From the NCBI GenBank assembly GCA_001632425.1, contig KV425559.1:69281-133280 (forward strand): 64,000 nt of DNA. The letters run 5' to 3'. Position numbers and translations under genes: made by a program. Source of the stretch: Neolentinus lepideus HHB14362 ss-1 (taxonomy: Eukaryota; Basidiomycota; Agaricomycetes; Gloeophyllales; Gloeophyllaceae). Under the pieces are notes generated by a model. It was given only the letters and a program-made list of their open reading frames with translations, ran no database searches and was not told the origin of the DNA. Positions 1 through 64,000 of this stretch are shown in pieces; the stretch's first letter is position 1, and each line of letters opens with the position of its first letter.

Positions 1-2
1 AT

Positions 3-224
3 CCGTACCCGTCGAAGGGTTTCCCGCCCCAAGATTGCATCGATCGCTTGGTGCCGTCCTGGGCGTATAGGTTCAATGACTTCGAAAAGGAGCAGTTGAT
101 TAGCATCCTAAAGAAGGTGCAACGGCTCAGGGAGGCCGGACTATCGGAGGAGATTGAGAGGACTGCGAAAGATGACATACTTAATATACGCCGCTCGCAT
201 GCCGTATCTTCACGCCATGACTAG
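3..224 (+). CDS. 3' end of an unidentified protein-coding gene (partial)
   Basis: An open frame runs from the window edge to a TAG at 222-224, giving about 73 C-terminal residues. The segment looks like real protein: it has a Pro/Trp-rich stretch (PPQDCIDRLVPSW) followed by a charged helix (FEKEQLISILKKVQRLREAG). The 5' part lies outside the window, so neither the domain nor the start can be judged. The last twenty or so residues look less protein-like than the rest, so the true end could lie at a splice site before 222. I do not recognise the family. Confidence 0.45.
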   Translation, partial: PYPSKGFPPQDCIDRLVPSWAYRFNDFEKEQLISILKKVQRLREAGLSEEIERTAKDDILNIRRSHAVSSRHD

Positions 225-621
225 TGCCTTATATCGGCTAGTATATCTTATCACCACGTTCATTGCTCCTCTGTCGTATTGTGCAGCTATACATCATCTT
301 CCGTTGATATCATGCGGTGATGTTGTGCGTTATTTTTTTCCACGAGCAAGATCATGTCTAAATGTCGGCGGAAAGAATGCTGGCTGGTCACGTCGTCGTA
401 ATATCATACCTTTTCAGCGGGCCAGGCTGGGTTTGCCGATCACTCCTCCACACTCAGAACGTGGAACAGAGCTTTACGTTCATCGTATGCGCCAACTTGC
501 ACAATAAGCGCACAATCTTTTGCATCAGCAGCGCTGGTGCACAACATTGTGCGCTTCTTACAAAGACAAGGTATCAAAACCACCACCATAGCAAGTATAC
601 ACAGCCATACAACTGGATAGA
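225..621. other. Intergenic, no gene recognised
   Basis: About 400 bp between two genes that end toward each other. Short open frames here show no family resemblance or convincing splice signals. It probably holds the 3' untranslated regions of both neighbours. Confidence 0.5.
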
Positions 622-2415
622 CTAGACATCAAATACCACTGTCTGCTCCCTCGTACTCCGGTCAATCCTGATGAGCCTCTTCGCTACGAGGCCATACAAC
701 GCGCGCATACCGAGCGCGGGGTCCGGCGTCCCACTGACAGCCTCCTTTAGCTGGTTCAGGGGCGCCTTTAGTGACGGCGCAGACAGTAGGGCGAGTAGCA
801 GACGCGCTGTGAGGATCTGATGCGTCGTGGGTTGCGTGGGGAGGGCAGAGAGGGTCGAGAGGGAGATAGGAGAGGTGGGCTCGGGTGGGAGGGAGGAAAG
901 CGATTGGAGGTGAGCTCTAGGATTATATGTTCATCAGCAAGTGTGAACACTGAACGACCAAAGGGAAGCGCACAATGTCTCTTTCGCTCGTGGCGGCTTG
1001 TTGGGAGCCGTGTAAGGATGGCCGGGCATAATCAGCTCGCCCACCGTCGCCCATATCTTGACCTACCTGACATTAGCCTGAGCATATAAATTAGAGACAT
1101 ACACGTACCACAACCCGCTCTACCTCTGTAGTAATCCTTACTTTCGGCTTCCGGGCAGATTCGGCTGTACCAGTGGGCGCCGACTGCGAAGGAGTCTGCG
1201 GTGCCAGTTCCACTGTCCTGTCTGAGGCCGATGTATCAGGAGGGCGAATAGGCGATTTGGGCTCATCTTCTGGCTGTTTCGGCAGAACGACGGTTTGGTT
1301 CACATCATCCTCAAGCTCCCCGGATGTCTCCTCCGTTTCCGCCACACCGGATTCTTCTGCATCCTCTTCTCCTTCCTCATCGTCCTCCTCGGACTCGTCC
1401 TCTTCCGCCAGGTCTCTGGACTTACCCTTCGACGCGGGAGCTTCAAGTGGGCCTGAAAACGTTGTGGTGACGTTCGCGAGGTCGACCGACTCGTCCATAA
1501 GCGACTCAGTAAAGTGAAGCGTGCGGCCACGAGAAGCGGGCGTGTTCCAGAACATATCTTCTTGGGCGTCAGCTTTCGGTGCAGACGTCTGAGGCGGCTT
1601 GGTGGGAGGGTTACGGGCTGGAAAGGCCCGTTTGCGCGGGGCAGCTTGGGCTTGCAAGAGGGACTCTTTCTGTGGCAAGCACGACGTTCAAGTCGAACGA
1701 GTCCGATAGGAGGTCTATTGCTGTATCTCACCTGCTGTTTCAGTTCCACCATTTGCCTCTGTATCTCTTGAATCCGTCTTTCTTCGGCGGCAGTCATCGA
1801 TTTGGGCGACATTGGCGGCTCGTTGGGACCTGAAGCAGACTTTTACTTAATCGTTGGCAGATAAGAGACGCAAGCGTCCCGGAGCACTGACTTGCAATGT
1901 GAAGGCAGATTCAAGCTCTGATATACTCTCCCGCAAGGAGGACAGCTCTTCGAGTAGAGAAAGTACTTGGGCTCGGGCGCGCGGCATCGGACGGATATGT
2001 TGGCTAGGATTATCGCATCAGTAGCACATGATAAGATTGAGCAAGGGACTCACTATCGATCCAAGTACTTCAGCGCCGCCTGTGCGTAAACTTCTGGTTC
2101 CGGCTCCCTCTCCTTCGTCTTAGCTCCATACCTCCCAGTTGGTTTCCGCAGTGGAGTTGCGCCAGTGAACTCAACGCGAGTAACTTCCTTGACCTTCGCT
2201 CCTACATTGTCGGAATCCGGTCTTGCTGGCTGGACCAGCGTAAACAGACCAACTTCTGACGGGTCAGCGTCGCGGATGAGGTCGCCAAGGTGGGTGTGCA
2301 GAACGGCGCGAGTGAAGGGACCGGCGGCAGGGGCGGCAGAGATGCTACTGGCGGTTGTGCGGATAGATTTAGCAATTTCGGAGAGACGGTCAATACTGTT
2401 GGTGAGAGACGCCAT
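622..2415 (-). CDS. SPC34: DASH/Dam1 complex subunit Spc34-like
   Basis: This is a putative outer-kinetochore protein of the fungal DASH ring, which couples chromosomes to spindle microtubules. Six exons fit exactly (2054-2415, 1892-2003, 1732-1839, 1109-1669, 974-1062, 622-916; introns 46-62 nt) and give 508 residues. The N-terminus has the Spc34 pattern: a Pro-Phe-x-x-Ala segment, then LGDLIRDADPSEVGLF, then a PLRKPTGRYG basic loop. A coiled coil follows (about residues 140-190, including EERRIQEIQRQMVELKQQ). The middle carries a phosphorylatable stretch and a long Glu/Asp run. A helical C-terminal part (about 380-508) has no yeast counterpart that I recall. It is clearly longer than yeast Spc34 (about 295 residues). 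The assignment rests on the first 170 residues, and the C-terminal exons are joined by splice logic only. Confidence 0.68.
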
Positions 2416-3474
2416 GGGTGTGTTATCGTTGTCAAATACGTCGAATTGAATCTCCTAAGTCCAAGTGAAGACGCGCAGACCCGTGCCCTATACTAGTCAC
2501 GTGATTGTAGACGCACTTGCTCGGACTGTGGTCAAGAGAACGTCGGCACCGTCGTGGACGGCAGGCAGCTGCAGAAGTCGCAAAGTGCAGACTGTCTAGC
2601 AAGTTTATACTGCTTACTTACTCAGGACTCGACTCACAAGCTCTGGAATCCACGCCTTTGCTTCGCCGGAAGCATGCAAGCGCTGACCCCTTCACGCTAG
2701 CTCTATTGCAGGACCACGACTTCTATTGCTCAGAAGATTCACAAATGGATCTGATGGCTGGCTAACTCGCGTTGTGGAATGAAATTGCGGCTCCGAATAA
2801 GTTGGCTGGCGCCTTTCGTTTGTGCTCTGACAGGGATTTCTTTCTGCGCATCGACTTCGTCGGCTGTGTCTAATGTGTGGGAGGACTACTCGTTTCGTTC
2901 GCCGCCTGGTACCGTGCTGATGCTATCTCTCTCTCCGGTTCTGGTATTGCATTCAAACTCATATCCTCAATCTTAATCTGTTGAGGACCTGGTATATCAC
3001 TTAAAATCCGTCGGTGCGTCTACATTAGTTAGTCTTTTCACTGTTCGTTTGATGCTCTTCTTACTAGCGTCCCATCTGAGAAAGCAATCCAGAGATACTT
3101 GATAAATCGAGAAGACCTGCGGACGAGATGTTTCCATCTATGCCCTGGTACCTCCGATCAACCTTCCGGTCTGGTCATTGGCCCAGGTCAATTATTAGAA
3201 TATTAAACGTAAGGCCCCGTAAGGCTTTGCAATGGCTGGTCGACTGTTTCCATTCTATCCAAACAAACCGGCCGCGCTATATACTGGCTGTTCCAAATGT
3301 TTTGTCTATATAAGTTTCTCCGTACCAGGTATTGTCGCTACTCGGGCTCAGATACAACATCATGTACAGCTGATTAGCTGTTTATCACAACCCATTGCAG
3401 TGTGACCGTGTCGACTCAACAATGTATATCGGACTCACACCGAAGTATACAATGGGAAACTATGCATTAGCTGT
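2416..3474. other. Intergenic, no gene recognised
   Basis: About 1 kb upstream of the SPC34-like gene. The small frames on both strands lack family resemblance, and I see no repeat structure. The stretch nearest 2416 should hold the promoter of the SPC34-like gene; the rest may be debris from the helicase relic next to it. Confidence 0.4.
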
Positions 3475-4265
3475 AAGCAGTCCTTCCCACCATTCCTTTG
3501 TTACTCTATCCAGTTTCTCCAACATATCCTCCTCCTCCAATAGCTTCATGTCATTACTATTCCAAAATACTCACTCATCAAAGTCACTCAACAGCCTCAT
3601 CATGGTACTGCGGCCTGAACTACAAGAAAGAGCAATGTAAAGATTGAATAAGCTGAGCCTTACATTTGGCGGTGTAACAATATCAGCAATGACACAAGGA
3701 AGTGTCTGGCCTTGTGCACAGTAGCCTGTAAAAGCATACACTGTGGCCACTGTGATTGGAAACTGGTAATGCCAAACTGTATGTGTCTGCCACTTCCCCC
3801 CTTCCACTAGTACTTTTACATGAAACATTTGGTAGACAGGCTCCACAGGAATATTAACAGACTCCTTCAGTCCATCCAGATGACTTGCTCTCATCTGCTG
3901 CAGCTTAACCAGTATGTAAGTGCTCAGGCTGATGCTTCAACTTGATGGCTGACTTGTCCTGATGCAAAGGCTCATACGGATACAGCACAACATCAATGAT
4001 CTCACCCCTTGCCCCATTGGTGATATTGAGATCAGCTGCAATGTTTTGTGTCACCATAACTTTCATCCCAACCACCAACTCCACTGTATCTGGAAGTCAT
4101 TGTGCTTTGACTTATTACCATGTCAAACCAAGTAGCCCTCTGTTCAGATGCTGTAGAAGCCCTTCTTCCAATTGTATCCTCTGCTGAACATATGAAGAGT
4201 GGGACACAGCAATCTCTGCAATGCTTCCTTATCACCGTGGCCACATCCCACTGCTTGCATTTGGC
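3475..4265 (-). pseudogene. Broken PIF1/Helitron-type DNA helicase C-terminal fragment
   Basis: Read on the minus strand, the fragment keeps the order of the C-terminal part of PIF1-family helicases of fungal mobile elements. Around 4080-4015 it has ELVVGMKVMVTQNI and TNGARGEIIDVVL. Around 3730-3590 it has AFTGYCAQGQTLPCVIADI and SLFNLYIALSCSSGR, the last two helicase motifs. At least three lesions break it: a frame change near 4090-4100, another near 3915-3925, and an in-frame TGA at 3571-3573 with recognisable sequence continuing after it. No Walker A part, Rep domain or element end is visible, so I cannot say whether it came from a Helitron or a stand-alone helicase gene. It is surely not a working gene. 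Confidence 0.75.
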
Positions 4266-4692
4266 ACATTGACTGCTGACACCACTCTAGTTTGCAATGT
4301 AGAGTACCTACAGTCTTGTCATAATCATATTTAAGCTGATTCCGGCTGCACAATGACATGACTGACACTAGACTTGGTAGGTGGTCAACTGTCTTTAATG
4401 AAGTCCGACAAGCACACACATGCAGTCGGGTAGTTCTGCTCACGTCTCCGAGCAGGGGCGAAGTGACCGACGACAGTCGGTGCTTCTCCACTGCACGTTT
4501 ACTCTCCTAGACAAATCATAAATCTTCCTTCAACTCGTCTATCGGACTTTGCACTAAAGCGGTAATACGCATCATTACGCCTCTGCCACAGCTTTGGCGC
4601 ATGCTACACGGGCGCCCGAATCTACGCGCTGGCGCTCTCTGTTGCAGTGTCGAGGCCAAAAATACTGTCGACGACAACGGTCCAGAACAATC
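4266..4692. promoter_or_regulatory. Upstream region of the DOCK gene
   Basis: About 430 bp between the helicase relic and the ATG at 4693. No gene is visible. It is the likely promoter and 5' leader of the DOCK-family gene; I see no clear TATA box. Confidence 0.35.
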
Positions 4693-7600
4693 ATGGCTCC
4701 GGGCAAGGGTGTATGGGAACCCCTCCCACTGATCGTATACGGCTATGCAATCCACCCTTTGTCCCCCTCTCATCGCGACACCCGAATATCGAATCGGACT
4801 AGACTATCGACGACAACCGAATCATCGACTTTTGACAACATTCAGTACAAGGACGTCGTGTCTCTTGAGGTGGGAGACGAGATTTATGCTTTCGAAAAGT
4901 ACACGCCGAAAGGAAAGGAATGTGAGGGCGTCTGGTACAGAGGGTGCGTGCTACATTGCATCTTTCTCTACTGCCATGCCCACCATTGCTATCAGCTATG
5001 TCGTCGTGCAAACGCGGCGCCCCACGGTGAACTGGTCAGCCATCTCAGACCCGTCCTCATCGACGTCGAAGCCGCCCAAGGCGGAGGACCCACAGGGCCA
5101 GCAGGTCTTTATCGGCATCTTCCCCGCCTCACACATCTATGTTCGCGACGAGCTTTCCGATGCCGAGGGTCGCCTTGCGGATCTGGCGTCCATGCACGCC
5201 GGGACGGCCACGGGCACATCGACAGGCACGGCTACCCCCAGCATGCACACCGCCAATGACGAAGAAGAGGTCGACACAGGCAGACACCGCACGTTCCGTC
5301 TCGGACCCCCACCTGACCAGGCGAACTCGTCGAGAGCGGCGCTTCCGGTGTACAGCCAGAGCATAAGGAGCTCGTCGCCCGCAGAGTCGCACGTGATGAA
5401 GCCGCTCCCGCCGCGGCCGACCCTGAAGACGCAGGACGACACGGCATCGGGCGCAGAGCAGCCGATCATCGACGAGATTGCGTCGGCGCTGCGTGAGTGG
5501 CATACGCTGATGTTCCAGTATCTCGCAAGACGGGATTACAAGCTGTTCCACACGGTTCGGGAACATATTGAAGCGCTGCATATCGGGCGGAGGCAGCTAC
5601 TCGCACAGACTCTGAGTGCTGAGGAGACCGTCGGCCTGCGGAGGGAATGTGTCGCGCGTCTGGTGAGTGGGAACATCGTGCAGGGACTGGACGTGATCGT
5701 CCGGCATCCGACCTGGGGCGCATTGGTCACGGTGGACATCGAGGGCGACATCGATTCGCGCAGTTGGGTCAGTGCGATACGCATGTACGCGATGCAGACA
5801 TCCCTAGCATACATGGACGTCAACCCCAGTGTCACGTCGAAACCCGGAAAGTCGCCCACAGCCTTGTCGGTCCTCGATTTTTCATCGGGCCCGGTTCCGA
5901 CTCCCGCGCACTCTGCGTTCTCGGACTTATCTTCGAGAGGCAAGGGCCATTCTCGTGTGTTTGGCTCATTAGGCCCCTCTCAGCCGTCGAAACCCGCAGC
6001 TGCGAAGTTCTACCATCTCTTTCTCGAGCTCAAGGCGTTCGTTGCGTCGCCATGTGCGCCGGGCGAAACGGTGGAGCTCTTTTTCTCATTGTACAACCGA
6101 GCTGAATCCAAGTTCGTCACTGAGGACTTTGTCGTCATTCTCAACCACAACGGCCGCCTTGCTCGCGACCCCGCTGCCCACATCCGCACGCTGTTCACCG
6201 ATCTCGTTCAATCGGATGTGCAAGACCCTATTTACCTCGTCTGCCGCATCGTTCGCAACGGTGCTCTCAAGTTGGGCAGCAACCTGAGTTCTGGCGTGCC
6301 AATGGACCGACGGGGCTCGGAGGGCGACAGTACGGCGCTCAATGGATATAACACAGGATCCAATGGGACACGCGGCTACTCGAATAATGATGCTAGCTAC
6401 TCGTTCAGAAGGCCGTTTGGATGCGCGGTGTTAGAGCTAACGCAGCTCAGCCAGATGACGGCTGATGGCTCGGAGATGTCGGCGACAAAGGAACATACAA
6501 TGCCAATTTTCGTGCCTGTAGCTGCGAATGAGAGTGGGTTTTCGATGTTGCACCAGGATATCATCGAGAATTACACAAAAGAATTCGAGAAATCACCAAG
6601 GTATGACGGCTGTTCTTTTTACAGGATGTTTGTCGCTCACTGTAGCACTTAGGGCAGATATGATTGCGGTATCTACTAAAATATACCACGGCGAAACGGA
6701 GAGGGTAGTGAAAGAAAACACATCTCTACTACAAAATACGCCTCTCACCTTGCGACTCGGCTTCCCTGACGTTGTGTTTCCGGGTGACATCCGCAATGAA
6801 CTCTATATCAAATTGTGGAGCGGTGATTTCTCCCCTTCACATACCGGGTCCGCTCGTTTGAGTGTAGCGAACTTCGCCCGGGGACAAATCGCGTCTACCC
6901 AACCTAACATCCAAGTGTCTATCGAGGTCCGGGACCAGGATGGCCAGACTGTTGGCGACGCGCTGTATATGGGAAGTGGAGAGCCAGCGCTCAAACAGTA
7001 CAACTCAATCGTCTTCAGGCAGAATAACCAACCGACCTTCGGCGAACTGATTAAAATCAAGCTTCCTTTACGAGGCGTACCCTCCTGGCATCTGTTCTTC
7101 ACGTTCAGGAACCGCAGTTCCAGAGAACGTCAGGCCGGTAGAGTGGACGCACCTGATCGTCCGTATGCATTCGCGTTTCTTCCACTCTTTCCTGATGAGG
7201 GTGCTTTCCCTGAAGACGGTGAACACAGGCTCATACTATATAGGGCCGATAGGTTAAGCCATATTTCCCCAGAAATGTACCTCTCTTCTCCTCCATGCTT
7301 GCCTGCAAGTCAGCGGCCGAACGAGGTACCTCTCCCCAATGAGATGTCCAGGCTCACGCAACCGATACGGGACCATCTGACGCTCCGTTCTTCTCTATGC
7401 TCCACTAGGTTCACGCAAAACTCCGTGTTGCTGAGTCTGCTAAAGTGGGAGAAGATCAAGGATAACGAATTACTTTCGACGGTTCTCGCGAAGTTCACTT
7501 TCGTAGGCGAGGTGGAGATTGTAAAATTCCTTCGCGATATCTTCGATGCTCTGTTCGGCATTCTTGTCTCGCGGAACAACCAGTCTGGTGAAATGGACCA

Positions 7601-10600
7601 TCTGGTATTCGATGCCCTCGTCACAGTGCTCGGAATCGTACAAGATCGGCGTTTCAGCAATTTCCGGCCTGTTCTCGACGTTTACATAGAGAAACACTTC
7701 AACTGCGCGTCAGCTTCCTCTCATATGCTGCATTCCATGAACAAGCTTCTGGCCAACCCTACGGCAAACGAGACAGCTTCTGCACTCCGCGCAGCGTTGA
7801 AAGTGTGGCACTACATTTTCAAGTTCATTGCGAGATCTAGGGAACTCCAGAAAGCTAAAGAGCTAGGCATGGGCAGCGGTGCAACTGCCGAGCATCTAGA
7901 GATGACTTTCAAGAAAGAAGTACAAGCTCATCTGTCGGAGGTCAATCTCATGATGTCCACGTCCAGCCCTCCCTCAATAATTGGAACTCAGACAATCGCA
8001 TTACAGCACTTCACCGCGATTCTCCCGGAGCTGGCTAAGATTTTCTCGACTGTAGAGCTTGTTACGATCGCCACCGCTTTTGCGAACGCTGTTTTACCTG
8101 CCAAAGGCAAGATCGTTGTCTGGAAGTTGATTATGTACCTGCAACTCGTAAAAGGTTTCCTGTTCGACAATCCTCAGTCGCGCTCGCTACTCGTTGAGGC
8201 CATCGTGATACACTGGATTAAACCACATTTCGGGCGCTTTGACGACTATGCTCATACTCAGGCGGGTGATTCCGATACTGTGCGAGATGCTGCGCGCGTA
8301 AACTGGATCGAGAGCATCCGACTCTGTATCACAATCATCGCTGTTATGTTGGACAAGCTACAGCAGAATCTGATCTCCCCTGCAACCATCTCTGATCGAA
8401 ATCTGCTTCGCCAAGAACAAGATAATATTGAGTATCTGGTCACTCTTTTACCCAGGTATGTTACAGTACTTAGAAGGGATCGTTTTATAATGAAATCACG
8501 ACTTAGGGTGCTGGATTCTTACCGCGAACTGCAAAACCCCCTATCTATCCGTGCCATTGAGCGAAATCGTTCCTCTGTCACTGCAACAGCCACAGCACCA
8601 GTCACGTTCCCTGAGTCCTACCCCTTTTCCCTCCTTGCGCAACAACCAACTTCCGCAGGATTGCGGCAATACACAAGTGGCCTTGGTGCTAGCGATGCTA
8701 TATTTAATCCGAGTCTAGGAGAAGCAGCGATTGTGTTCTTGACACTTATCCTGTCATCTCCAAAGAAAAACATACTTGGTTTCCTAGACGAAATGCTCGA
8801 AATCGAAGGCAGGGATAATACAAGAAATTTCTTATCCCAGCTTTTCAAGGTCTCGACTTCCATCATCGACAATGATGCATTCCCACACAACTGGTTAAAT
8901 GTGAATATTCTGGCCCATAAAGTCTTAATCAAGATTATGGATCCTGTGGCGACGTTGATGGAACGCGAGTTCGTGCCTCATGAACATGCTCCTTTTCAGT
9001 TCGATGCTGCTCTTTGGCAAGAGTGTGTCTACGTGTTGCTCAAGCTTTGTTCTTCGGAACAACTCATGATCGAGGAGTTCAGTCCACAGGTGTGTGAATT
9101 GCGACCACACGTCTCTATTTTGTACCTATTGGCGTTTTAGCGTCGTCGGACTGTATGGCGGCTAGCAGGTGATATCAGGGGTGAAGGTGCCGCTGTTTTA
9201 CTACGGCTGTGGGACGCCTTAGGCTGGTCTTCTACTCAGTCGACAGGCTCAGCGACTCCAACTTATGGGGTAAGTCCGTATGATCGCAGCCGAGCACAGC
9301 TAATGCTCGTTGTAGGGTTACCAGATTGCGCTTAACGTCCTTGTGGGGAACATAGTCAATCTCTGTCTCAGTCATCATGACCAGCTTCGTCACAACGCTG
9401 TCCAAATACTCTACAGCATGATAGTGTCAGAATATCACACATCAGGTCATTTTGATGAGATCGAGAATGAAGTCGTTAGCAAACTCGACTCTCTGTTCAT
9501 GTCCGACAGTCGAGGAGATGACATCTCCAGAGCGTTCTTTATTGGTCAACTTCGGCACCTATTCGACTCTCCGAACATCGATGAGCAGTTGCGGGAGCGT
9601 ATCACTATCTTCCTCGAAGCTGTGGATCAGTTCCTAGAGCTTCTGCTCAGCGTGCGAGCTCTGCCTGAAGGAGAAGAGTTCGCAGACGACAGGGTCATCG
9701 CTACGGTAAAGCATTTTCGTATTCATCTGATCGAGACGCTGAAGAATCTGTTCTAGCTTCGACTCATGAACTTCATTCGGCGAATTGGACGTGATGAGAT
9801 GTACATCAAGTACGTGCATCAGCTGGTCAATGTAGGCTTAATTGGGTCTTGTAATTCAGCTTTCGACTAACGGTCATACTGGGAATCATCAGATGCACTT
9901 GCAGTCACAGAACTACATCGAGGCTGCTTTGACCCTCAAGCTTCATTCGGATCTCCACGAATGGGACCTAAACGTCTTCGTGGAACCTATGGAGGATCTG
10001 GGCCTTCCGCAACAGTCGCAGTTTCACAGGAAAGAGACACTCAGCCTCTTAATCCTCGATTATCTAGGTATGGTTTTTCATTCATCCCATATCCTTGTTT
10101 GCTCAGAGTTTGGCAGGGAAAGGAAAAGCGTGGGAAAGTGCAATTGAGATCTGTAAGGAGCTCGCCTTCCAACATGAAGAAGTGACCTTCAATTAGTAAG
10201 TTACACAGAGGATACTGGTTGATCTTGCGCTCACCAAATATCAAGTGCAAGACTGGCTGAAATCTTGCGACATCGCGCTACTCTGCTGGAACACATAATT
10301 ACGGATCAAAGGTATTATCCTGACTATTTCCGGGTCGCATTTTATGGCAACTTTCCTGATGCTATTCGCGGGAAGCGCTTCATTGTAAGTAGTTACGTTG
10401 TCCATTTCGGTCCATTCCACTAAACCTGGGAAAGTATCGAGGGTATGAGTGGGAAAAGTTTGGCGCATTCTGCGAGAGAATGCTCAACAAACATCCTGGA
10501 GCTCAACTGCTCAAGAGCATGGGTGATCCCCCCGTCGACATTCGCTTCGGCACGGACCAATACATACAGTGTACAGCGGTTAACCCAGAGCCGAATCGCA

Positions 10601-11875
10601 GTCTGCCAGTCTTCACGAACCCTGATGTCCCTGTTCCTGTTCGCACCTACTATGAAAACAGGTGAGCCTTGAACTTCTGGTCTCTGGTTACAACTTACTG
10701 AAACCTCGTCAAGTGCCATCCAGATCTTCAGCTGCTCGACGCCTGTTGTCAGGCAGACCAGAGACGGGTCGGACGAGGTCTGGATCGAGAAGACGTATTT
10801 CAGCACAGAGGAATCATTCCCCACCGTCCTTCGTAGGTCCGAAATTGTTGACTCGGAGGTCATCTATGTTTCTCCTGTCGAGAATGCTCTCCAGGAAGTC
10901 GAGGAAAAGACTAAGGAATTGCAGAAGTTGCATCTCCGATACTCGACACTAACGAAAACTACGCAAGGTGTCTCTACGAATCCTCTATCGATGGCACTCA
11001 ACAACGCAGTGGATGCGCCTCCCACCGGAGGCATAACTAGCTTCCGCCAAGTGTTCCTGGCCCCTGAATACTTGGCGCGGCACCCCGACAGAATTGATCA
11101 GATAGACAAGTTGCGTCAGGCTATTGATGACCAGGTGCGTCCATGCACTAGAGCTCTCGATGTAGCTAATACCTTCCGCTCCGTCCTGATCTAGGTCCGT
11201 ATAATCGACAGCTGTCTCAGGTTGCATGGGCAATTATGCCCTCCGGAAATGTTGACCTTCCATGAGACTATGGAGAGATTTTTCCGCAAGAATTTCCCAG
11301 AGGAAATCGAAAGATTGTCTGTGGACACGGAACGCGGCTTGTCCCGGGACGCGGCTCGGGTGTCACGAAGCTATGCATATGCACCGTCGCAATTCCAGGG
11401 ATCTCTCACCGACCGATCATCGCTTAAGAGATCAATGTCTACAACATCCACGAGCAGACCTCAATTCATCATACCGCCCTTACAACTTGGCAACTCAATC
11501 GCAGGTCGGTCATCGCTGACGTCGCATACTAGTCCGATGGGTGCTGGAGGCATTCACGCCTCACTAGATGGTACTGTCATGGGCATGTCGAAGCAAACAC
11601 CGTTGCAGAGGCATATGGCTCAACTGACCCGCCACGGCATGACAGGTATGGCATCGGGTCCTGAAAATGGAAGTGACTCTTTGTCGGCTGGTTCTCCGCA
11701 CGAGTCGCTTGTCAATGTCCTGAACGCCCTGGGGTCACATAGCGGGGTCGGTTTTGTTGGTTCAGGCGGCGCCTCGTTCACGACCTCTGGCACTCATCTA
11801 GGCAGTGTTGGTGGCTCGCTCAAGGGCCGATTCTCAAAACTAGGGAGCCTGAGCTTTGGGCGACGAGATGGATAA
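4693..11875 (+). CDS. DCK1: DOCK-family Rho GTPase exchange factor (Dck1-like)
   Basis: The product should activate a Rac/Cdc42-type GTPase, probably with an ELMO partner, at the cell cortex. Thirteen exons fit exactly: 4693-4943, 4996-6600, 6653-8455, 8507-9089, 9141-9269, 9316-9705, 9757-9831, 9893-10067, 10117-10195, 10246-10384, 10435-10661, 10714-11134, 11195-11875. They give 2185 residues. Domains in order are an N-terminal SH3 (about 10-130, ending GIFPASHIYVRDEL), a DHR-1/C2 domain (about 590-800, RLGFPDVVFPGDIRNELYIK), an armadillo-like middle, and a DHR-2 catalytic domain (about 1470-1990, including RLMNFIRRIGRDEMYIKY, YYPDYFRVAFYG and GKRFIYRGYEWEKFG). The tail is Ser/Gly-rich. Two points need care: an apparent TAG at 9754-9756 lies inside an intron, and the intron at 8456-8506 is 51 nt without a stop. 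Confidence 0.93.
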
Positions 11876-12247
11876 GAAATTATCTATGGTACCCTTGGTT
11901 TTGATTGATGTTCACGTCGTTTTGGTTGCTGTCTTGCTCACTGGATCTTCAATGTTGCTGGATAAATTTATTTGTCATTGTTGTAAATTGTATATCATAT
12001 TACTAATGTATACCTCCAAGTTCACGTTTCTCATGCACAAGTTTTAGGCCTGCTTCTTCCTGCATTCGTCGACCTTAAGCGCGCAATGCAATTCTTAGAG
12101 TAGTAATCCAAACGAATAATATACAAGACGTCTTGCTACACGCGTGGTATCGATACAATCTTCGGCAGAAGTCCGTCTGAACGTACGATACAATGAAAAA
12201 CGTACAGGGCCGAAATAACAGCATAGATACATAAGTAATTTGAGAGC
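11876..12247. other. Convergent intergenic spacer
   Basis: About 370 bp between the stop of the DOCK gene and the stop of the MedA-like gene. It is AT-rich, as expected for two facing 3' untranslated regions. No gene is seen. Confidence 0.45.
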
Positions 12248-14109
12248 TTACATGTAATACTGAGAGCCACAAGAAGTAGCAGCGAAGGTATCCTCGAAAA
12301 CTCGATAAGCGAAGCCATCGGACGAGAGATTTTCGGGGTTGACAGCGTAGGCTTCAGTGAGAACGTGCGGCGAAAGGAATGCGCTAGGATGGATCATGCT
12401 GTATGCATGCATGGGTGCATCCCCAACCCATCCGCCCGCGACATTGCTCGGTACGCCTTGATCCAATGAAGGATTGCACATCATCGGGGAGGAATGCGTA
12501 GACGACCCCTCGCTGCTCGTCCCGCTGAAGCGCAAGTCGGCCGTCGTCAACGCGGCATCTGGGGTAAATGTGGGCGAAAGAGAATGACTGCGGGAAGGGT
12601 AACTCGAGGGATTTACGGCGGACGGCACAATCCCAACAGGCCCAACAGATTCTTGTGTCGAGTATACTGGCCCTTGCATTGCGTCGAACGCATACTCGTT
12701 GGGCAAATATTGCCCCCCAGCGTCAGACTCGCCACTGGCCGGACTGTGTTCTTGGCTAAGGTTCGTGTCGGCTGGAACGCTATAGAGCGACTGTGTTTGA
12801 CCGGTCAGTCCAAGCCATTATGAATGATAGATGAACTGTACTCACATATCTGGATATGATCTTCTCGAGGGCTTGGCCAAGGACTCGCCATTCAAAGACC
12901 TTGAGATCTTTCTCAATGGTTCTGGGTTTCGGATTGGGAAAGGACATGATTTTTTGGAAGAAGTCCTGACACCATCTCTTTCCCTTGCCCGTCGTGATCG
13001 GCTTGAGACCCTCGAGGTTCCTTCTAATACGATTCTTTTCTTCTACTTTGAACACAGTGCCGACTATCCGCTCAAGCAAATAGATAATATCAACTGAAGT
13101 GATGTAGCAGATGCCGCTCTCCGTACGGTGAATGCACGATACGACGATGTCGCGCTCATCATACTCGGATTGCTCAATGCGCTCACAGGAGACCTTTAGA
13201 ATGTGTTCCTGTCGTTGGACCTGGAAGCGGATGAGACGTCGGCCGACTTCCTTCTCGTCGTCGCGCCAATCTTCAACCATTGTATCGAAGGACGTCAGAG
13301 TCTCGAGGACGGCCTTCTTCGAGATGCACGGGGCGATAGCAGCGGGGCGGGTGCGCATGAGGGACTGCACCTTCGAGTTGCTGCTGGCTGACGTCGAGGT
13401 AGAACGTCCTCGGCGGAGTTGAGCGCGACGAGCAGAGGGCGCTTTGTCTGATGGTGGCACGGGCGTCTGCATGTTCACGACGGATGGATCAATGGACGTG
13501 CACGCGCTTTCGTTGGTGTAACGCGCGACTGTGGCCTGAGATGTGGCCTTATCCACGCCCGAGTAACCGTCTTCCTCGGTGCGCTGTCTGGAGAGAGTGG
13601 CCGCGGAGGCGTCGCTTGTGTCTTTAAAGGCACGTCAGCTTTGTGGCAGCGGTGGAAAACGTTAGATACTTACTTTGGTCACCATAGGTGAAGGTCCCCA
13701 ACGCGCAAGTGTCAAGAACCTCGTTTGTTATCGTCAGAGCCTGCACAAGAACGACAACGCGCTCCATAGGACAGTTCAGTTCTGGAATCAAAGCGCTCAG
13801 CTCGTAGTTGACGTTCCCGACGTTCTGGCACTTGGTGCGGACGGGTCTGGTACCAAATACGAGGCGCAAGCAAATATCGTGCGTCACGGGCCGCATGTAT
13901 AGGACGCGAGCGCGTATCATGCCCCCGCTGAGGCCGAACTTGGGCGAATAGTCCAAGGCTTGTATGGTTCTGTCGGGGTAGTTGACCGAGGCGAGTGGGA
14001 GAGAACTCTGCTGACGTGGGGGAGCAATGTAGCTCGCCCCGAGTTGCACTCGGAGAGTAACGTCCGCCATCGCAGAGCCAGGGTTAGAGCCTGTACGATA
14101 TGGTGGCAT
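12248..14109 (-). CDS. medA: Medusa/MedA-like developmental regulator (DUF7082 family)
   Basis: This is a putative nuclear regulator of the ascomycete Medusa type, proteins known for control of sporulation and adhesion. Three exons fit (13674-14109, 12846-13621, 12248-12790) and give 584 residues. Residues about 1-145 form a beta-rich domain (YSPKFGLSGGMIRARVLY, LRLVFGTRPVRTKC). Residues about 240-400 carry the most conserved part: CYITSVDIIYLLERIVG, VEEKNRIRRNLEGL and NPKPRTIEKDLKVFEW. The rest is Ser/Pro/Ala-rich and disordered. The ATG at 14109 opens directly into the first domain. The family name comes from recalled similarity; the role in this fungus is unknown. About 1.7 kb of gene-free DNA upstream fits a regulated developmental gene. 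Confidence 0.7.
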
Positions 14110-15855
14110 GGTCGAGATAGAAGGTTGAGAGGTGGTAGGAGCCGAGTGGTTGCGAGAAGATAGTATTTAGGGTATAAAGATCGGGCGGGGTGTCTTTTAT
14201 CTACTAAGAGGGATATCGCAGCGACGCGACGATTTGTCCAAAATTGGGCGAAGAAGAGCCGATAGTACGAGAGTCCAGACAAAGTGTCGAATGAAAAAAG
14301 CCACAGGACCCACCAGAGGGTATACGAAGTCGAGGATATATGTGGCAGAGGGGCGAAAGGGACGGACAGAAATAATTGTCGCTGAACAAGGCAAAGTCAG
14401 CTTGTGTGGTTCGGCGGCTGACACTGAGAACAACTCTTTGTTAGCCACATACCAGTGATCGAGGGTATCAGTTCGGTTTAGAACACAGCTATTTTCACTC
14501 TGCCCTCGTCTGTACAATGGATCATGGAACTGGTTGGCTATGTCGTACAAGGCGTTAAGCTGCTATGAGAGCCAATCCGGTGATCTAACGGGTCCACTAA
14601 CTGTATGCCGGAGGGGCGACAGGGGTTCGCTACTGAATTGATTGTCATGCTCTATCATAAAGGATTTGAGTTGTTCCTGTCGGACGTGACCGCTGACAAA
14701 AACAGGGCAGCGCAAGTGTGCGGGAATGGGCACTATTCCCTCCTTCTGGTAAGGCGGCATAATGAGAGATCGAGATCGAAGCTGGATGAAGACCGATGCG
14801 CGGTCGGCCTAGCCCCACGACAGTTGGACGACGAAAAATAACCAAATAAGTAATGAAATCACTGCCCGACGAACACCAAGATTTCATGTGTCCGATCTCT
14901 TAGCGAGTACTCAGCTTCTATCGCATGGTTAGTAAGCTCGTTTGCAAACTGCAGATTGTGTCTAGGAAAAGGAAAATCACCGAAAAACATAAGATGATCG
15001 CTTGGAAGACGGACGCCCGCTATTGCTAGAAAAGCCCGTAAGCAGTCTTGAACCGAGCCGAAGTAGAGTTCTTAGAGTCCAATAAAATTAGGATAGATAC
15101 TAGTTGATCTTATTCTCCATAGGAACACATCTCTGCTGATTAGCAATTGCTACTAACGGGGATAGAATAATATTACTTATTCATATCTGCAGAAGACCAG
15201 CGAGTAGGCCACGCTTACATCAAAAGTCCTAACGTCTGAGGGGTTCGTTATTGAACTTCCATAGAGAAAGCGGCATGAAAGGCCGGCAGAGTAAGTCCGA
15301 AGTGGCAGCGGGGTGGCCCGTAGCCACAGTTGCTTTGTGGGTCCCCTTGTGGCCGTCCCTTCTTAGTACTCGTCGATGGTCTGACTCCTAAGCGCGGGTG
15401 CATTTATGCCAAACTTAAACCTTAGTTGGGTCTATAACAAAGTAGTGCCACACATTGTATAGATCGCCGGATCGGACCGCATAAGGACGGCCGGATCCAA
15501 CGCTGTGGATCAGAGAACATCACCACATTAGCACCTCACTCAGGGTTAGCTAAAGCTATACTGAACTCCTAAGAATCACCTCGCGTACCTAGTACTTATG
15601 TCGCTTGTCCTCTCCCTTCTCTTTACCGAGAGAGTAGACAAGCGAAAAATAATTCAATGAATCCTCGAGCGGACAGATCATACCCTCGTCTTTCCCTTCC
15701 GCCTTCACATCTGTCAGACAAAGAAAAAATAACAAAGCGAACACGGCGCGCGGATGGTGCTGATTGCGCCGCCGGGTGCGGCGGACATCCAAAGAACGGG
15801 CATAATCATGATTACCGAGTCCATTCAGTGGGTCCAATCACAAACCAAAATCCGA
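14110..15855. promoter_or_regulatory. Long gene-free region upstream of the MedA-like gene
   Basis: About 1.75 kb between the ATG of the MedA-like gene and the stop of MED27. Open frames on both strands are short and do not resemble proteins. The likely content is promoter and 5' leader of the MedA-like gene near 14110, and the MED27 3' region near 15855. I see no tRNA or repeat. Confidence 0.4.
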
Positions 15856-17014
15856 TCAGCTCTGGAGGCAGGTGACGTGCCTCGGTTGCCAGTTCACGTC
15901 CTCTTTCCCAACCTCCGGTCCCGACGAACATTCAATCCAGAGTCGAGCGACAGGGGGCACGTGTCCCTCGGCAGAGAGTACACGCTGGCATGTGGTGCAC
16001 TGTTGAGTGAATAGCCCCTCGTACGAAACCAGAAGGCCCTGTGGTTCATAGAATTCTCAGTGGTCGATGTACCTAGGACAGGGGTGCGCCATGCACTGGC
16101 GTGTAGAACAACGCACCACAATAGTCTGGAAGCACACCATCGGATGTGATTGTAACATCCTGGCAATTTGCTGCGATAGCTTCTGATATACCATATATTC
16201 GGATTGAGAATGAGGGGATTTCTAGGATTAAAATTAGCACCGCCTGATAGACGTGTGGTCGCTGTGGCAAGGTGGCCCACCGCCAAGCCCGAAGGCACAA
16301 TGCTATCAAGATCTACGCACCTTCTCCCGGGGACCAAACGCTGTTACGGTCTCGACCACCAAAACTCGCGTATCGGGATCATGGCTTGTGGTCACATATG
16401 CTGTCAGGACATCTCGTATCGAGAATCGGATGACTGCTGGGTTACCGATCTTTTTGTTCCCCGAGCGGACAGGCGACCAGATGTGCAGCTTGCACTGGCT
16501 ATGGTCGGGGTTGAGGTTAAATTCACGGATATACAATGCGAGGTCGTCAACTTTCAGAGGCGTAGACTCGTTTTCGAGTAGGGGGAATAACGAAGTGGAC
16601 TTTGTTTGGAACGAGTGATACGGCTGTGGCGACTCCGGAGAGGGGGCACGACTGCGCCATACCTGAGCCCTCGCTGTCTTTCTTGGGACAAAAAGAGTTT
16701 CCTACGTACCGGCGCTTCCGGTTTTCTCTCCTCCAACTCATAGTCAGCTCGCTCTTGTCCGCCTTCTCACTCTCACCCGCAGCCTTTAACGCATCCTGCA
16801 CTTTCTCTGATTTTAGAAACGCCCCCACTTCCTTCAGTGATTCAACTTTCCTCTCCAGCGGCTCATTAAAGGTCAAGCCGATTGCGGACGGCTGTCTTAG
16901 AAGCGAGCTGAACGTTGAGCCAACATGAATGGCTTGCAGGCGATTGTGCAGGTCTCTGAGGCTCTGCAGCTTCTCTTCCAATGCGACTAGAACGGTAGAA
17001 GTTTCCAAAGCCAT
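15856..17014 (-). CDS. MED27: Mediator complex subunit 27
   Basis: This is a subunit of the RNA polymerase II Mediator. Four exons fit exactly (16710-17014, 16321-16651, 16117-16221, 15856-16038) and give 307 residues. The N-terminal 100 residues are helical (ALEEKLQSLRDLHNRLQ). The middle has VIRFSIRDVLTAYV and VVETVTAFGPREKK, followed by SPHSQSEYMVYQKLSQQIA. The C-terminus has the Med27 zinc-binding end, CTTCQRVLSAEGHVPPVARL and RHVTC. The start at 17014 is the first ATG before the helical region; an in-frame ATG at 17110 adds 32 unlikely residues. The largest open frames here (for example on the plus strand at 16204-16581) are shadows. Confidence 0.88.
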
Positions 17015-17291
17015 CGTTGTTCTGGTAAAATGAGAATTATCGGTTATTGAGCGTAATCGTGATAGACAGGTAAACGAAGGAAGCAGATGTTGAAACTTGA
17101 GGCGTACCACCGTGGATAATATTAATAGGGCCTAAGGTGTCACGAAAACACGTGAATATTGCTACACTGTCACACAAGGAATATTGAATTTGTCATATCT
17201 AAAAAGATGGAAACTATGGTGCGAATAATACGCCCAATAAAATGGTACACAATGTCGCCAATCACTTGCTGAGTCCTTACATTAATCAATA

Positions 17292-18343
17292 TCAATCATC
17301 TGTCCAGATACCTATGCTCAATATACCGCCCCAGCCGTGTTCCTCTCCAAACTTTACCTCGCCCAACAAAACATGGAGAACCACTCCACCAGTGAAAGGA
17401 CCACCCTTCACGAAGAATGCGTACTTATTGTCCAATGCAGATAGTAGATCTTTCAGCTTGGATAGAGATGGATCAGGGGGAGGAGGCCAAAGGCTCTCAG
17501 GCAAGCCGGCCGGTGTCAGGCTGATCCGACCAATCTGATATCGAAGAGCGCTGACATCAGCTACAAGCTGCAACAATTAGAGCCAGCAACAAGGGTAGAC
17601 GTACCGTACTAGCGGAGGCCCTATCCCCGCCGAAGCATTCGAGACCAATAGCGTTGAGAACCTCGGGTACATTGTCTCCATACGGACCGTCGCCAAGCCA
17701 GAACCCAATATCGCCGTACTCGTCGGTCTCGCTCCCCTGACCTGCGAGGATGCTGCCGCAGCAGAGGTCATTGGCGCCTTCGTGCGCGGTCAAGATAAGA
17801 TCCCGCAGGTGCATTTGAATCTGCAGCGACGGCGGGGACACTGCATATGGCAGCAGAATCAAGTGAGAGGGGACGAGTGATACAGAAGTATTTTTGTTTG
17901 AGGCGCCAGAGCTATAAACTTTCGAAAGTGTATTAGCGATCGAAATCGCGGAGACATCAGGTAGACCGGACGCTGAAGATAAAGTATTGCTGAGGCTCTT
18001 GTTCAATTGGTTATCGTCCAGACGTAGGATGGCAGACATAGCGAGTCCTGGTATCAGACAGAGGGATTTGATACGTTTGGACGGTGGAACATTGGCCCGG
18101 CCCTGCGGCTTAAGCAAGGACCTGCAAATTACTTGAGATCCACAGACTGAGACGCTGAATTTGATCGCTTAGCAGCTTCAAACCATAGCTAGAGGGGCAG
18201 AGACAGAGATGGGGAATATATTTGTACGACATAGTTCGAGACGAAGAACGACAAAGCGCAAACACGGAGCCCTGCTGCTCCCGAAGGGACCATGCGGAGA
18301 CCATGCCGGAAGTAAAGGTGTCCGGCACAGTGCGTTCGGCCAC
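17292..18343 (-). CDS. Unrecognised conserved-looking protein
   Basis: A well-supported 3' part: exon 17292-17567 joins at phase 0 across a 37-nt intron to an exon starting at 17605 that stays open past 18100. The C-terminus looks like a folded domain (ALRYQIGRISLTPAGLP, FVKGGPFTGGVVLHVLLGEV, then GEEHGWGGILSIGIW). The middle has HLRDLILTAHEGAND. The 5' end is uncertain. Near 18110-18180 the frame must change through an intron, and possible starts are ATGs at 18343, 18304 or 18234. I do not recognise the family; I considered Rogdi/RAV2 but could not match the conserved segments. It is divergent from the LETM1-family gene. Confidence 0.6.
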
Positions 18344-18450
18344 CGCTGCTTGTAAGTAACTTCTCGTCCACTACTTTTTGCTTTCTATATCCTTTTTCTT
18401 AACAACCAATCTACTGGGTCACTGGGTAGGATCGCGAGGTTTTGGCTTGC
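18344..18450. promoter_or_regulatory. Short divergent promoter
   Basis: If the minus-strand gene starts at 18343, only 107 bp separate it from the LETM1-family ATG at 18451. Both promoters would then share this segment. The size depends on the uncertain start of the left gene. Confidence 0.35.
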
Positions 18451-19985
18451 ATGATCCGTTCATTGGCAAGGAATGGCTTGGTTGAGAGGTCAGTTCTGAG
18501 TTCCATTACTCTGCAGTTAACGGAAAGGACCAAACCACAGGTCGATAACCGCGACCCAGCGTTCCTCTGTCACCCGGAGGCCACTGGGGTATACTCAGGC
18601 GCCATTATGTTTTAACCTGGATCGACCACTGTATGGGTCGGATCCCACATTCCTGCTTTCATCTGCCCGTTTATTATCCACCACCTCGTCTTCGACTGAG
18701 AAGCCACCCGGTTCTTCTCCAGAGTCGGTGCAGCTCCCGACACCGAAGCCGGTTACCAGAAAGCCCAAGATCGACTTGAAGCCAGCCCCGGTGAAGCTGA
18801 CGAAGCTCCCTCAGTCAAATACAGTCCCTAGCGCTTCGACGCCCACACCCTCAGACAAGAGCTCCGCCACTGCCAGCAAGGCCAAAGATGGATCATCAAC
18901 GACTCTGACCGCGGCCCAGCTTGCTTTGAGGACAGCTGAAGATGCGAAAGCTCGGGACATCGCCGAAGCCATCAAGCACGGCATACTCGCCCCCCCGCCC
19001 GCGGGCGCGGGCACCGTTCGGCGTGCAGTGCATCAGATTTGGGAGCTCATGGTATCTTCTCACCTCTTTGCCCCCCTGGACACAATTAATGTGCAGTCCA
19101 GAAATTCTACTTCCGGGGCATCAGGATGGTCATGAGGAACTCGCAGCGGACGAAGGAGATGCAGAAGAGGGTGGCAGAGGGTGGGCATCCACTGTCCAGG
19201 TGGGAGACGCGCTTTATACAAGCGTATAGGCAGGACATGAAGAGGTGTGTCTTTACGTTTGGTTGTTTCACGTTCCAGTCTTTCTTATGTTGGATCCAAA
19301 ACTACCAGGCTAATTCCCTTCCTACTGATCGTCCTCGTTATTGAGGAAATTGTGCCTCTTATCGCTCTTTACGCACCTGGCATGCTACCCTCTACGTGCA
19401 TATTGCCCTCTCAGCGCCAACGGATACAAGAGAAGCGAAGGGAGCGATTAACAGCCGTAGTAGACGTCAACCAGGTATTACTCGCCAAAATAGAACGGCT
19501 CGCTGGCGATAGCGGTATCGTTACTCCCAGCCAGCTCGATCCCTATGCCACATCCATCTTGTCCACGTAAGTCAGATCTAGGAACACTGCCCCGACAGAA
19601 AACGAATCGTTTCTTGTCAGGATCCTTGATGCGTCCTCAATCATACCTCTCAATGCCATGCGAAGACAGAAGATTACAAAGAAGTTGACAGAAATATACG
19701 AGGACGACACACACTTAATCCGGGAGGACTTCGGCAAGCGCCTGACAGCTGAGGAGGTCACAGAAGCGCTCGAAGAGCGTGGCATGTGCGTATTCTCCCT
19801 CGGAGCTCTTACAAATCGCACATTGACGTCCCATTTGCAGAGTTACAATGAACGTGAAGCCTCTCGAGCAGTCCCGCTTGCTAAGGTGGTGGCTCAAGGG
19901 CGTTACTGATGTTGATGAGACAAACGCCATCAGCAGGCGCGTTGCCCTTATCGCGCTGGCAGGCTTGCGGAAGACTGGGTCATAG
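18451..19985 (+). CDS. LETM1: Mitochondrial LETM1-family inner-membrane protein
   Basis: The family (yeast Mdm38/Ylh47) acts in K+/H+ exchange and in ribosome binding at the mitochondrial inner membrane. Six exons fit exactly (18451-18488, 18541-19051, 19102-19244, 19309-19566, 19621-19785, 19841-19985) and give 419 residues. The N-terminus is Arg/Ser-rich without acidic residues at first (MIRSLARNGLVERS), a likely targeting signal. The core begins at WELMKFYFRGIRMV. The family transmembrane helix follows (LIPFLLIVLVIEEIVPLIAL), then APGMLPSTC and a matrix ribosome-binding-like domain with the helix RLTAEEVTEALEERGI. It ends LLRWWLKGV plus a short tail. It lacks the long coiled coil and EF-hand of animal LETM1, as is usual in fungi. 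Confidence 0.92.
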
Positions 19986-20076
19986 CGTAGGCGGTGGCAC
20001 TATACTGGGCTGTACAGTAGAGTACATATATACACTAATCTACGCCTCATCTCCTCTAATCTATTACACTCTTACC

Positions 20077-23000
20077 TCAAGAACCCGATTGACAGTGCGT
20101 GAAGGCGAACGTCTTCCAGTTGTCCGTATCCCAGGGCGCGAGCATGATGCTCTTCTGCGCGATCTTGCGTGCTTGGGCGGAATCACCCTCTTCGTCCAGT
20201 GCGAGGGCTGCTGCGTGTAGTCTCGACGACTTGCGTTGGTCCTCAATGTTGCCTTGACTTTGCGCGCCACTCAGGATGGCTAAGGCGCTGTCCGCATCGC
20301 CCCTCTGTAAAATCAGAGATGCGGTCTCCCGTCTCACATCCTGTTGAGCAGGTTCATGCAACAAGGCTTGCTGGGCAACTGATAGAGCGTCTGAAATATT
20401 ATTCTGACAAAAGGTCAGCGTTAGCATCGGAAATTCGTCTTGGCAAGACTCACCTGGCCCAAATGATGTTTGATGAGTAGCTGTGTCACATCCCGCGCAG
20501 GGTCTAGCCCGTGACGTCTGTCGACAGGCAACGAGACAATTTCGGACAGGGTAGCATCAACTAGATCATCATCATCAGTCAAGATACCCATCCCCGCCAG
20601 AGCAGCGATGGCTGCAAGATTCTCTGGATCATCGGCGATACTGCAGAAGGGTAAGCGGTCCGGCTAGTGAGCATGTGCAATCACTAACCATTCTAGGAGA
20701 CGCGACTTCGCTGTCTCTTGAGATTCGACAGTGCCGGTACCCCATAGCACCTGAGCTAACAACACAGATACTTGTGCCTTCAGAAACACATCTTCTGTAG
20801 AGGCATGCCAGGCTTCTTCGAGGAGGCCCTGAGCACGACCGACATCACCCAATTTGAAGCTCGCGAGACCCGCGCCGAACATTGCCTGTACAAGAAGAAC
20901 ACGAGTTGCGGGCTGTTCATCCCCAGAGAGTAGATTCGTGACAGTCTCAAAGGACTCTACAGCACCGGAATAGTCATGGCCTGCCAAGCGCAAGCGACCT
21001 AATGTCGTGTTCGCTATGATAAATTGTTGTTCGATCACCGGATCTTCAGACTCTTCATATGCCTTCTCTAAGATTGCTATCGCCTGCTCTGTCTTCTCGA
21101 GACCGAGAGCAATGTGACCAATGTGTTCACAGACGAGACTCATGAGATGCAACCCATGTATGTCCTCGGGACAACGCCTACAGAATCTGTCCAACACAAA
21201 GAAGACGGGTAGAAGTATATCCAGGTGAGATTGACGCCGCTGCGATAGAGAAGACAGTTTTGCAAAGGTCCTTTCTGCGTACTCAAGGTCCGCTTCCGGC
21301 TAACCAAGCATCAATTGAAGAGGACAAGACGAGATAAAGATACGAATAGAACTGACCACATCCGCCGATAATCCAACAGCATGTTCAAACAGGGCCCTTG
21401 CTTCAACCTCCTTGCCATATGATAGCGCAAGAAACGCCTGTCCAAGCCAAGCCGGTACGTGATCTGGGTCAAGAGTCTGAGCTCGCGATAAAGTTTCTCT
21501 GGCTAGCTCCTGATCTTCATTATGCAGGTAGAGGAGGCCCAAGTTTGTCCATGTAACAGCGTCCTGAGTAGCTGTTAGTAGATGCTATGCGCTTTCAACA
21601 AGCGCTTTACCTTGGAATTAACTTCCAACGCTCGTATGTATGCATGCTGTGCTATCTTTGGCTGCTGTTCGAAGTGCATATTGCCCAAGGCGTTCCAAAA
21701 GTTGTCGTTGTCAGGTTCAATCCGCAGGGCCTCCTTGACGCTTGATATTGCTCTCTGCAATGTCTTCTCTGCTAACTGCGGCTTTGAGGTCTTGCGCGAT
21801 AGACTGTATGCAGATATACCCTGGTCAAACCAAGCACTAGCGGCAGCGCCTTCGTCCAAACCGAGGGAGATACGATGATCGTAGGATGCAATTGCTAGCC
21901 TCAAGGCAAGACCTCCGTGAGGCGGGTCACTTACTTCGATGGGGAACGATACAATATTCGTGAGATGTCCACTGAAGTCCGCTGAGACTAATGCCGCCAC
22001 ACGAGAAAAGAGGTCGTGTGCATGACTAGGATCGAAGAAGGAAGGGAATTGGGACAGGTAGAAGAGAGCATCGCCAATAATCTTCCATGCCACACCGTGG
22101 CCGCTGGAACCCACCGACAGCGCCTGCAGCGATCGTACGATTGAGGTTAAGAAGGAATACTCTGACCTCCCGATGAAACCGGCTGCAGATTGAGCCAGGC
22201 CCTGATCAAGATAGGTCTGCGCTAAGGAAAGAATAACACCCAATTCCGAGGGTAAATCTCCCAGAATGTTCTCGAATGATTGGATTGCCTCGTCGTACTG
22301 TGCTGCCTGCCGCTGCACGTCTGCGATGAGATAGGAGCAGATCCAGTTGTCCGCCCTCAGTTCGTGCGCGCGCCCCAGGGCCTTGAGAGCAGCTATGTGT
22401 CTACCAGATTTGCTATATGCTTCTCCAAGACGAAGCCAGGAGAGCTCGTCCGTATCGTCTCCTCTGAGAGCGACTTGCAAGTTTTGGATAGCTTGGCTAT
22501 AGTTACGGCGATTCTACAGTCGCCCATTAGTTCGTTATCCTGCTTCTGAGCTTGTCTCACCAGTTCAACAACTCCGAGAGCTTTCCACGCCCACGCATTC
22601 GTAGGCAAGTATCTGCCAGCTGCAGTCTGCACTGCACCATCGACTCCGCCGGACAAGCCTCCTTCACCTTCAATCGTTCTTCTAGCCACGACCTCGACCA
22701 GATCCCATTCTCGATCCTCCGCAAATCCTTCTGCAAGCCTGCGTGCCGCATATGCCTCACGCGCGTCCAGCTCAAACGCTTTCTGGAAACATTTCGACGC
22801 GCGTGTGGGGTCAGGTGGAAAGACGAAGTCGGCATAGTAAATACCAAGGGATGTGAAGGCAGGCGCGTAGGAGGGCGAGTGCTTTAAGGAGGTTATGAAC
22901 ATACGATATGCTTCTTCACGGCGGTCATCTGCAGAGATTGTTAATTTCGTCAAACAGATGTAAGATCCTCCTTACCACCCATCTCCCACAAACATCTGCC

Positions 23001-25108
23001 GAGTCTCCACCAGCAGCGTGCCTTATCTACTTCCTTATTCTTCATGGACTCCAGTAAATCCAGAACCTCTCTGAGAGAAGTCGAGGCTTCTGCCAGGCTT
23101 CCCAGCTGTATGCCACACCATGCACATTCCTCCATTGCCCGGACATGAGTATCCGGATCCCTCGTCGCACACGTGACGGCCCTTTTGAAGAAGTCAGTCG
23201 CTTCTGCCCACTTGCCGGCATTTTGGAGGACATATCCTCTGCCCATAAGGCAAGCCACATTGTTTGGATCTTGGGATAAGACATCATCTAGGATAGGTAT
23301 GGCTCGGGCATGATGTTTCGGCGGGAAAAGGTGCACCAACGACATAGCCAAAATGATGTTCAAAGCTTTCTCCTTCCTAGATACCGTATCATTAGTGATG
23401 GAAGCATAGCTGGTAAGGGCGCATACATAGGCATTCGCTTAGCACGGTCACTCTCGACTCGTCTGAGCAGCACCAAGCCCGACTCAGCAACTTTGATGGC
23501 GCTCTGATATTCTTGCTCTTGTAGATATACGTGTGCCATAATATGATGAGAGACAGTCGAATCGTGCAATTTCAGGAATGCGTCCTACGCATCATGAGGC
23601 GGTCTACATAACTGGTGTTGCAGAACAAACTTACAGCCATCTCATTGAGTGCCACTACTTGAGCCCCAGAATCTGGCTCGACTACGCTGTTTTCGTCTTC
23701 GTATTCCTCGTCAAGATTTCGTATTCCCTTATAGGCGAAGTAGCCTAACACAAGCTTCGACATAGGCGTTGAGGGAAAGAGGTCCACGAACCGCCAGAAT
23801 ACAGAATAATCGTAGCCCTCTACGCCAAAGTTCATCAGCGCTATCAATATGAATACAGTATAGGAAGGCCAACCTAAAGTTTCACTATCTATGCCGTCGA
23901 TATAGAGCAGCCAAGCGAGCTCATCTGGGAGACCGAGTAATACTACGCCATCAATCAAGCTTTCCACTTCTTCAGCGACTTTGAATTTCTCTTCAGAGTC
24001 GGGTAGAGCAAAGAGATAATGTTGGCGATGGCGCAATAATTTGGCCTCTACAGCTCTGCGGGTCTCGTCCGATGTATTAGGGTGATTCAGAATTTCACTA
24101 TAGAGTCGTGGAAGCTACGCGAAATAATCCTTCAGATGTATCAATCATGAATGGTTCAAATGAACGATCTTACGCGAGACGTGCTCCATAGTTCCCTCCC
24201 GATGTCCTTCTTCAGTTGTTCCGGTCCAGCAGCATTCAGACGCGTCCGCCGTTTGTCAAATTCTTTCGTGAACGTTTCTTCCTCTTCTTTCTCCAGTATT
24301 GACACAATTTCTTCCAAGATAGGGAGACTATTGTGGATAGCAACCTGTGTTGCAAAAGTGGTTGTAGCAGTGGGGTTTGTGGGGTCGGGAGGAGGTAGCG
24401 TGGATAGTACGAGGTAGAAAGGTGATTCTGGAAGGAACAATGACAGCGCCTCAACTCTCTGTACACGGCCTTAATAAACTGCGTTATGTCATTTCTAGCG
24501 ACTTGCCTGAGTAACTGAACCATTTTCACGACGAAGATCCATATACTTCTGCAAGGTCTCGGCGCATTTAGTGGCATCATTACTATTCCGGATGATGTTT
24601 CGTTAATTGCCTCAGGCCGAAGATGTGTTCGTTACCTGTTGGCCAACAAGTGTGCGGTACGACGCAGAACTTCACCATATTTCTCCCAGTTTTCCACTCG
24701 TTCGTAAAATCTTGACAAACCCTAATAGGAAACACGTTCAAAACCGGGTGTAAGAAACTTAGAAACCACTCGCCTGCCATGCTAGTACTTGTTCGGGTTG
24801 TATCGTCGTAGCTTTCAAATATGCCTAGATAATCTGTCAATCACTTTGGGCGCTAAATAAGCTGGAAGCCAGATTACTTGCTCGCTCTCATTGTGTTCGC
24901 CAAGTTCGAGTAATGCCAGCGCTAGGAATACAGTTCTAAGACGTATATGTTATTCCCCGTACCACCCCAATGCACATCTCACCAACGCGTTGTAGTTCTC
25001 TGGCTCGAATTCCAAGACCATGGAAGCATGACTACGAGCCGCTTTATAGTCTTTTTTGTTCAGAGCATCTCGGGAAGCCTTTAGCTTGCTCTTGACTATG
25101 CTTGCCAT
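20077..25108 (-). CDS. SKI3: Ski complex TPR subunit Ski3
   Basis: This is the scaffold of the Ski2-Ski3-Ski8 complex, which feeds mRNA to the cytoplasmic exosome. The gene starts MASIVKSKLKASRDAL at 25108, the usual N-terminal TPR start with DYKAARSHASMVLEFEPENYNAL. It ends at the stop at 20077-20079. Many exons chain in one direction, with large open parts at about 23572-24036, 22950-23363, 22393-22953, 21575-22480 and 20664-21197. I estimate about 1300 residues. TPR units recur along the whole length; the most typical are LSWLRLGEAYSKSGRHIAAL, DNDNFWNALGNMHFEQQP and LDPDHVPAWLGQAFLALSYG. I did not resolve every junction in the first 800 bp of the gene. It faces LETM1 with 91 bp between the stops. 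Confidence 0.87.
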
Positions 25109-25862
25109 ATGTTGAGTAAAACGAACTCGAGTGCTTCAGATTGTAAGGTGTCTGATCGATAGCCAGCGTCGTGCGAGGATGATTCAGAAACTATAAGAGA
25201 TGCGGCTGGCACAGCTGTAAAGTATCACGAATGAAAGGATATACGATCGTTCGCGTAGTGAAACTCGACTCGAGCTACAAGATAATGAAATACACACTAG
25301 CAAACGTTGTGCATGAACACGATATCCGAGGATTAAGAAAATATATGTGATCATCTTAAAAAGGGCATATGTTTGTCGGATATATATGCAACTCTTTGTC
25401 ATTTTCATCGACTTCTCACTTAAGCAGTGCCACTGCATCCGCCAGATATTTTATGTGCACAATTTAGAGACTCAGCGAGGAACGAGCGGATGGTCAAGAA
25501 GCATTTAAATCCTTACAATGTACTAGATAACTATTCTTTTACGGTTCTATTACGGTTCAATATTGTGTGCACCCTGAAGTCCAATAAACCCCCACTCTAT
25601 TGTATGTTATGAGACTATTCAACAATGCAGTAGACACACGGGCAAGATGCATGGCAGCGGAAAGATCGTGAAGATTCGCGGGTCGGAAGAAGAGGGAGCG
25701 TCGGCTGTGAAGGAAGTCGGGGATAATGCGCAGCGTGATGAGACGTGGATGGGGCCCAACCATTTTCGTCCGGGTATTAAGATGTTAGGTTATAGGAATT
25801 CCGGCGAAGTGGGTAGGGTATAGGGTGGGGTTGGAAAACATACGAATATAACACAAGAGTCC
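25109..25862. promoter_or_regulatory. SKI3 promoter and chitin synthase 3' region
   Basis: About 750 bp, AT-rich, between the SKI3 start and the chitin synthase stop. The small open frames look random. No repeat or RNA gene is visible. Confidence 0.4.
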
Positions 25863-28800
25863 TCAGAATCTCGAACCCGGATCGAGCGGCCCTAAAGGTC
25901 CATACCCATCTCCAGATGACTTCCCACCACTTCGCTTCTTCACGTGTGTCTTCCACTCACCGTTCACGCCCGAGCTGACGCCATTTGTGGGTCGGTTGGG
26001 CGACATCGGCGAGGCCACGTACGTCGGCGTACTCGCACCCGGCGATGTTGATCGCTGTAGTTGCGTGTACACGGTCTGCCCGTCTGATAGCTGATACCGC
26101 GGTGCACCTGGAGGCATTGGCCGCGTCGGTGTTTGCACTGGCGAGGGGTCGTCGAAACCTTGCTCTAGCATGGCTTCTAAGTCCGAGCCATCCACGAGGC
26201 TTGTACGTGAAACGGATGCCTCGGGAACAAATAGTCCCACAGGGGGTGGCGGATACACAGAGCTGGTCTCATTATATCCGCCAATCTGACCGCCCCAATG
26301 GTCGTCTTCGGAAGAAGCGATCGACAGCGTGTCGGAGCCATCGTATTGACTTCGGGTGTCATATCTGCTACTGAGCAGTTCACCATCGCCGGCAACATAG
26401 CCAGACGGGTAATTACGCTCGAAATCTCTCCTTCGGCGCTCCTCGCGTCTGAGTTTACGAAGCCGGGACCGTTCCCAATCTTCCCAACGCCGTAATGGTA
26501 CGTTCGAGCCGTCGAATACGCCATGCCCCTCCCCATGGGCTTCGCCTTTCCCTTCACCTTCGACCTTCCTGTATAACGATGTGAGTATGCAATATCATAA
26601 CCGAGCACTGCTGTGACATACCGGGTCTCACCCCACGAGAAATCGTCGAAATGCCAGAACGCATAGACAGGAAGTATTAGATTCCACACTGGTAGAGCCA
26701 AGAGATAGATTAACATCCAGAACACATACACCACCTTGCGAGTAGTAATGAGAATGAGGACGGCAGGAAGACCAAGCACCGCAACGAGGAGCATCAGAGG
26801 AATAGCCTCTTCGAACGTCTTCGGCGGGGCAAGGATCATGCCGACAATCAGTGCATATGTCAGACTGATCGCAATGGGCAATACGACAGTACCGAGGAGA
26901 TCCATGAAGACGACGAACTGCATACTGAAACAAAAGGTACCACACAAGTCCCGAACCAGGACGAGCTCCATGAGGTTGTGAATGGTCGAATTGATCCAGC
27001 GACGACGCTGGGACAAGAGCATGCTAAACGTATCTGGGACAATCGTACGGCACCGCGCCTGGGGTAAGAACATCATCTTCCGGTTCGGGAACGAACGGAG
27101 CAACATAGTGGTCAAGAACCGATCCTCCCCAAGGAGCAGCAAATTCTTCTCGTGAAGCGTGACAACTTCGCTTTGGCTGTACTCCTTGATGATCTCGGGC
27201 TTCGTGATGAGGGGAACCCAGTCGTCGCCCGTGGACTTCCGTACTTTAAGACGGAACATCGAGAAACAACCCGGCAAACATGTAACACCACCGAATACGG
27301 ATTCGAACGCCTTGGCAAGATGATGAGAAATGAAGTATTCGAACACTTGAATGGCGGTGACCCAGGACTGCCGCTTGTTTGCTATACGCGTTTCGCCGCA
27401 TACGCCCATGATCAATTGGTCGTGGTGCATGCAGTTCACGAGGTATCTCAGCGAATCCGGGAATACTTTCGTATCGGCGTCAACCTACGAATCGCGACAT
27501 TGACAAAAATCTTTAAGAAGTAATGAACAGATCCAGCGTACCATGAGGCAGACCTCAAAATAATCAGGAGTCACACCCATGAGCGTATGGATCTTACGGA
27601 ACAGGTCGTAGTCCAGAGGCGTCATCCGGTCATTATATGTCACCCGGGAAAAAAAGTTCATGAGGATCAGTTGACTGTCACGTTTACCACGGTTCCCGGG
27701 CTTCTTGTCCGAGGCCGCCTCTTGTTCTGTACCGCACTTCACGACAACGACCGTAGGGGTGCGACGGCCAGCAACGGCTGCATGATTGCGAGTCAGAACT
27801 TGCGTTGGGTAAAGGATGATGAAGATACTTACTATAATGACCAGCATAAACCATCGCCCGGTTCTCTTTCTTCGCACCAGATCCTACAGCAATATAGCCC
27901 ATGGGCTGGGGATTGCCAAACCGAGGGTCCGCATCCAATAAGCTAACGCAAATGTCCGGCGTGCTCTTCTTCTCACCAGCACCAGTAACCATACCGTCAG
28001 CGACGATGAAAAGTAGTTTCCGAGCATCGGAATAGGTGGTGGTAGAGATCGAGTCAAGCGTAGTCCGCATGGACTCCTCTCCCTCTGAATAACATGTCAC
28101 CAAGCATACGGCAAAGAGCTCTGAACCGATTTGAGCGAGACTGATAACGGGAGCAGCGGTCGGCTCCGCGAGGGTCGTGCTCGATGCAGTAGCGAAGGAT
28201 TTCGTTGACTTGTTGTTCTGCTTTGCAAGTTTCTTCTGCTGCCCTGCAGGACCTGCCCAAGGCGCGGTCCCCGCCTTGTTATCAATCGAGACGTTGGCAC
28301 CCTCGGGCATCACAGCAGGGCTGATGGCGGACCGGTTCAACGACATCGTGCTCGGCGGGCCCGCGAGCCGCTCTGATAAAAACCAGTTGAAGATGCACGC
28401 CATAACGAAACGCACGAGAACGAGCCCGAGGATCACGATCAGTCCCGCGTACAGCACCAGCTGCGACACAAAACAACCAGGTGTGATCTTGTCGATGTTG
28501 CCAGCGTAGTAGCGCTGGATTATACAGGGTACTGCCTTGTAAATGTCTGCGCGGTTGTAAAACAGGCGCGTGGCGTCTCGTCCACTTGAACCCGTGTTGG
28601 TGAGGATTGTGCGAATCGCCGTATCGGCGTCGTCGCCCGGGATTGAGTGCGGGTGGAGGTCCATGTACGGGTTCATGTTTAAGACTGCACCGTCAATTAC
28701 CATGTAGTTGGCGAGCTCCGCGACCTGGTCCCAGTCGTAGCCGACAATATAACTCGTGTTCTGAAGCGAGAGGGCGGAAAAGGTGGAAGTGGAATTAATG

Positions 28801-29474
28801 GGACCAAGTTTGCATGTCGTCGAGGAGGGGTTGGCGGTAGAGCATGGATCATCAAGCGCAACGCGGAAGTTGAGATTGTCGCAGGCGGGGAAGTTCCTGG
28901 CAGAGCGCTGAAAGACGGTAGTGATATCCTGGCCGGGCGACTTGATGAGGGTGGGGAAGTCGACGCCGTTGGTCGCGGCAGTGGACGTCGCATTGAACAT
29001 GTGTCCCTGGATGCCGAGCACACCCAACACGGAGCCTTTCCTGGCAAAACGAGAAGTCGTCAAAGTAGATGTGTTGGGGCACAGTACCCTCTGGAAGCCT
29101 ACAGTTGCAAAGCCGACAGCACAGCACAACACTGTAATAATGAAGCAAAGTGCCATCTTCTCCCGCCACGCCTGGCGCGTCTGATCATCTTTCAGCCCAC
29201 CCAGAGATGACAGAAGGACATCCGGTATCCAGAAGGTGACTATGCGGGAGAATATTCGCCAAGGATTAAAGGTACGTGTATCAGGCAAGGTAACATTTCC
29301 TGACGGTGAGGGGAAAAGAGTGGCTGGGGCATGAATAAGAGGGGGGGGCGCAACACCACGCTCGGGTCTTGTTAATGTCTTTGCTCGACGGACGGTAGCA
29401 GCAGAGGAAAGTGGTGCGCGTGTCGTTGGAATAGGAACATCGGATGGGTCGTATGTTGGACGGCGGGATGCCAT
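25863..29474 (-). CDS. Chitin synthase, class IV (Chs3 type)
   Basis: This membrane enzyme polymerises UDP-GlcNAc into chitin at the plasma membrane. Four exons fit exactly (27833-29474, 27542-27777, 26622-27484, 25863-26568) and give 1148 residues. The N-terminal part has two membrane helices (about 125-145 and 360-385) around an extracytoplasmic domain. The catalytic domain has [31 protein letters not shown], the DAD sugar-nucleotide site, [12 protein letters not shown] (general base Asp) and [14 protein letters not shown] (QRRRW). Clustered C-terminal helices follow, then a Pro/Ser-rich cytoplasmic tail of about 230 residues. All catalytic motifs are present. The layout fits class IV rather than the shorter classes I-III. 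It is divergent from the phosphatase gene. Confidence 0.95.
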
Positions 29475-29725
29475 AATGAAAAGACTGTAGAGGAAAACGA
29501 GGGTCGGGAGCCGGTCGTGACGACGATCGACGTCGGCGCACGGACGACGTGGAGGACGTTGTAGACGTTGGCGACGATGCAGAAGGTGTCTGACAAGGGT
29601 TTCGGTAATTGGCGAGCGCTTCCTCTAATTACCATTTCCGTCTCTCCCCCAATAACATCACTCGCTCCAACACCCTCAACGGCGACGGCAAAGCGTTTCT
29701 TTCGCTCCTTACATTAATTTCTGGA
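29475..29725. promoter_or_regulatory. Divergent promoter of chitin synthase and phosphatase genes
   Basis: The two ATGs lie 251 bp apart and point away from each other, so both promoters must share this segment. I see no diagnostic binding site. Confidence 0.45.
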
Positions 29726-31759
29726 ATGTCATCGACGTTAGTCGAGACATTTGAAACGCGTCCATCGTCTGTGGAGGTCGCTCAATGGCGAGCAGTTGGT
29801 CAACAAGGCGCGTATCCAGGGCTTACCCCGCAATTGGAACTGGTAACCCCCGAAGAGAGACTAGCAGCACAGGTACGTTTATAGTTTGGGCGCATATATA
29901 GACCGTCTCACTTGGAGCAATGTAGATATACCACTTGGCATCGCAACACCACATGAGCGAGTATAACCGCCAAAAATTCGGGCCGCAAGGTACGTTACAT
30001 GAACGTGGACGCGTCGACGAGCCTGATTAATCCGAAACCCAGGTTCACCTTCGCCATATGTCCCCCTGTCGATCCAATACCCTGACCATGTTAGGGAACT
30101 GCAGGCCGTTCAGGCTCGTTTAATGGGGCTTAGAGCATGGTGGCCGGGAAGCAAGTCACTGCCTCAAGAGTGGGTCATGACATCCTCGGAACCGCCATCA
30201 CCGGTGCCTCAAATTATATCGAGATGTGATGTTGTTGGGCTGCAGTCTGAGCTTTCGGCAGCCATTGAGGAGACCCCGTTAGCATTTGCCCAGCAGCAGC
30301 AGCAGCAGCAGCAGGCCCAATTTCCGATCAAGACCTCTGCAACACATCCTATCAAGTGAGTGACGTATTCATGCATGGAAAGAAACGACACCAAGTATAT
30401 GACAGCATTTCCATGGTTATTCCCCCGGAGTTGATTTCTATCATGTCCACCCACCTTGTTCGGCCCCAACAACCATCCCCGACAGTCCTTGAAGTCCCGC
30501 CAGCCTACTCTTTGGAACGTCTCATTTTTCAGCCTCCCCCGTACTATTTCTCATCTCTTTCCACTACACCCATGCGGCAAAGTTTCACCTACCAGCCCCG
30601 ACTCTCCAAGCCCCTTCCGAAAGCGAAGGAATTTGCCACAGTCTTCTCCAACGGTACATCCTTCACCAAGGCCATGCGAGCAGCCATGGAATGCAAACTC
30701 CCCGGCCTCGGCAGAAAGTATCCTTTTTCGGATGCCGATGCTGTTACAGTCACCGTCGCAGCCGTACAGTCAACATATCACTTATTGACGCGATGTCCTT
30801 CAAGAAAGTCGAGTAGTCGGGAGAGGCCTCTGCCCATCGTACCTTCCAAACGGAATATCACGGGCGACGAGAAACCGCGAGATAGTGTGGTCGACCTGCC
30901 AGAGCGGCAACGCAGCACCGAGGGCTTTGTACCGGGTGTTATGCAGATGCCAACGAAATTCACGATCGGTAACCTGTACTTGTCGTCATGTCCGGGGAAG
31001 AAGGGTATGCTCTGAGGCATTTTCGCTCCCCGCAGTTTTTAACGGGTTTGTGTTATCTCACAGTACGGTTAGATGGGCCCGTCAAAGGACGCGGAACCGT
31101 TTGCAGAGATCTTCGGTCAGATCTAAAACGGATCAAAGAACTGGGCGTGGGATGCGTCATTTGGTATGTTTATTAATTCATTTTGATCGATAATTAACAG
31201 CAGCTAATTCAAGACTTAGCTGCCTGGATGACATCGAACTGGAATTCCTAGGTGCATCTTGGACGGAGTACTCCTGCATCGCACATGAGCTCGGTCTCGA
31301 TGTTCTGCGGTCGGTAGCTGTTATCTGGTAACTTCGTGTAGTGCTTGATTTCAGTTCCCAAATAGGATTCCCACACCGGAGGGCTTAGCCCCCTTCACAC
31401 CAGGGCTGCTCGACGAGTACCTCAGCAAATTAATCGAAGCCTACACTATACAAGGTATCCACATCCTCGCTCACTGCCGCGGCGGAGTCGGACGTGCGGG
31501 TCTCATTGCCTGCTGTTGGGTCCTGAAGCTCGGCCTGTGCGGATGGATTGAGACCGATCCGGTCTCTCAGTCCGACGAGATCAGGAGGGACACAATGCAG
31601 CTAGTCGAGAGGGTCATCGCACTGATCAGGCGGAGAAGGAGTACTAAAGCCATCGAGACGTATGAACAGGTAAAATTCTTGGTTGATTTCGTGGAGTACT
31701 TGAGGGCACGGAGGGGTCGTGGGATAATCAAGGATTTGCGGAACGACTTCGCCATATAA
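29726..31759 (+). CDS. Dual-specificity (CDKN3/PTP-like) protein phosphatase
   Basis: This is a cysteine phosphatase of the dual-specificity class. Seven exons fit exactly (29726-29872, 29926-29989, 30043-30355, 30406-31004, 31064-31163, 31220-31309, 31366-31759) and give 568 residues. The catalytic domain is C-terminal (about 390-568). It begins GNLYLSSCPGKKVRLDGPVKG, has CCLDDIELEFLG, and carries the P-loop HCRGGVGRAGLIACCW (Cys nucleophile, Arg). The loop PTPEGLAPFTPGLLDEYL precedes it. The first 390 residues are disordered, with a run of eight glutamines (CAG repeats). I chose the ATG at 29726, which gives MSSTLVETFETRP; an in-frame ATG at 29609 adds 39 residues. The substrate is unknown; a resemblance to Cdk-associated phosphatases is inferred from the domain. 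Confidence 0.87.
30291..30314 (+). repeat. CAG trinucleotide repeat (8 copies)
   Basis: Eight perfect CAG units in frame within the phosphatase gene encode a run of eight glutamines in the disordered N-terminal part. Such runs commonly vary in length between strains. Confidence 0.95.
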
Positions 31760-32809
31760 GCTGAAACCGGCTGACGGTTTCAGGGACATTGCTATCGCTG
31801 CTTTCGAGTGTCTAGAGTATTTGTAAGGTACAAGGGTAATGGAGACGCTCCTTCTCGTGTCATCGTTCTGCGTCGTAATCGGTTATATTCTGTTTATTGT
31901 ATAACTTGTATATATCATTCTCTTAGACATAGCATACCTTGCACGTATTGTACCTTGCATTACTAGTTGGATATACATGTTGGATATCAGGTTAAGCGAT
32001 GCAATCGGCGTTGTCTAAAAATTTCCTCGAGTCAATGTGTATATATACCTGAATCCCCCCCCTTGCTACTAGTCAATATTGGACCCCTTCAGTGAGACCT
32101 AGTGGCTGCATCTCTGGAGCATGATGAGGACACCTCTTCCAGAGACTCCCAATCACAGTTTCCAAATATGGATATCCAGCTACCTAATTTGGAGCCTATT
32201 CAACATTTACAATTTCACACCTCTTCAGCTATAACCACAAGTCCCTTCTGAATGCAAAAGTAAAGAATTACCATATTGTACACACTGTAGGATTGACCCC
32301 CACCCTGCTCCTTAGTGGTCAACGGCGCTGGCGTACCCTCTCTTGTTCGCTCAATTAATCTTTGCCTTGAAGACAGATCACTGTGTATATGAGTTCACCT
32401 TCCCTTCCAGTATGACACACACCTAGATTAATATATACTATGCCTACTCTTCTTAGCGATAATTCTTTCTGTCAATAACGACATTCCGCTAGTTTTCAGG
32501 GTACATTGCATTGTCTGATCGCCACGCGAGCGGACCGCAATTAATTGACACTGGACATCCGGCAACTAAATGCTATTCTTAGCTCCCGCATTGGATCCCG
32601 CACGTCTCGGTACGAACGGATGCCAGGCTACACGACACACGTCTCACTCCCGGAAACACTTCCATCGACGACTTCAGCGCAACGCATGGAACATCGTCTT
32701 GGACGCAGGCACTCTTCATACCACAACGACGACGAAAAGCTTTGATTCTTGTTTTGATTGTACTCGCACTTACAATTGATTCCGTGCGGTACGATTATCC
32801 AGTGGCACA
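31760..32809. other. Intergenic, no gene recognised
   Basis: About 1 kb. A stretch near 32100-32250 reads for some 50 codons like an old coding fragment but matches no family I know and has no start. The right part should hold the promoter of the gene at 32810. Confidence 0.4.
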
Positions 32810-33991
32810 ATGACTACCGTACGCAGTCCTCCTTTTCGTATCTGGCTACGGAGAATCTAATCGTTCTTTTGCCGGAATAAACAGGAGATAGATATCTTGA
32901 ATACTGTAATCCCAGGATCGCGCCAGCCGATCCGCATCGCACCCTCGCCCGACTCGAGCGACTCGGGGCTATCCAGCTCACCCTCCGCTAGTCGAGCAAA
33001 CTACTCATCCATTTCAAGTGTACGTAGGAAACCGAGAGTAACCTACCAATCGCCCTCATGCACGCACCCTACCGCTTTACGTATCGAGCCGCCCTCTGGG
33101 GCTCCTACCTCGACCCCGTCTTCTATCGCGTCCAGGCAGTCAGCGACTCAAGTTACTAATAAACTCAAATCCAAATCCAACGATGACAAGAAGAAGGAGG
33201 AGAAAGAGAAGAGTCGCGTTAAATCCATGGGCCCTCCTCTGCCCCTCTACCACCCACTAGGCCGTCTCGCTCTCTCCTTACCAGAGCTGGACCCGGAGCT
33301 CTTCGGGCTCCCAAACACGTTCTTTAACATCACCGTCGATGACGCCTCGCGTCGGGCGTCGGCCCGCACTCGTCGGCCCGCCGCGAAGCTCCGCGACGCC
33401 TCCGAGGACAACACAGCACCCGCGTCGCCTCCGGACGAGGCGGAGGCCGTTGCAGAGAAAGTCACTAGCCCGCGCAAGCGCCGTGGTGGAGGGAAGAGGA
33501 AGAGAAAGGACCCGGACGACGGGGACAGCACCTACCCCGCAAAGCGCATGCGCAACCCGCGGTCTGCCACTGCCACTGCCGTGCAGGACGAGGACGTGGA
33601 AGGCGAACACGCGGAGGGCGAAGAGCCGTTGGAGGAGAAGAAGCCCGAACGGCGCTCGCGCAGGACGCGTGCGGTTGTGACGCGGAGGAATTCGAGCGGC
33701 AGCGAGGCTACGACGCGGAGTGCTTCTATCAGCGTACGGAAGGAGAGGATGGAGGTCGATGTCCCTACCGAGGAGGCGGAGGTTCCTGCGGAAGAGGTCG
33801 AAGAGAAAGTGGTCGCCCCGGTCGAGAGCGCGGAGCAGGAGCTCGGCGTCCCAGAGCCTGAGCCTGAGCCGATGGAGGTGGTCAGCCCTGGAGAGACGCC
33901 CGCTCAGGCTGCTAGTGAGAAGGAGCCTGGGCCCGAGAAGGAGGAGGGCGAGCTCAGCGAGGAGCCTGAGGATCGTCGTTCCAAAGTGTAA
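32810..33991 (+). CDS. Acidic/basic disordered, probably nuclear protein of unknown function
   Basis: Two exons (32810-32818 with only MTT, then 32885-33991) give 371 residues. The only segment that looks folded is about residues 110-150 (PLPLYHPLGRLALSLPELDP followed by ELFGLPNTFFNI). It is followed by basic clusters (SPRKRRGGGKRKRK, likely nuclear localisation). After that come long Glu-rich blocks ending EEGELSEEPEDRRSKV. The first exon of three codons rests on a good GTACGC donor and an AACAG acceptor; without it the first ATG would be at 32897. I do not recognise the family. Composition and charge clusters suggest a chromatin or nuclear role, but this is only inference. Confidence 0.75.
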
Positions 33992-36042
33992 CCCACAACC
34001 CAAGAACATCTTTATTGTGTATTTCCACTTCTACGGACACACTTCCACTTCCCAGTTCCATGATACACGCTTTCAGACTCCGTATCAACACCGCACCCAT
34101 ATTCCGTTTATCTTATCACCTCGTCACCATCCCGTCCATTCATCGCTATCGATTCACCGCTCTCGCTCTCCCGTTAATATATTGTGCTTTGGTTTCACGT
34201 GTTGTGCAATGTTTAAAATTAAATTCTTGTATGTGGATCCTTCCTCCCATGCCTATCGTCTGTCCTATTTATCTGTTGCACGCCTTGTGTCCTTTTGTGC
34301 ATGTAACTGGTATATTATTGGAGCCGATCTCGAATTTACGAGGTTCCGTCAACCTACTTACAGCGCCGCTTTCTGGAACCCTCAATTGCCCGAGGGCTCC
34401 ACAAGTTCAAGATAACCCTTAATATACACCGCTTTTGTCGAAGCGTTTGTTTGAGTCGCACGAATCTGGGTTGCTATGCCTGTGAGAACGAAACCGTCGA
34501 AGAGGAGAAGAGGAGGACGGGTGCAATGTCATAATCATGGGACTCGTTTCACCTATGTTTGGGTGGCCACGGGGGCCGTTGAGGCTACTGGACGCAGAGT
34601 AGGGGTGGAGCGCGGCGACTCGGTGAGAACTTCGGAGGAAAGGCCAGACGAAGGAATGGCGTGGACCAGATGATGTACCAGGGGCTCGGAAAGGTGTTGA
34701 TGGGGCTGGCGGGTATGTGAGACAGAGCTAACAATGAGGCTACTGAACGCAGGATTCGAGACTTAGTCGGGAATGGAGTGCGCGCTGGAAGCTCGGATGG
34801 AGGGATACAGCGAAGAGAGCCGCGTATGGTGCGTTCAGGCTATTGAAGGCGTAGTATTCGAGATTTCAAGGTGGACCCTGCGAATTATCGCGCGCGGATG
34901 CCGTCGGGAAGCATAGCGAGAAGTAGTATCTGCAGAATGGATGCCAGAGATATCACAAGTCTGAAGGACGGAGAGTAGGATAGCCGTGTATATATGACAG
35001 TACGTTCAGTGGCATTGAAGAATGCATCCGGTGCAGATGCAGACATCACGCTCTAAGTGTGACGTTCATACTTAACTTGGAACCGTTAAGCGCTGATGTA
35101 TGAATCAGTATGATGGTCTGTTGATGGTCTGATAATAAATCACGTTCGAGCCAAAAGGTTCAGCTGAGAGGCTATTTGTGGTCGCATGACTGTCGAAACG
35201 TCACTTTTATATCTTCTTTGCAGCTTTCATATGTTTTCTTGAAGTCCGTGCATGTGACTGCGTTGTTACCGCGTATCCGGTCTCCAACGCGTCGGTCCCG
35301 AGAAGGTTTGGAATATCAATCGCGTTTTTTTCGAAAAATTTGAGACAAAACAGTGGTAGTGAGCATGTCGGACACGAGCAGCAGGTCTCTTCGTAGTGAT
35401 AAGTGGATGGATAGCCTAGTTCAGAGCATCGTCGTGAGGAGGAAATTATCCTTTCAAAATTCGTTCTTTATGGGTCGGTTCCGAGCTCACCAGTAGACAC
35501 TTCGTGATCAGCCTTACCCACGGTGTGGCGCAGCTTACGACGACCGGTTTCTTTCTGCTCTCCAAGTGGCAAGTCTACTATGGTCCAGGTTGCACGCAGG
35601 CCGAAAGCGCAGAATGGTCCAAATACTCGAAACCGCTCACAATAGGCATGACGCCTTTGCAGCGAGAAGCCGCTGAAGAGATGGCGCCCCGCGGGGAAGT
35701 GCTAGCGTCTTCGCGAATCAAGTCCTGTTTCATGTCGAGACTCGTGACGGTTGCTCGACGATGCAATCTCTTCTGATGAACCCAATCAGTTCCTATTTGT
35801 GCTCCTCTGATTGGCGGGAACCCAGCGAATGACCTTTTGTTGAACTTTCGTACACCATTTCCATGCGTTACTGTCTCTTCGCTAATGGCTTCATTTCACA
35901 TGTAGCATAATCCCCTCTTCGGAAAGCAATTTCCAGGGGCACGGAGGGGACGCCCTGTATAATATCGTCTGCTTGAGCATTTGTTTTTCTTGAATTCCGG
36001 GCACGCTCGTGTTTTTCTGTCAGCTTTTCCGTGCCCAACGAC
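33992..36042. other. 2-kb gene-free region with degenerate short repeats
   Basis: No convincing gene. The open frames at 34476-34673 and 35504-35776 lack family resemblance. Near 34580, 34736 and 34837 a unit like GGCTACTGAACGC recurs, in two copies followed by ATTCGAGA. The last few hundred bases upstream of 36043 should contain the promoter of the DUF3712 gene. Confidence 0.4.
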
Positions 36043-39000
36043 ATGGAGGAAGTTAACCGGGCCAGGATCAGCAGCGGTGTCTTCGGGAACGCAAGCAGAT
36101 ATAGCCTCAGCGCCGACTCGACAGCCGGGCTAACAAGTGAGTGCGGCATCCGTGATTCTTGCGCCGTCGGTAACAGCAACGTCGGAACGCCATTTTAGCC
36201 AATGCTGAGCAGCCCGCCGGTGTCGAGGAAGCCCCCGCAACGACACAGCATGTTGGAGCTTCCGGTCCAGAGGCCCAGCCAGAAAGTGCGGGGAATGCGG
36301 GGAAGGGCGCCACAACAGACCAGCCCGCGGCCAAGCCACCCTTGTGGAAGCGGCGCTGGTTCATAATCACGAATATCGTACTATCGCTCCTGGGGATCGC
36401 GCTACTCTTCATTTTGCTGTTTCCAGTTGTGACCGCGATCGCCCAGCATGTAGTGAATGTATCGGTCCTGAACATTGATAAAGCGTCTATCCAAAATCCA
36501 CAGAATACATCGTAAGTGATATATATTATATAACGGTCGCGAAACCACTAGGACAATGTTTTGTAGTTTTCAGCTGGCTCTGGAGGGAGTGGTGAGTACC
36601 TCAAAAATCGTCTCTAGCATCCGAATATGCCTTCTAACACCACTCTATAAGGTTACCCACAGCGGCATCTTCAGCGCGACCATCGACTTTACGCAACTCA
36701 TTAACGTGACATGGCTCGACGGCTCTAATGAGGTGTCGCTCGGGACCATGGCCATGGCCTCGCTGCACGCCAAGTCCAAACGCGCGTACATCAACCAGAC
36801 AACGACATTCAACATCGTCGACGAGGATGCGTTCGGCCGATTCGCAGGCGCGATGATCACGCGCGAGAACTTCACGTGGAGGCTGGAGAGTCGCAACCTG
36901 AAGGTGCATGCGATGAAGTTCCCGGTGTCGCATGGGATCGAGTTTAGGAAGGAGATTACTCTGGCGGGTGAGTAGGATACGTGCTGGATGTTTGTGAGGG
37001 AAGGCTTATGCATTACTATTAGGGATGAATAACTTCAGCAACCAGGTTACACTGAACGACCTGCAGCTCCCGAGCGACAATCCCCAGGGTGGAATCAACT
37101 TTATAGCCGATACCGAATTAAGCAACCCGAGGTACGATGCAACATGTTCTCGGAATACGCAGTCACTCATCTTAGATCAGCCCATTTGAGCTTAGCTTGG
37201 GGACAATAGTATTCGACTTGTACTACAAGAGCGTTTTCCTCGGCACAGGCTCCGGTTACAACGTCGAGATTGTAAGTCCACGCTTCAAGTCCTACATCAT
37301 CCACAGTACCGACACACTTACCCCAGACTCCCGGGCCCAACGACATCAGCCTCTCCGGGACGCTGATTCCGCACAATGACACTACCGAGCTCCAAATTGT
37401 CTCTGAACTTTTCACGAATTACCTCAACGGCATCGCTTCCCCGGTCATCGCCGTGGGGTACGCGACGGTCGAGGCCGACGGCACGCCCGTCTCCTGGCTC
37501 ACCGCCGGCCTGCAGGACCTGCAGCTCACCGTGCCCTTCAAGAGGCTTGCGGGCGCAATCTCGCCTATCAAGACAATTGACATAGGCAATTTCGCGCTCG
37601 CGTTCACCAAGGACACGAGCTGGGCCCCGGTCGCGAATACTGATACGGTAAAGGCGACAATGGAGTTGCCGTTTGGGTTTGGGCTGTCGATTGGGGAGAT
37701 ACAAAATGCGTTCAATATAACGAAGAATGGGAGTGTCGTCGGGGGGCTTGCTACAGTGCGTCTGCGTTTCTGGTTTGTTTACAGTGCTGATCGATGAACT
37801 TCACCCTGCAGCCACTCGGAGCGTCGTCGTCGGCCATCTCGGTCGTCAACAGCACGTTTACTCAGGGGTACATTAACATCAGTATCGAGAACACGAGCTT
37901 GAACTGCCCGGATCCGAGCCACCCTGTGTTCTCGCAATTCAGTCAGTCCCTTCTCCGAACCGCTTTCACTGTGATTTCTTACGCCCGGGTAAAACAAACG
38001 CAGATGCTGATCTGACGGACTTGTACAACTCCGAGTTCCTTTTGGTGGGCCACGCACGTGCGGTTGCGAACATGAGTATCGGGCAGCTCACCCTCGACCC
38101 GATCAATTTCAACGTGTCGAGCGAGCTGCTGGGGCTGCAGGGCTTGCGTGGGTCGACTGTGATCCACGCGGTGGATGTCCTAGGCGGAACGCAGGACGCC
38201 ATCCGGCTTGGAATTAATGGTCGGTTTGGCGCGAAGCATCCCTTCGTGGCGTAGGCTGATTATAGGGCCTTGAACAGTGACCATCGCTAATCCGTCGAAC
38301 CTGATCCTGCATACAGGGGATTTGAGTAAGCATCAGGTACAGGCGGGGACGGCAGACACACGCTGACAATCTTTGTATAGCGTTGCAACTATTCAGAGAT
38401 GGCGGGTTCCTCGGGACGACTCTCCTTCCGAACCTGACTCTCCAGATGGGCGAGAACTCTGTCAGCGCAGAGGCCGATTTCCAAGTGAGATACTGTTTTC
38501 TTGTGTTCGATTGGGTCGCTAAGGATCACTTTTCAGCCAAACAATAGCCCACAAGGCTCGGAAACTTTGAACGACTTCGTCGGCAAACGAGGCAAGCGCC
38601 GAGTTCCTGTATACTGTAATATCACTGACAAAGTCAACTCTATGCCGTAGATGTCCCGCTGCAAATTGCCGGATATAGCCAGAGTACGGAGGTGCAATCA
38701 TTGCTGCAGGCATTCCAGACGATCAACATCGGAGCTACCTTGCCGAGTCTGCGGACTAACCTCCTGGAGTCAGCTGCTCTGAAGGGTTAGTCCTTGTACA
38801 TAGTGGTGTGCATGACACGGAGCTGACACTTCCAGCTTATAGTTCTCAACACAACTGGAGTGGAGAACAATGTGACCCACGTCACGGTCAATTTAGCGAA
38901 CCCATTCACCGCTGGTCTTGACATCACGAAGATCACGTCGACGGTGAAGGCCTATGGCGTCAACCTGGGGACTATCGATACCCCAACAAACTTCAAGAGC

Positions 39001-42000
39001 TCCGGAAAGTCGACCACGACGTCGCCGGCCTTGGATCTCACTCTGAATCTCGAGCCCGAGCCTATATTCTCGTTGGCCCGAGCGCTTGCTGTCGATGCAG
39101 GCCTCAGTACCGCGCAACTCGACGGAATCATGCAGCTGGGAGGGTACGAGTATGTTCAGACAACCCCGGAGGCGTCGAACTCGTCGTCGGCTACTACTTC
39201 ACGTCGAGACAACATCTATACGTGAGCGGCTTTACGCTTACATACATACTGTCTCAGTTACACTGATCATTCTTTAGTAACTTCAATCTCCCCGATTTTG
39301 TTGACGCTGCGTTCAAGCAGCTTCGCTCGGATGTCGATCTGACGTCCGTCGTCAACATAGGTAAGTTGTATTTCGCCTACATTTGCAAGCGGAGCCTGAT
39401 CATCCGACTTCTAGGGAATTATCAAACGACATTGCAATACTCGCAGAAGGGCCTTCCTACCGTCACCGATGATAGCTTGAATCTGCTGCTGCCCATCTTG
39501 GCGCAGCCTATCGTGGAAAAAATTGTTACTGGAGCGGCCCTGGGGTTCGTAACGAAGTCATTGAGTAATCGCGAATCTGACAAGAAAATGACATTGCAGG
39601 ATCGACACCGTGATGATCACGAACCTGCAGCAAACTTCTTTCGGTATGTCCTCATCAAAGATGTCTTTCTATGTATAGCCCTGATGAAATTGTAGGCACT
39701 AAGTTGACAGGGTCCATCACTAATGCTGGACCTTGTTAGTACTGTTTCGCTTTCAATTTTTTGTCTTTCTCACCGACTCTTGATCGCAGTCGACGCAAAC
39801 ATTGCCTTTGGGTCTGGTCTAACAGTTTTCTGGGCAGGAAAATCTCTTGGGTCTATCAAGATGCCAGATGTGAAGTTGAAGGGAGACGTAGGCGCACAGT
39901 TGGACCTTGAGACTACCTTCGATGTCGTGGACGTGGATCACTTGGCGAACTTTACTGCGGCGTTGTTGACTGAGGAATCGTTCGAGTGGGACATCACTGG
40001 CGAGAACTTGACTGGTAGGTTCTGAAGTCGCGAGAACGTGCGTTATCACTGAAGCGCATGAAATGTACAGTATCGGCAATTGGTGAGTGTAGAAACGGCA
40101 TCCACATTACTTCGATACTGATCATCTCATCGGCATCTGCAAAGGCATTAATGTATCTGGAATTAACCTCACATCGAAGACAGTCACATTGAAGGGCTTC
40201 AATGGTCTCAAAAATGGTGTCACTGTAAACGCTTTCGATCTCCCTGCAAACGACCCTGCTGGTGGTATTCACATCATAGTGAATGCCACTGTCTCGAACG
40301 TAAGTTGCAAAATTACTGACTTAAAAAGGCATGGGCTGAGATCATCCTGTCGGAAGCCTTCACAAGTAGGCATTGAACTGAGTTCCATTGGATTCAACAC
40401 GTTATACGACAATACACTGTTTGGACTCGTAAATGCGAGCAGCCAGTTTACTTTGTCGCCGCAGTCCAGCAGCTCATTGGCCCTTGCTGGCCGACTAGTA
40501 CCGCAAGACTCCGCACAAGGTCTCGCGGACGTCTCCACGATTTTTAACAACTTCATCCACGGGAAGGATAGTAACATTGTTATCCAAGGGCAGAACGCAG
40601 GCCCTGTCGAGGTGGGTGAAGCCTATCTCAGGGTCCACTCATAGCTAACGGCGAGTCAGGTCACATGGCTCAACGAAGGGATCAAAAGTCTCCGGGTCGC
40701 CTCCAGTCTTCCTAATCAAGGAGTTCTGGATATCATCAAGTCCATCACATTGAATCAAATGACCCTGCTCTTTAGCGACAATGCCGCGTATGATCCTACA
40801 TCAGGAAGTAATTCGACCGATGCTGCCTTCCAGATTCCTTTCGCCTTCCCAATCAACATTACGTCCCTAGAACAGAACATAACCGTGGGATACCACGGTC
40901 AGAACTTTGCAGAATTAGTTATTCCGAAAGGTCCTGGCACCACCGATGTCGAAACACGGATCATCCATATCGCTTTTCAAAGTGTTCCATTCGCCATTTT
41001 CGATGGCCAGCTCGATACGTTCAATCAATTTGTTGCATCGACCACCACCTCCAAAACTCAAGCGATGAGTCTGTCAGGAAGTGCAAATGCTGACGCAGAA
41101 ACAGCCATCGGGCTCATCTCCCTCAAAGGTATCAGCTTCTCTGTGGACACTAGCTTGGCTGGATTGGAGGGCTTAAACGCGCATCCTACGGTCGTTGAGA
41201 GTCTCGATGTCAATCACGGCTACCCTGACTATCTACTTATCACGACCACTGCGTTATTATTCAATCCGAGGTGAGCACTTTGTTCGCTTAAGGGAATATC
41301 ATGCTGACATACCCCTGTAGTAATCTCACCATCGGGACGGGAGACGTGGCATTTTCCCTGTCATTTGAGTAAGCTGGCATGTTTCTGAAGAATTACCAGT
41401 CGATTGATAAAATTTTGTGTTTGCAGGAGTCAAACAGTCGGTACTGCGGACGTGGTATGCCATATGGCCTGATTCGCCAGCATGCATCCAGCTAACCGAG
41501 TGTCCGATGCAGGGCAATATGATCATTGTACCAGGAAATGCTACATATGCTATAGGTCAGTTCACCGATGATGGATTATCTGTGCGACAGATACTAAAGA
41601 CCACTAGATGTTCACTATGCTCCCCAAGGGGCTGCCGTCGGCGCCGGGCAGCATCTCCTGGAGAATTACATTCAAGGAATTGAATCTAGTACTTCGATCA
41701 CAGGTTCTATGGACTCCACCGACATAGACTCGCTCAAGCTTGCGCTCTCAGAGATTTCTCTCTCACCAGTCAATATTCCGGCCTTGCATCAAACTTTGAT
41801 CACAGGCACGTCCCTAGAGTTTCCGACCGACATAACCCAAACCGGCATTGCATCCGCATCCTTTACTTTGGCCAACCCATTCACCGCGAGCCTCAACCTC
41901 TTGGAGGTGGCGGCATCAGTCATCTATCGGGATCTGACTCTGGGTTTGATTGATCATGTTGATGAATCACTGTCGCCGATACGTGCTGACGGGCATTCAA

Positions 42001-45000
42001 ATGTCACGTCTCCCTCTTTACCATTTAAATTCAATCTTGACCCGATAGTCATTATCGAACTCCTGACCTATAGATCTCAAGACACTGGGATTGATCTGGG
42101 ACCACTTCCTGACCTGTTCCAGATTGTCCTAAACAACCCTGGGAATAAGACGTCGGTGAGGCTTTAATCACTGTTGCTTTGGGGCATGGATAGCTGAGTG
42201 ACTGTATACCCAGATCAATACTACTGTCGATCCAAGCCCACCTTCTTGCGCTAGGTAAGCTCAGAAGGACAAATCGTTTGCAGATTCTGAACCGATCACA
42301 GTGGGAGGCAATTCGACGTGAATGATGCTATCGTGAACGTTCTCAAAGGCATGCGTGTAGATCTTGAGGTGGAAAGTTCCCTCAAGATTGACGACTGTGA
42401 GTATGGATGGAGGCTGCTGCTCTTATCCATGCGTGACTCTTGTTAGATGCCACTGCACTGTCTTTCAATCAGTCCGATGTCCCGGTAGTTGTGAGTGCTC
42501 GAACTTGATTGCTAGTTGGAACTAATTCTGGTGTTTGTTGACAAAGACGGATGCAACCGCGCTGTATCTGATTGGCGTGGTGGCCCCTCCTATCACCCAG
42601 AGGTTGGTTGATACTGCCAAACTGACGTTTACAGAAGCCAACATAACGTAGTTATCTTGCTATTTCGAAGAAAACACTTTTCTGACCATCTCTATAGGAA
42701 CATATCCAATGATGGCTTTGATTTATCATTGAAAGGTTCCCTTGTGGGCATTGGTCCCCTGGACGCTCTAATCACATTCACTGAACCAGTCACGTATGTC
42801 TTCAACCTTCTTAACTGATGCATTTGCTAATGCTACTTAGTGTCACATGGGACGGCCACGACATTGCCTCTATCTCTTTGCCGCCGAGTAAGTCGTACAT
42901 ATGAGGATTCCACACGTACATTAATATATTTTATGTAGTATGCGGTGCCGCAAATTCGGGAGTGCCCGATTATGAAACTGATGCACACCTCACTATCACG
43001 GATCAATCCATGTGCGTGTCGAGGCATTCATGTCTGTATCCATCTCACCTGCGTCTAGGTTTGCCACTTTTGCGACTGCTCTACTTCACACAGAGAACTT
43101 CGAGTGGACAATATCGACTGACAAGCTCCGTGTCACCGCTCTTGGAACGATCTTCGATAATGTATCACTATCCAAGGCTGTGTCCTTCAAAGCTTTCAAC
43201 AATCTGCCTGGTGTCACCATCAGCAACTTCAATCTCCCGCATGACGACCCCGCAGGAGGCATACATATCGAAACTGATACTATGATTCCATCGCCCTCAA
43301 GCAAGTGATTTCCACGGCGTACAATGCGGGAGTACTCATGACACTGCAGATCTTGGTATCGACCTAGGAACTGTCAGTTTCCAAGCGTATTTCGAGAACA
43401 GTACCTTAATTGGCCGTACGCGATTCCTCTCTCTCTGTTCATACCATACTAATATTGCGTTCAGCCCTTTCGGGAAGCAACCTGTATCTAGTGCCCGACG
43501 CTACGACATCTTTGCATCTCTCTGGCCGTATTATCCCCCAGAGTGGCTCCGATTTGGTTTCGATCGGCACACTGTTCTCCCAGTTCTTGGCCGGCGAGAA
43601 TCAAACACTAACAGTGAAAGGCACCTCCGTGCAGCCCTCCAGTTCCAGTGAACCCGTAACTTGGCTTAGCGATGCATTCAAGACGTTAGTGCTGCAGGTC
43701 ACACTGCCCGGTCAGAAGTATACTGTGCGTTATCTGCCGTCATGGTTATGCTTTCGATTTACGTTTCGCTCGCGCAGGTTATCGAGGCTATTGCGCTGTC
43801 CGATTTTGGTATAGTTATGAACGAGGATGACCAGACATGGAGTCCTATGGCAAGTTCTAATCGAACAGTGGCGCAATACAAGAACCCATTTGGTTTCTCA
43901 CTACAAGTTGTGGAATCCGGGGAGAACATTACGCTCAGTCTAGGTGGTACCGACGTTGCGTGGGTCAGTGAACACATCTAGTGTCTGTGTTCCTACCTCA
44001 CAGTCGTGGCTAGCTCACTGTTCCAACGACCGACGCTACTGGGGGAGTGTCAACGGGTAATGTGGTCGATCTGGACATTTCTTTCCATGACCGGCCTTTC
44101 CAGTCTTTGAATAATGGGGCTTTCCAAGCACTGTTTGCAGATGTGACAGACCATTCTTCTGCCTCCTTCGCGCTTGAAGGCACTGCAAACGTCGTTGCTC
44201 GAACAAGTATAGGTGATGTCCCGATTTCGGGATTATCCTTCAATGTCGATTCGTCGCTGGAAGGTAAATACAAATCGATGCCTTGCGCCTCAGGGCTCTG
44301 GCTAACAGTTTCCAAGGCATCAACAGCTTTGGTGGCAAAGCCTCCCTGAGTAATATTTCCATTACGGGTAGTGGTGGAAATGGAGGAAACCAATACGTGA
44401 AGGCCCCACTCCTCACGACGCTCCAAAACCCGTCGAATATCTCTCTGAAGACGGTCGATATTACTCTTCCAGTCTACTATAACGAGGTCATGATTGGTCG
44501 TGCTTCCATCTCAGTGAGTGCTTACGGAAGAATAGAAATGCGACATTGTGACTAGCATGGTGTTCAGCCCTTTGATCTCGTGCCCGGTGAAACTGTCGTG
44601 ACGACTGAATTCAGATATGCTCCCAACGACGCCAATGACACCATCGCTCAGGTACGTTTCGCATTTGTTGTGTAAAAAACGTTTATCTGACAACATGGCA
44701 GAGCTTCCTGACCGAGTTCCTCCAGACTAATAGTAACCTACCATTGACCATCAGAGGTGACTCTGGTAGCGTCCCGTTCGCTTCCTTACAGCCTGCGCTC
44801 GAGGGACTCGAAATCAGTACCAGCTTGCCATGCATGAACGCCCCGCCAATCATCACGCATATCAACGTGTATATCACCCTAACCACCTTATTCGACAACA
44901 AAGTGAACATTGACTTCGATGTATGCCGTGGGACTGGTTTGCTATGTTATTCTCTGCTGAGCTTCTTGTAGGTCCACAACCCCTTGGACACGCCCCTTGT

Positions 45001-45764
45001 TATCGATTTCGCCCAAGTTGATTCTGGTGTCAACGGCGAGATCTATGCACACTTCGATCAAGCCTTTGATAGCTTTGTTGTGCCACCTGGAGGGACCACC
45101 AACAGTGGAACCTTCGGGAACGTTGTTTTGGTCAAGGGGGCCATCGCCTCCTTGGACATCATCCCCCTTGGTAGACTGGACGTGTTCTCAGTTGCCACGG
45201 CACTGTACGTGAATACCGCATGCATTCAACCGAGTACTCACTTCTCATCTTGACGCATTGTAGTGTCGGGGAGGGCGGATACAAGATTCCGTGGCTCCAT
45301 CTGACCCAACACAACGTCCCCACCGATTATTCTCTGGCTCAAAGCTTGGACGCCCTCCGGGCTGCAGCCAGCTCTATCGCTGCGAGTGGCATAGCAGGGT
45401 CCACCAATCACTCAAGCTCTGCAGGGTCGCATCCGGTGTCCTCCCTTAGCATAAGCCTTGGGAACATCCCGCCTATTACTGAACCAAGTTCATCTCAAAC
45501 TCGGGCCTCTTCGAGCCCAGCTGCGCTAGCAACTTCTGTATTTGCGTCTGCATCAGCGCCTGCGTTTGCGACGTCGCAAGAGAAGTCTTCGCCCGTTGTC
45601 TCTCCTTCGAGTACCCCATCGCTTGCGTCCCAAGCACAAAACTCTGGAGCCGATGTAGTCGTGAGTCTATGAAATAGACCTCTTTCTCGGGCGTCGAGGG
45701 CTTACAGACCTTACTTGTCCAGCCCACGCTTTCACTGACGAATGATATCCAGCATGGACGATAA
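36043..45764 (+). CDS. Giant DUF3712/LEA-2-repeat membrane protein (Tag1-like)
   Basis: A short cytoplasmic N-terminus (MEEVNRARISSGVFGNASR at the start) leads to one membrane helix (WFIITNIVLSLLGIALLFIL). A very long lumenal part made of beta-rich repeats follows. Three cassettes of about 3 kb follow each other: about 36.4-39.6, 39.6-42.5 and 42.5-45.4 kb. Each has a DUF3712-like core with an AGxMxTxENF-type strand and a conserved turn: LPSDNPQGGI, LPANDPAGGI, LPHDDPAGGI near 37.08, 40.25 and 43.24 kb. I checked the junctions around 39.4-39.8, 41.2-41.7 and 42.1-42.8 kb; all are open and splice in frame, so this is one protein of roughly 2400-2600 residues. N-glycosylation sites are dense. 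A Ser/Ala-rich tail follows; the final exon 45723-45764 is short, and without it the stop is at 45670-45672. The family link to yeast Tag1 and LEA-2 lipid-binding domains is from memory. Confidence 0.85.
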
Positions 45765-46088
45765 CTGAATCTCCCCTTACTCGGACTGTACTAGTACTCT
45801 TCTCTCCGGTAACTTGTGAAAATTATATGGACGCTCGCTTTTCGCTGTGCTACAGCGAATGTATTCTTATTGTTGCGTTACCTATGGACGCAATACTCGT
45901 GTAGCTCTGTAGCGATCGAATCCACTTGCTGTGTTGCGCTGTCTCGGACGGATCTTGAAGCATCTGCAATTTGGCAGCTGCTACCACAGACAGAATACGT
46001 AGCGAGACGTGAACTGGGAGAAAAACTCTTCTATATGGAACTGAACACTTTCTTCTCGAAGAACGATAGACGCCAATAGGGTGATTGA
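45765..46088. other. Intergenic, left of the MITE
   Basis: About 320 bp after the DUF3712 gene. No gene is seen. It runs directly into the left terminal inverted repeat at 46089. Confidence 0.4.
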
Positions 46089-46337
46089 GTTCTAAACGCA
46101 GATTCTGCTTTTTCAAAAAGCGGACTTCTGCGCTACGAACGAGGCAGGCAGACTCAGCTACGCTACGACCCACAACAGGCAGGATCTGGTGTGGGAAGTC
46201 GCATCCAGCGACAATACGAGATGATTGGTCGAGAGTCCATCCCGGCAACGGCCAGAACAACGTTCCACGGCAGTCCCCGATGGCGCAGTATTCTACTTTC
46301 TCCAAAAGCGGCAGAAAGCAGAATCTGCGTTTAGAAC
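46089..46337. mobile_element. MITE-like element with 23-bp terminal inverted repeats
   Basis: The left end 46089-46111 (GTTCTAAACGCAGATTCTGC then TTT) is repeated in inverted orientation at the right end up to 46337 without mismatch. Three-base TGA copies flank both sides (46086-46088 and 46338-46340) and may be the target duplication. The 249-bp interior has no coding potential. The size, ends and short duplication fit a non-autonomous DNA transposon. The source family cannot be named from one copy; a 3-bp duplication is typical of PIF/Harbinger, although TGA is not its usual target. Confidence 0.7.
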
Positions 46338-46702
46338 TGAAGCTCCCTAATTATGGTTAGTCGAAGAAGTCAGCTTGCAGGGCAGGGGATTGAAATGGAC
46401 CCCACCGCAGCACAGATAAAGGACCAAGGTGCGTTCTGAGCGGGCTTCTCACGACAGCACGTGCACCCCGCCAGTATCAAATGCTGTGCTGCCCTCCCTC
46501 AATATCATGTCATAATCATTGTAACACTATGGCAAAGAAATACACGATACATACAAAATTGCAATAGTAAAGTAGCCTAATGTACGTGATAGTAAGATGA
46601 TTGCGTGCAAGTAAGTCCCAACAAATAATACAATGCGGTATCAGAGGAGCCAATAGCCAAGCTTAATCAAATCAAAAGAGACAGAGAGTAACAGCGTAAT
46701 AA
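46338..46702. other. Intergenic, kinase 3' side
   Basis: About 365 bp between the MITE-like element and the stop of the PDK1-like gene; AT-rich near 46500-46660 and without a gene. Confidence 0.4.
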
Positions 46703-49268
46703 TCAAGTCCGTGGTGTCGAGGGTGTCCGTCCGTTGCGGCTGTCCTTTAGCGACTCGAGCACTTCGTTGAGTTTGCGTATCCACGCCGAGGCCAGTATCG
46801 CGCTGTCCGTGACGTACGAATGTGACTTATTATTCTGGCACCATCCCCGAATCAGCGCCGTCCATCCAGTAGTCTCAAACTCAGAACACTCACAGTCAAG
46901 ATAACAAACTCCCTCTCCCCCTTCGGCTCCACACCCACCACGACAGTCTGCACCATCCGCTCCTTCTCCTTCTCCGACGGCCTGAAAAACAGCTCAGTCT
47001 TCACGCCCACCGACCGCCCATTCTTACTCCCCTGCTTCAAGCACACGAGCCGATGCGACGTCAGCACCAGCTGGCGCGTCTTCAGCTTCCTAGGCGTGAC
47101 AGCAATCGCAAGCAATCGACTCGCGCGCCGCCTGAGCGTCCCGGCTTCCACAGCAGAGTTGAATGATATAGATTCGCCGGGTAATAAGATCTTCGACCTG
47201 TCAACATAAAATACATCAACGACGCATTCCTCCCGCTAGACACGATGGAAACCACGCGCACCAGTCAAATTCCACTGAAGGACCGTTGCCCTGGATAGGC
47301 GTCTGCGCCCGATTCCGCCCTCTATCAAACATCATCGCATCCAACATCGCACTCAACTTCTCCACCGGACTCCCATCCGACGAGCTCGTCGCCGACCCCG
47401 TCGAATAACTCTCCCCATCCCTCCCATTCGGCACAACAGGCACCGCAATCGGGTCGCCTGCCCCACTCGCATACCACGGCACCTCCCCCATCGGGCCCTC
47501 CTCCCTCGCATACCCGCCCCCATTCACCCCCACCTCCACCTCATGCCCCGTCGAACTCTCCCCCACCACCTCCTCATCCTCCGACGCCCAGCTCATCTCA
47601 TCCGAGTCCCGCCCATTCATCAAACTATCCCACGACGCATCCACATCCCAATTCGCGCCGTACCCCTCCGGCCGCAGCTCCTTCTTCACCAGCCCGACCT
47701 CCAGCGGCGGCGCCGCGTCCTTCCACAGCGTCTTCCAGCTAACCGTCGCAAAAAACGGGTGCGCCCGCAGCGCCTGCATATCATTCGCGCTGCCCGGCGG
47801 CCCGGAGCCCAGACGCTGCTCAGGATCGCGTTGCTAAAATTAATCGCGTCAATCCGTGCTCATCACGCCACATCGAACGAACGACCCACCAGCAATTTCT
47901 GCACCAGATCCTTCGCTTCCTCGTCGAAGCCCTCCGGGAACGTGTATTCAAGCTGTTTGATCTTCTGCCACGTAAGGTATTCCGACAGCCCTTGAAAGGC
48001 GAAGCGACCCGCGATCATTTGATATATTATACACCCTAGTGCCCAAAGATCCGAGCTACACGCAAATGTCAGATACGCCCGCATGATACCCCGTACCCCA
48101 CATACCTTGGTGTCGTTTCGCAGGCCTCCAGCAATTCCGGGGAAACATACTGCGCCGTCCCTACAAACGTTTTGGCTTTCTCCTCTGCATGGCACAATTG
48201 AATACCAATCAATTAAACACGTGACTCTCGGATCATGGTACGAACCTGCGGAGTCCAGCAGCTTGCCCGTGCCAAAGTCGGTGATCTTGATCCGGAAGGC
48301 GTCATCAAGCAGCAGATTCTCGGGTTTCAAATCCCTGCACCCTCACCGTGAACAACGGACTGGCTGTCGGTTAAGGACAATGCGCACCTGTGAATGACTC
48401 CCTTTGAGTGCATGTAGTCCAGAGCGTCTACCAATTGCGCCGCGTAATACCGCGTGCACTCGGTAGATAGAGAGCCCATGCGAGATATGCGGGACTGCAT
48501 CTCCCCGTTCCTGGCCAGATCGAGAACGAAGTCTGCACCCAATACCCGAAAACCCGAAGACGTAAGAAACACCCGCGTTCATCAAAGCAGGCGGGAAAAC
48601 TCACACAGACTCCAATCATCGTGAAACGCCCAGTGCAGCCGGACTATCCCCGGGTGGCCTGCACCCAGCCTGACTAACGTGTTCTTCTCCGCCATGGCCG
48701 TCTGCATCTTGTTATTGCGCTTCAAGTGGTTCTTGTCGAGCACCTTTATGGCGTACTCTTGACCGGTAGCGCGGTAGACAGCGCGCATGACCTAAGGAAT
48801 GTTGCTCAGTATGGACGGGGCATGACAGCGGGAATGACGCACGGTAGAATACGAGCCTTCCCCGAGTATCTCTCCGAACTGAAAGTCGGCGGCTGCGACG
48901 CGGCTGGCAGAGTTGTTTCTCGAGCCCCGCACTCGGGAGGCTGCGCGAGAGCCAGCGCCTCGGGCTCCGGGTTTCGCGTCCCTGGCTAAGAGTTGCTCAG
49001 CATCGCCATCATCGAGACCGAGCTCCTTCGAGAGGTATGCTGGCGGGCGCGACGCTCTGGGGGTAGTGGGCGACGCCGGACTGCGCGAACGAGGCGAGGA
49101 AAAGGTGCGGACGGGTCGGGGTCGTGGTGTGTTCAATACTAAGGAAGATGTCGAGCTAGAACTGGAGGACGAGGAGATGACGGATGCATTCCTGCTGAGG
49201 TCTGCTAGAGTGGGAACAACGCCCCGCGATGGCTCGGGCGAAGGCGTGGTGACCTCTATCTTGAGCAT
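46703..49268 (-). CDS. PDK1: PDK1/Pkh-type AGC protein kinase with PH-like C-terminal domain
   Basis: This is a master kinase that phosphorylates the activation loop of other AGC kinases (Ypk, Sch9, Pkc1 in yeast). The start at 49268 leads to a Ser-rich leader. The kinase domain follows in several exons: FGEILGEGSYSTV (glycine loop), EYAIKVLDK (catalytic Lys), VIHR joined by an intron to DLKPENLLLDD, ITDFGTGKLLD, and FVGTAQYVSPELL (activation-loop Thr). After the kinase a PEQRLGSG segment leads to a disordered linker with acidic stretches. A C-terminal PH-like domain then contains RQLVLTSHRLVCLKQG and SYVTDSAILASAWIRKLNEV. The stop is at 46703-46705. All catalytic residues are visible. I did not fix each of the about eight introns to the base. 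Confidence 0.9.
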
Positions 49269-50282
49269 GCAGAACGTTGAAGACAGCGACGAGATGGTGC
49301 GGTGGCCGTCCGTCGTCGTCGCAGGAGAATAAGAATAAACGGAAAGAGGTCAGGACGGAATGCGGATGCAAAGTAGAAAAGTCGGCGATTCAAAAATTCG
49401 TTACTATCGTCACCACTGGCTATTTGCGCTTGTCGGAACCAGTGCGAATCACTAATGTTCCCCACAGCGTTGCCCCACACGGCGTCTGTCTCCCTTGTCG
49501 GCGTCGTCTGCTGCGTCGGCGGGCGGTGTTGTCGTGGCTGTTAGCAGTGCCCGTCTGGATCGTCCAGGCTGATAATCGATGGAAAAAAGAAATAATATTC
49601 CGCAGAAGGGTTTACGTGCGGTGGTCACAGCTCAGCAGAGTGGTTGTTTGATGCCAACTCGGCCCAGACCGGCCCAGAATTGTATGTACTTCGGCGGTCC
49701 AGACCGATCGTGCGCCTGTCCTCGGCCCACTCCCTCGGTGCCTTCGGTCGGGCCTCGGTTAGACTCTGTCCCAGCCTTCTTTCAGGACAGGGTACGAGCC
49801 TACTCATTGTTACAGGAACATTACACTCAAGCGGAACATCACACTTAAGCTTTTCGCACATCCGTGATTCAGGAGCGCCGGTATGAGTGAATGCAGACGT
49901 GTACCTACCACCCCAATTGTTGTTCCATTACTGCCCTGGATTAAATGTAACTTCCTGATATCATCAACCTACACCCCATTATTAACTGCCAATCCCCCGC
50001 ATGGCATTGGTACACGCTGCACCGCCTCACTGATATCGGCGTATGCTCCTGCCGCACCCTCGCTGCCGCGGGAAGCATCGCTGATTTGCCCAGCGTCTTC
50101 CTAATCCCGCACCGACTGCCTTCACTGGAATGCTCCGGCTCTCCACACACCCGGAAATCACTGGAAAAGACGCAAGACGCCAAACGCAAGGCAAGCTTGT
50201 TCCGACCGCTACCTTTCTTTGATCCAACCGAAGGAGTCGGATGCAGCGAATCGAATGGTTTCACGTCCACCACGCCTTCTCC
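49269..50282. other. Kinase upstream region and left flank of the helicase/DUF6589 element
   Basis: About 1 kb without a gene. The part near 49269 should be the kinase promoter. The right part ends exactly at the first base of the inverted repeat at 50283. I see no target duplication matching the right flank. Confidence 0.4.
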
Positions 50283-50404
50283 GTAGTCTCGTAACCAGAC
50301 TCTTTATATGATACTTGTGCTACGCACGAAATATATATAAAGAGTCTGGAACCACTGTATCGTGAGCGAATACAGCAACATTTCGAACTCCGGTCATTTC
50401 CTTT
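50283..50404 (+). repeat. Left inverted repeat with internal hairpin
   Basis: Positions 50295-50309 (CCAGACTCTTTATAT) pair perfectly with 50335-50349, forming a 15-bp stem with a 25-nt loop. A smaller stem AGTCT/AGACT uses 50285-50289 and 50297-50301; the two stems overlap in the outer arm and would be alternatives. The inner part 50341-50404 is copied in inverted orientation at 55914-55976. Confidence 0.85.
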
Positions 50405-50532
50405 TCAGGAAGGCGCGCCGCCGCGCTCAGTGAATGTGGCGAAAAGATCTGCCTTGTATCCTCGACAGGGGCTCGTAGACAGATGTGAATAAAATTTCAT
50501 TTGGTTGTACTATACTACGACACTCTCTAATC

Positions 50533-52836
50533 ATGGTGGCTACCTCTCGAGTCCAGAGATACACTGATGAAACCATCAAACTTGAAGATCTCACCGCCCG
50601 AGCAGCCACAATTCTAGGCAAAAGACCATTTCCCTGGCAGTTGGAGGTAGCGGCAGCTGTTCTCAAGGGGGAGGATGTCATCCTGGATGTCGGAACAGGT
50701 AGTGGGAAGACCCTCTGCTTTTGTCTCCCTCTCCTCAAGGACGAGAAAGACATCAGCCTCATAGTCTCCCCTCTGACAGCTCTAATGATCGACCAAGTGA
50801 GCAATAGATACACCAATAGGAAGGACAGAACTCAGCTCTATGATAGACTAAATCAGCCCCAATTCGGACCATTGCCGTATGCAAGGAAACTATGCAGAGC
50901 CTGGGTCCAGAGAAGATATATGAGGTACATTTCCGGACCTAAATGGGTGACATCAACAGGACTTACAGTGCAATCTGCCCAGGTGATTCTTGAAGGCCAG
51001 TTCCGGCAAGTCATTGTTTCACCAGAAATTGCAACAAGCCCGGAATTTCGACATAAAGTCTTGTCGAAGCCTGAGTTCTATAGCAACTTGCGAGTAGTCT
51101 GTATAGACGAAGCACACTGCATCAGTTTATGGGGAGGGAACTTCCGACTAGAGTATGGTACCCTTGGTATGCTGCGAGGTCGGATCCCCGTAAAGGTTCC
51201 ATTCATCGTGGCTTCAGCAACACTCCCCCTGCATATTCTTGCTGACATACGCCAACAACTCCACCTGTCGGACAATGCCCGGACGGTGTCCGTAACAAAT
51301 GCACGCCCTAATGTAGCTCTGTCAGTACGGCCTATGAAGCACTCGGAAGAGTCCAAGGCTGATCTCGCCTTTGTACTGCCTACACATGTGGCTCGCAGCA
51401 GCGACATACCGGTTCAGTTGGTCTATTGCAATACCCGTCTGGCCTGTGAAGATGTTGTTGATAGCATACGGTCCTGGTTACCGACAACAATTCCTCCAGA
51501 ATGCATTGCTTTCTATCACGCAAGGATTGGTGAGAAGCGCAAGAGAGAGATTGAGAGAACATTACTGGAGGGGGAGATTCGGATTGTTGCCTGCACTGAT
51601 GCAGTCGGAATGGTAAGAGCTGCATTGGATTGTATTAGATGAACACAATACTTACAGATATACCAGGGCTGTGACATGCGCAACATTGAGCGTGTCGTGC
51701 TCTGGGGAATGCCACCATCATTCTGTGCCCTCGTACAACGAGCTGGTCAAGCAGCACGTGACATGACACGGCTCGGTGAGGCAGTCCTGATTGTCCCGAA
51801 GAAGACCTTGAGTGGCGGAGTGACCGAGGATGATGTGGTCCATACTGTTGGACAGATCGTGCTTGAAGCCCCATTCACTGGTACTGAAGAAGAGGTGCCT
51901 GAAGGCACAGCACTCGGGGATGGCCGTGAGATAGTCCTTGTGGAGGAGGGTGGCATCCGCGTTGGGCATGCTGTTGAGGAAGACATCGTGAGCCTCGTGA
52001 AAGTAACAAAGGGGAAGGGCAAAGACAAAGATAGTTCAGGCCAGATACATTCCTTAGAGGCCCAAACACTCACCGAATTCATCATAACAAGCAACTGCCG
52101 CCGTAAAGTGTGGGATAAGTTCTTTGGAAATGGAAAAAAACGTGTGTCCATCAATTGATCTTATGTATAGATGTTAACACAGTAGGCGTGGTTAGTCCCC
52201 TTGACCCCAGAAAACACAACATACCGCGTGCATAGAGATGCAAGATGCTGTGACAACTGCGAGCCCGCAAAGTTCCCGATTGAAGAAATTCATGTCGGGA
52301 AGGCTAGTGGTTTGAAAAGAGGCAAGAAACGGGCCCCTGAAGAGGGAATGGAGACTTTCCTACGCAAACGACTATCGCGATGGCGAACAGAGGTCCTCCT
52401 ACCATCCATGTTTGGTGGATCAACCGCACTCATCACTGGTGAGGCCCTTATGGGGGATGACGTGATTGACCAGCTGGCTACCAGTGGGGAACGTCTCATG
52501 ACAGAGAAACAACTCAGGAAATATACACGCTGGATACATGCTTACGAGGATGATGGGCTTTCGTGTGAAGGCACCAAGTTACTTGCTTTCCTGCAAGAGC
52601 TATATTCAACCTATGATGAGGACCCGGCTCTGCAGCGGACGACACTGCACCCAGTCGATCCTGTCCTCTTCTATGCAAACCCAACTGCACAAACCCGAGA
52701 AGGTCCTGGACAGGAAGATGTTAGTAATGGAGAACTTGCTGCACCACCAATGACAAAACGAGGACGTCCCCGTGGCAGACCAAGAGGCTCCCGTGCTGGT
52801 CAGTCTCGCAGTCGCCGAGGCACCAGACAGAGCTAG
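50533..52836 (+). CDS. RecQ-like DNA helicase with zinc-binding end and AT-hook tail
   Basis: Five exons fit exactly (50533-50796, 50847-50924, 50983-51612, 51667-52141, 52196-52836) and give 695 residues. Helicase motifs in order are PFPWQLEVAAAVLKG, DVGTGSGKT (Walker A), SPLTALMIDQ, CIDEAHCISLWG (Walker B), VASATLP, VYCNTRLACEDVVDS, ACTDAVGMGCDMRNI and a degenerate motif VI, QRAGQAARD. The C-terminal part has SNCRRKVWDKFFGN and RCCDNCEP, the cysteine pattern of RecQ zinc domains. The end has KRGRPRGRPRGSR, which looks like an AT-hook. Stop codons in single frames (for example near 52156) fall inside introns. Many agaricomycete genomes carry similar helicases in many copies, as far as I recall. 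It is convergent with the DUF6589 gene. Confidence 0.88.
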
Positions 52837-52853
52837 ATAAATGTACTGACCAG

Positions 52854-55801
52854 TCACGACAAGCCCATAGTGTCGAGTTCACGACACAAACCACTGATAA
52901 GCTCCATCACAGCCTCCTGATCGAGCCCATCCCAATCATCCTCGTCCTCGTCCTCAGGGAGGTCACCTTCACCTATGCTGTCAATCTGGTCTTCATTACT
53001 GCCATCTACCGCCACCCTCTCATCGCTGTCTGCGGCGGCATCCACCTGTGATGCCTCCATGGACTCTGAGTCCAAATGCTCGGATGAAGAGCTATCATTG
53101 GAGACCCCATAGTTTCGCACCTTTGTAGCATCTTGCCGAAATACCTTATATGCACGTGCCGTATTCGAGTATGCCACACCTTCTGCCATGAGGTCACGAC
53201 ATGGGACTGCTGCAGAGTTGCCATTGCGATCTGGTGCATACGACTGAAGCTTCTCTCTCTGGAGATAACCACGGATAGTGTTGATATCATGAGTTGCATC
53301 CGGGCTTGTATGGGTTCGACCATTGTGGGGCGTCTTGTAGTTTGTTTTAACATGGCGTATGACATCTCGTAATGCAAATATTGACATTGTGATCATCCCG
53401 AGCCAGTCCCAGCTCCGGCCAGGGCCTTTTGCTGTGTAGATTATCTATTGGATAGGTGATTAGCACCTCAGCATCTCGTCCTTCACCTCCCGCACATTAC
53501 CTTGGCCCAAAAGTTGTGATGCTCTTGCAGGAGATCAACTTCTTTGAACCCATTCGGCAGTCCAGTGAGATTCACGAGCCAGTTCATCAGGAAGGCCTCA
53601 CTACGTACATGACTTCAGCAGCCCGTCACCACACCAGACATAAGACCACGCACCGCAGTTTCGGATTCATAGATTTCAGATTCATTAAGACCTGAAATAG
53701 CGCATCTGCATACTTCGGCATAGATCCGGTCCCACGAAACATGACCATCCAAAGCGCTAGAATGTTTATGACCATGCCAATGTCCCCGCGCTTGATGGCA
53801 TGTGCAAATATGTGCAGAAGCAGAGCATCCTTATTGAAGTAGATGATGTTCTCAAGAGGAATATCTCGGCGTGGAAGGGCACGCAGCGACAGCACCCGCT
53901 GCGAAGAGAACAGTTCATCACGGACCTTCCGCGCCACAGCACGGATTTCCTGGTAGTTGGGCACTTTCGCAGCCCATTCGTCAAGGTTATCGCTGGGTGA
54001 ATAGATACGAAAGCCATCCAGTGCATGTGCTTTCAGGCTTAGCTTGACAATGAGCTCCCAAGTCGGGCGAAATGGAGTCAGCTTCTTGGCTTTCCAGCCG
54101 ACGGAAATTGGTTTCCTGGCCAGCTGTGTGTTGATCATCCACAGCGACCACGGACATGGGCTGTTAGGACGGCCCCAGTATTCATTTGCAATCATACGGT
54201 CAGCCGCGAGCTTGACATGGAAGAGACCAGGCTGCCCCTCAGTCCAGGCACCAAAGTTATCAAAGAGATCGGAGTCATCTCGCCGGGAAGCACTAGCCTG
54301 CGAAACTCCGGTGTGATGAGCTTTCCAAAGGCAATATTTCATAGAGGCTTACTTTGTCCAGGAGAGATACCGTTAATTGATCTCCAGCACAGATCACGAT
54401 GCCATGGCGCTTGATATCGTCCGTACTCATTTTGAGAGTCTTTCCCATGATGGTCTCCAATACATCAATAGTTCCGTCGAGGCTGGATTCATCAATGTGC
54501 ATTGCTGGTAAGGGATATTGTTCGGTCTTGTGGAGAGGGATGGACATGACCGTCAGAAGCGCCTCGCGTTCCCCACCAAAGCGTGCTTGTAAGGCAGGGT
54601 ACGTCTGAAAGAGGATCTCTTCCAGCTGCCATAGCATCTCCTCCTCGACTTCGAGGACTTGGTCACGGCTAGGGAGTAGATCACGCGGCCTGTACTTGAT
54701 ATGCGGAAGGCGCGTACGGCGAAACTGCTTCAGCTCGAGTGGGAGGTCCCCGAACCCAACACCATACAGAGGGATTAGCGTAGCGGTCGTGCCATTGTCG
54801 AAGTGGTCCTTTGAGTCATGCCGCTGCTCTTCAACACGGAACGCAATGTTGATGTTATCCCAGACAATCATAAAGGCCCGAGAGCGCGCAATCTCCGCCA
54901 CCTTGGCCAGTCGTTCATTCTTAAGCTCTCTGATGTCGCGTATAGCCTTACTGTAAGAGGATGAAAAGCCGGCGTGGTGCAAGACTTCAAAAAGTGATCG
55001 TGTGGCGCCACATGCAAGTAAGTAGATGCAGAGAATGCTCTGCGATACATTAGCGCGTTCGTTCCGAGCTTGCATAAGCATGGAAATGACCGTTGCTAAG
55101 ATCTGCGAAGCTGTAAGGCACAAATTCACACAGGCAGCAGTCGAAACTCATACCAAGTCCGGGTCTCTTCTCTCGGATTTACGCCCTGTGTTAACGCAGA
55201 GTTCCTCGAGTAGGCCGTATAGCGTCGGAGCCAGTTCCTTTGAGTTTTGAAGAACCTGGTCAAGAGACCATGACTCGAGTAGGTCAGTGACGGTTTGCCC
55301 ATCTGGAGGGCGCATATATTGTTCGAGAGCCTTAGCTTCTTTCTGGGTGACTCGCTGGGCAGCATTTTCGGTGTATGTTTGCATAACACTGGCTTTCTTC
55401 TCGTGTAACGTAGCTAAGAACTCGGGCCCGTGGGTGATGAGGAAACGGGAGGTCTGTGATGAAATTTGTTGCTCTGTAGACTCGAACAGTGACATAAGAA
55501 ATGTGTTCAGAGTGAATCCGTCGGCCTGGATGCCTCGAAGAAAGCCTGCAAGCCGCGTGTTGACCTGGTCACGCTCGATCTGTTGAGCGGCTATCAACCT
55601 CTCATTCTCCTCCCTTTGCCTCTCCTTCCGCTCACGAGCCTCCCGAGTGTCCCGTTCTTGTATGAGTCTTTGCTGTTCAAAACGGAGCTGCTCCGAAGTG
55701 AGGTTTAGAGCACGACGGCGACGTTTTGCGGGCTCAGCCAGTGAGTTGATGAACACGTTCTCCTTATTTTCATCTTTACGCCGCTTCGTGGGTGCCATCA
55801 T
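52854..55801 (-). CDS. DUF6589-family protein
   Basis: Five exons fit exactly (55154-55801, 54353-55102, 53654-54297, 53501-53600, 52854-53444) and give 910 residues. The first 100 residues are basic with a coiled coil rich in Glu/Arg. The conserved domain runs over about residues 380-770. It contains MHIDESSLDGTIDVLETIMG, IVICAGDQLTVSLLDK, EGQPGLFHVKLAADRMIANE and LLQEHHNFWAKIIYTAKGPG. The tail is acidic (GEGDLPEDEDEDDWDGL). The acidic residues inside VICAGDQLTV and MHIDESSLDG recall the strands of RNase H-fold transposases, but this is inference. The function of DUF6589 is, to my knowledge, undescribed. The start MMAPTKRRK is the first ATG pair with a coding-like continuation. Confidence 0.85.
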
Positions 55802-55913
55802 CAAGAAAATGAACAAAGTAATGCCTAAGTTAGAACGCGTGTGTACGCGTCGAAGACGCGTCAAGGCGTTCGCGCCACAGATCACGCAAATACATACAAA
55901 ATTAGGACCTTAT

Positions 55914-56101
55914 AAGGAAATGACCGGAGTTCGAAAAGTTGCTGTACTAGCAATGTATCAAGTGCTTCCAGTCTCTACGGCAGCTAAGCCATCCCGCCCA
56001 CCCTCTTTCCTCCGCCGATTCTCCTCCTTCCGCGCTCGTACATAGCATTGCACAACCTCTCATAGACGCGTGCTAGCCGTAGAGACTGGACACGAGTCTA
56101 C
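55914..56101 (-). repeat. Right inverted repeat with internal hairpin
   Basis: Positions 55968-55981 (CCAGTCTCTACGGC) pair perfectly with 56076-56089, giving a 14-bp stem around a 94-nt loop. A small stem AGACT/AGTCT uses 56083-56087 and 56095-56099. The inner part 55914-55976 matches the left inner arm in inverted orientation. Confidence 0.85.
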
Positions 56102-58514
56102 TATATACCCGTCGCTTACGCCATATCCATATGTTTGTCCTCCGCTTTCCCAAACACCAGCGTCGAGGGAACTACCTTCGTTGTACACCAAAGCTTATGC
56201 ACTTCCAACACATGTACAGCCTAGTGCCTGATCACCAGGCACCGAGACCTATTCCCGTGCCTCTACTTCGTGTTCGAGAACGGAAGCTGCGAAATGCACC
56301 GTGCTGTTCATGAGCTGTTAACGCAGGCTGTAGTGGCCCAGCTCCCTGCAACACTCGGTATGCCTTTCGCCATATGGGTCACGCATGTCATATTCCCCTC
56401 GGGGGCCTGCCCGATGCCGAATAAATATCTGATGGCGTTTGATATCGCTACTAAAAGATTCGCAGCGCTGCGGGACAACGTTCAAGATGGGCTCTGTAGA
56501 TGCCCCCATCCAGGTCGTCGATAGTGCGGTTCGTCTTCACGGAACAATACGAACGCGTTGCATCTGCCTGAGGGAATCCGACCTGCTTGAGCAAATAACG
56601 GTCGAGAACAACGACGTCACTGGATGCTTCTAGTGTTATTATACATGTCCCGAAGATATCCTCGGAGAAGCATCGTCTAAACCATATTTTTCACCGCAAA
56701 ATCACCGCTGTGATTTCCGGCCTATGATAAGACCGAAAAATCATGCCACTAGAATGCAGGAGGCAGGCACAGACATAACTGCAGTTCTCTCGAGAAGAGA
56801 CGGTGTGACGCAACGGGAACCTAACGGCTTAAGCACAATCTTTAGATTCTCATTGCAAGGCTGTATCACGGCGATCTGCTGACAGCCGTTCTTACCAGGT
56901 AGATTCTGTGACTCCGCCATCTTCAAGTTGCCTGATGTTACCTTGTACGGAGCCCTAATGGACCCAAACGTCCGAACTCTGGGTGCAGCGCAGTTACGCC
57001 ACCTCCGCACACGTTCATGAGAAACATGAAGACAGGAACTCCGTTATCCGGTTTGATGAGGCTGCTGTGTGTAGTGCATGCACAAACATCGTCAAGTCTT
57101 CCAACCACAAGACTGCATCTTCCAGGTGGCCCTCTAGACTTGGACTATGACTCCTATCATGTGTCAGTGTGAGACTAAGCCCAGGTACAGGTCCATCCCC
57201 GGTGTTATATTCATATACCGTACGGTCCTGGCAGGAGACACTGTTTAGTACAAAATTCAAATGACCTCTCCACCATGGATACATGGGCTTGGATACGGTC
57301 CAAGGTTGGCTGTAAACTGACGTCCGGATCATGATAAACTGCGTTCACAAGCGGTGGGACTCAGGGGCCATCACTGCTCCGAGGCTTACCGCGCTCACAT
57401 GCCTGCATTGAACTCTGGTGACAAAAGCTTACGGTGACTCGGGACTTGCTGCATCTTCCAGGATCACGTCAAGCCCGGGTGCCGATCAAGATGTGCCTAT
57501 GTTCAGTCCGCTTGTGGTCTTTGGGTACTTGTCACCTTGAAGGCCGAGCCGATATAGCTTTTGCTTCCGTTCATACATAGAGGAGCCGCGACTAGTTCTA
57601 CAAATTTGTTATAAGGAGGAACAAGCGACGTCATACCTGCTACGACTCTGAACTCGAACTCTCTGATGCTGGGAAGAAATAACTCTCAAGGGAGCGGAGA
57701 GGTGTCCCGTGTAACCTTGAATTGTTGTAGCTCTATAAATTGCGACAGGTTGAGGCCTGCCCATGTACAGATCGGTCTGTATGTCGGAACCGACAGGCCA
57801 ATTACATGACTACACATTTAGTAAGCTGCTCGTCGCAGACTATCACTGATAAAATGTCCTTGTTGAGAGTCAACTGATGGTTGGATGCCGAGCGATATGG
57901 AGTCGTTGATCCAGCAAATCAGGTACAGGCCATCACCGAAACATTCACTGAAGCTGTGCGCCGTACTTACCGCCGGTATGACATTGCCGCCCACGCAGCT
58001 TTGTGATAGGTCGTATGATGAGAACTACAGGTACGCAGAAACGCTGCCTCAAGATCCACTTGATTGAAGCAAACGTAATATCAATCACTGTTGAGGTAAT
58101 ATGCATTGAGGATGGCGCACCTCGTCCGGACTCGCGCCCAGGTTAGACTTCCAGACAAACTATATATGGGCCCATTTGGAATAGTCTGGCACCGCCCTAG
58201 AATACGGAGATATTTCCGAGGCATGTAGTCGAAGAATCACTTTGCAACATTAGAGTGTCACAGCTGAAGTCATTCTGTAGCAAAGTATCAGGATAAAACC
58301 AAGTAATATCGGCAGCCATATCCGAGTCGAACTCGCGATCGACGGATTGTGGCGCAAGATGGGTACGGAATTGTCCGATTAAGTCCGAACATCACGTGCC
58401 TTGATCGAGTCAAGTCCGGCCAAATTATCCAGTCTATTGCTTGCCATGTCGCATCTGCATCTCCAATTCTTGCTTAATTTACTTGTTCCTCGGTCCATTT
58501 GACAGTCTAAAAGG
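56102..58514. other. 2.4-kb gene-free region with coding-like debris
   Basis: No intact gene is recognised. On the minus strand between about 57330 and 56740 two neighbouring frames read like eroded protein (for example DAVLWLEDLTMFVHALHTA). I cannot assign them to a family. A tRNA-like arm near 58330 was examined and rejected. The right end should hold the promoter of the aspartate kinase gene. Confidence 0.35.
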
Positions 58515-60640
58515 ATGTCGGCGCGCTCTTCCCCAAGCTCTTCCACTTCTTCACTGTCCGATTTCGTCATGCCCAGGACACCCCCAAATCTGCACCAGAA
58601 TAGCATCGACCCCGATGCGAAGTGGCTGGTACAGAAGTATGGCGGGACTAGCGTCGGGAAGTTTGCGACAAAGATAGCACAGGATATTGTCTCGTGAGTA
58701 GTTAATCAACGATGATATATCTTTCCGCTTGATTTATAACTTCGGTTTTTCGGAAATAGTGGTTATTTAGACCAGAACAAAGTAGCTATCGTGTGTTCAG
58801 CGCGATCAGGCAAGACGAAAGCTCTGGGTACCACGAATTTATTACTACGAGCTGCATCAGAGGCTTTGCAGCGACATCCTGTGCCTTCTGCGCCTGGAAC
58901 GCCAGGAAATATGACTCCTGCTTTAAACAATGGTTTCTCGAGCCCTTGCTCTCCTATTTCTGGCTCACCATCGCCCTTCTCTTCATTTCACATGGGATCG
59001 GCGAATGGGAAACAGGCGCCTTCATTCAGCGTTACAGTTGATGTCATTCGTTCAGATCACCTGAGCGCGGCGAGAACGACAATCAAGAATGCCTCTATAT
59101 TGCGAGATATTGAAGCTGAGATCCAGGCTGACTGCGAAGCCTTGAGGGCGTTCTTGTTTGCCGCCCAAGTAGGTAGTGCACAGATCAAGGATAGATATTT
59201 AATTAACGACGTGTATAGGTGATAGATGAGATCTCTCCGAGGTCCAAGGACAGCATCATTGGCTTTGGCGAGAGGTTAGCCTGTAAATTAATGACTGCGG
59301 TCTTACGAGACAACGTAATCCATTTCGGTCACAAATCCACACCGGCATGCTGACAGTCTCGTTAGGGCGTTGACGCTGAGTTCGTATCACTAGAGAACGT
59401 CGTACCAGCAATGGAAGAATCAGATTCGACACAGCACGAGGCCCTCGACCAATCGTTTTATGACCGCGTCGCCCAAGCCGTCGGGGAGCGGCTGAAGCTA
59501 TGCAGCCCTCGGGTGCCTGTAGTTACTGGTAAGTGGCGTTCTTCCCACCCATCTCTCCAGTAAGTTTCAAATAACTGTCACTCTCAAGGTTTCTTCGGGC
59601 CTGTGCCTGGCTCGCTGCTGCGTCAAGTTGGACGTGGCTACACGGATCTTCTGGCAGCACTGGCTGCAGTTGGCCTCGAGGCCTCGGAGCTGCAGATTTG
59701 GAAGGAGGTGGATGGGATCTTCACAGCGGACCCTCGAAAGGTCCCCACCGCGCGCCTCATACCCATTATCTCGCCGGACGAAGCGGCGGAGTTGACGTAC
59801 TATGGCAGCGAGGTGGTGCACCCATTTACGATGGAGCAGGTACAATCGTAGTCCTCGTGCATACGAGGGCGGACTAACGTGATTGTAGGTGATCCGTCGG
59901 AAGATCCCTATACGAATAAAGAACGTCGAGAACCCGAGGGGGGGAGGAACCGTCATTTACCCGGACACCGATGTTGATGCGCCGCAGTTGCGCGAAGAGC
60001 TCGAAGCAGATTCGTTTGTGCTGGATGAACCTGTCTCGCTCGAGTCGTTGCAAGACTTGTCCATTGCCGCGGAAGAGCACCGGCACAAGCGCCTACCCAC
60101 TGCTGTAACGATCAAGGAAAATATTGTCGTGCTGAACGTCAACTCGAATCGGAAGAGCGTGTCGCATGGGTTCCTGGCTGGCATCTTTGGCACACTGGAC
60201 AAATTCGGAGTCGTCGTGGATTTGATCAGCACGAGTGAAGTGCACGTTAGTATGGCCATTGAGGAGCAGGGTTTAGACAAGAAGGTTGTAGACAGGCTCG
60301 TTAAGGAACTCAGAAAGAGCGGCTCGGTCCGTATACATCTAATAGAACTGGCCATTATGTACTGACGGAATGACCGTAGGTCTCTGCGCACCGCGACATG
60401 GCGATCCTTTCTCTAGTAGGGAAGCAGATGCGCAAGATGGTCGGTATATCCGGAAGGATGTTCACGACGCTCGCTCAGGGCAACGTGAATATTGAGATGA
60501 TCAGCCAGGGAGCAAGCGAGATCAACATTTCCTGCGTCATCGACGGCAGAGACGCGGTTAAGGCGTTGAACTTGATCCATCAGAGTTGTTTACAGATCAA
60601 GTCGGATGGGGACAGAGGCGGTGCGTCTGGATCTTCCTAG
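58515..60640 (+). CDS. HOM3: Aspartate kinase (aspartokinase)
   Basis: This enzyme phosphorylates L-aspartate, the first step toward threonine, methionine and isoleucine. Seven exons fit exactly (58515-58693, 58760-59168, 59219-59314, 59366-59528, 59589-59839, 59889-60326, 60380-60640) and give 598 residues. The N-terminus has the signature WLVQKYGGTSVGKFATKIA. The kinase domain includes IIGFGERL, VVTGFFG, LLRQVGRGYTDLLAALAAVG and WKEVDGIFTADPRKVP. Two C-terminal ACT domains follow (IVVLNVNSNRKSVSHGFLAG and VGKQMRKMVGISGRMFTTLA), expected to bind threonine as feedback inhibitor. A Ser/Pro-rich insert of about 50 residues after residue 90 (GTPGNMTPALNNGFSSP) looks typical for fungi. The cytosolic location is inferred from the lack of a targeting signal. 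Confidence 0.95.
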
Positions 60641-62064
60641 AACCGGAACCGCTCATTCATAACATCATCTTCTAGTGGGTCCGTGGTTGTTCTAAGTTCG
60701 CGAACGTACTTGCGAACGGCTGAAAAGTATTTGTCGGTTTCGCCGACCATCCAACTGGCGGTCAAGTCAAAATCGTTGTAGAATAGTAGTCAGGGACCCT
60801 ACGGCCTCCTAATCGACGCCATCCAACTGGCGAGTCTACCATGTATTTCTGGGTTTACTTTGTGTATCAACATCAAGTGCTGTTCTGCGATGCGAGGTGT
60901 TCGCTCTTGTCATTTTGTACATTTAATAGGGGGGATCAGAGTTGTCGGTTCTACATCGGTTCTGGGTGTCGCTTCTGCACCTCATTGTCCAAAACTTATT
61001 TAAATGGAGCCCATGATACTGATATACTATATGTACTGCTACAGAGTGCTGTATCAGAGACTAGAGTCAAGCTTGAAACAGGACTTTGGTTCTAATAGAC
61101 GTGAGATGGAATAGTAGGACTAGAGTCGTGAATTATAGAAGGACTATGTACATGCAGATACTGTAGGGCCTGCACAAAGTTTTGCGAAGAGCTCTGACGG
61201 CAAAAAATCTAGAGTAACGTCCAACGGTTCCAACTTCCGCGCACTCAAAACCGTCAGAACCGGGCACCCTGAATCTCCTATGGCTGACCAGTCTTTCACT
61301 ATTAGTGCCCTGAGTGGTGTATGAATTTATTCAGCCATTTGCACATCGACAAGGCCATTAAATTCATACATCAGGAAAGCCGGAATTCTCCAGCCGAGCC
61401 ATATGGAGGCATATGGAGCGATGGAGCGATGGAAAGGTACCCCTATTATCCGGAGGCTGCCGTTTCCGCGACGTGCCGCATGAAGACAGCACATGGCCTG
61501 TGGCGGAAGCCTATACACCTGATGCTAGGTATTGTAAGGCTTCTTGGGACCTTGAGGATAGTCCATATACTCATTGTATACTTCTGTACTACACCCAACT
61601 TGTTTATGAGGCCATTTGGGACATCTGCGACAGTATAAGATGGTTGTGGAGGTTTCTGAGAGCCAAGTTCCATGTAATATGTAGGACAGAGCCTGAAGGA
61701 TGCACTGCATTACTGCCAAATTAACCTTCCATACATGCTACATGATATCCAAAATATATTATGCCCATTGTGGCCACAACAACTCCGAGGAGACCACTTT
61801 AAATCCATACGCATCTCCGTCACGTGCTAGATGGAGACGCGTCCTCCAGATGGAGCCATGGAGACATTGCATTTCCTGATGTAGAAACATTGCTTATAGT
61901 CTGGTCGAGTCCTGGGTCCGCGTGTTCGTTAAGGGCGGGATTCATACGCCACAACCCCGCCATCACCCCGCCATCAGCTTCTCCGGAACCGCTAGCCCGA
62001 GTCATAGTCGGCAGTCATATATTTACCTGGCGGCGGCGGGAAACTGTTCCTTGCTTCGTCACCA
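60641..62064. other. 1.4-kb intergenic region
   Basis: No gene is recognised. A 14-bp direct repeat (CCATCCAACTGGCG) occurs at about 60748 and 60821. The open frames at 61321-61638 and 61824-62090 do not resemble proteins. The right part is the likely promoter of the Hsp20 gene; I found no clean heat-shock element. Confidence 0.4.
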
Positions 62065-63233
62065 ATGGCATACAACTACACTTATGGTGACCACGGGCAT
62101 TATGCGACAACACCAACGACGCCGACAACGTACGCAGCGAGTCCTTGGGAAGAGCAACTCGAAGACCAACAACCTACGCCACTCCAGCAGTCCGGGGCTC
62201 CGCAGCCACCAGATGTTTATCAGCTGCCCCAGACTGTACAGCTGGAAGAGCGTGTTCCAGTCGTACCGAGCCAGCCGAGATATGGCGGGTGTAGTGGTGA
62301 CTCCGGCCACGCTAGAGCGGTATACGATACTGCTAGCGTCGGATTAGATGACGCCAGGACGCGTCTGGGGCTTGATACAGCGCGTCCTAGAACTACCCTG
62401 CCTGTGAGGACATCGCCTAGACGCACTCATGCGCAGGCGTCTCACCCTTACAGACGGTCATCGCACGCTCAAGGCGGCGCGACTGCTACCGCGTCTGGCA
62501 GTGGTAGCAAAACCCAGGCTCGTCGACTGACTGACGACCTGAGGAATCTTGCTGTGGGACTGACGCCCGGGTCGACTACGACTGTTTCTTGTCCTGCGCA
62601 GGGTCGCAGGCCGAACACCGCACCATCTGGCAGTGTTGCGGCTTCAGGTTATCGAGCAGCCAGGTACGCTCTCATCTGTTTCACTCAGTTGGATGTCCCC
62701 TGAGGGGCATCACACACTCTTCGTCTGATCATCAGCTCGCCCCTCGCGTCGACTGTTACAGCAGCGGAAGATACACGACACCAGCAAGAATTATCTTCAG
62801 ACACTGCCCCGGTCAAGCGATACAACATTCGCACAGACGTACATTTCAACGCAGAGACCAGCACGATGACCGCCATGTTCGAGATACCCGGTGTGAAGAA
62901 GTCCGATATAACAGTCACAATGGCGCGATGCCCCTATAGCAGGGTGAAACAAGTCACCGTCAAAGGTATAGCTAAGTCGATTTTACCGGAAGATGATACT
63001 GCAGCAGGGTTCTTTACCACTCGCGAGCGACACCAGGGCGAGTTTAAGAGGACGCTTGTCCTTCCGTGGGACGCTCAGGTGTGTAGTTGTGTTACTGTTC
63101 CTTGCTCACACGTAATGGCCTACCACAGGCCAACATGATCCGTGTCGAGCTGCGGGATGGTATACTCATCCTCCAGGTACCTGGAGGCGAGCCAGCGGAA
63201 CGGTTCGACCCAGAAGCTATTGATGTTCTTTGA
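62065..63233 (+). CDS. Hsp20/alpha-crystallin-like small heat-shock protein with long N-terminal extension
   Basis: This is a putative ATP-independent holdase chaperone. Three exons fit exactly (62065-62663, 62736-63078, 63129-63233) and give 348 residues. The first about 225 residues are low-complexity (Gln/Pro/Thr then Arg/Ser-rich) and look disordered. The alpha-crystallin domain covers about 235-345. It starts YNIRTDVHFNAETSTMTAMF, has EIPGVKKSDITVTM, then FKRTLVLPWDAQ. It ends with MIRVELRDGILILQVPG, which carries the G-x-L-type strand of the domain. No C-terminal I-x-I motif is visible. The extension is unusually long for a small heat-shock protein but not rare in basidiomycetes, as I recall. 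Confidence 0.88.
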
Positions 63234-63525
63234 TGTCATATTCTGTTTGATTCTATTTATTCGCACCCCACTCCATTATATCCACATAATCTTGTTGATG
63301 TACATATACACCTCGCAAATATTGTCTGTATCGATATAACCTCCCTCTGTCCTATTCCATCTTATCTTCTAGTATACTATTGTTTCTAGTCGCTGCATTG
63401 CTATCGTTGTTGATGCTCAATAGAGTATTTTGTCACGCGATCCACTGGATGGGATGGATACTAGCATAAGTAACGATGGACGTTCTCTTAAGATGAGCTG
63501 TTCTCCTGGGTTCAATATATTGAAA

Positions 63526-64000
63526 TCAATCTGCTACAGCGTTCTCCATGTCGATGTCTCCCTGTGATTCTTCCGCTTGTTCTACACTGAGATGTCCCGC
63601 TGCTCTCCAGACATTGCCAACGGTAGCCTTCCATAATCGGACACGACCGTCATTCCCAGCGGATGACAAGACAGTCCTGCGAAGACATAAGCTACTCAGG
63701 TTTTGTCAGCGCACTGTTCCTCACGCACCCTGTGATATTCCACTCCACTCTCCCAACAGTCAGTCTACAGAAGAAATGCGACGTGAGACTGACGTATAAG
63801 GTAGTCAGACACGATTACGCACTTATGATCGTCAAAATCAGCCACGATAGTCGCCGTCCACTTCCCCTCCTCCTCTTCACCTAACATGGACATACCCAGA
63901 TCGTTCAGTTGCGCTGGGGGCTTAACTCTCCATATCCGCACACGACCATCCCGGCTGCCTGTGGCGATCATGTGGTACGAGCGACCGCACGAAGGTGCCC
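63526..64000 (-). CDS. SEH1: Nucleoporin/SEA-complex WD40 protein Seh1 (3' part only)
   Basis: Seh1 works in the Y-complex of the nuclear pore and in the vacuolar SEA/GATOR complex. Three exons are visible (63823 to beyond 64000, 63728-63763, 63526-63676), with the 5' part cut by the window edge. The blades read SCGRSYHMIATGSRDGRVRI and VGRVEWNITGTVLSSAGNDG, followed by RVRLWKATVGNVWRAAG. This fits the last blades of Seh1 better than those of Sec13. A short acidic tail ends at the stop 63526-63528. It faces the Hsp20 gene with 292 bp between the stops. Confidence 0.83.

What the first reader, a model, noticed from the sequence alone, without database searches (positions are those of the whole stretch)
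50283..56101. A two-gene mobile element pairing a RecQ-like helicase with a DUF6589 protein
Seen directly: inverted repeats enclose exactly two genes that converge with 17 bp between stop codons. Both genes read through all splice sites without a lesion. Such repeats at both ends are not expected for host genes. Neither protein is a known transposase. I know of no described element type that uses this pair; Helitrons use a Rep protein plus PIF1-type helicase, and Cryptons a tyrosine recombinase.
Basis: partly seen in the sequence, partly recalled or inferred. Interest (0 to 1): 0.88.

Follow-up and report, generated by a model that had tools for sequence, protein, structure and literature searches.

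The report
An AcademH-type DNA transposon in Neolentinus
A 5.8-kb jumping gene of a wood-dwelling mushroom carries what looks like its own cutting enzyme and a DNA-unwinding helper; it appears to belong to a known but little-studied transposon group, and it suggests that a protein family of unknown function (DUF6589) is a transposase.

The parts
50284..50303 (+). left terminal inverted repeat, TAGTCTCGTAACCAGACTCT
   Evidence: recurs genome-wide
56081..56100 (-). right terminal inverted repeat, TAGACTCGTGTCCAGTCTCT on the minus strand
   Evidence: recurs genome-wide
50275..50283 (.). left 9-bp target-site copy CCTTCTCCG; its partner lies at the element end on contig C85, not at the window's right side
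56101..56109 (.). right 9-bp target-site copy CTATATACC; its partner lies at the element end on contig C29
50295..50349 (+). left subterminal hairpin (15-bp perfect stem CCAGACTCTTTATAT)
   Evidence: z -5.8, 0 of 200 shuffles as stable
55967..56090 (-). right subterminal inverted repeat, arms 55967-55981 and 56076-56090 (15/15)
   Evidence: z -2.6, 2 of 200 shuffles as stable
50341..50409 (.). arm of the 69-nt inner inverted repeat (80%)
55908..55976 (.). other arm of the 69-nt inner inverted repeat
50533..52836 (+). RecQ-like SF2 helicase gene; exons 50533-51612, 51658-52141 (or 52143), 52196 (or 52211, or 52186)-52836; Walker A GTGSGKT, DEAH box, Helicase_C
52854..55798 (-). DUF6589 gene, a predicted DDE transposase; exons 55798-55154, 55102-54353, 54297-53654, 53612-53501, 53444-52854 in the first of 9 open models (they differ in intron 3; a second ATG lies at 55801)

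Best explanation
A complete cut-and-paste DNA transposon, best assigned to the AcademH lineage of the Academ superfamily. Inferred mechanism: the DUF6589 protein, an RNase-H-fold DDE transposase, binds the terminal and subterminal inverted repeats, cuts the element out, and joins it to a target cut with a 9-nt stagger; repair of the gaps gives the 9-bp duplications. The RecQ-like helicase is an accessory protein that probably opens the hairpin-prone ends or helps repair or replication at the junctions. Short internally deleted copies would be moved in trans. Shown: ends, duplications, several copies, a recurrent gene pair, a predicted transposase fold and a conserved triad. Inferred: catalysis, the helicase's step, and membership of Academ by descent.
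Confidence: 0.85

Rival explanations
1. A DDE transposon of a superfamily of its own (DUF6589 plus RecQ), related in fold to hAT and P but outside Academ, which acquired a helicase independently.
For: Best structural neighbours are hAT and P transposases; [quoted passage not shown] homology to Academ was not tested.
Against: Duplication length, helicase and host range all coincide with what citing papers say of AcademH.
Confidence: 0.11
2. A KolobokH element: a fungal Kolobok lineage with a RecQ helicase.
For: RecQ helicase with a DDD/E transposase in fungi (PMC9587614, passage).
Against: Kolobok makes TTAA 4-bp duplications and has 5'-RR termini (PMC9587614, passage); here 9 bp of mixed sequence and 5'-TA termini. 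[quoted passage not shown] The helicase is a separate convergent gene, not downstream of the transposase domain.
Confidence: 0.02
3. Two host genes that happen to lie between old repeat insertions.
For: Without a matching duplication the window copy alone could be read so.
Against: Flank cross-matches, short derivatives with the same ends, pair on shared contigs in many genera, transposase fold.
Confidence: 0.01

Closest known systems
AcademH (Academ superfamily; Kojima 2020, Mob DNA 11:15; not read, known here from citing papers)
   Same: DNA transposon found in fungi with a DDD/E transposase, a helicase and 9-10-bp duplications
   Different: No difference found; transposase homology not tested
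AcademX
   Same: Same superfamily as AcademH
   Different: Nuclease instead of helicase and 3-4-bp duplications (PMC10045372, passage)
KolobokH
   Same: Fungal, RecQ helicase, DDD/E transposase
   Different: TTAA duplications, 5'-RR termini, C/DxxH signature (PMC9587614, passages)
hAT (Hermes) and P element
   Different: No match by sequence in the Pfam or PDB-sequence searches; GxFH instead of C/DxxH; 8-bp duplications and no helicase (both recalled)

Membership tests
AcademH | terminal inverted repeats | tested here: met
   16 of 20 matched, recurrent ends
AcademH | 9- or 10-bp target-site duplications | tested here: met
   9 bp
AcademH | encodes a superfamily II helicase | tested here: met
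   PF00270 and PF00271 over cut-off in the spliced protein; RecQ structures are the best sequence matches
AcademH | encodes a DDD/E transposase | tested here: met
   predicted fold and conserved D-D-E; activity not tested
AcademH | transposase homologous to other Academ transposases | not testable with these tools
   no Academ reference sequence held; defining paper not held
KolobokH | TTAA 4-bp duplications | tested here: not met
KolobokH | C/DxxH between second D and E | tested here: not met
   GxFH instead
[quoted passage not shown]
   RecQ-like helicase present, but as a separate convergent gene
MULE (MuDR) | about 9-bp duplications (recalled) | tested here: met
MULE (MuDR) | MULE transposase domain and C/DxxH | tested here: not met
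   no MULE family listed at E up to 1 in Pfam; C/DxxH absent
hAT | hAT-like RNase H fold with helical insertion | tested here: met
hAT | C/DxxH signature | tested here: not met
Helitron | HUH Rep nuclease and PIF1-type helicase, without inverted-repeat ends or duplications (recalled) | tested here: not met
   no such family listed for the element's frames; inverted repeats and duplications present
Crypton | tyrosine recombinase (recalled) | tested here: not met
   no such family listed; DDE-type fold instead

The most novel reading that the evidence does not exclude
DUF6589 transposons with a RecQ partner are a DDE superfamily separate from Academ, with a GxFH signature, which gained a helicase independently of AcademH and KolobokH and spread through Agaricomycetes, with short palindromic derivatives of their own.
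Probability: 0.11. Interest if true: 0.6.

Novelty: new member of a known kind. Interest (0 to 1): 0.38.

Why it matters
It gives a protein family of unknown function, with 302 homologues found in one search here, a well-supported candidate role as a DDE transposase, and ties it to a recurrent helicase partner. It supplies a complete element with two insertions whose visible ends are identical, so that recent movement and the helicase's role could be tested. It also shows that 9-bp duplications can expose a false or rearranged contig join in a public genome.

Tried and rejected
Scans of viral and of bacterial/archaeal contigs with the DUF6589 alignment found no relative (8 and 75 pattern matches, none confirmed). 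A profile search of PDB sequences with DUF6589 gave only chance matches (best E 0.074). Foldseek against viral models gave one match under 0.001, a hAT-dimerisation-domain protein of a pandoravirus (9.2e-4). A search for longer DUF6589 proteins fused to a helicase or XPG nuclease, which might have linked it to other Academ elements, found none among the 120 listed of 126; all listed show PF20231 alone. Testing the empty sites by gene continuity was uninformative: the longest frames across true and false joins are of like length (127 and 209 against 181 and 197 aa). The 2.9-kb copy on C72 gave no tblastn match to either protein. E495 was dropped as the catalytic glutamate because it is not conserved in distant subfamilies (4 of 72).

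Papers: DUF6589 is in 0 papers of the library. AcademH is in 7; I saw passages of five. PMC10045372 treats it in the discussion and PMC10799480 in introduction, results and discussion; PMC8290104 cites the AcademH paper in its methods; PMC12210899 names Academ in its background and AcademH in a reference; PMC9970103 has it in the reference list. The other two I saw only as listings. Passages, not whole texts, were also seen of PMC9587614, PMC10294476, PMC12730594 and PMC12411881.

Rows dropped. One search tested 12 family-1 copies; other matches were left out: C57 and C9:210441 (an end lost), C4, C32, C102 and C58 (left end only), C45 (inner fragment), C51:81998 and C21:383895 (right end only). 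One search scanned 13 loci, 11 of them of the sister family: 6 showed both ends, 5 (L090-L094) only one; further sister-family hits were not tested. In one search I left out P0062 (no contig given) and helicase hits P0207-P0240 (most carry RecQ domains and bacterial or metagenomic labels). The 13 weakest helicases kept (P0194-P0206) showed 0 shared contigs, but one search then showed that one of them (P0202, Cerioporus squamosus) shares its contig length with P0266, so they are no clean control. Alignment A1 used 45 of the 120 listed DUF6589 proteins; the second alignment used 72: four and 68 of the 92 newly listed.

Full report
What is there. The window lies on contig C9 (631,524 bp) of a 33.8-Mb genome in 168 contigs. 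The annotated DUF6589 protein of Neolentinus lepideus HHB14362 ss-1, on a contig of that same length, is 99% identical to the window's over the region compared, so the host is this basidiomycete (Agaricomycetes, Gloeophyllales; a wood-decay fungus, recalled). The element runs from 50284 to 56100. Its ends match at 16 of 20. Each end has a further internal inverted copy of the CCAGWCTC part, with a 15-bp perfect stem on both sides, and a 69-nt inverted repeat at 80% lies further in.

It moves, or has moved. The ends recur without the genes in short internally deleted copies. Of 12 family-1 copies tested, 5 have identical 9-bp flanks, one has 1 mismatch, one 2, four with both ends do not match, and one has no left end. 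A sister family with ends TAGGCTCGTAACCACCCTC has 9-bp duplications in 6 of 6 copies whose two ends were found, among 11 loci of that family scanned. Among 342 wrong pairings of these flanks none had fewer than 3 mismatches.

The window copy is a puzzle that resolves itself. Its own flanks, CCTTCTCCG and CTATATACC, do not match. But contig C85 ends 94 bp inside an element's right end and contig C29 begins 95 bp inside a left end, both 100% identical to the window copy over those stretches. The C85 flank is CCTTCTCCG and the C29 flank is CTATATACC. So there are two insertions, each with a perfect 9-bp duplication, and contig C9 joins the left side of one to the right side of the other. The near-equal overhangs suggest an assembler that stopped at a repeat, so I think a false join more likely than a real exchange, but the data fit both. 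The interior of the second copy cannot be seen, so its identity is known only for the 94 and 95 bp.

The pair is recurrent. Searches found 302 DUF6589 and 195 helicase homologues, 120 of each listed. Taking 119 DUF6589 and 86 helicase entries, 27 of 86 helicases share species and exact contig length with a listed DUF6589 protein; equal length stands in for 'same contig', which I could not see directly. Locus tags are consecutive in Ephemerocybe angulata (D9611_012205/012206) and twice in Phlegmacium glaucopus, and two pairs lie on contigs of only 6.7 and 8.9 kb. The chance figure of 2.7, for the nearest 73, assumes 40-Mb genomes and is rough. In N. lepideus itself a second DUF6589 copy on C132 (2 stops) has a decayed helicase on the opposite strand in the same convergent order; that helicase rests on a sub-threshold DEAD match (E 0.0012) and my reading of motifs, and the window helicase does not find it by tblastn.

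How it compares. PMC10045372 states that AcademH makes 9- or 10-bp duplications and AcademX 3 or 4, seemingly linked to helicase and nuclease (passage). PMC10799480 reports AcademH as low-copy in Basidiomycota, Ascomycota and Mucoromycota (passage). [quoted passage not shown] KolobokH also has a RecQ helicase and is fungal (PMC9587614, passages), but its TTAA duplications, termini and C/DxxH signature are not met here. I therefore file this as AcademH at 0.85, with the one untestable defining feature, transposase homology, stated.

Novelty. The element type appears known. That DUF6589 is a DDE transposase may be new as a statement: no paper in the library names DUF6589, but the library lacks the key AcademH paper, whose alignments may already contain such proteins under another name.

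Noticed in passing
G000 C9/C85/C29; window 50275-50283 and 56101-56109: The contig containing the window appears to be a false join, or a real exchange, between two insertions of this element, shown by crossed 9-bp duplications. Window sequence left of 50284 and right of 56100 may not be neighbours in the real genome.
   Followed up: partly
L055, L059, L062, L085, L086, L087: A sister family of 71-2121-bp elements with near-identical ends (TAGGCTCGTAACCACCCTC) and perfect 9-bp duplications; the 71-bp copy folds as a 32-bp perfect hairpin. No autonomous partner was identified.
   Followed up: partly
L038:3763-7786: Decayed second helicase plus DUF6589 pair in the same convergent order; its DUF6589 is 36% identical to the window's over 104 residues.
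   Followed up: partly
window helicase, motif VI (near 51750): The first arginine of motif VI is glutamine here (annotated model P0121); arginine in 56 of 58 motif matches, the other exception being P0140. Possibly an impaired helicase.
   Followed up: partly
L042, L045, L046: Further left ends (C4, C32, C102) with a different stem after the terminal repeat, apparently a third subfamily; in C4 and C32 both stem arms have changed together and still pair, in C102 the second arm is partly lost.
   Followed up: no
P0121 against window 50533-52836: The public gene model of the helicase (487 aa) is much shorter than the open spliced model here (about 730 aa).
   Followed up: no
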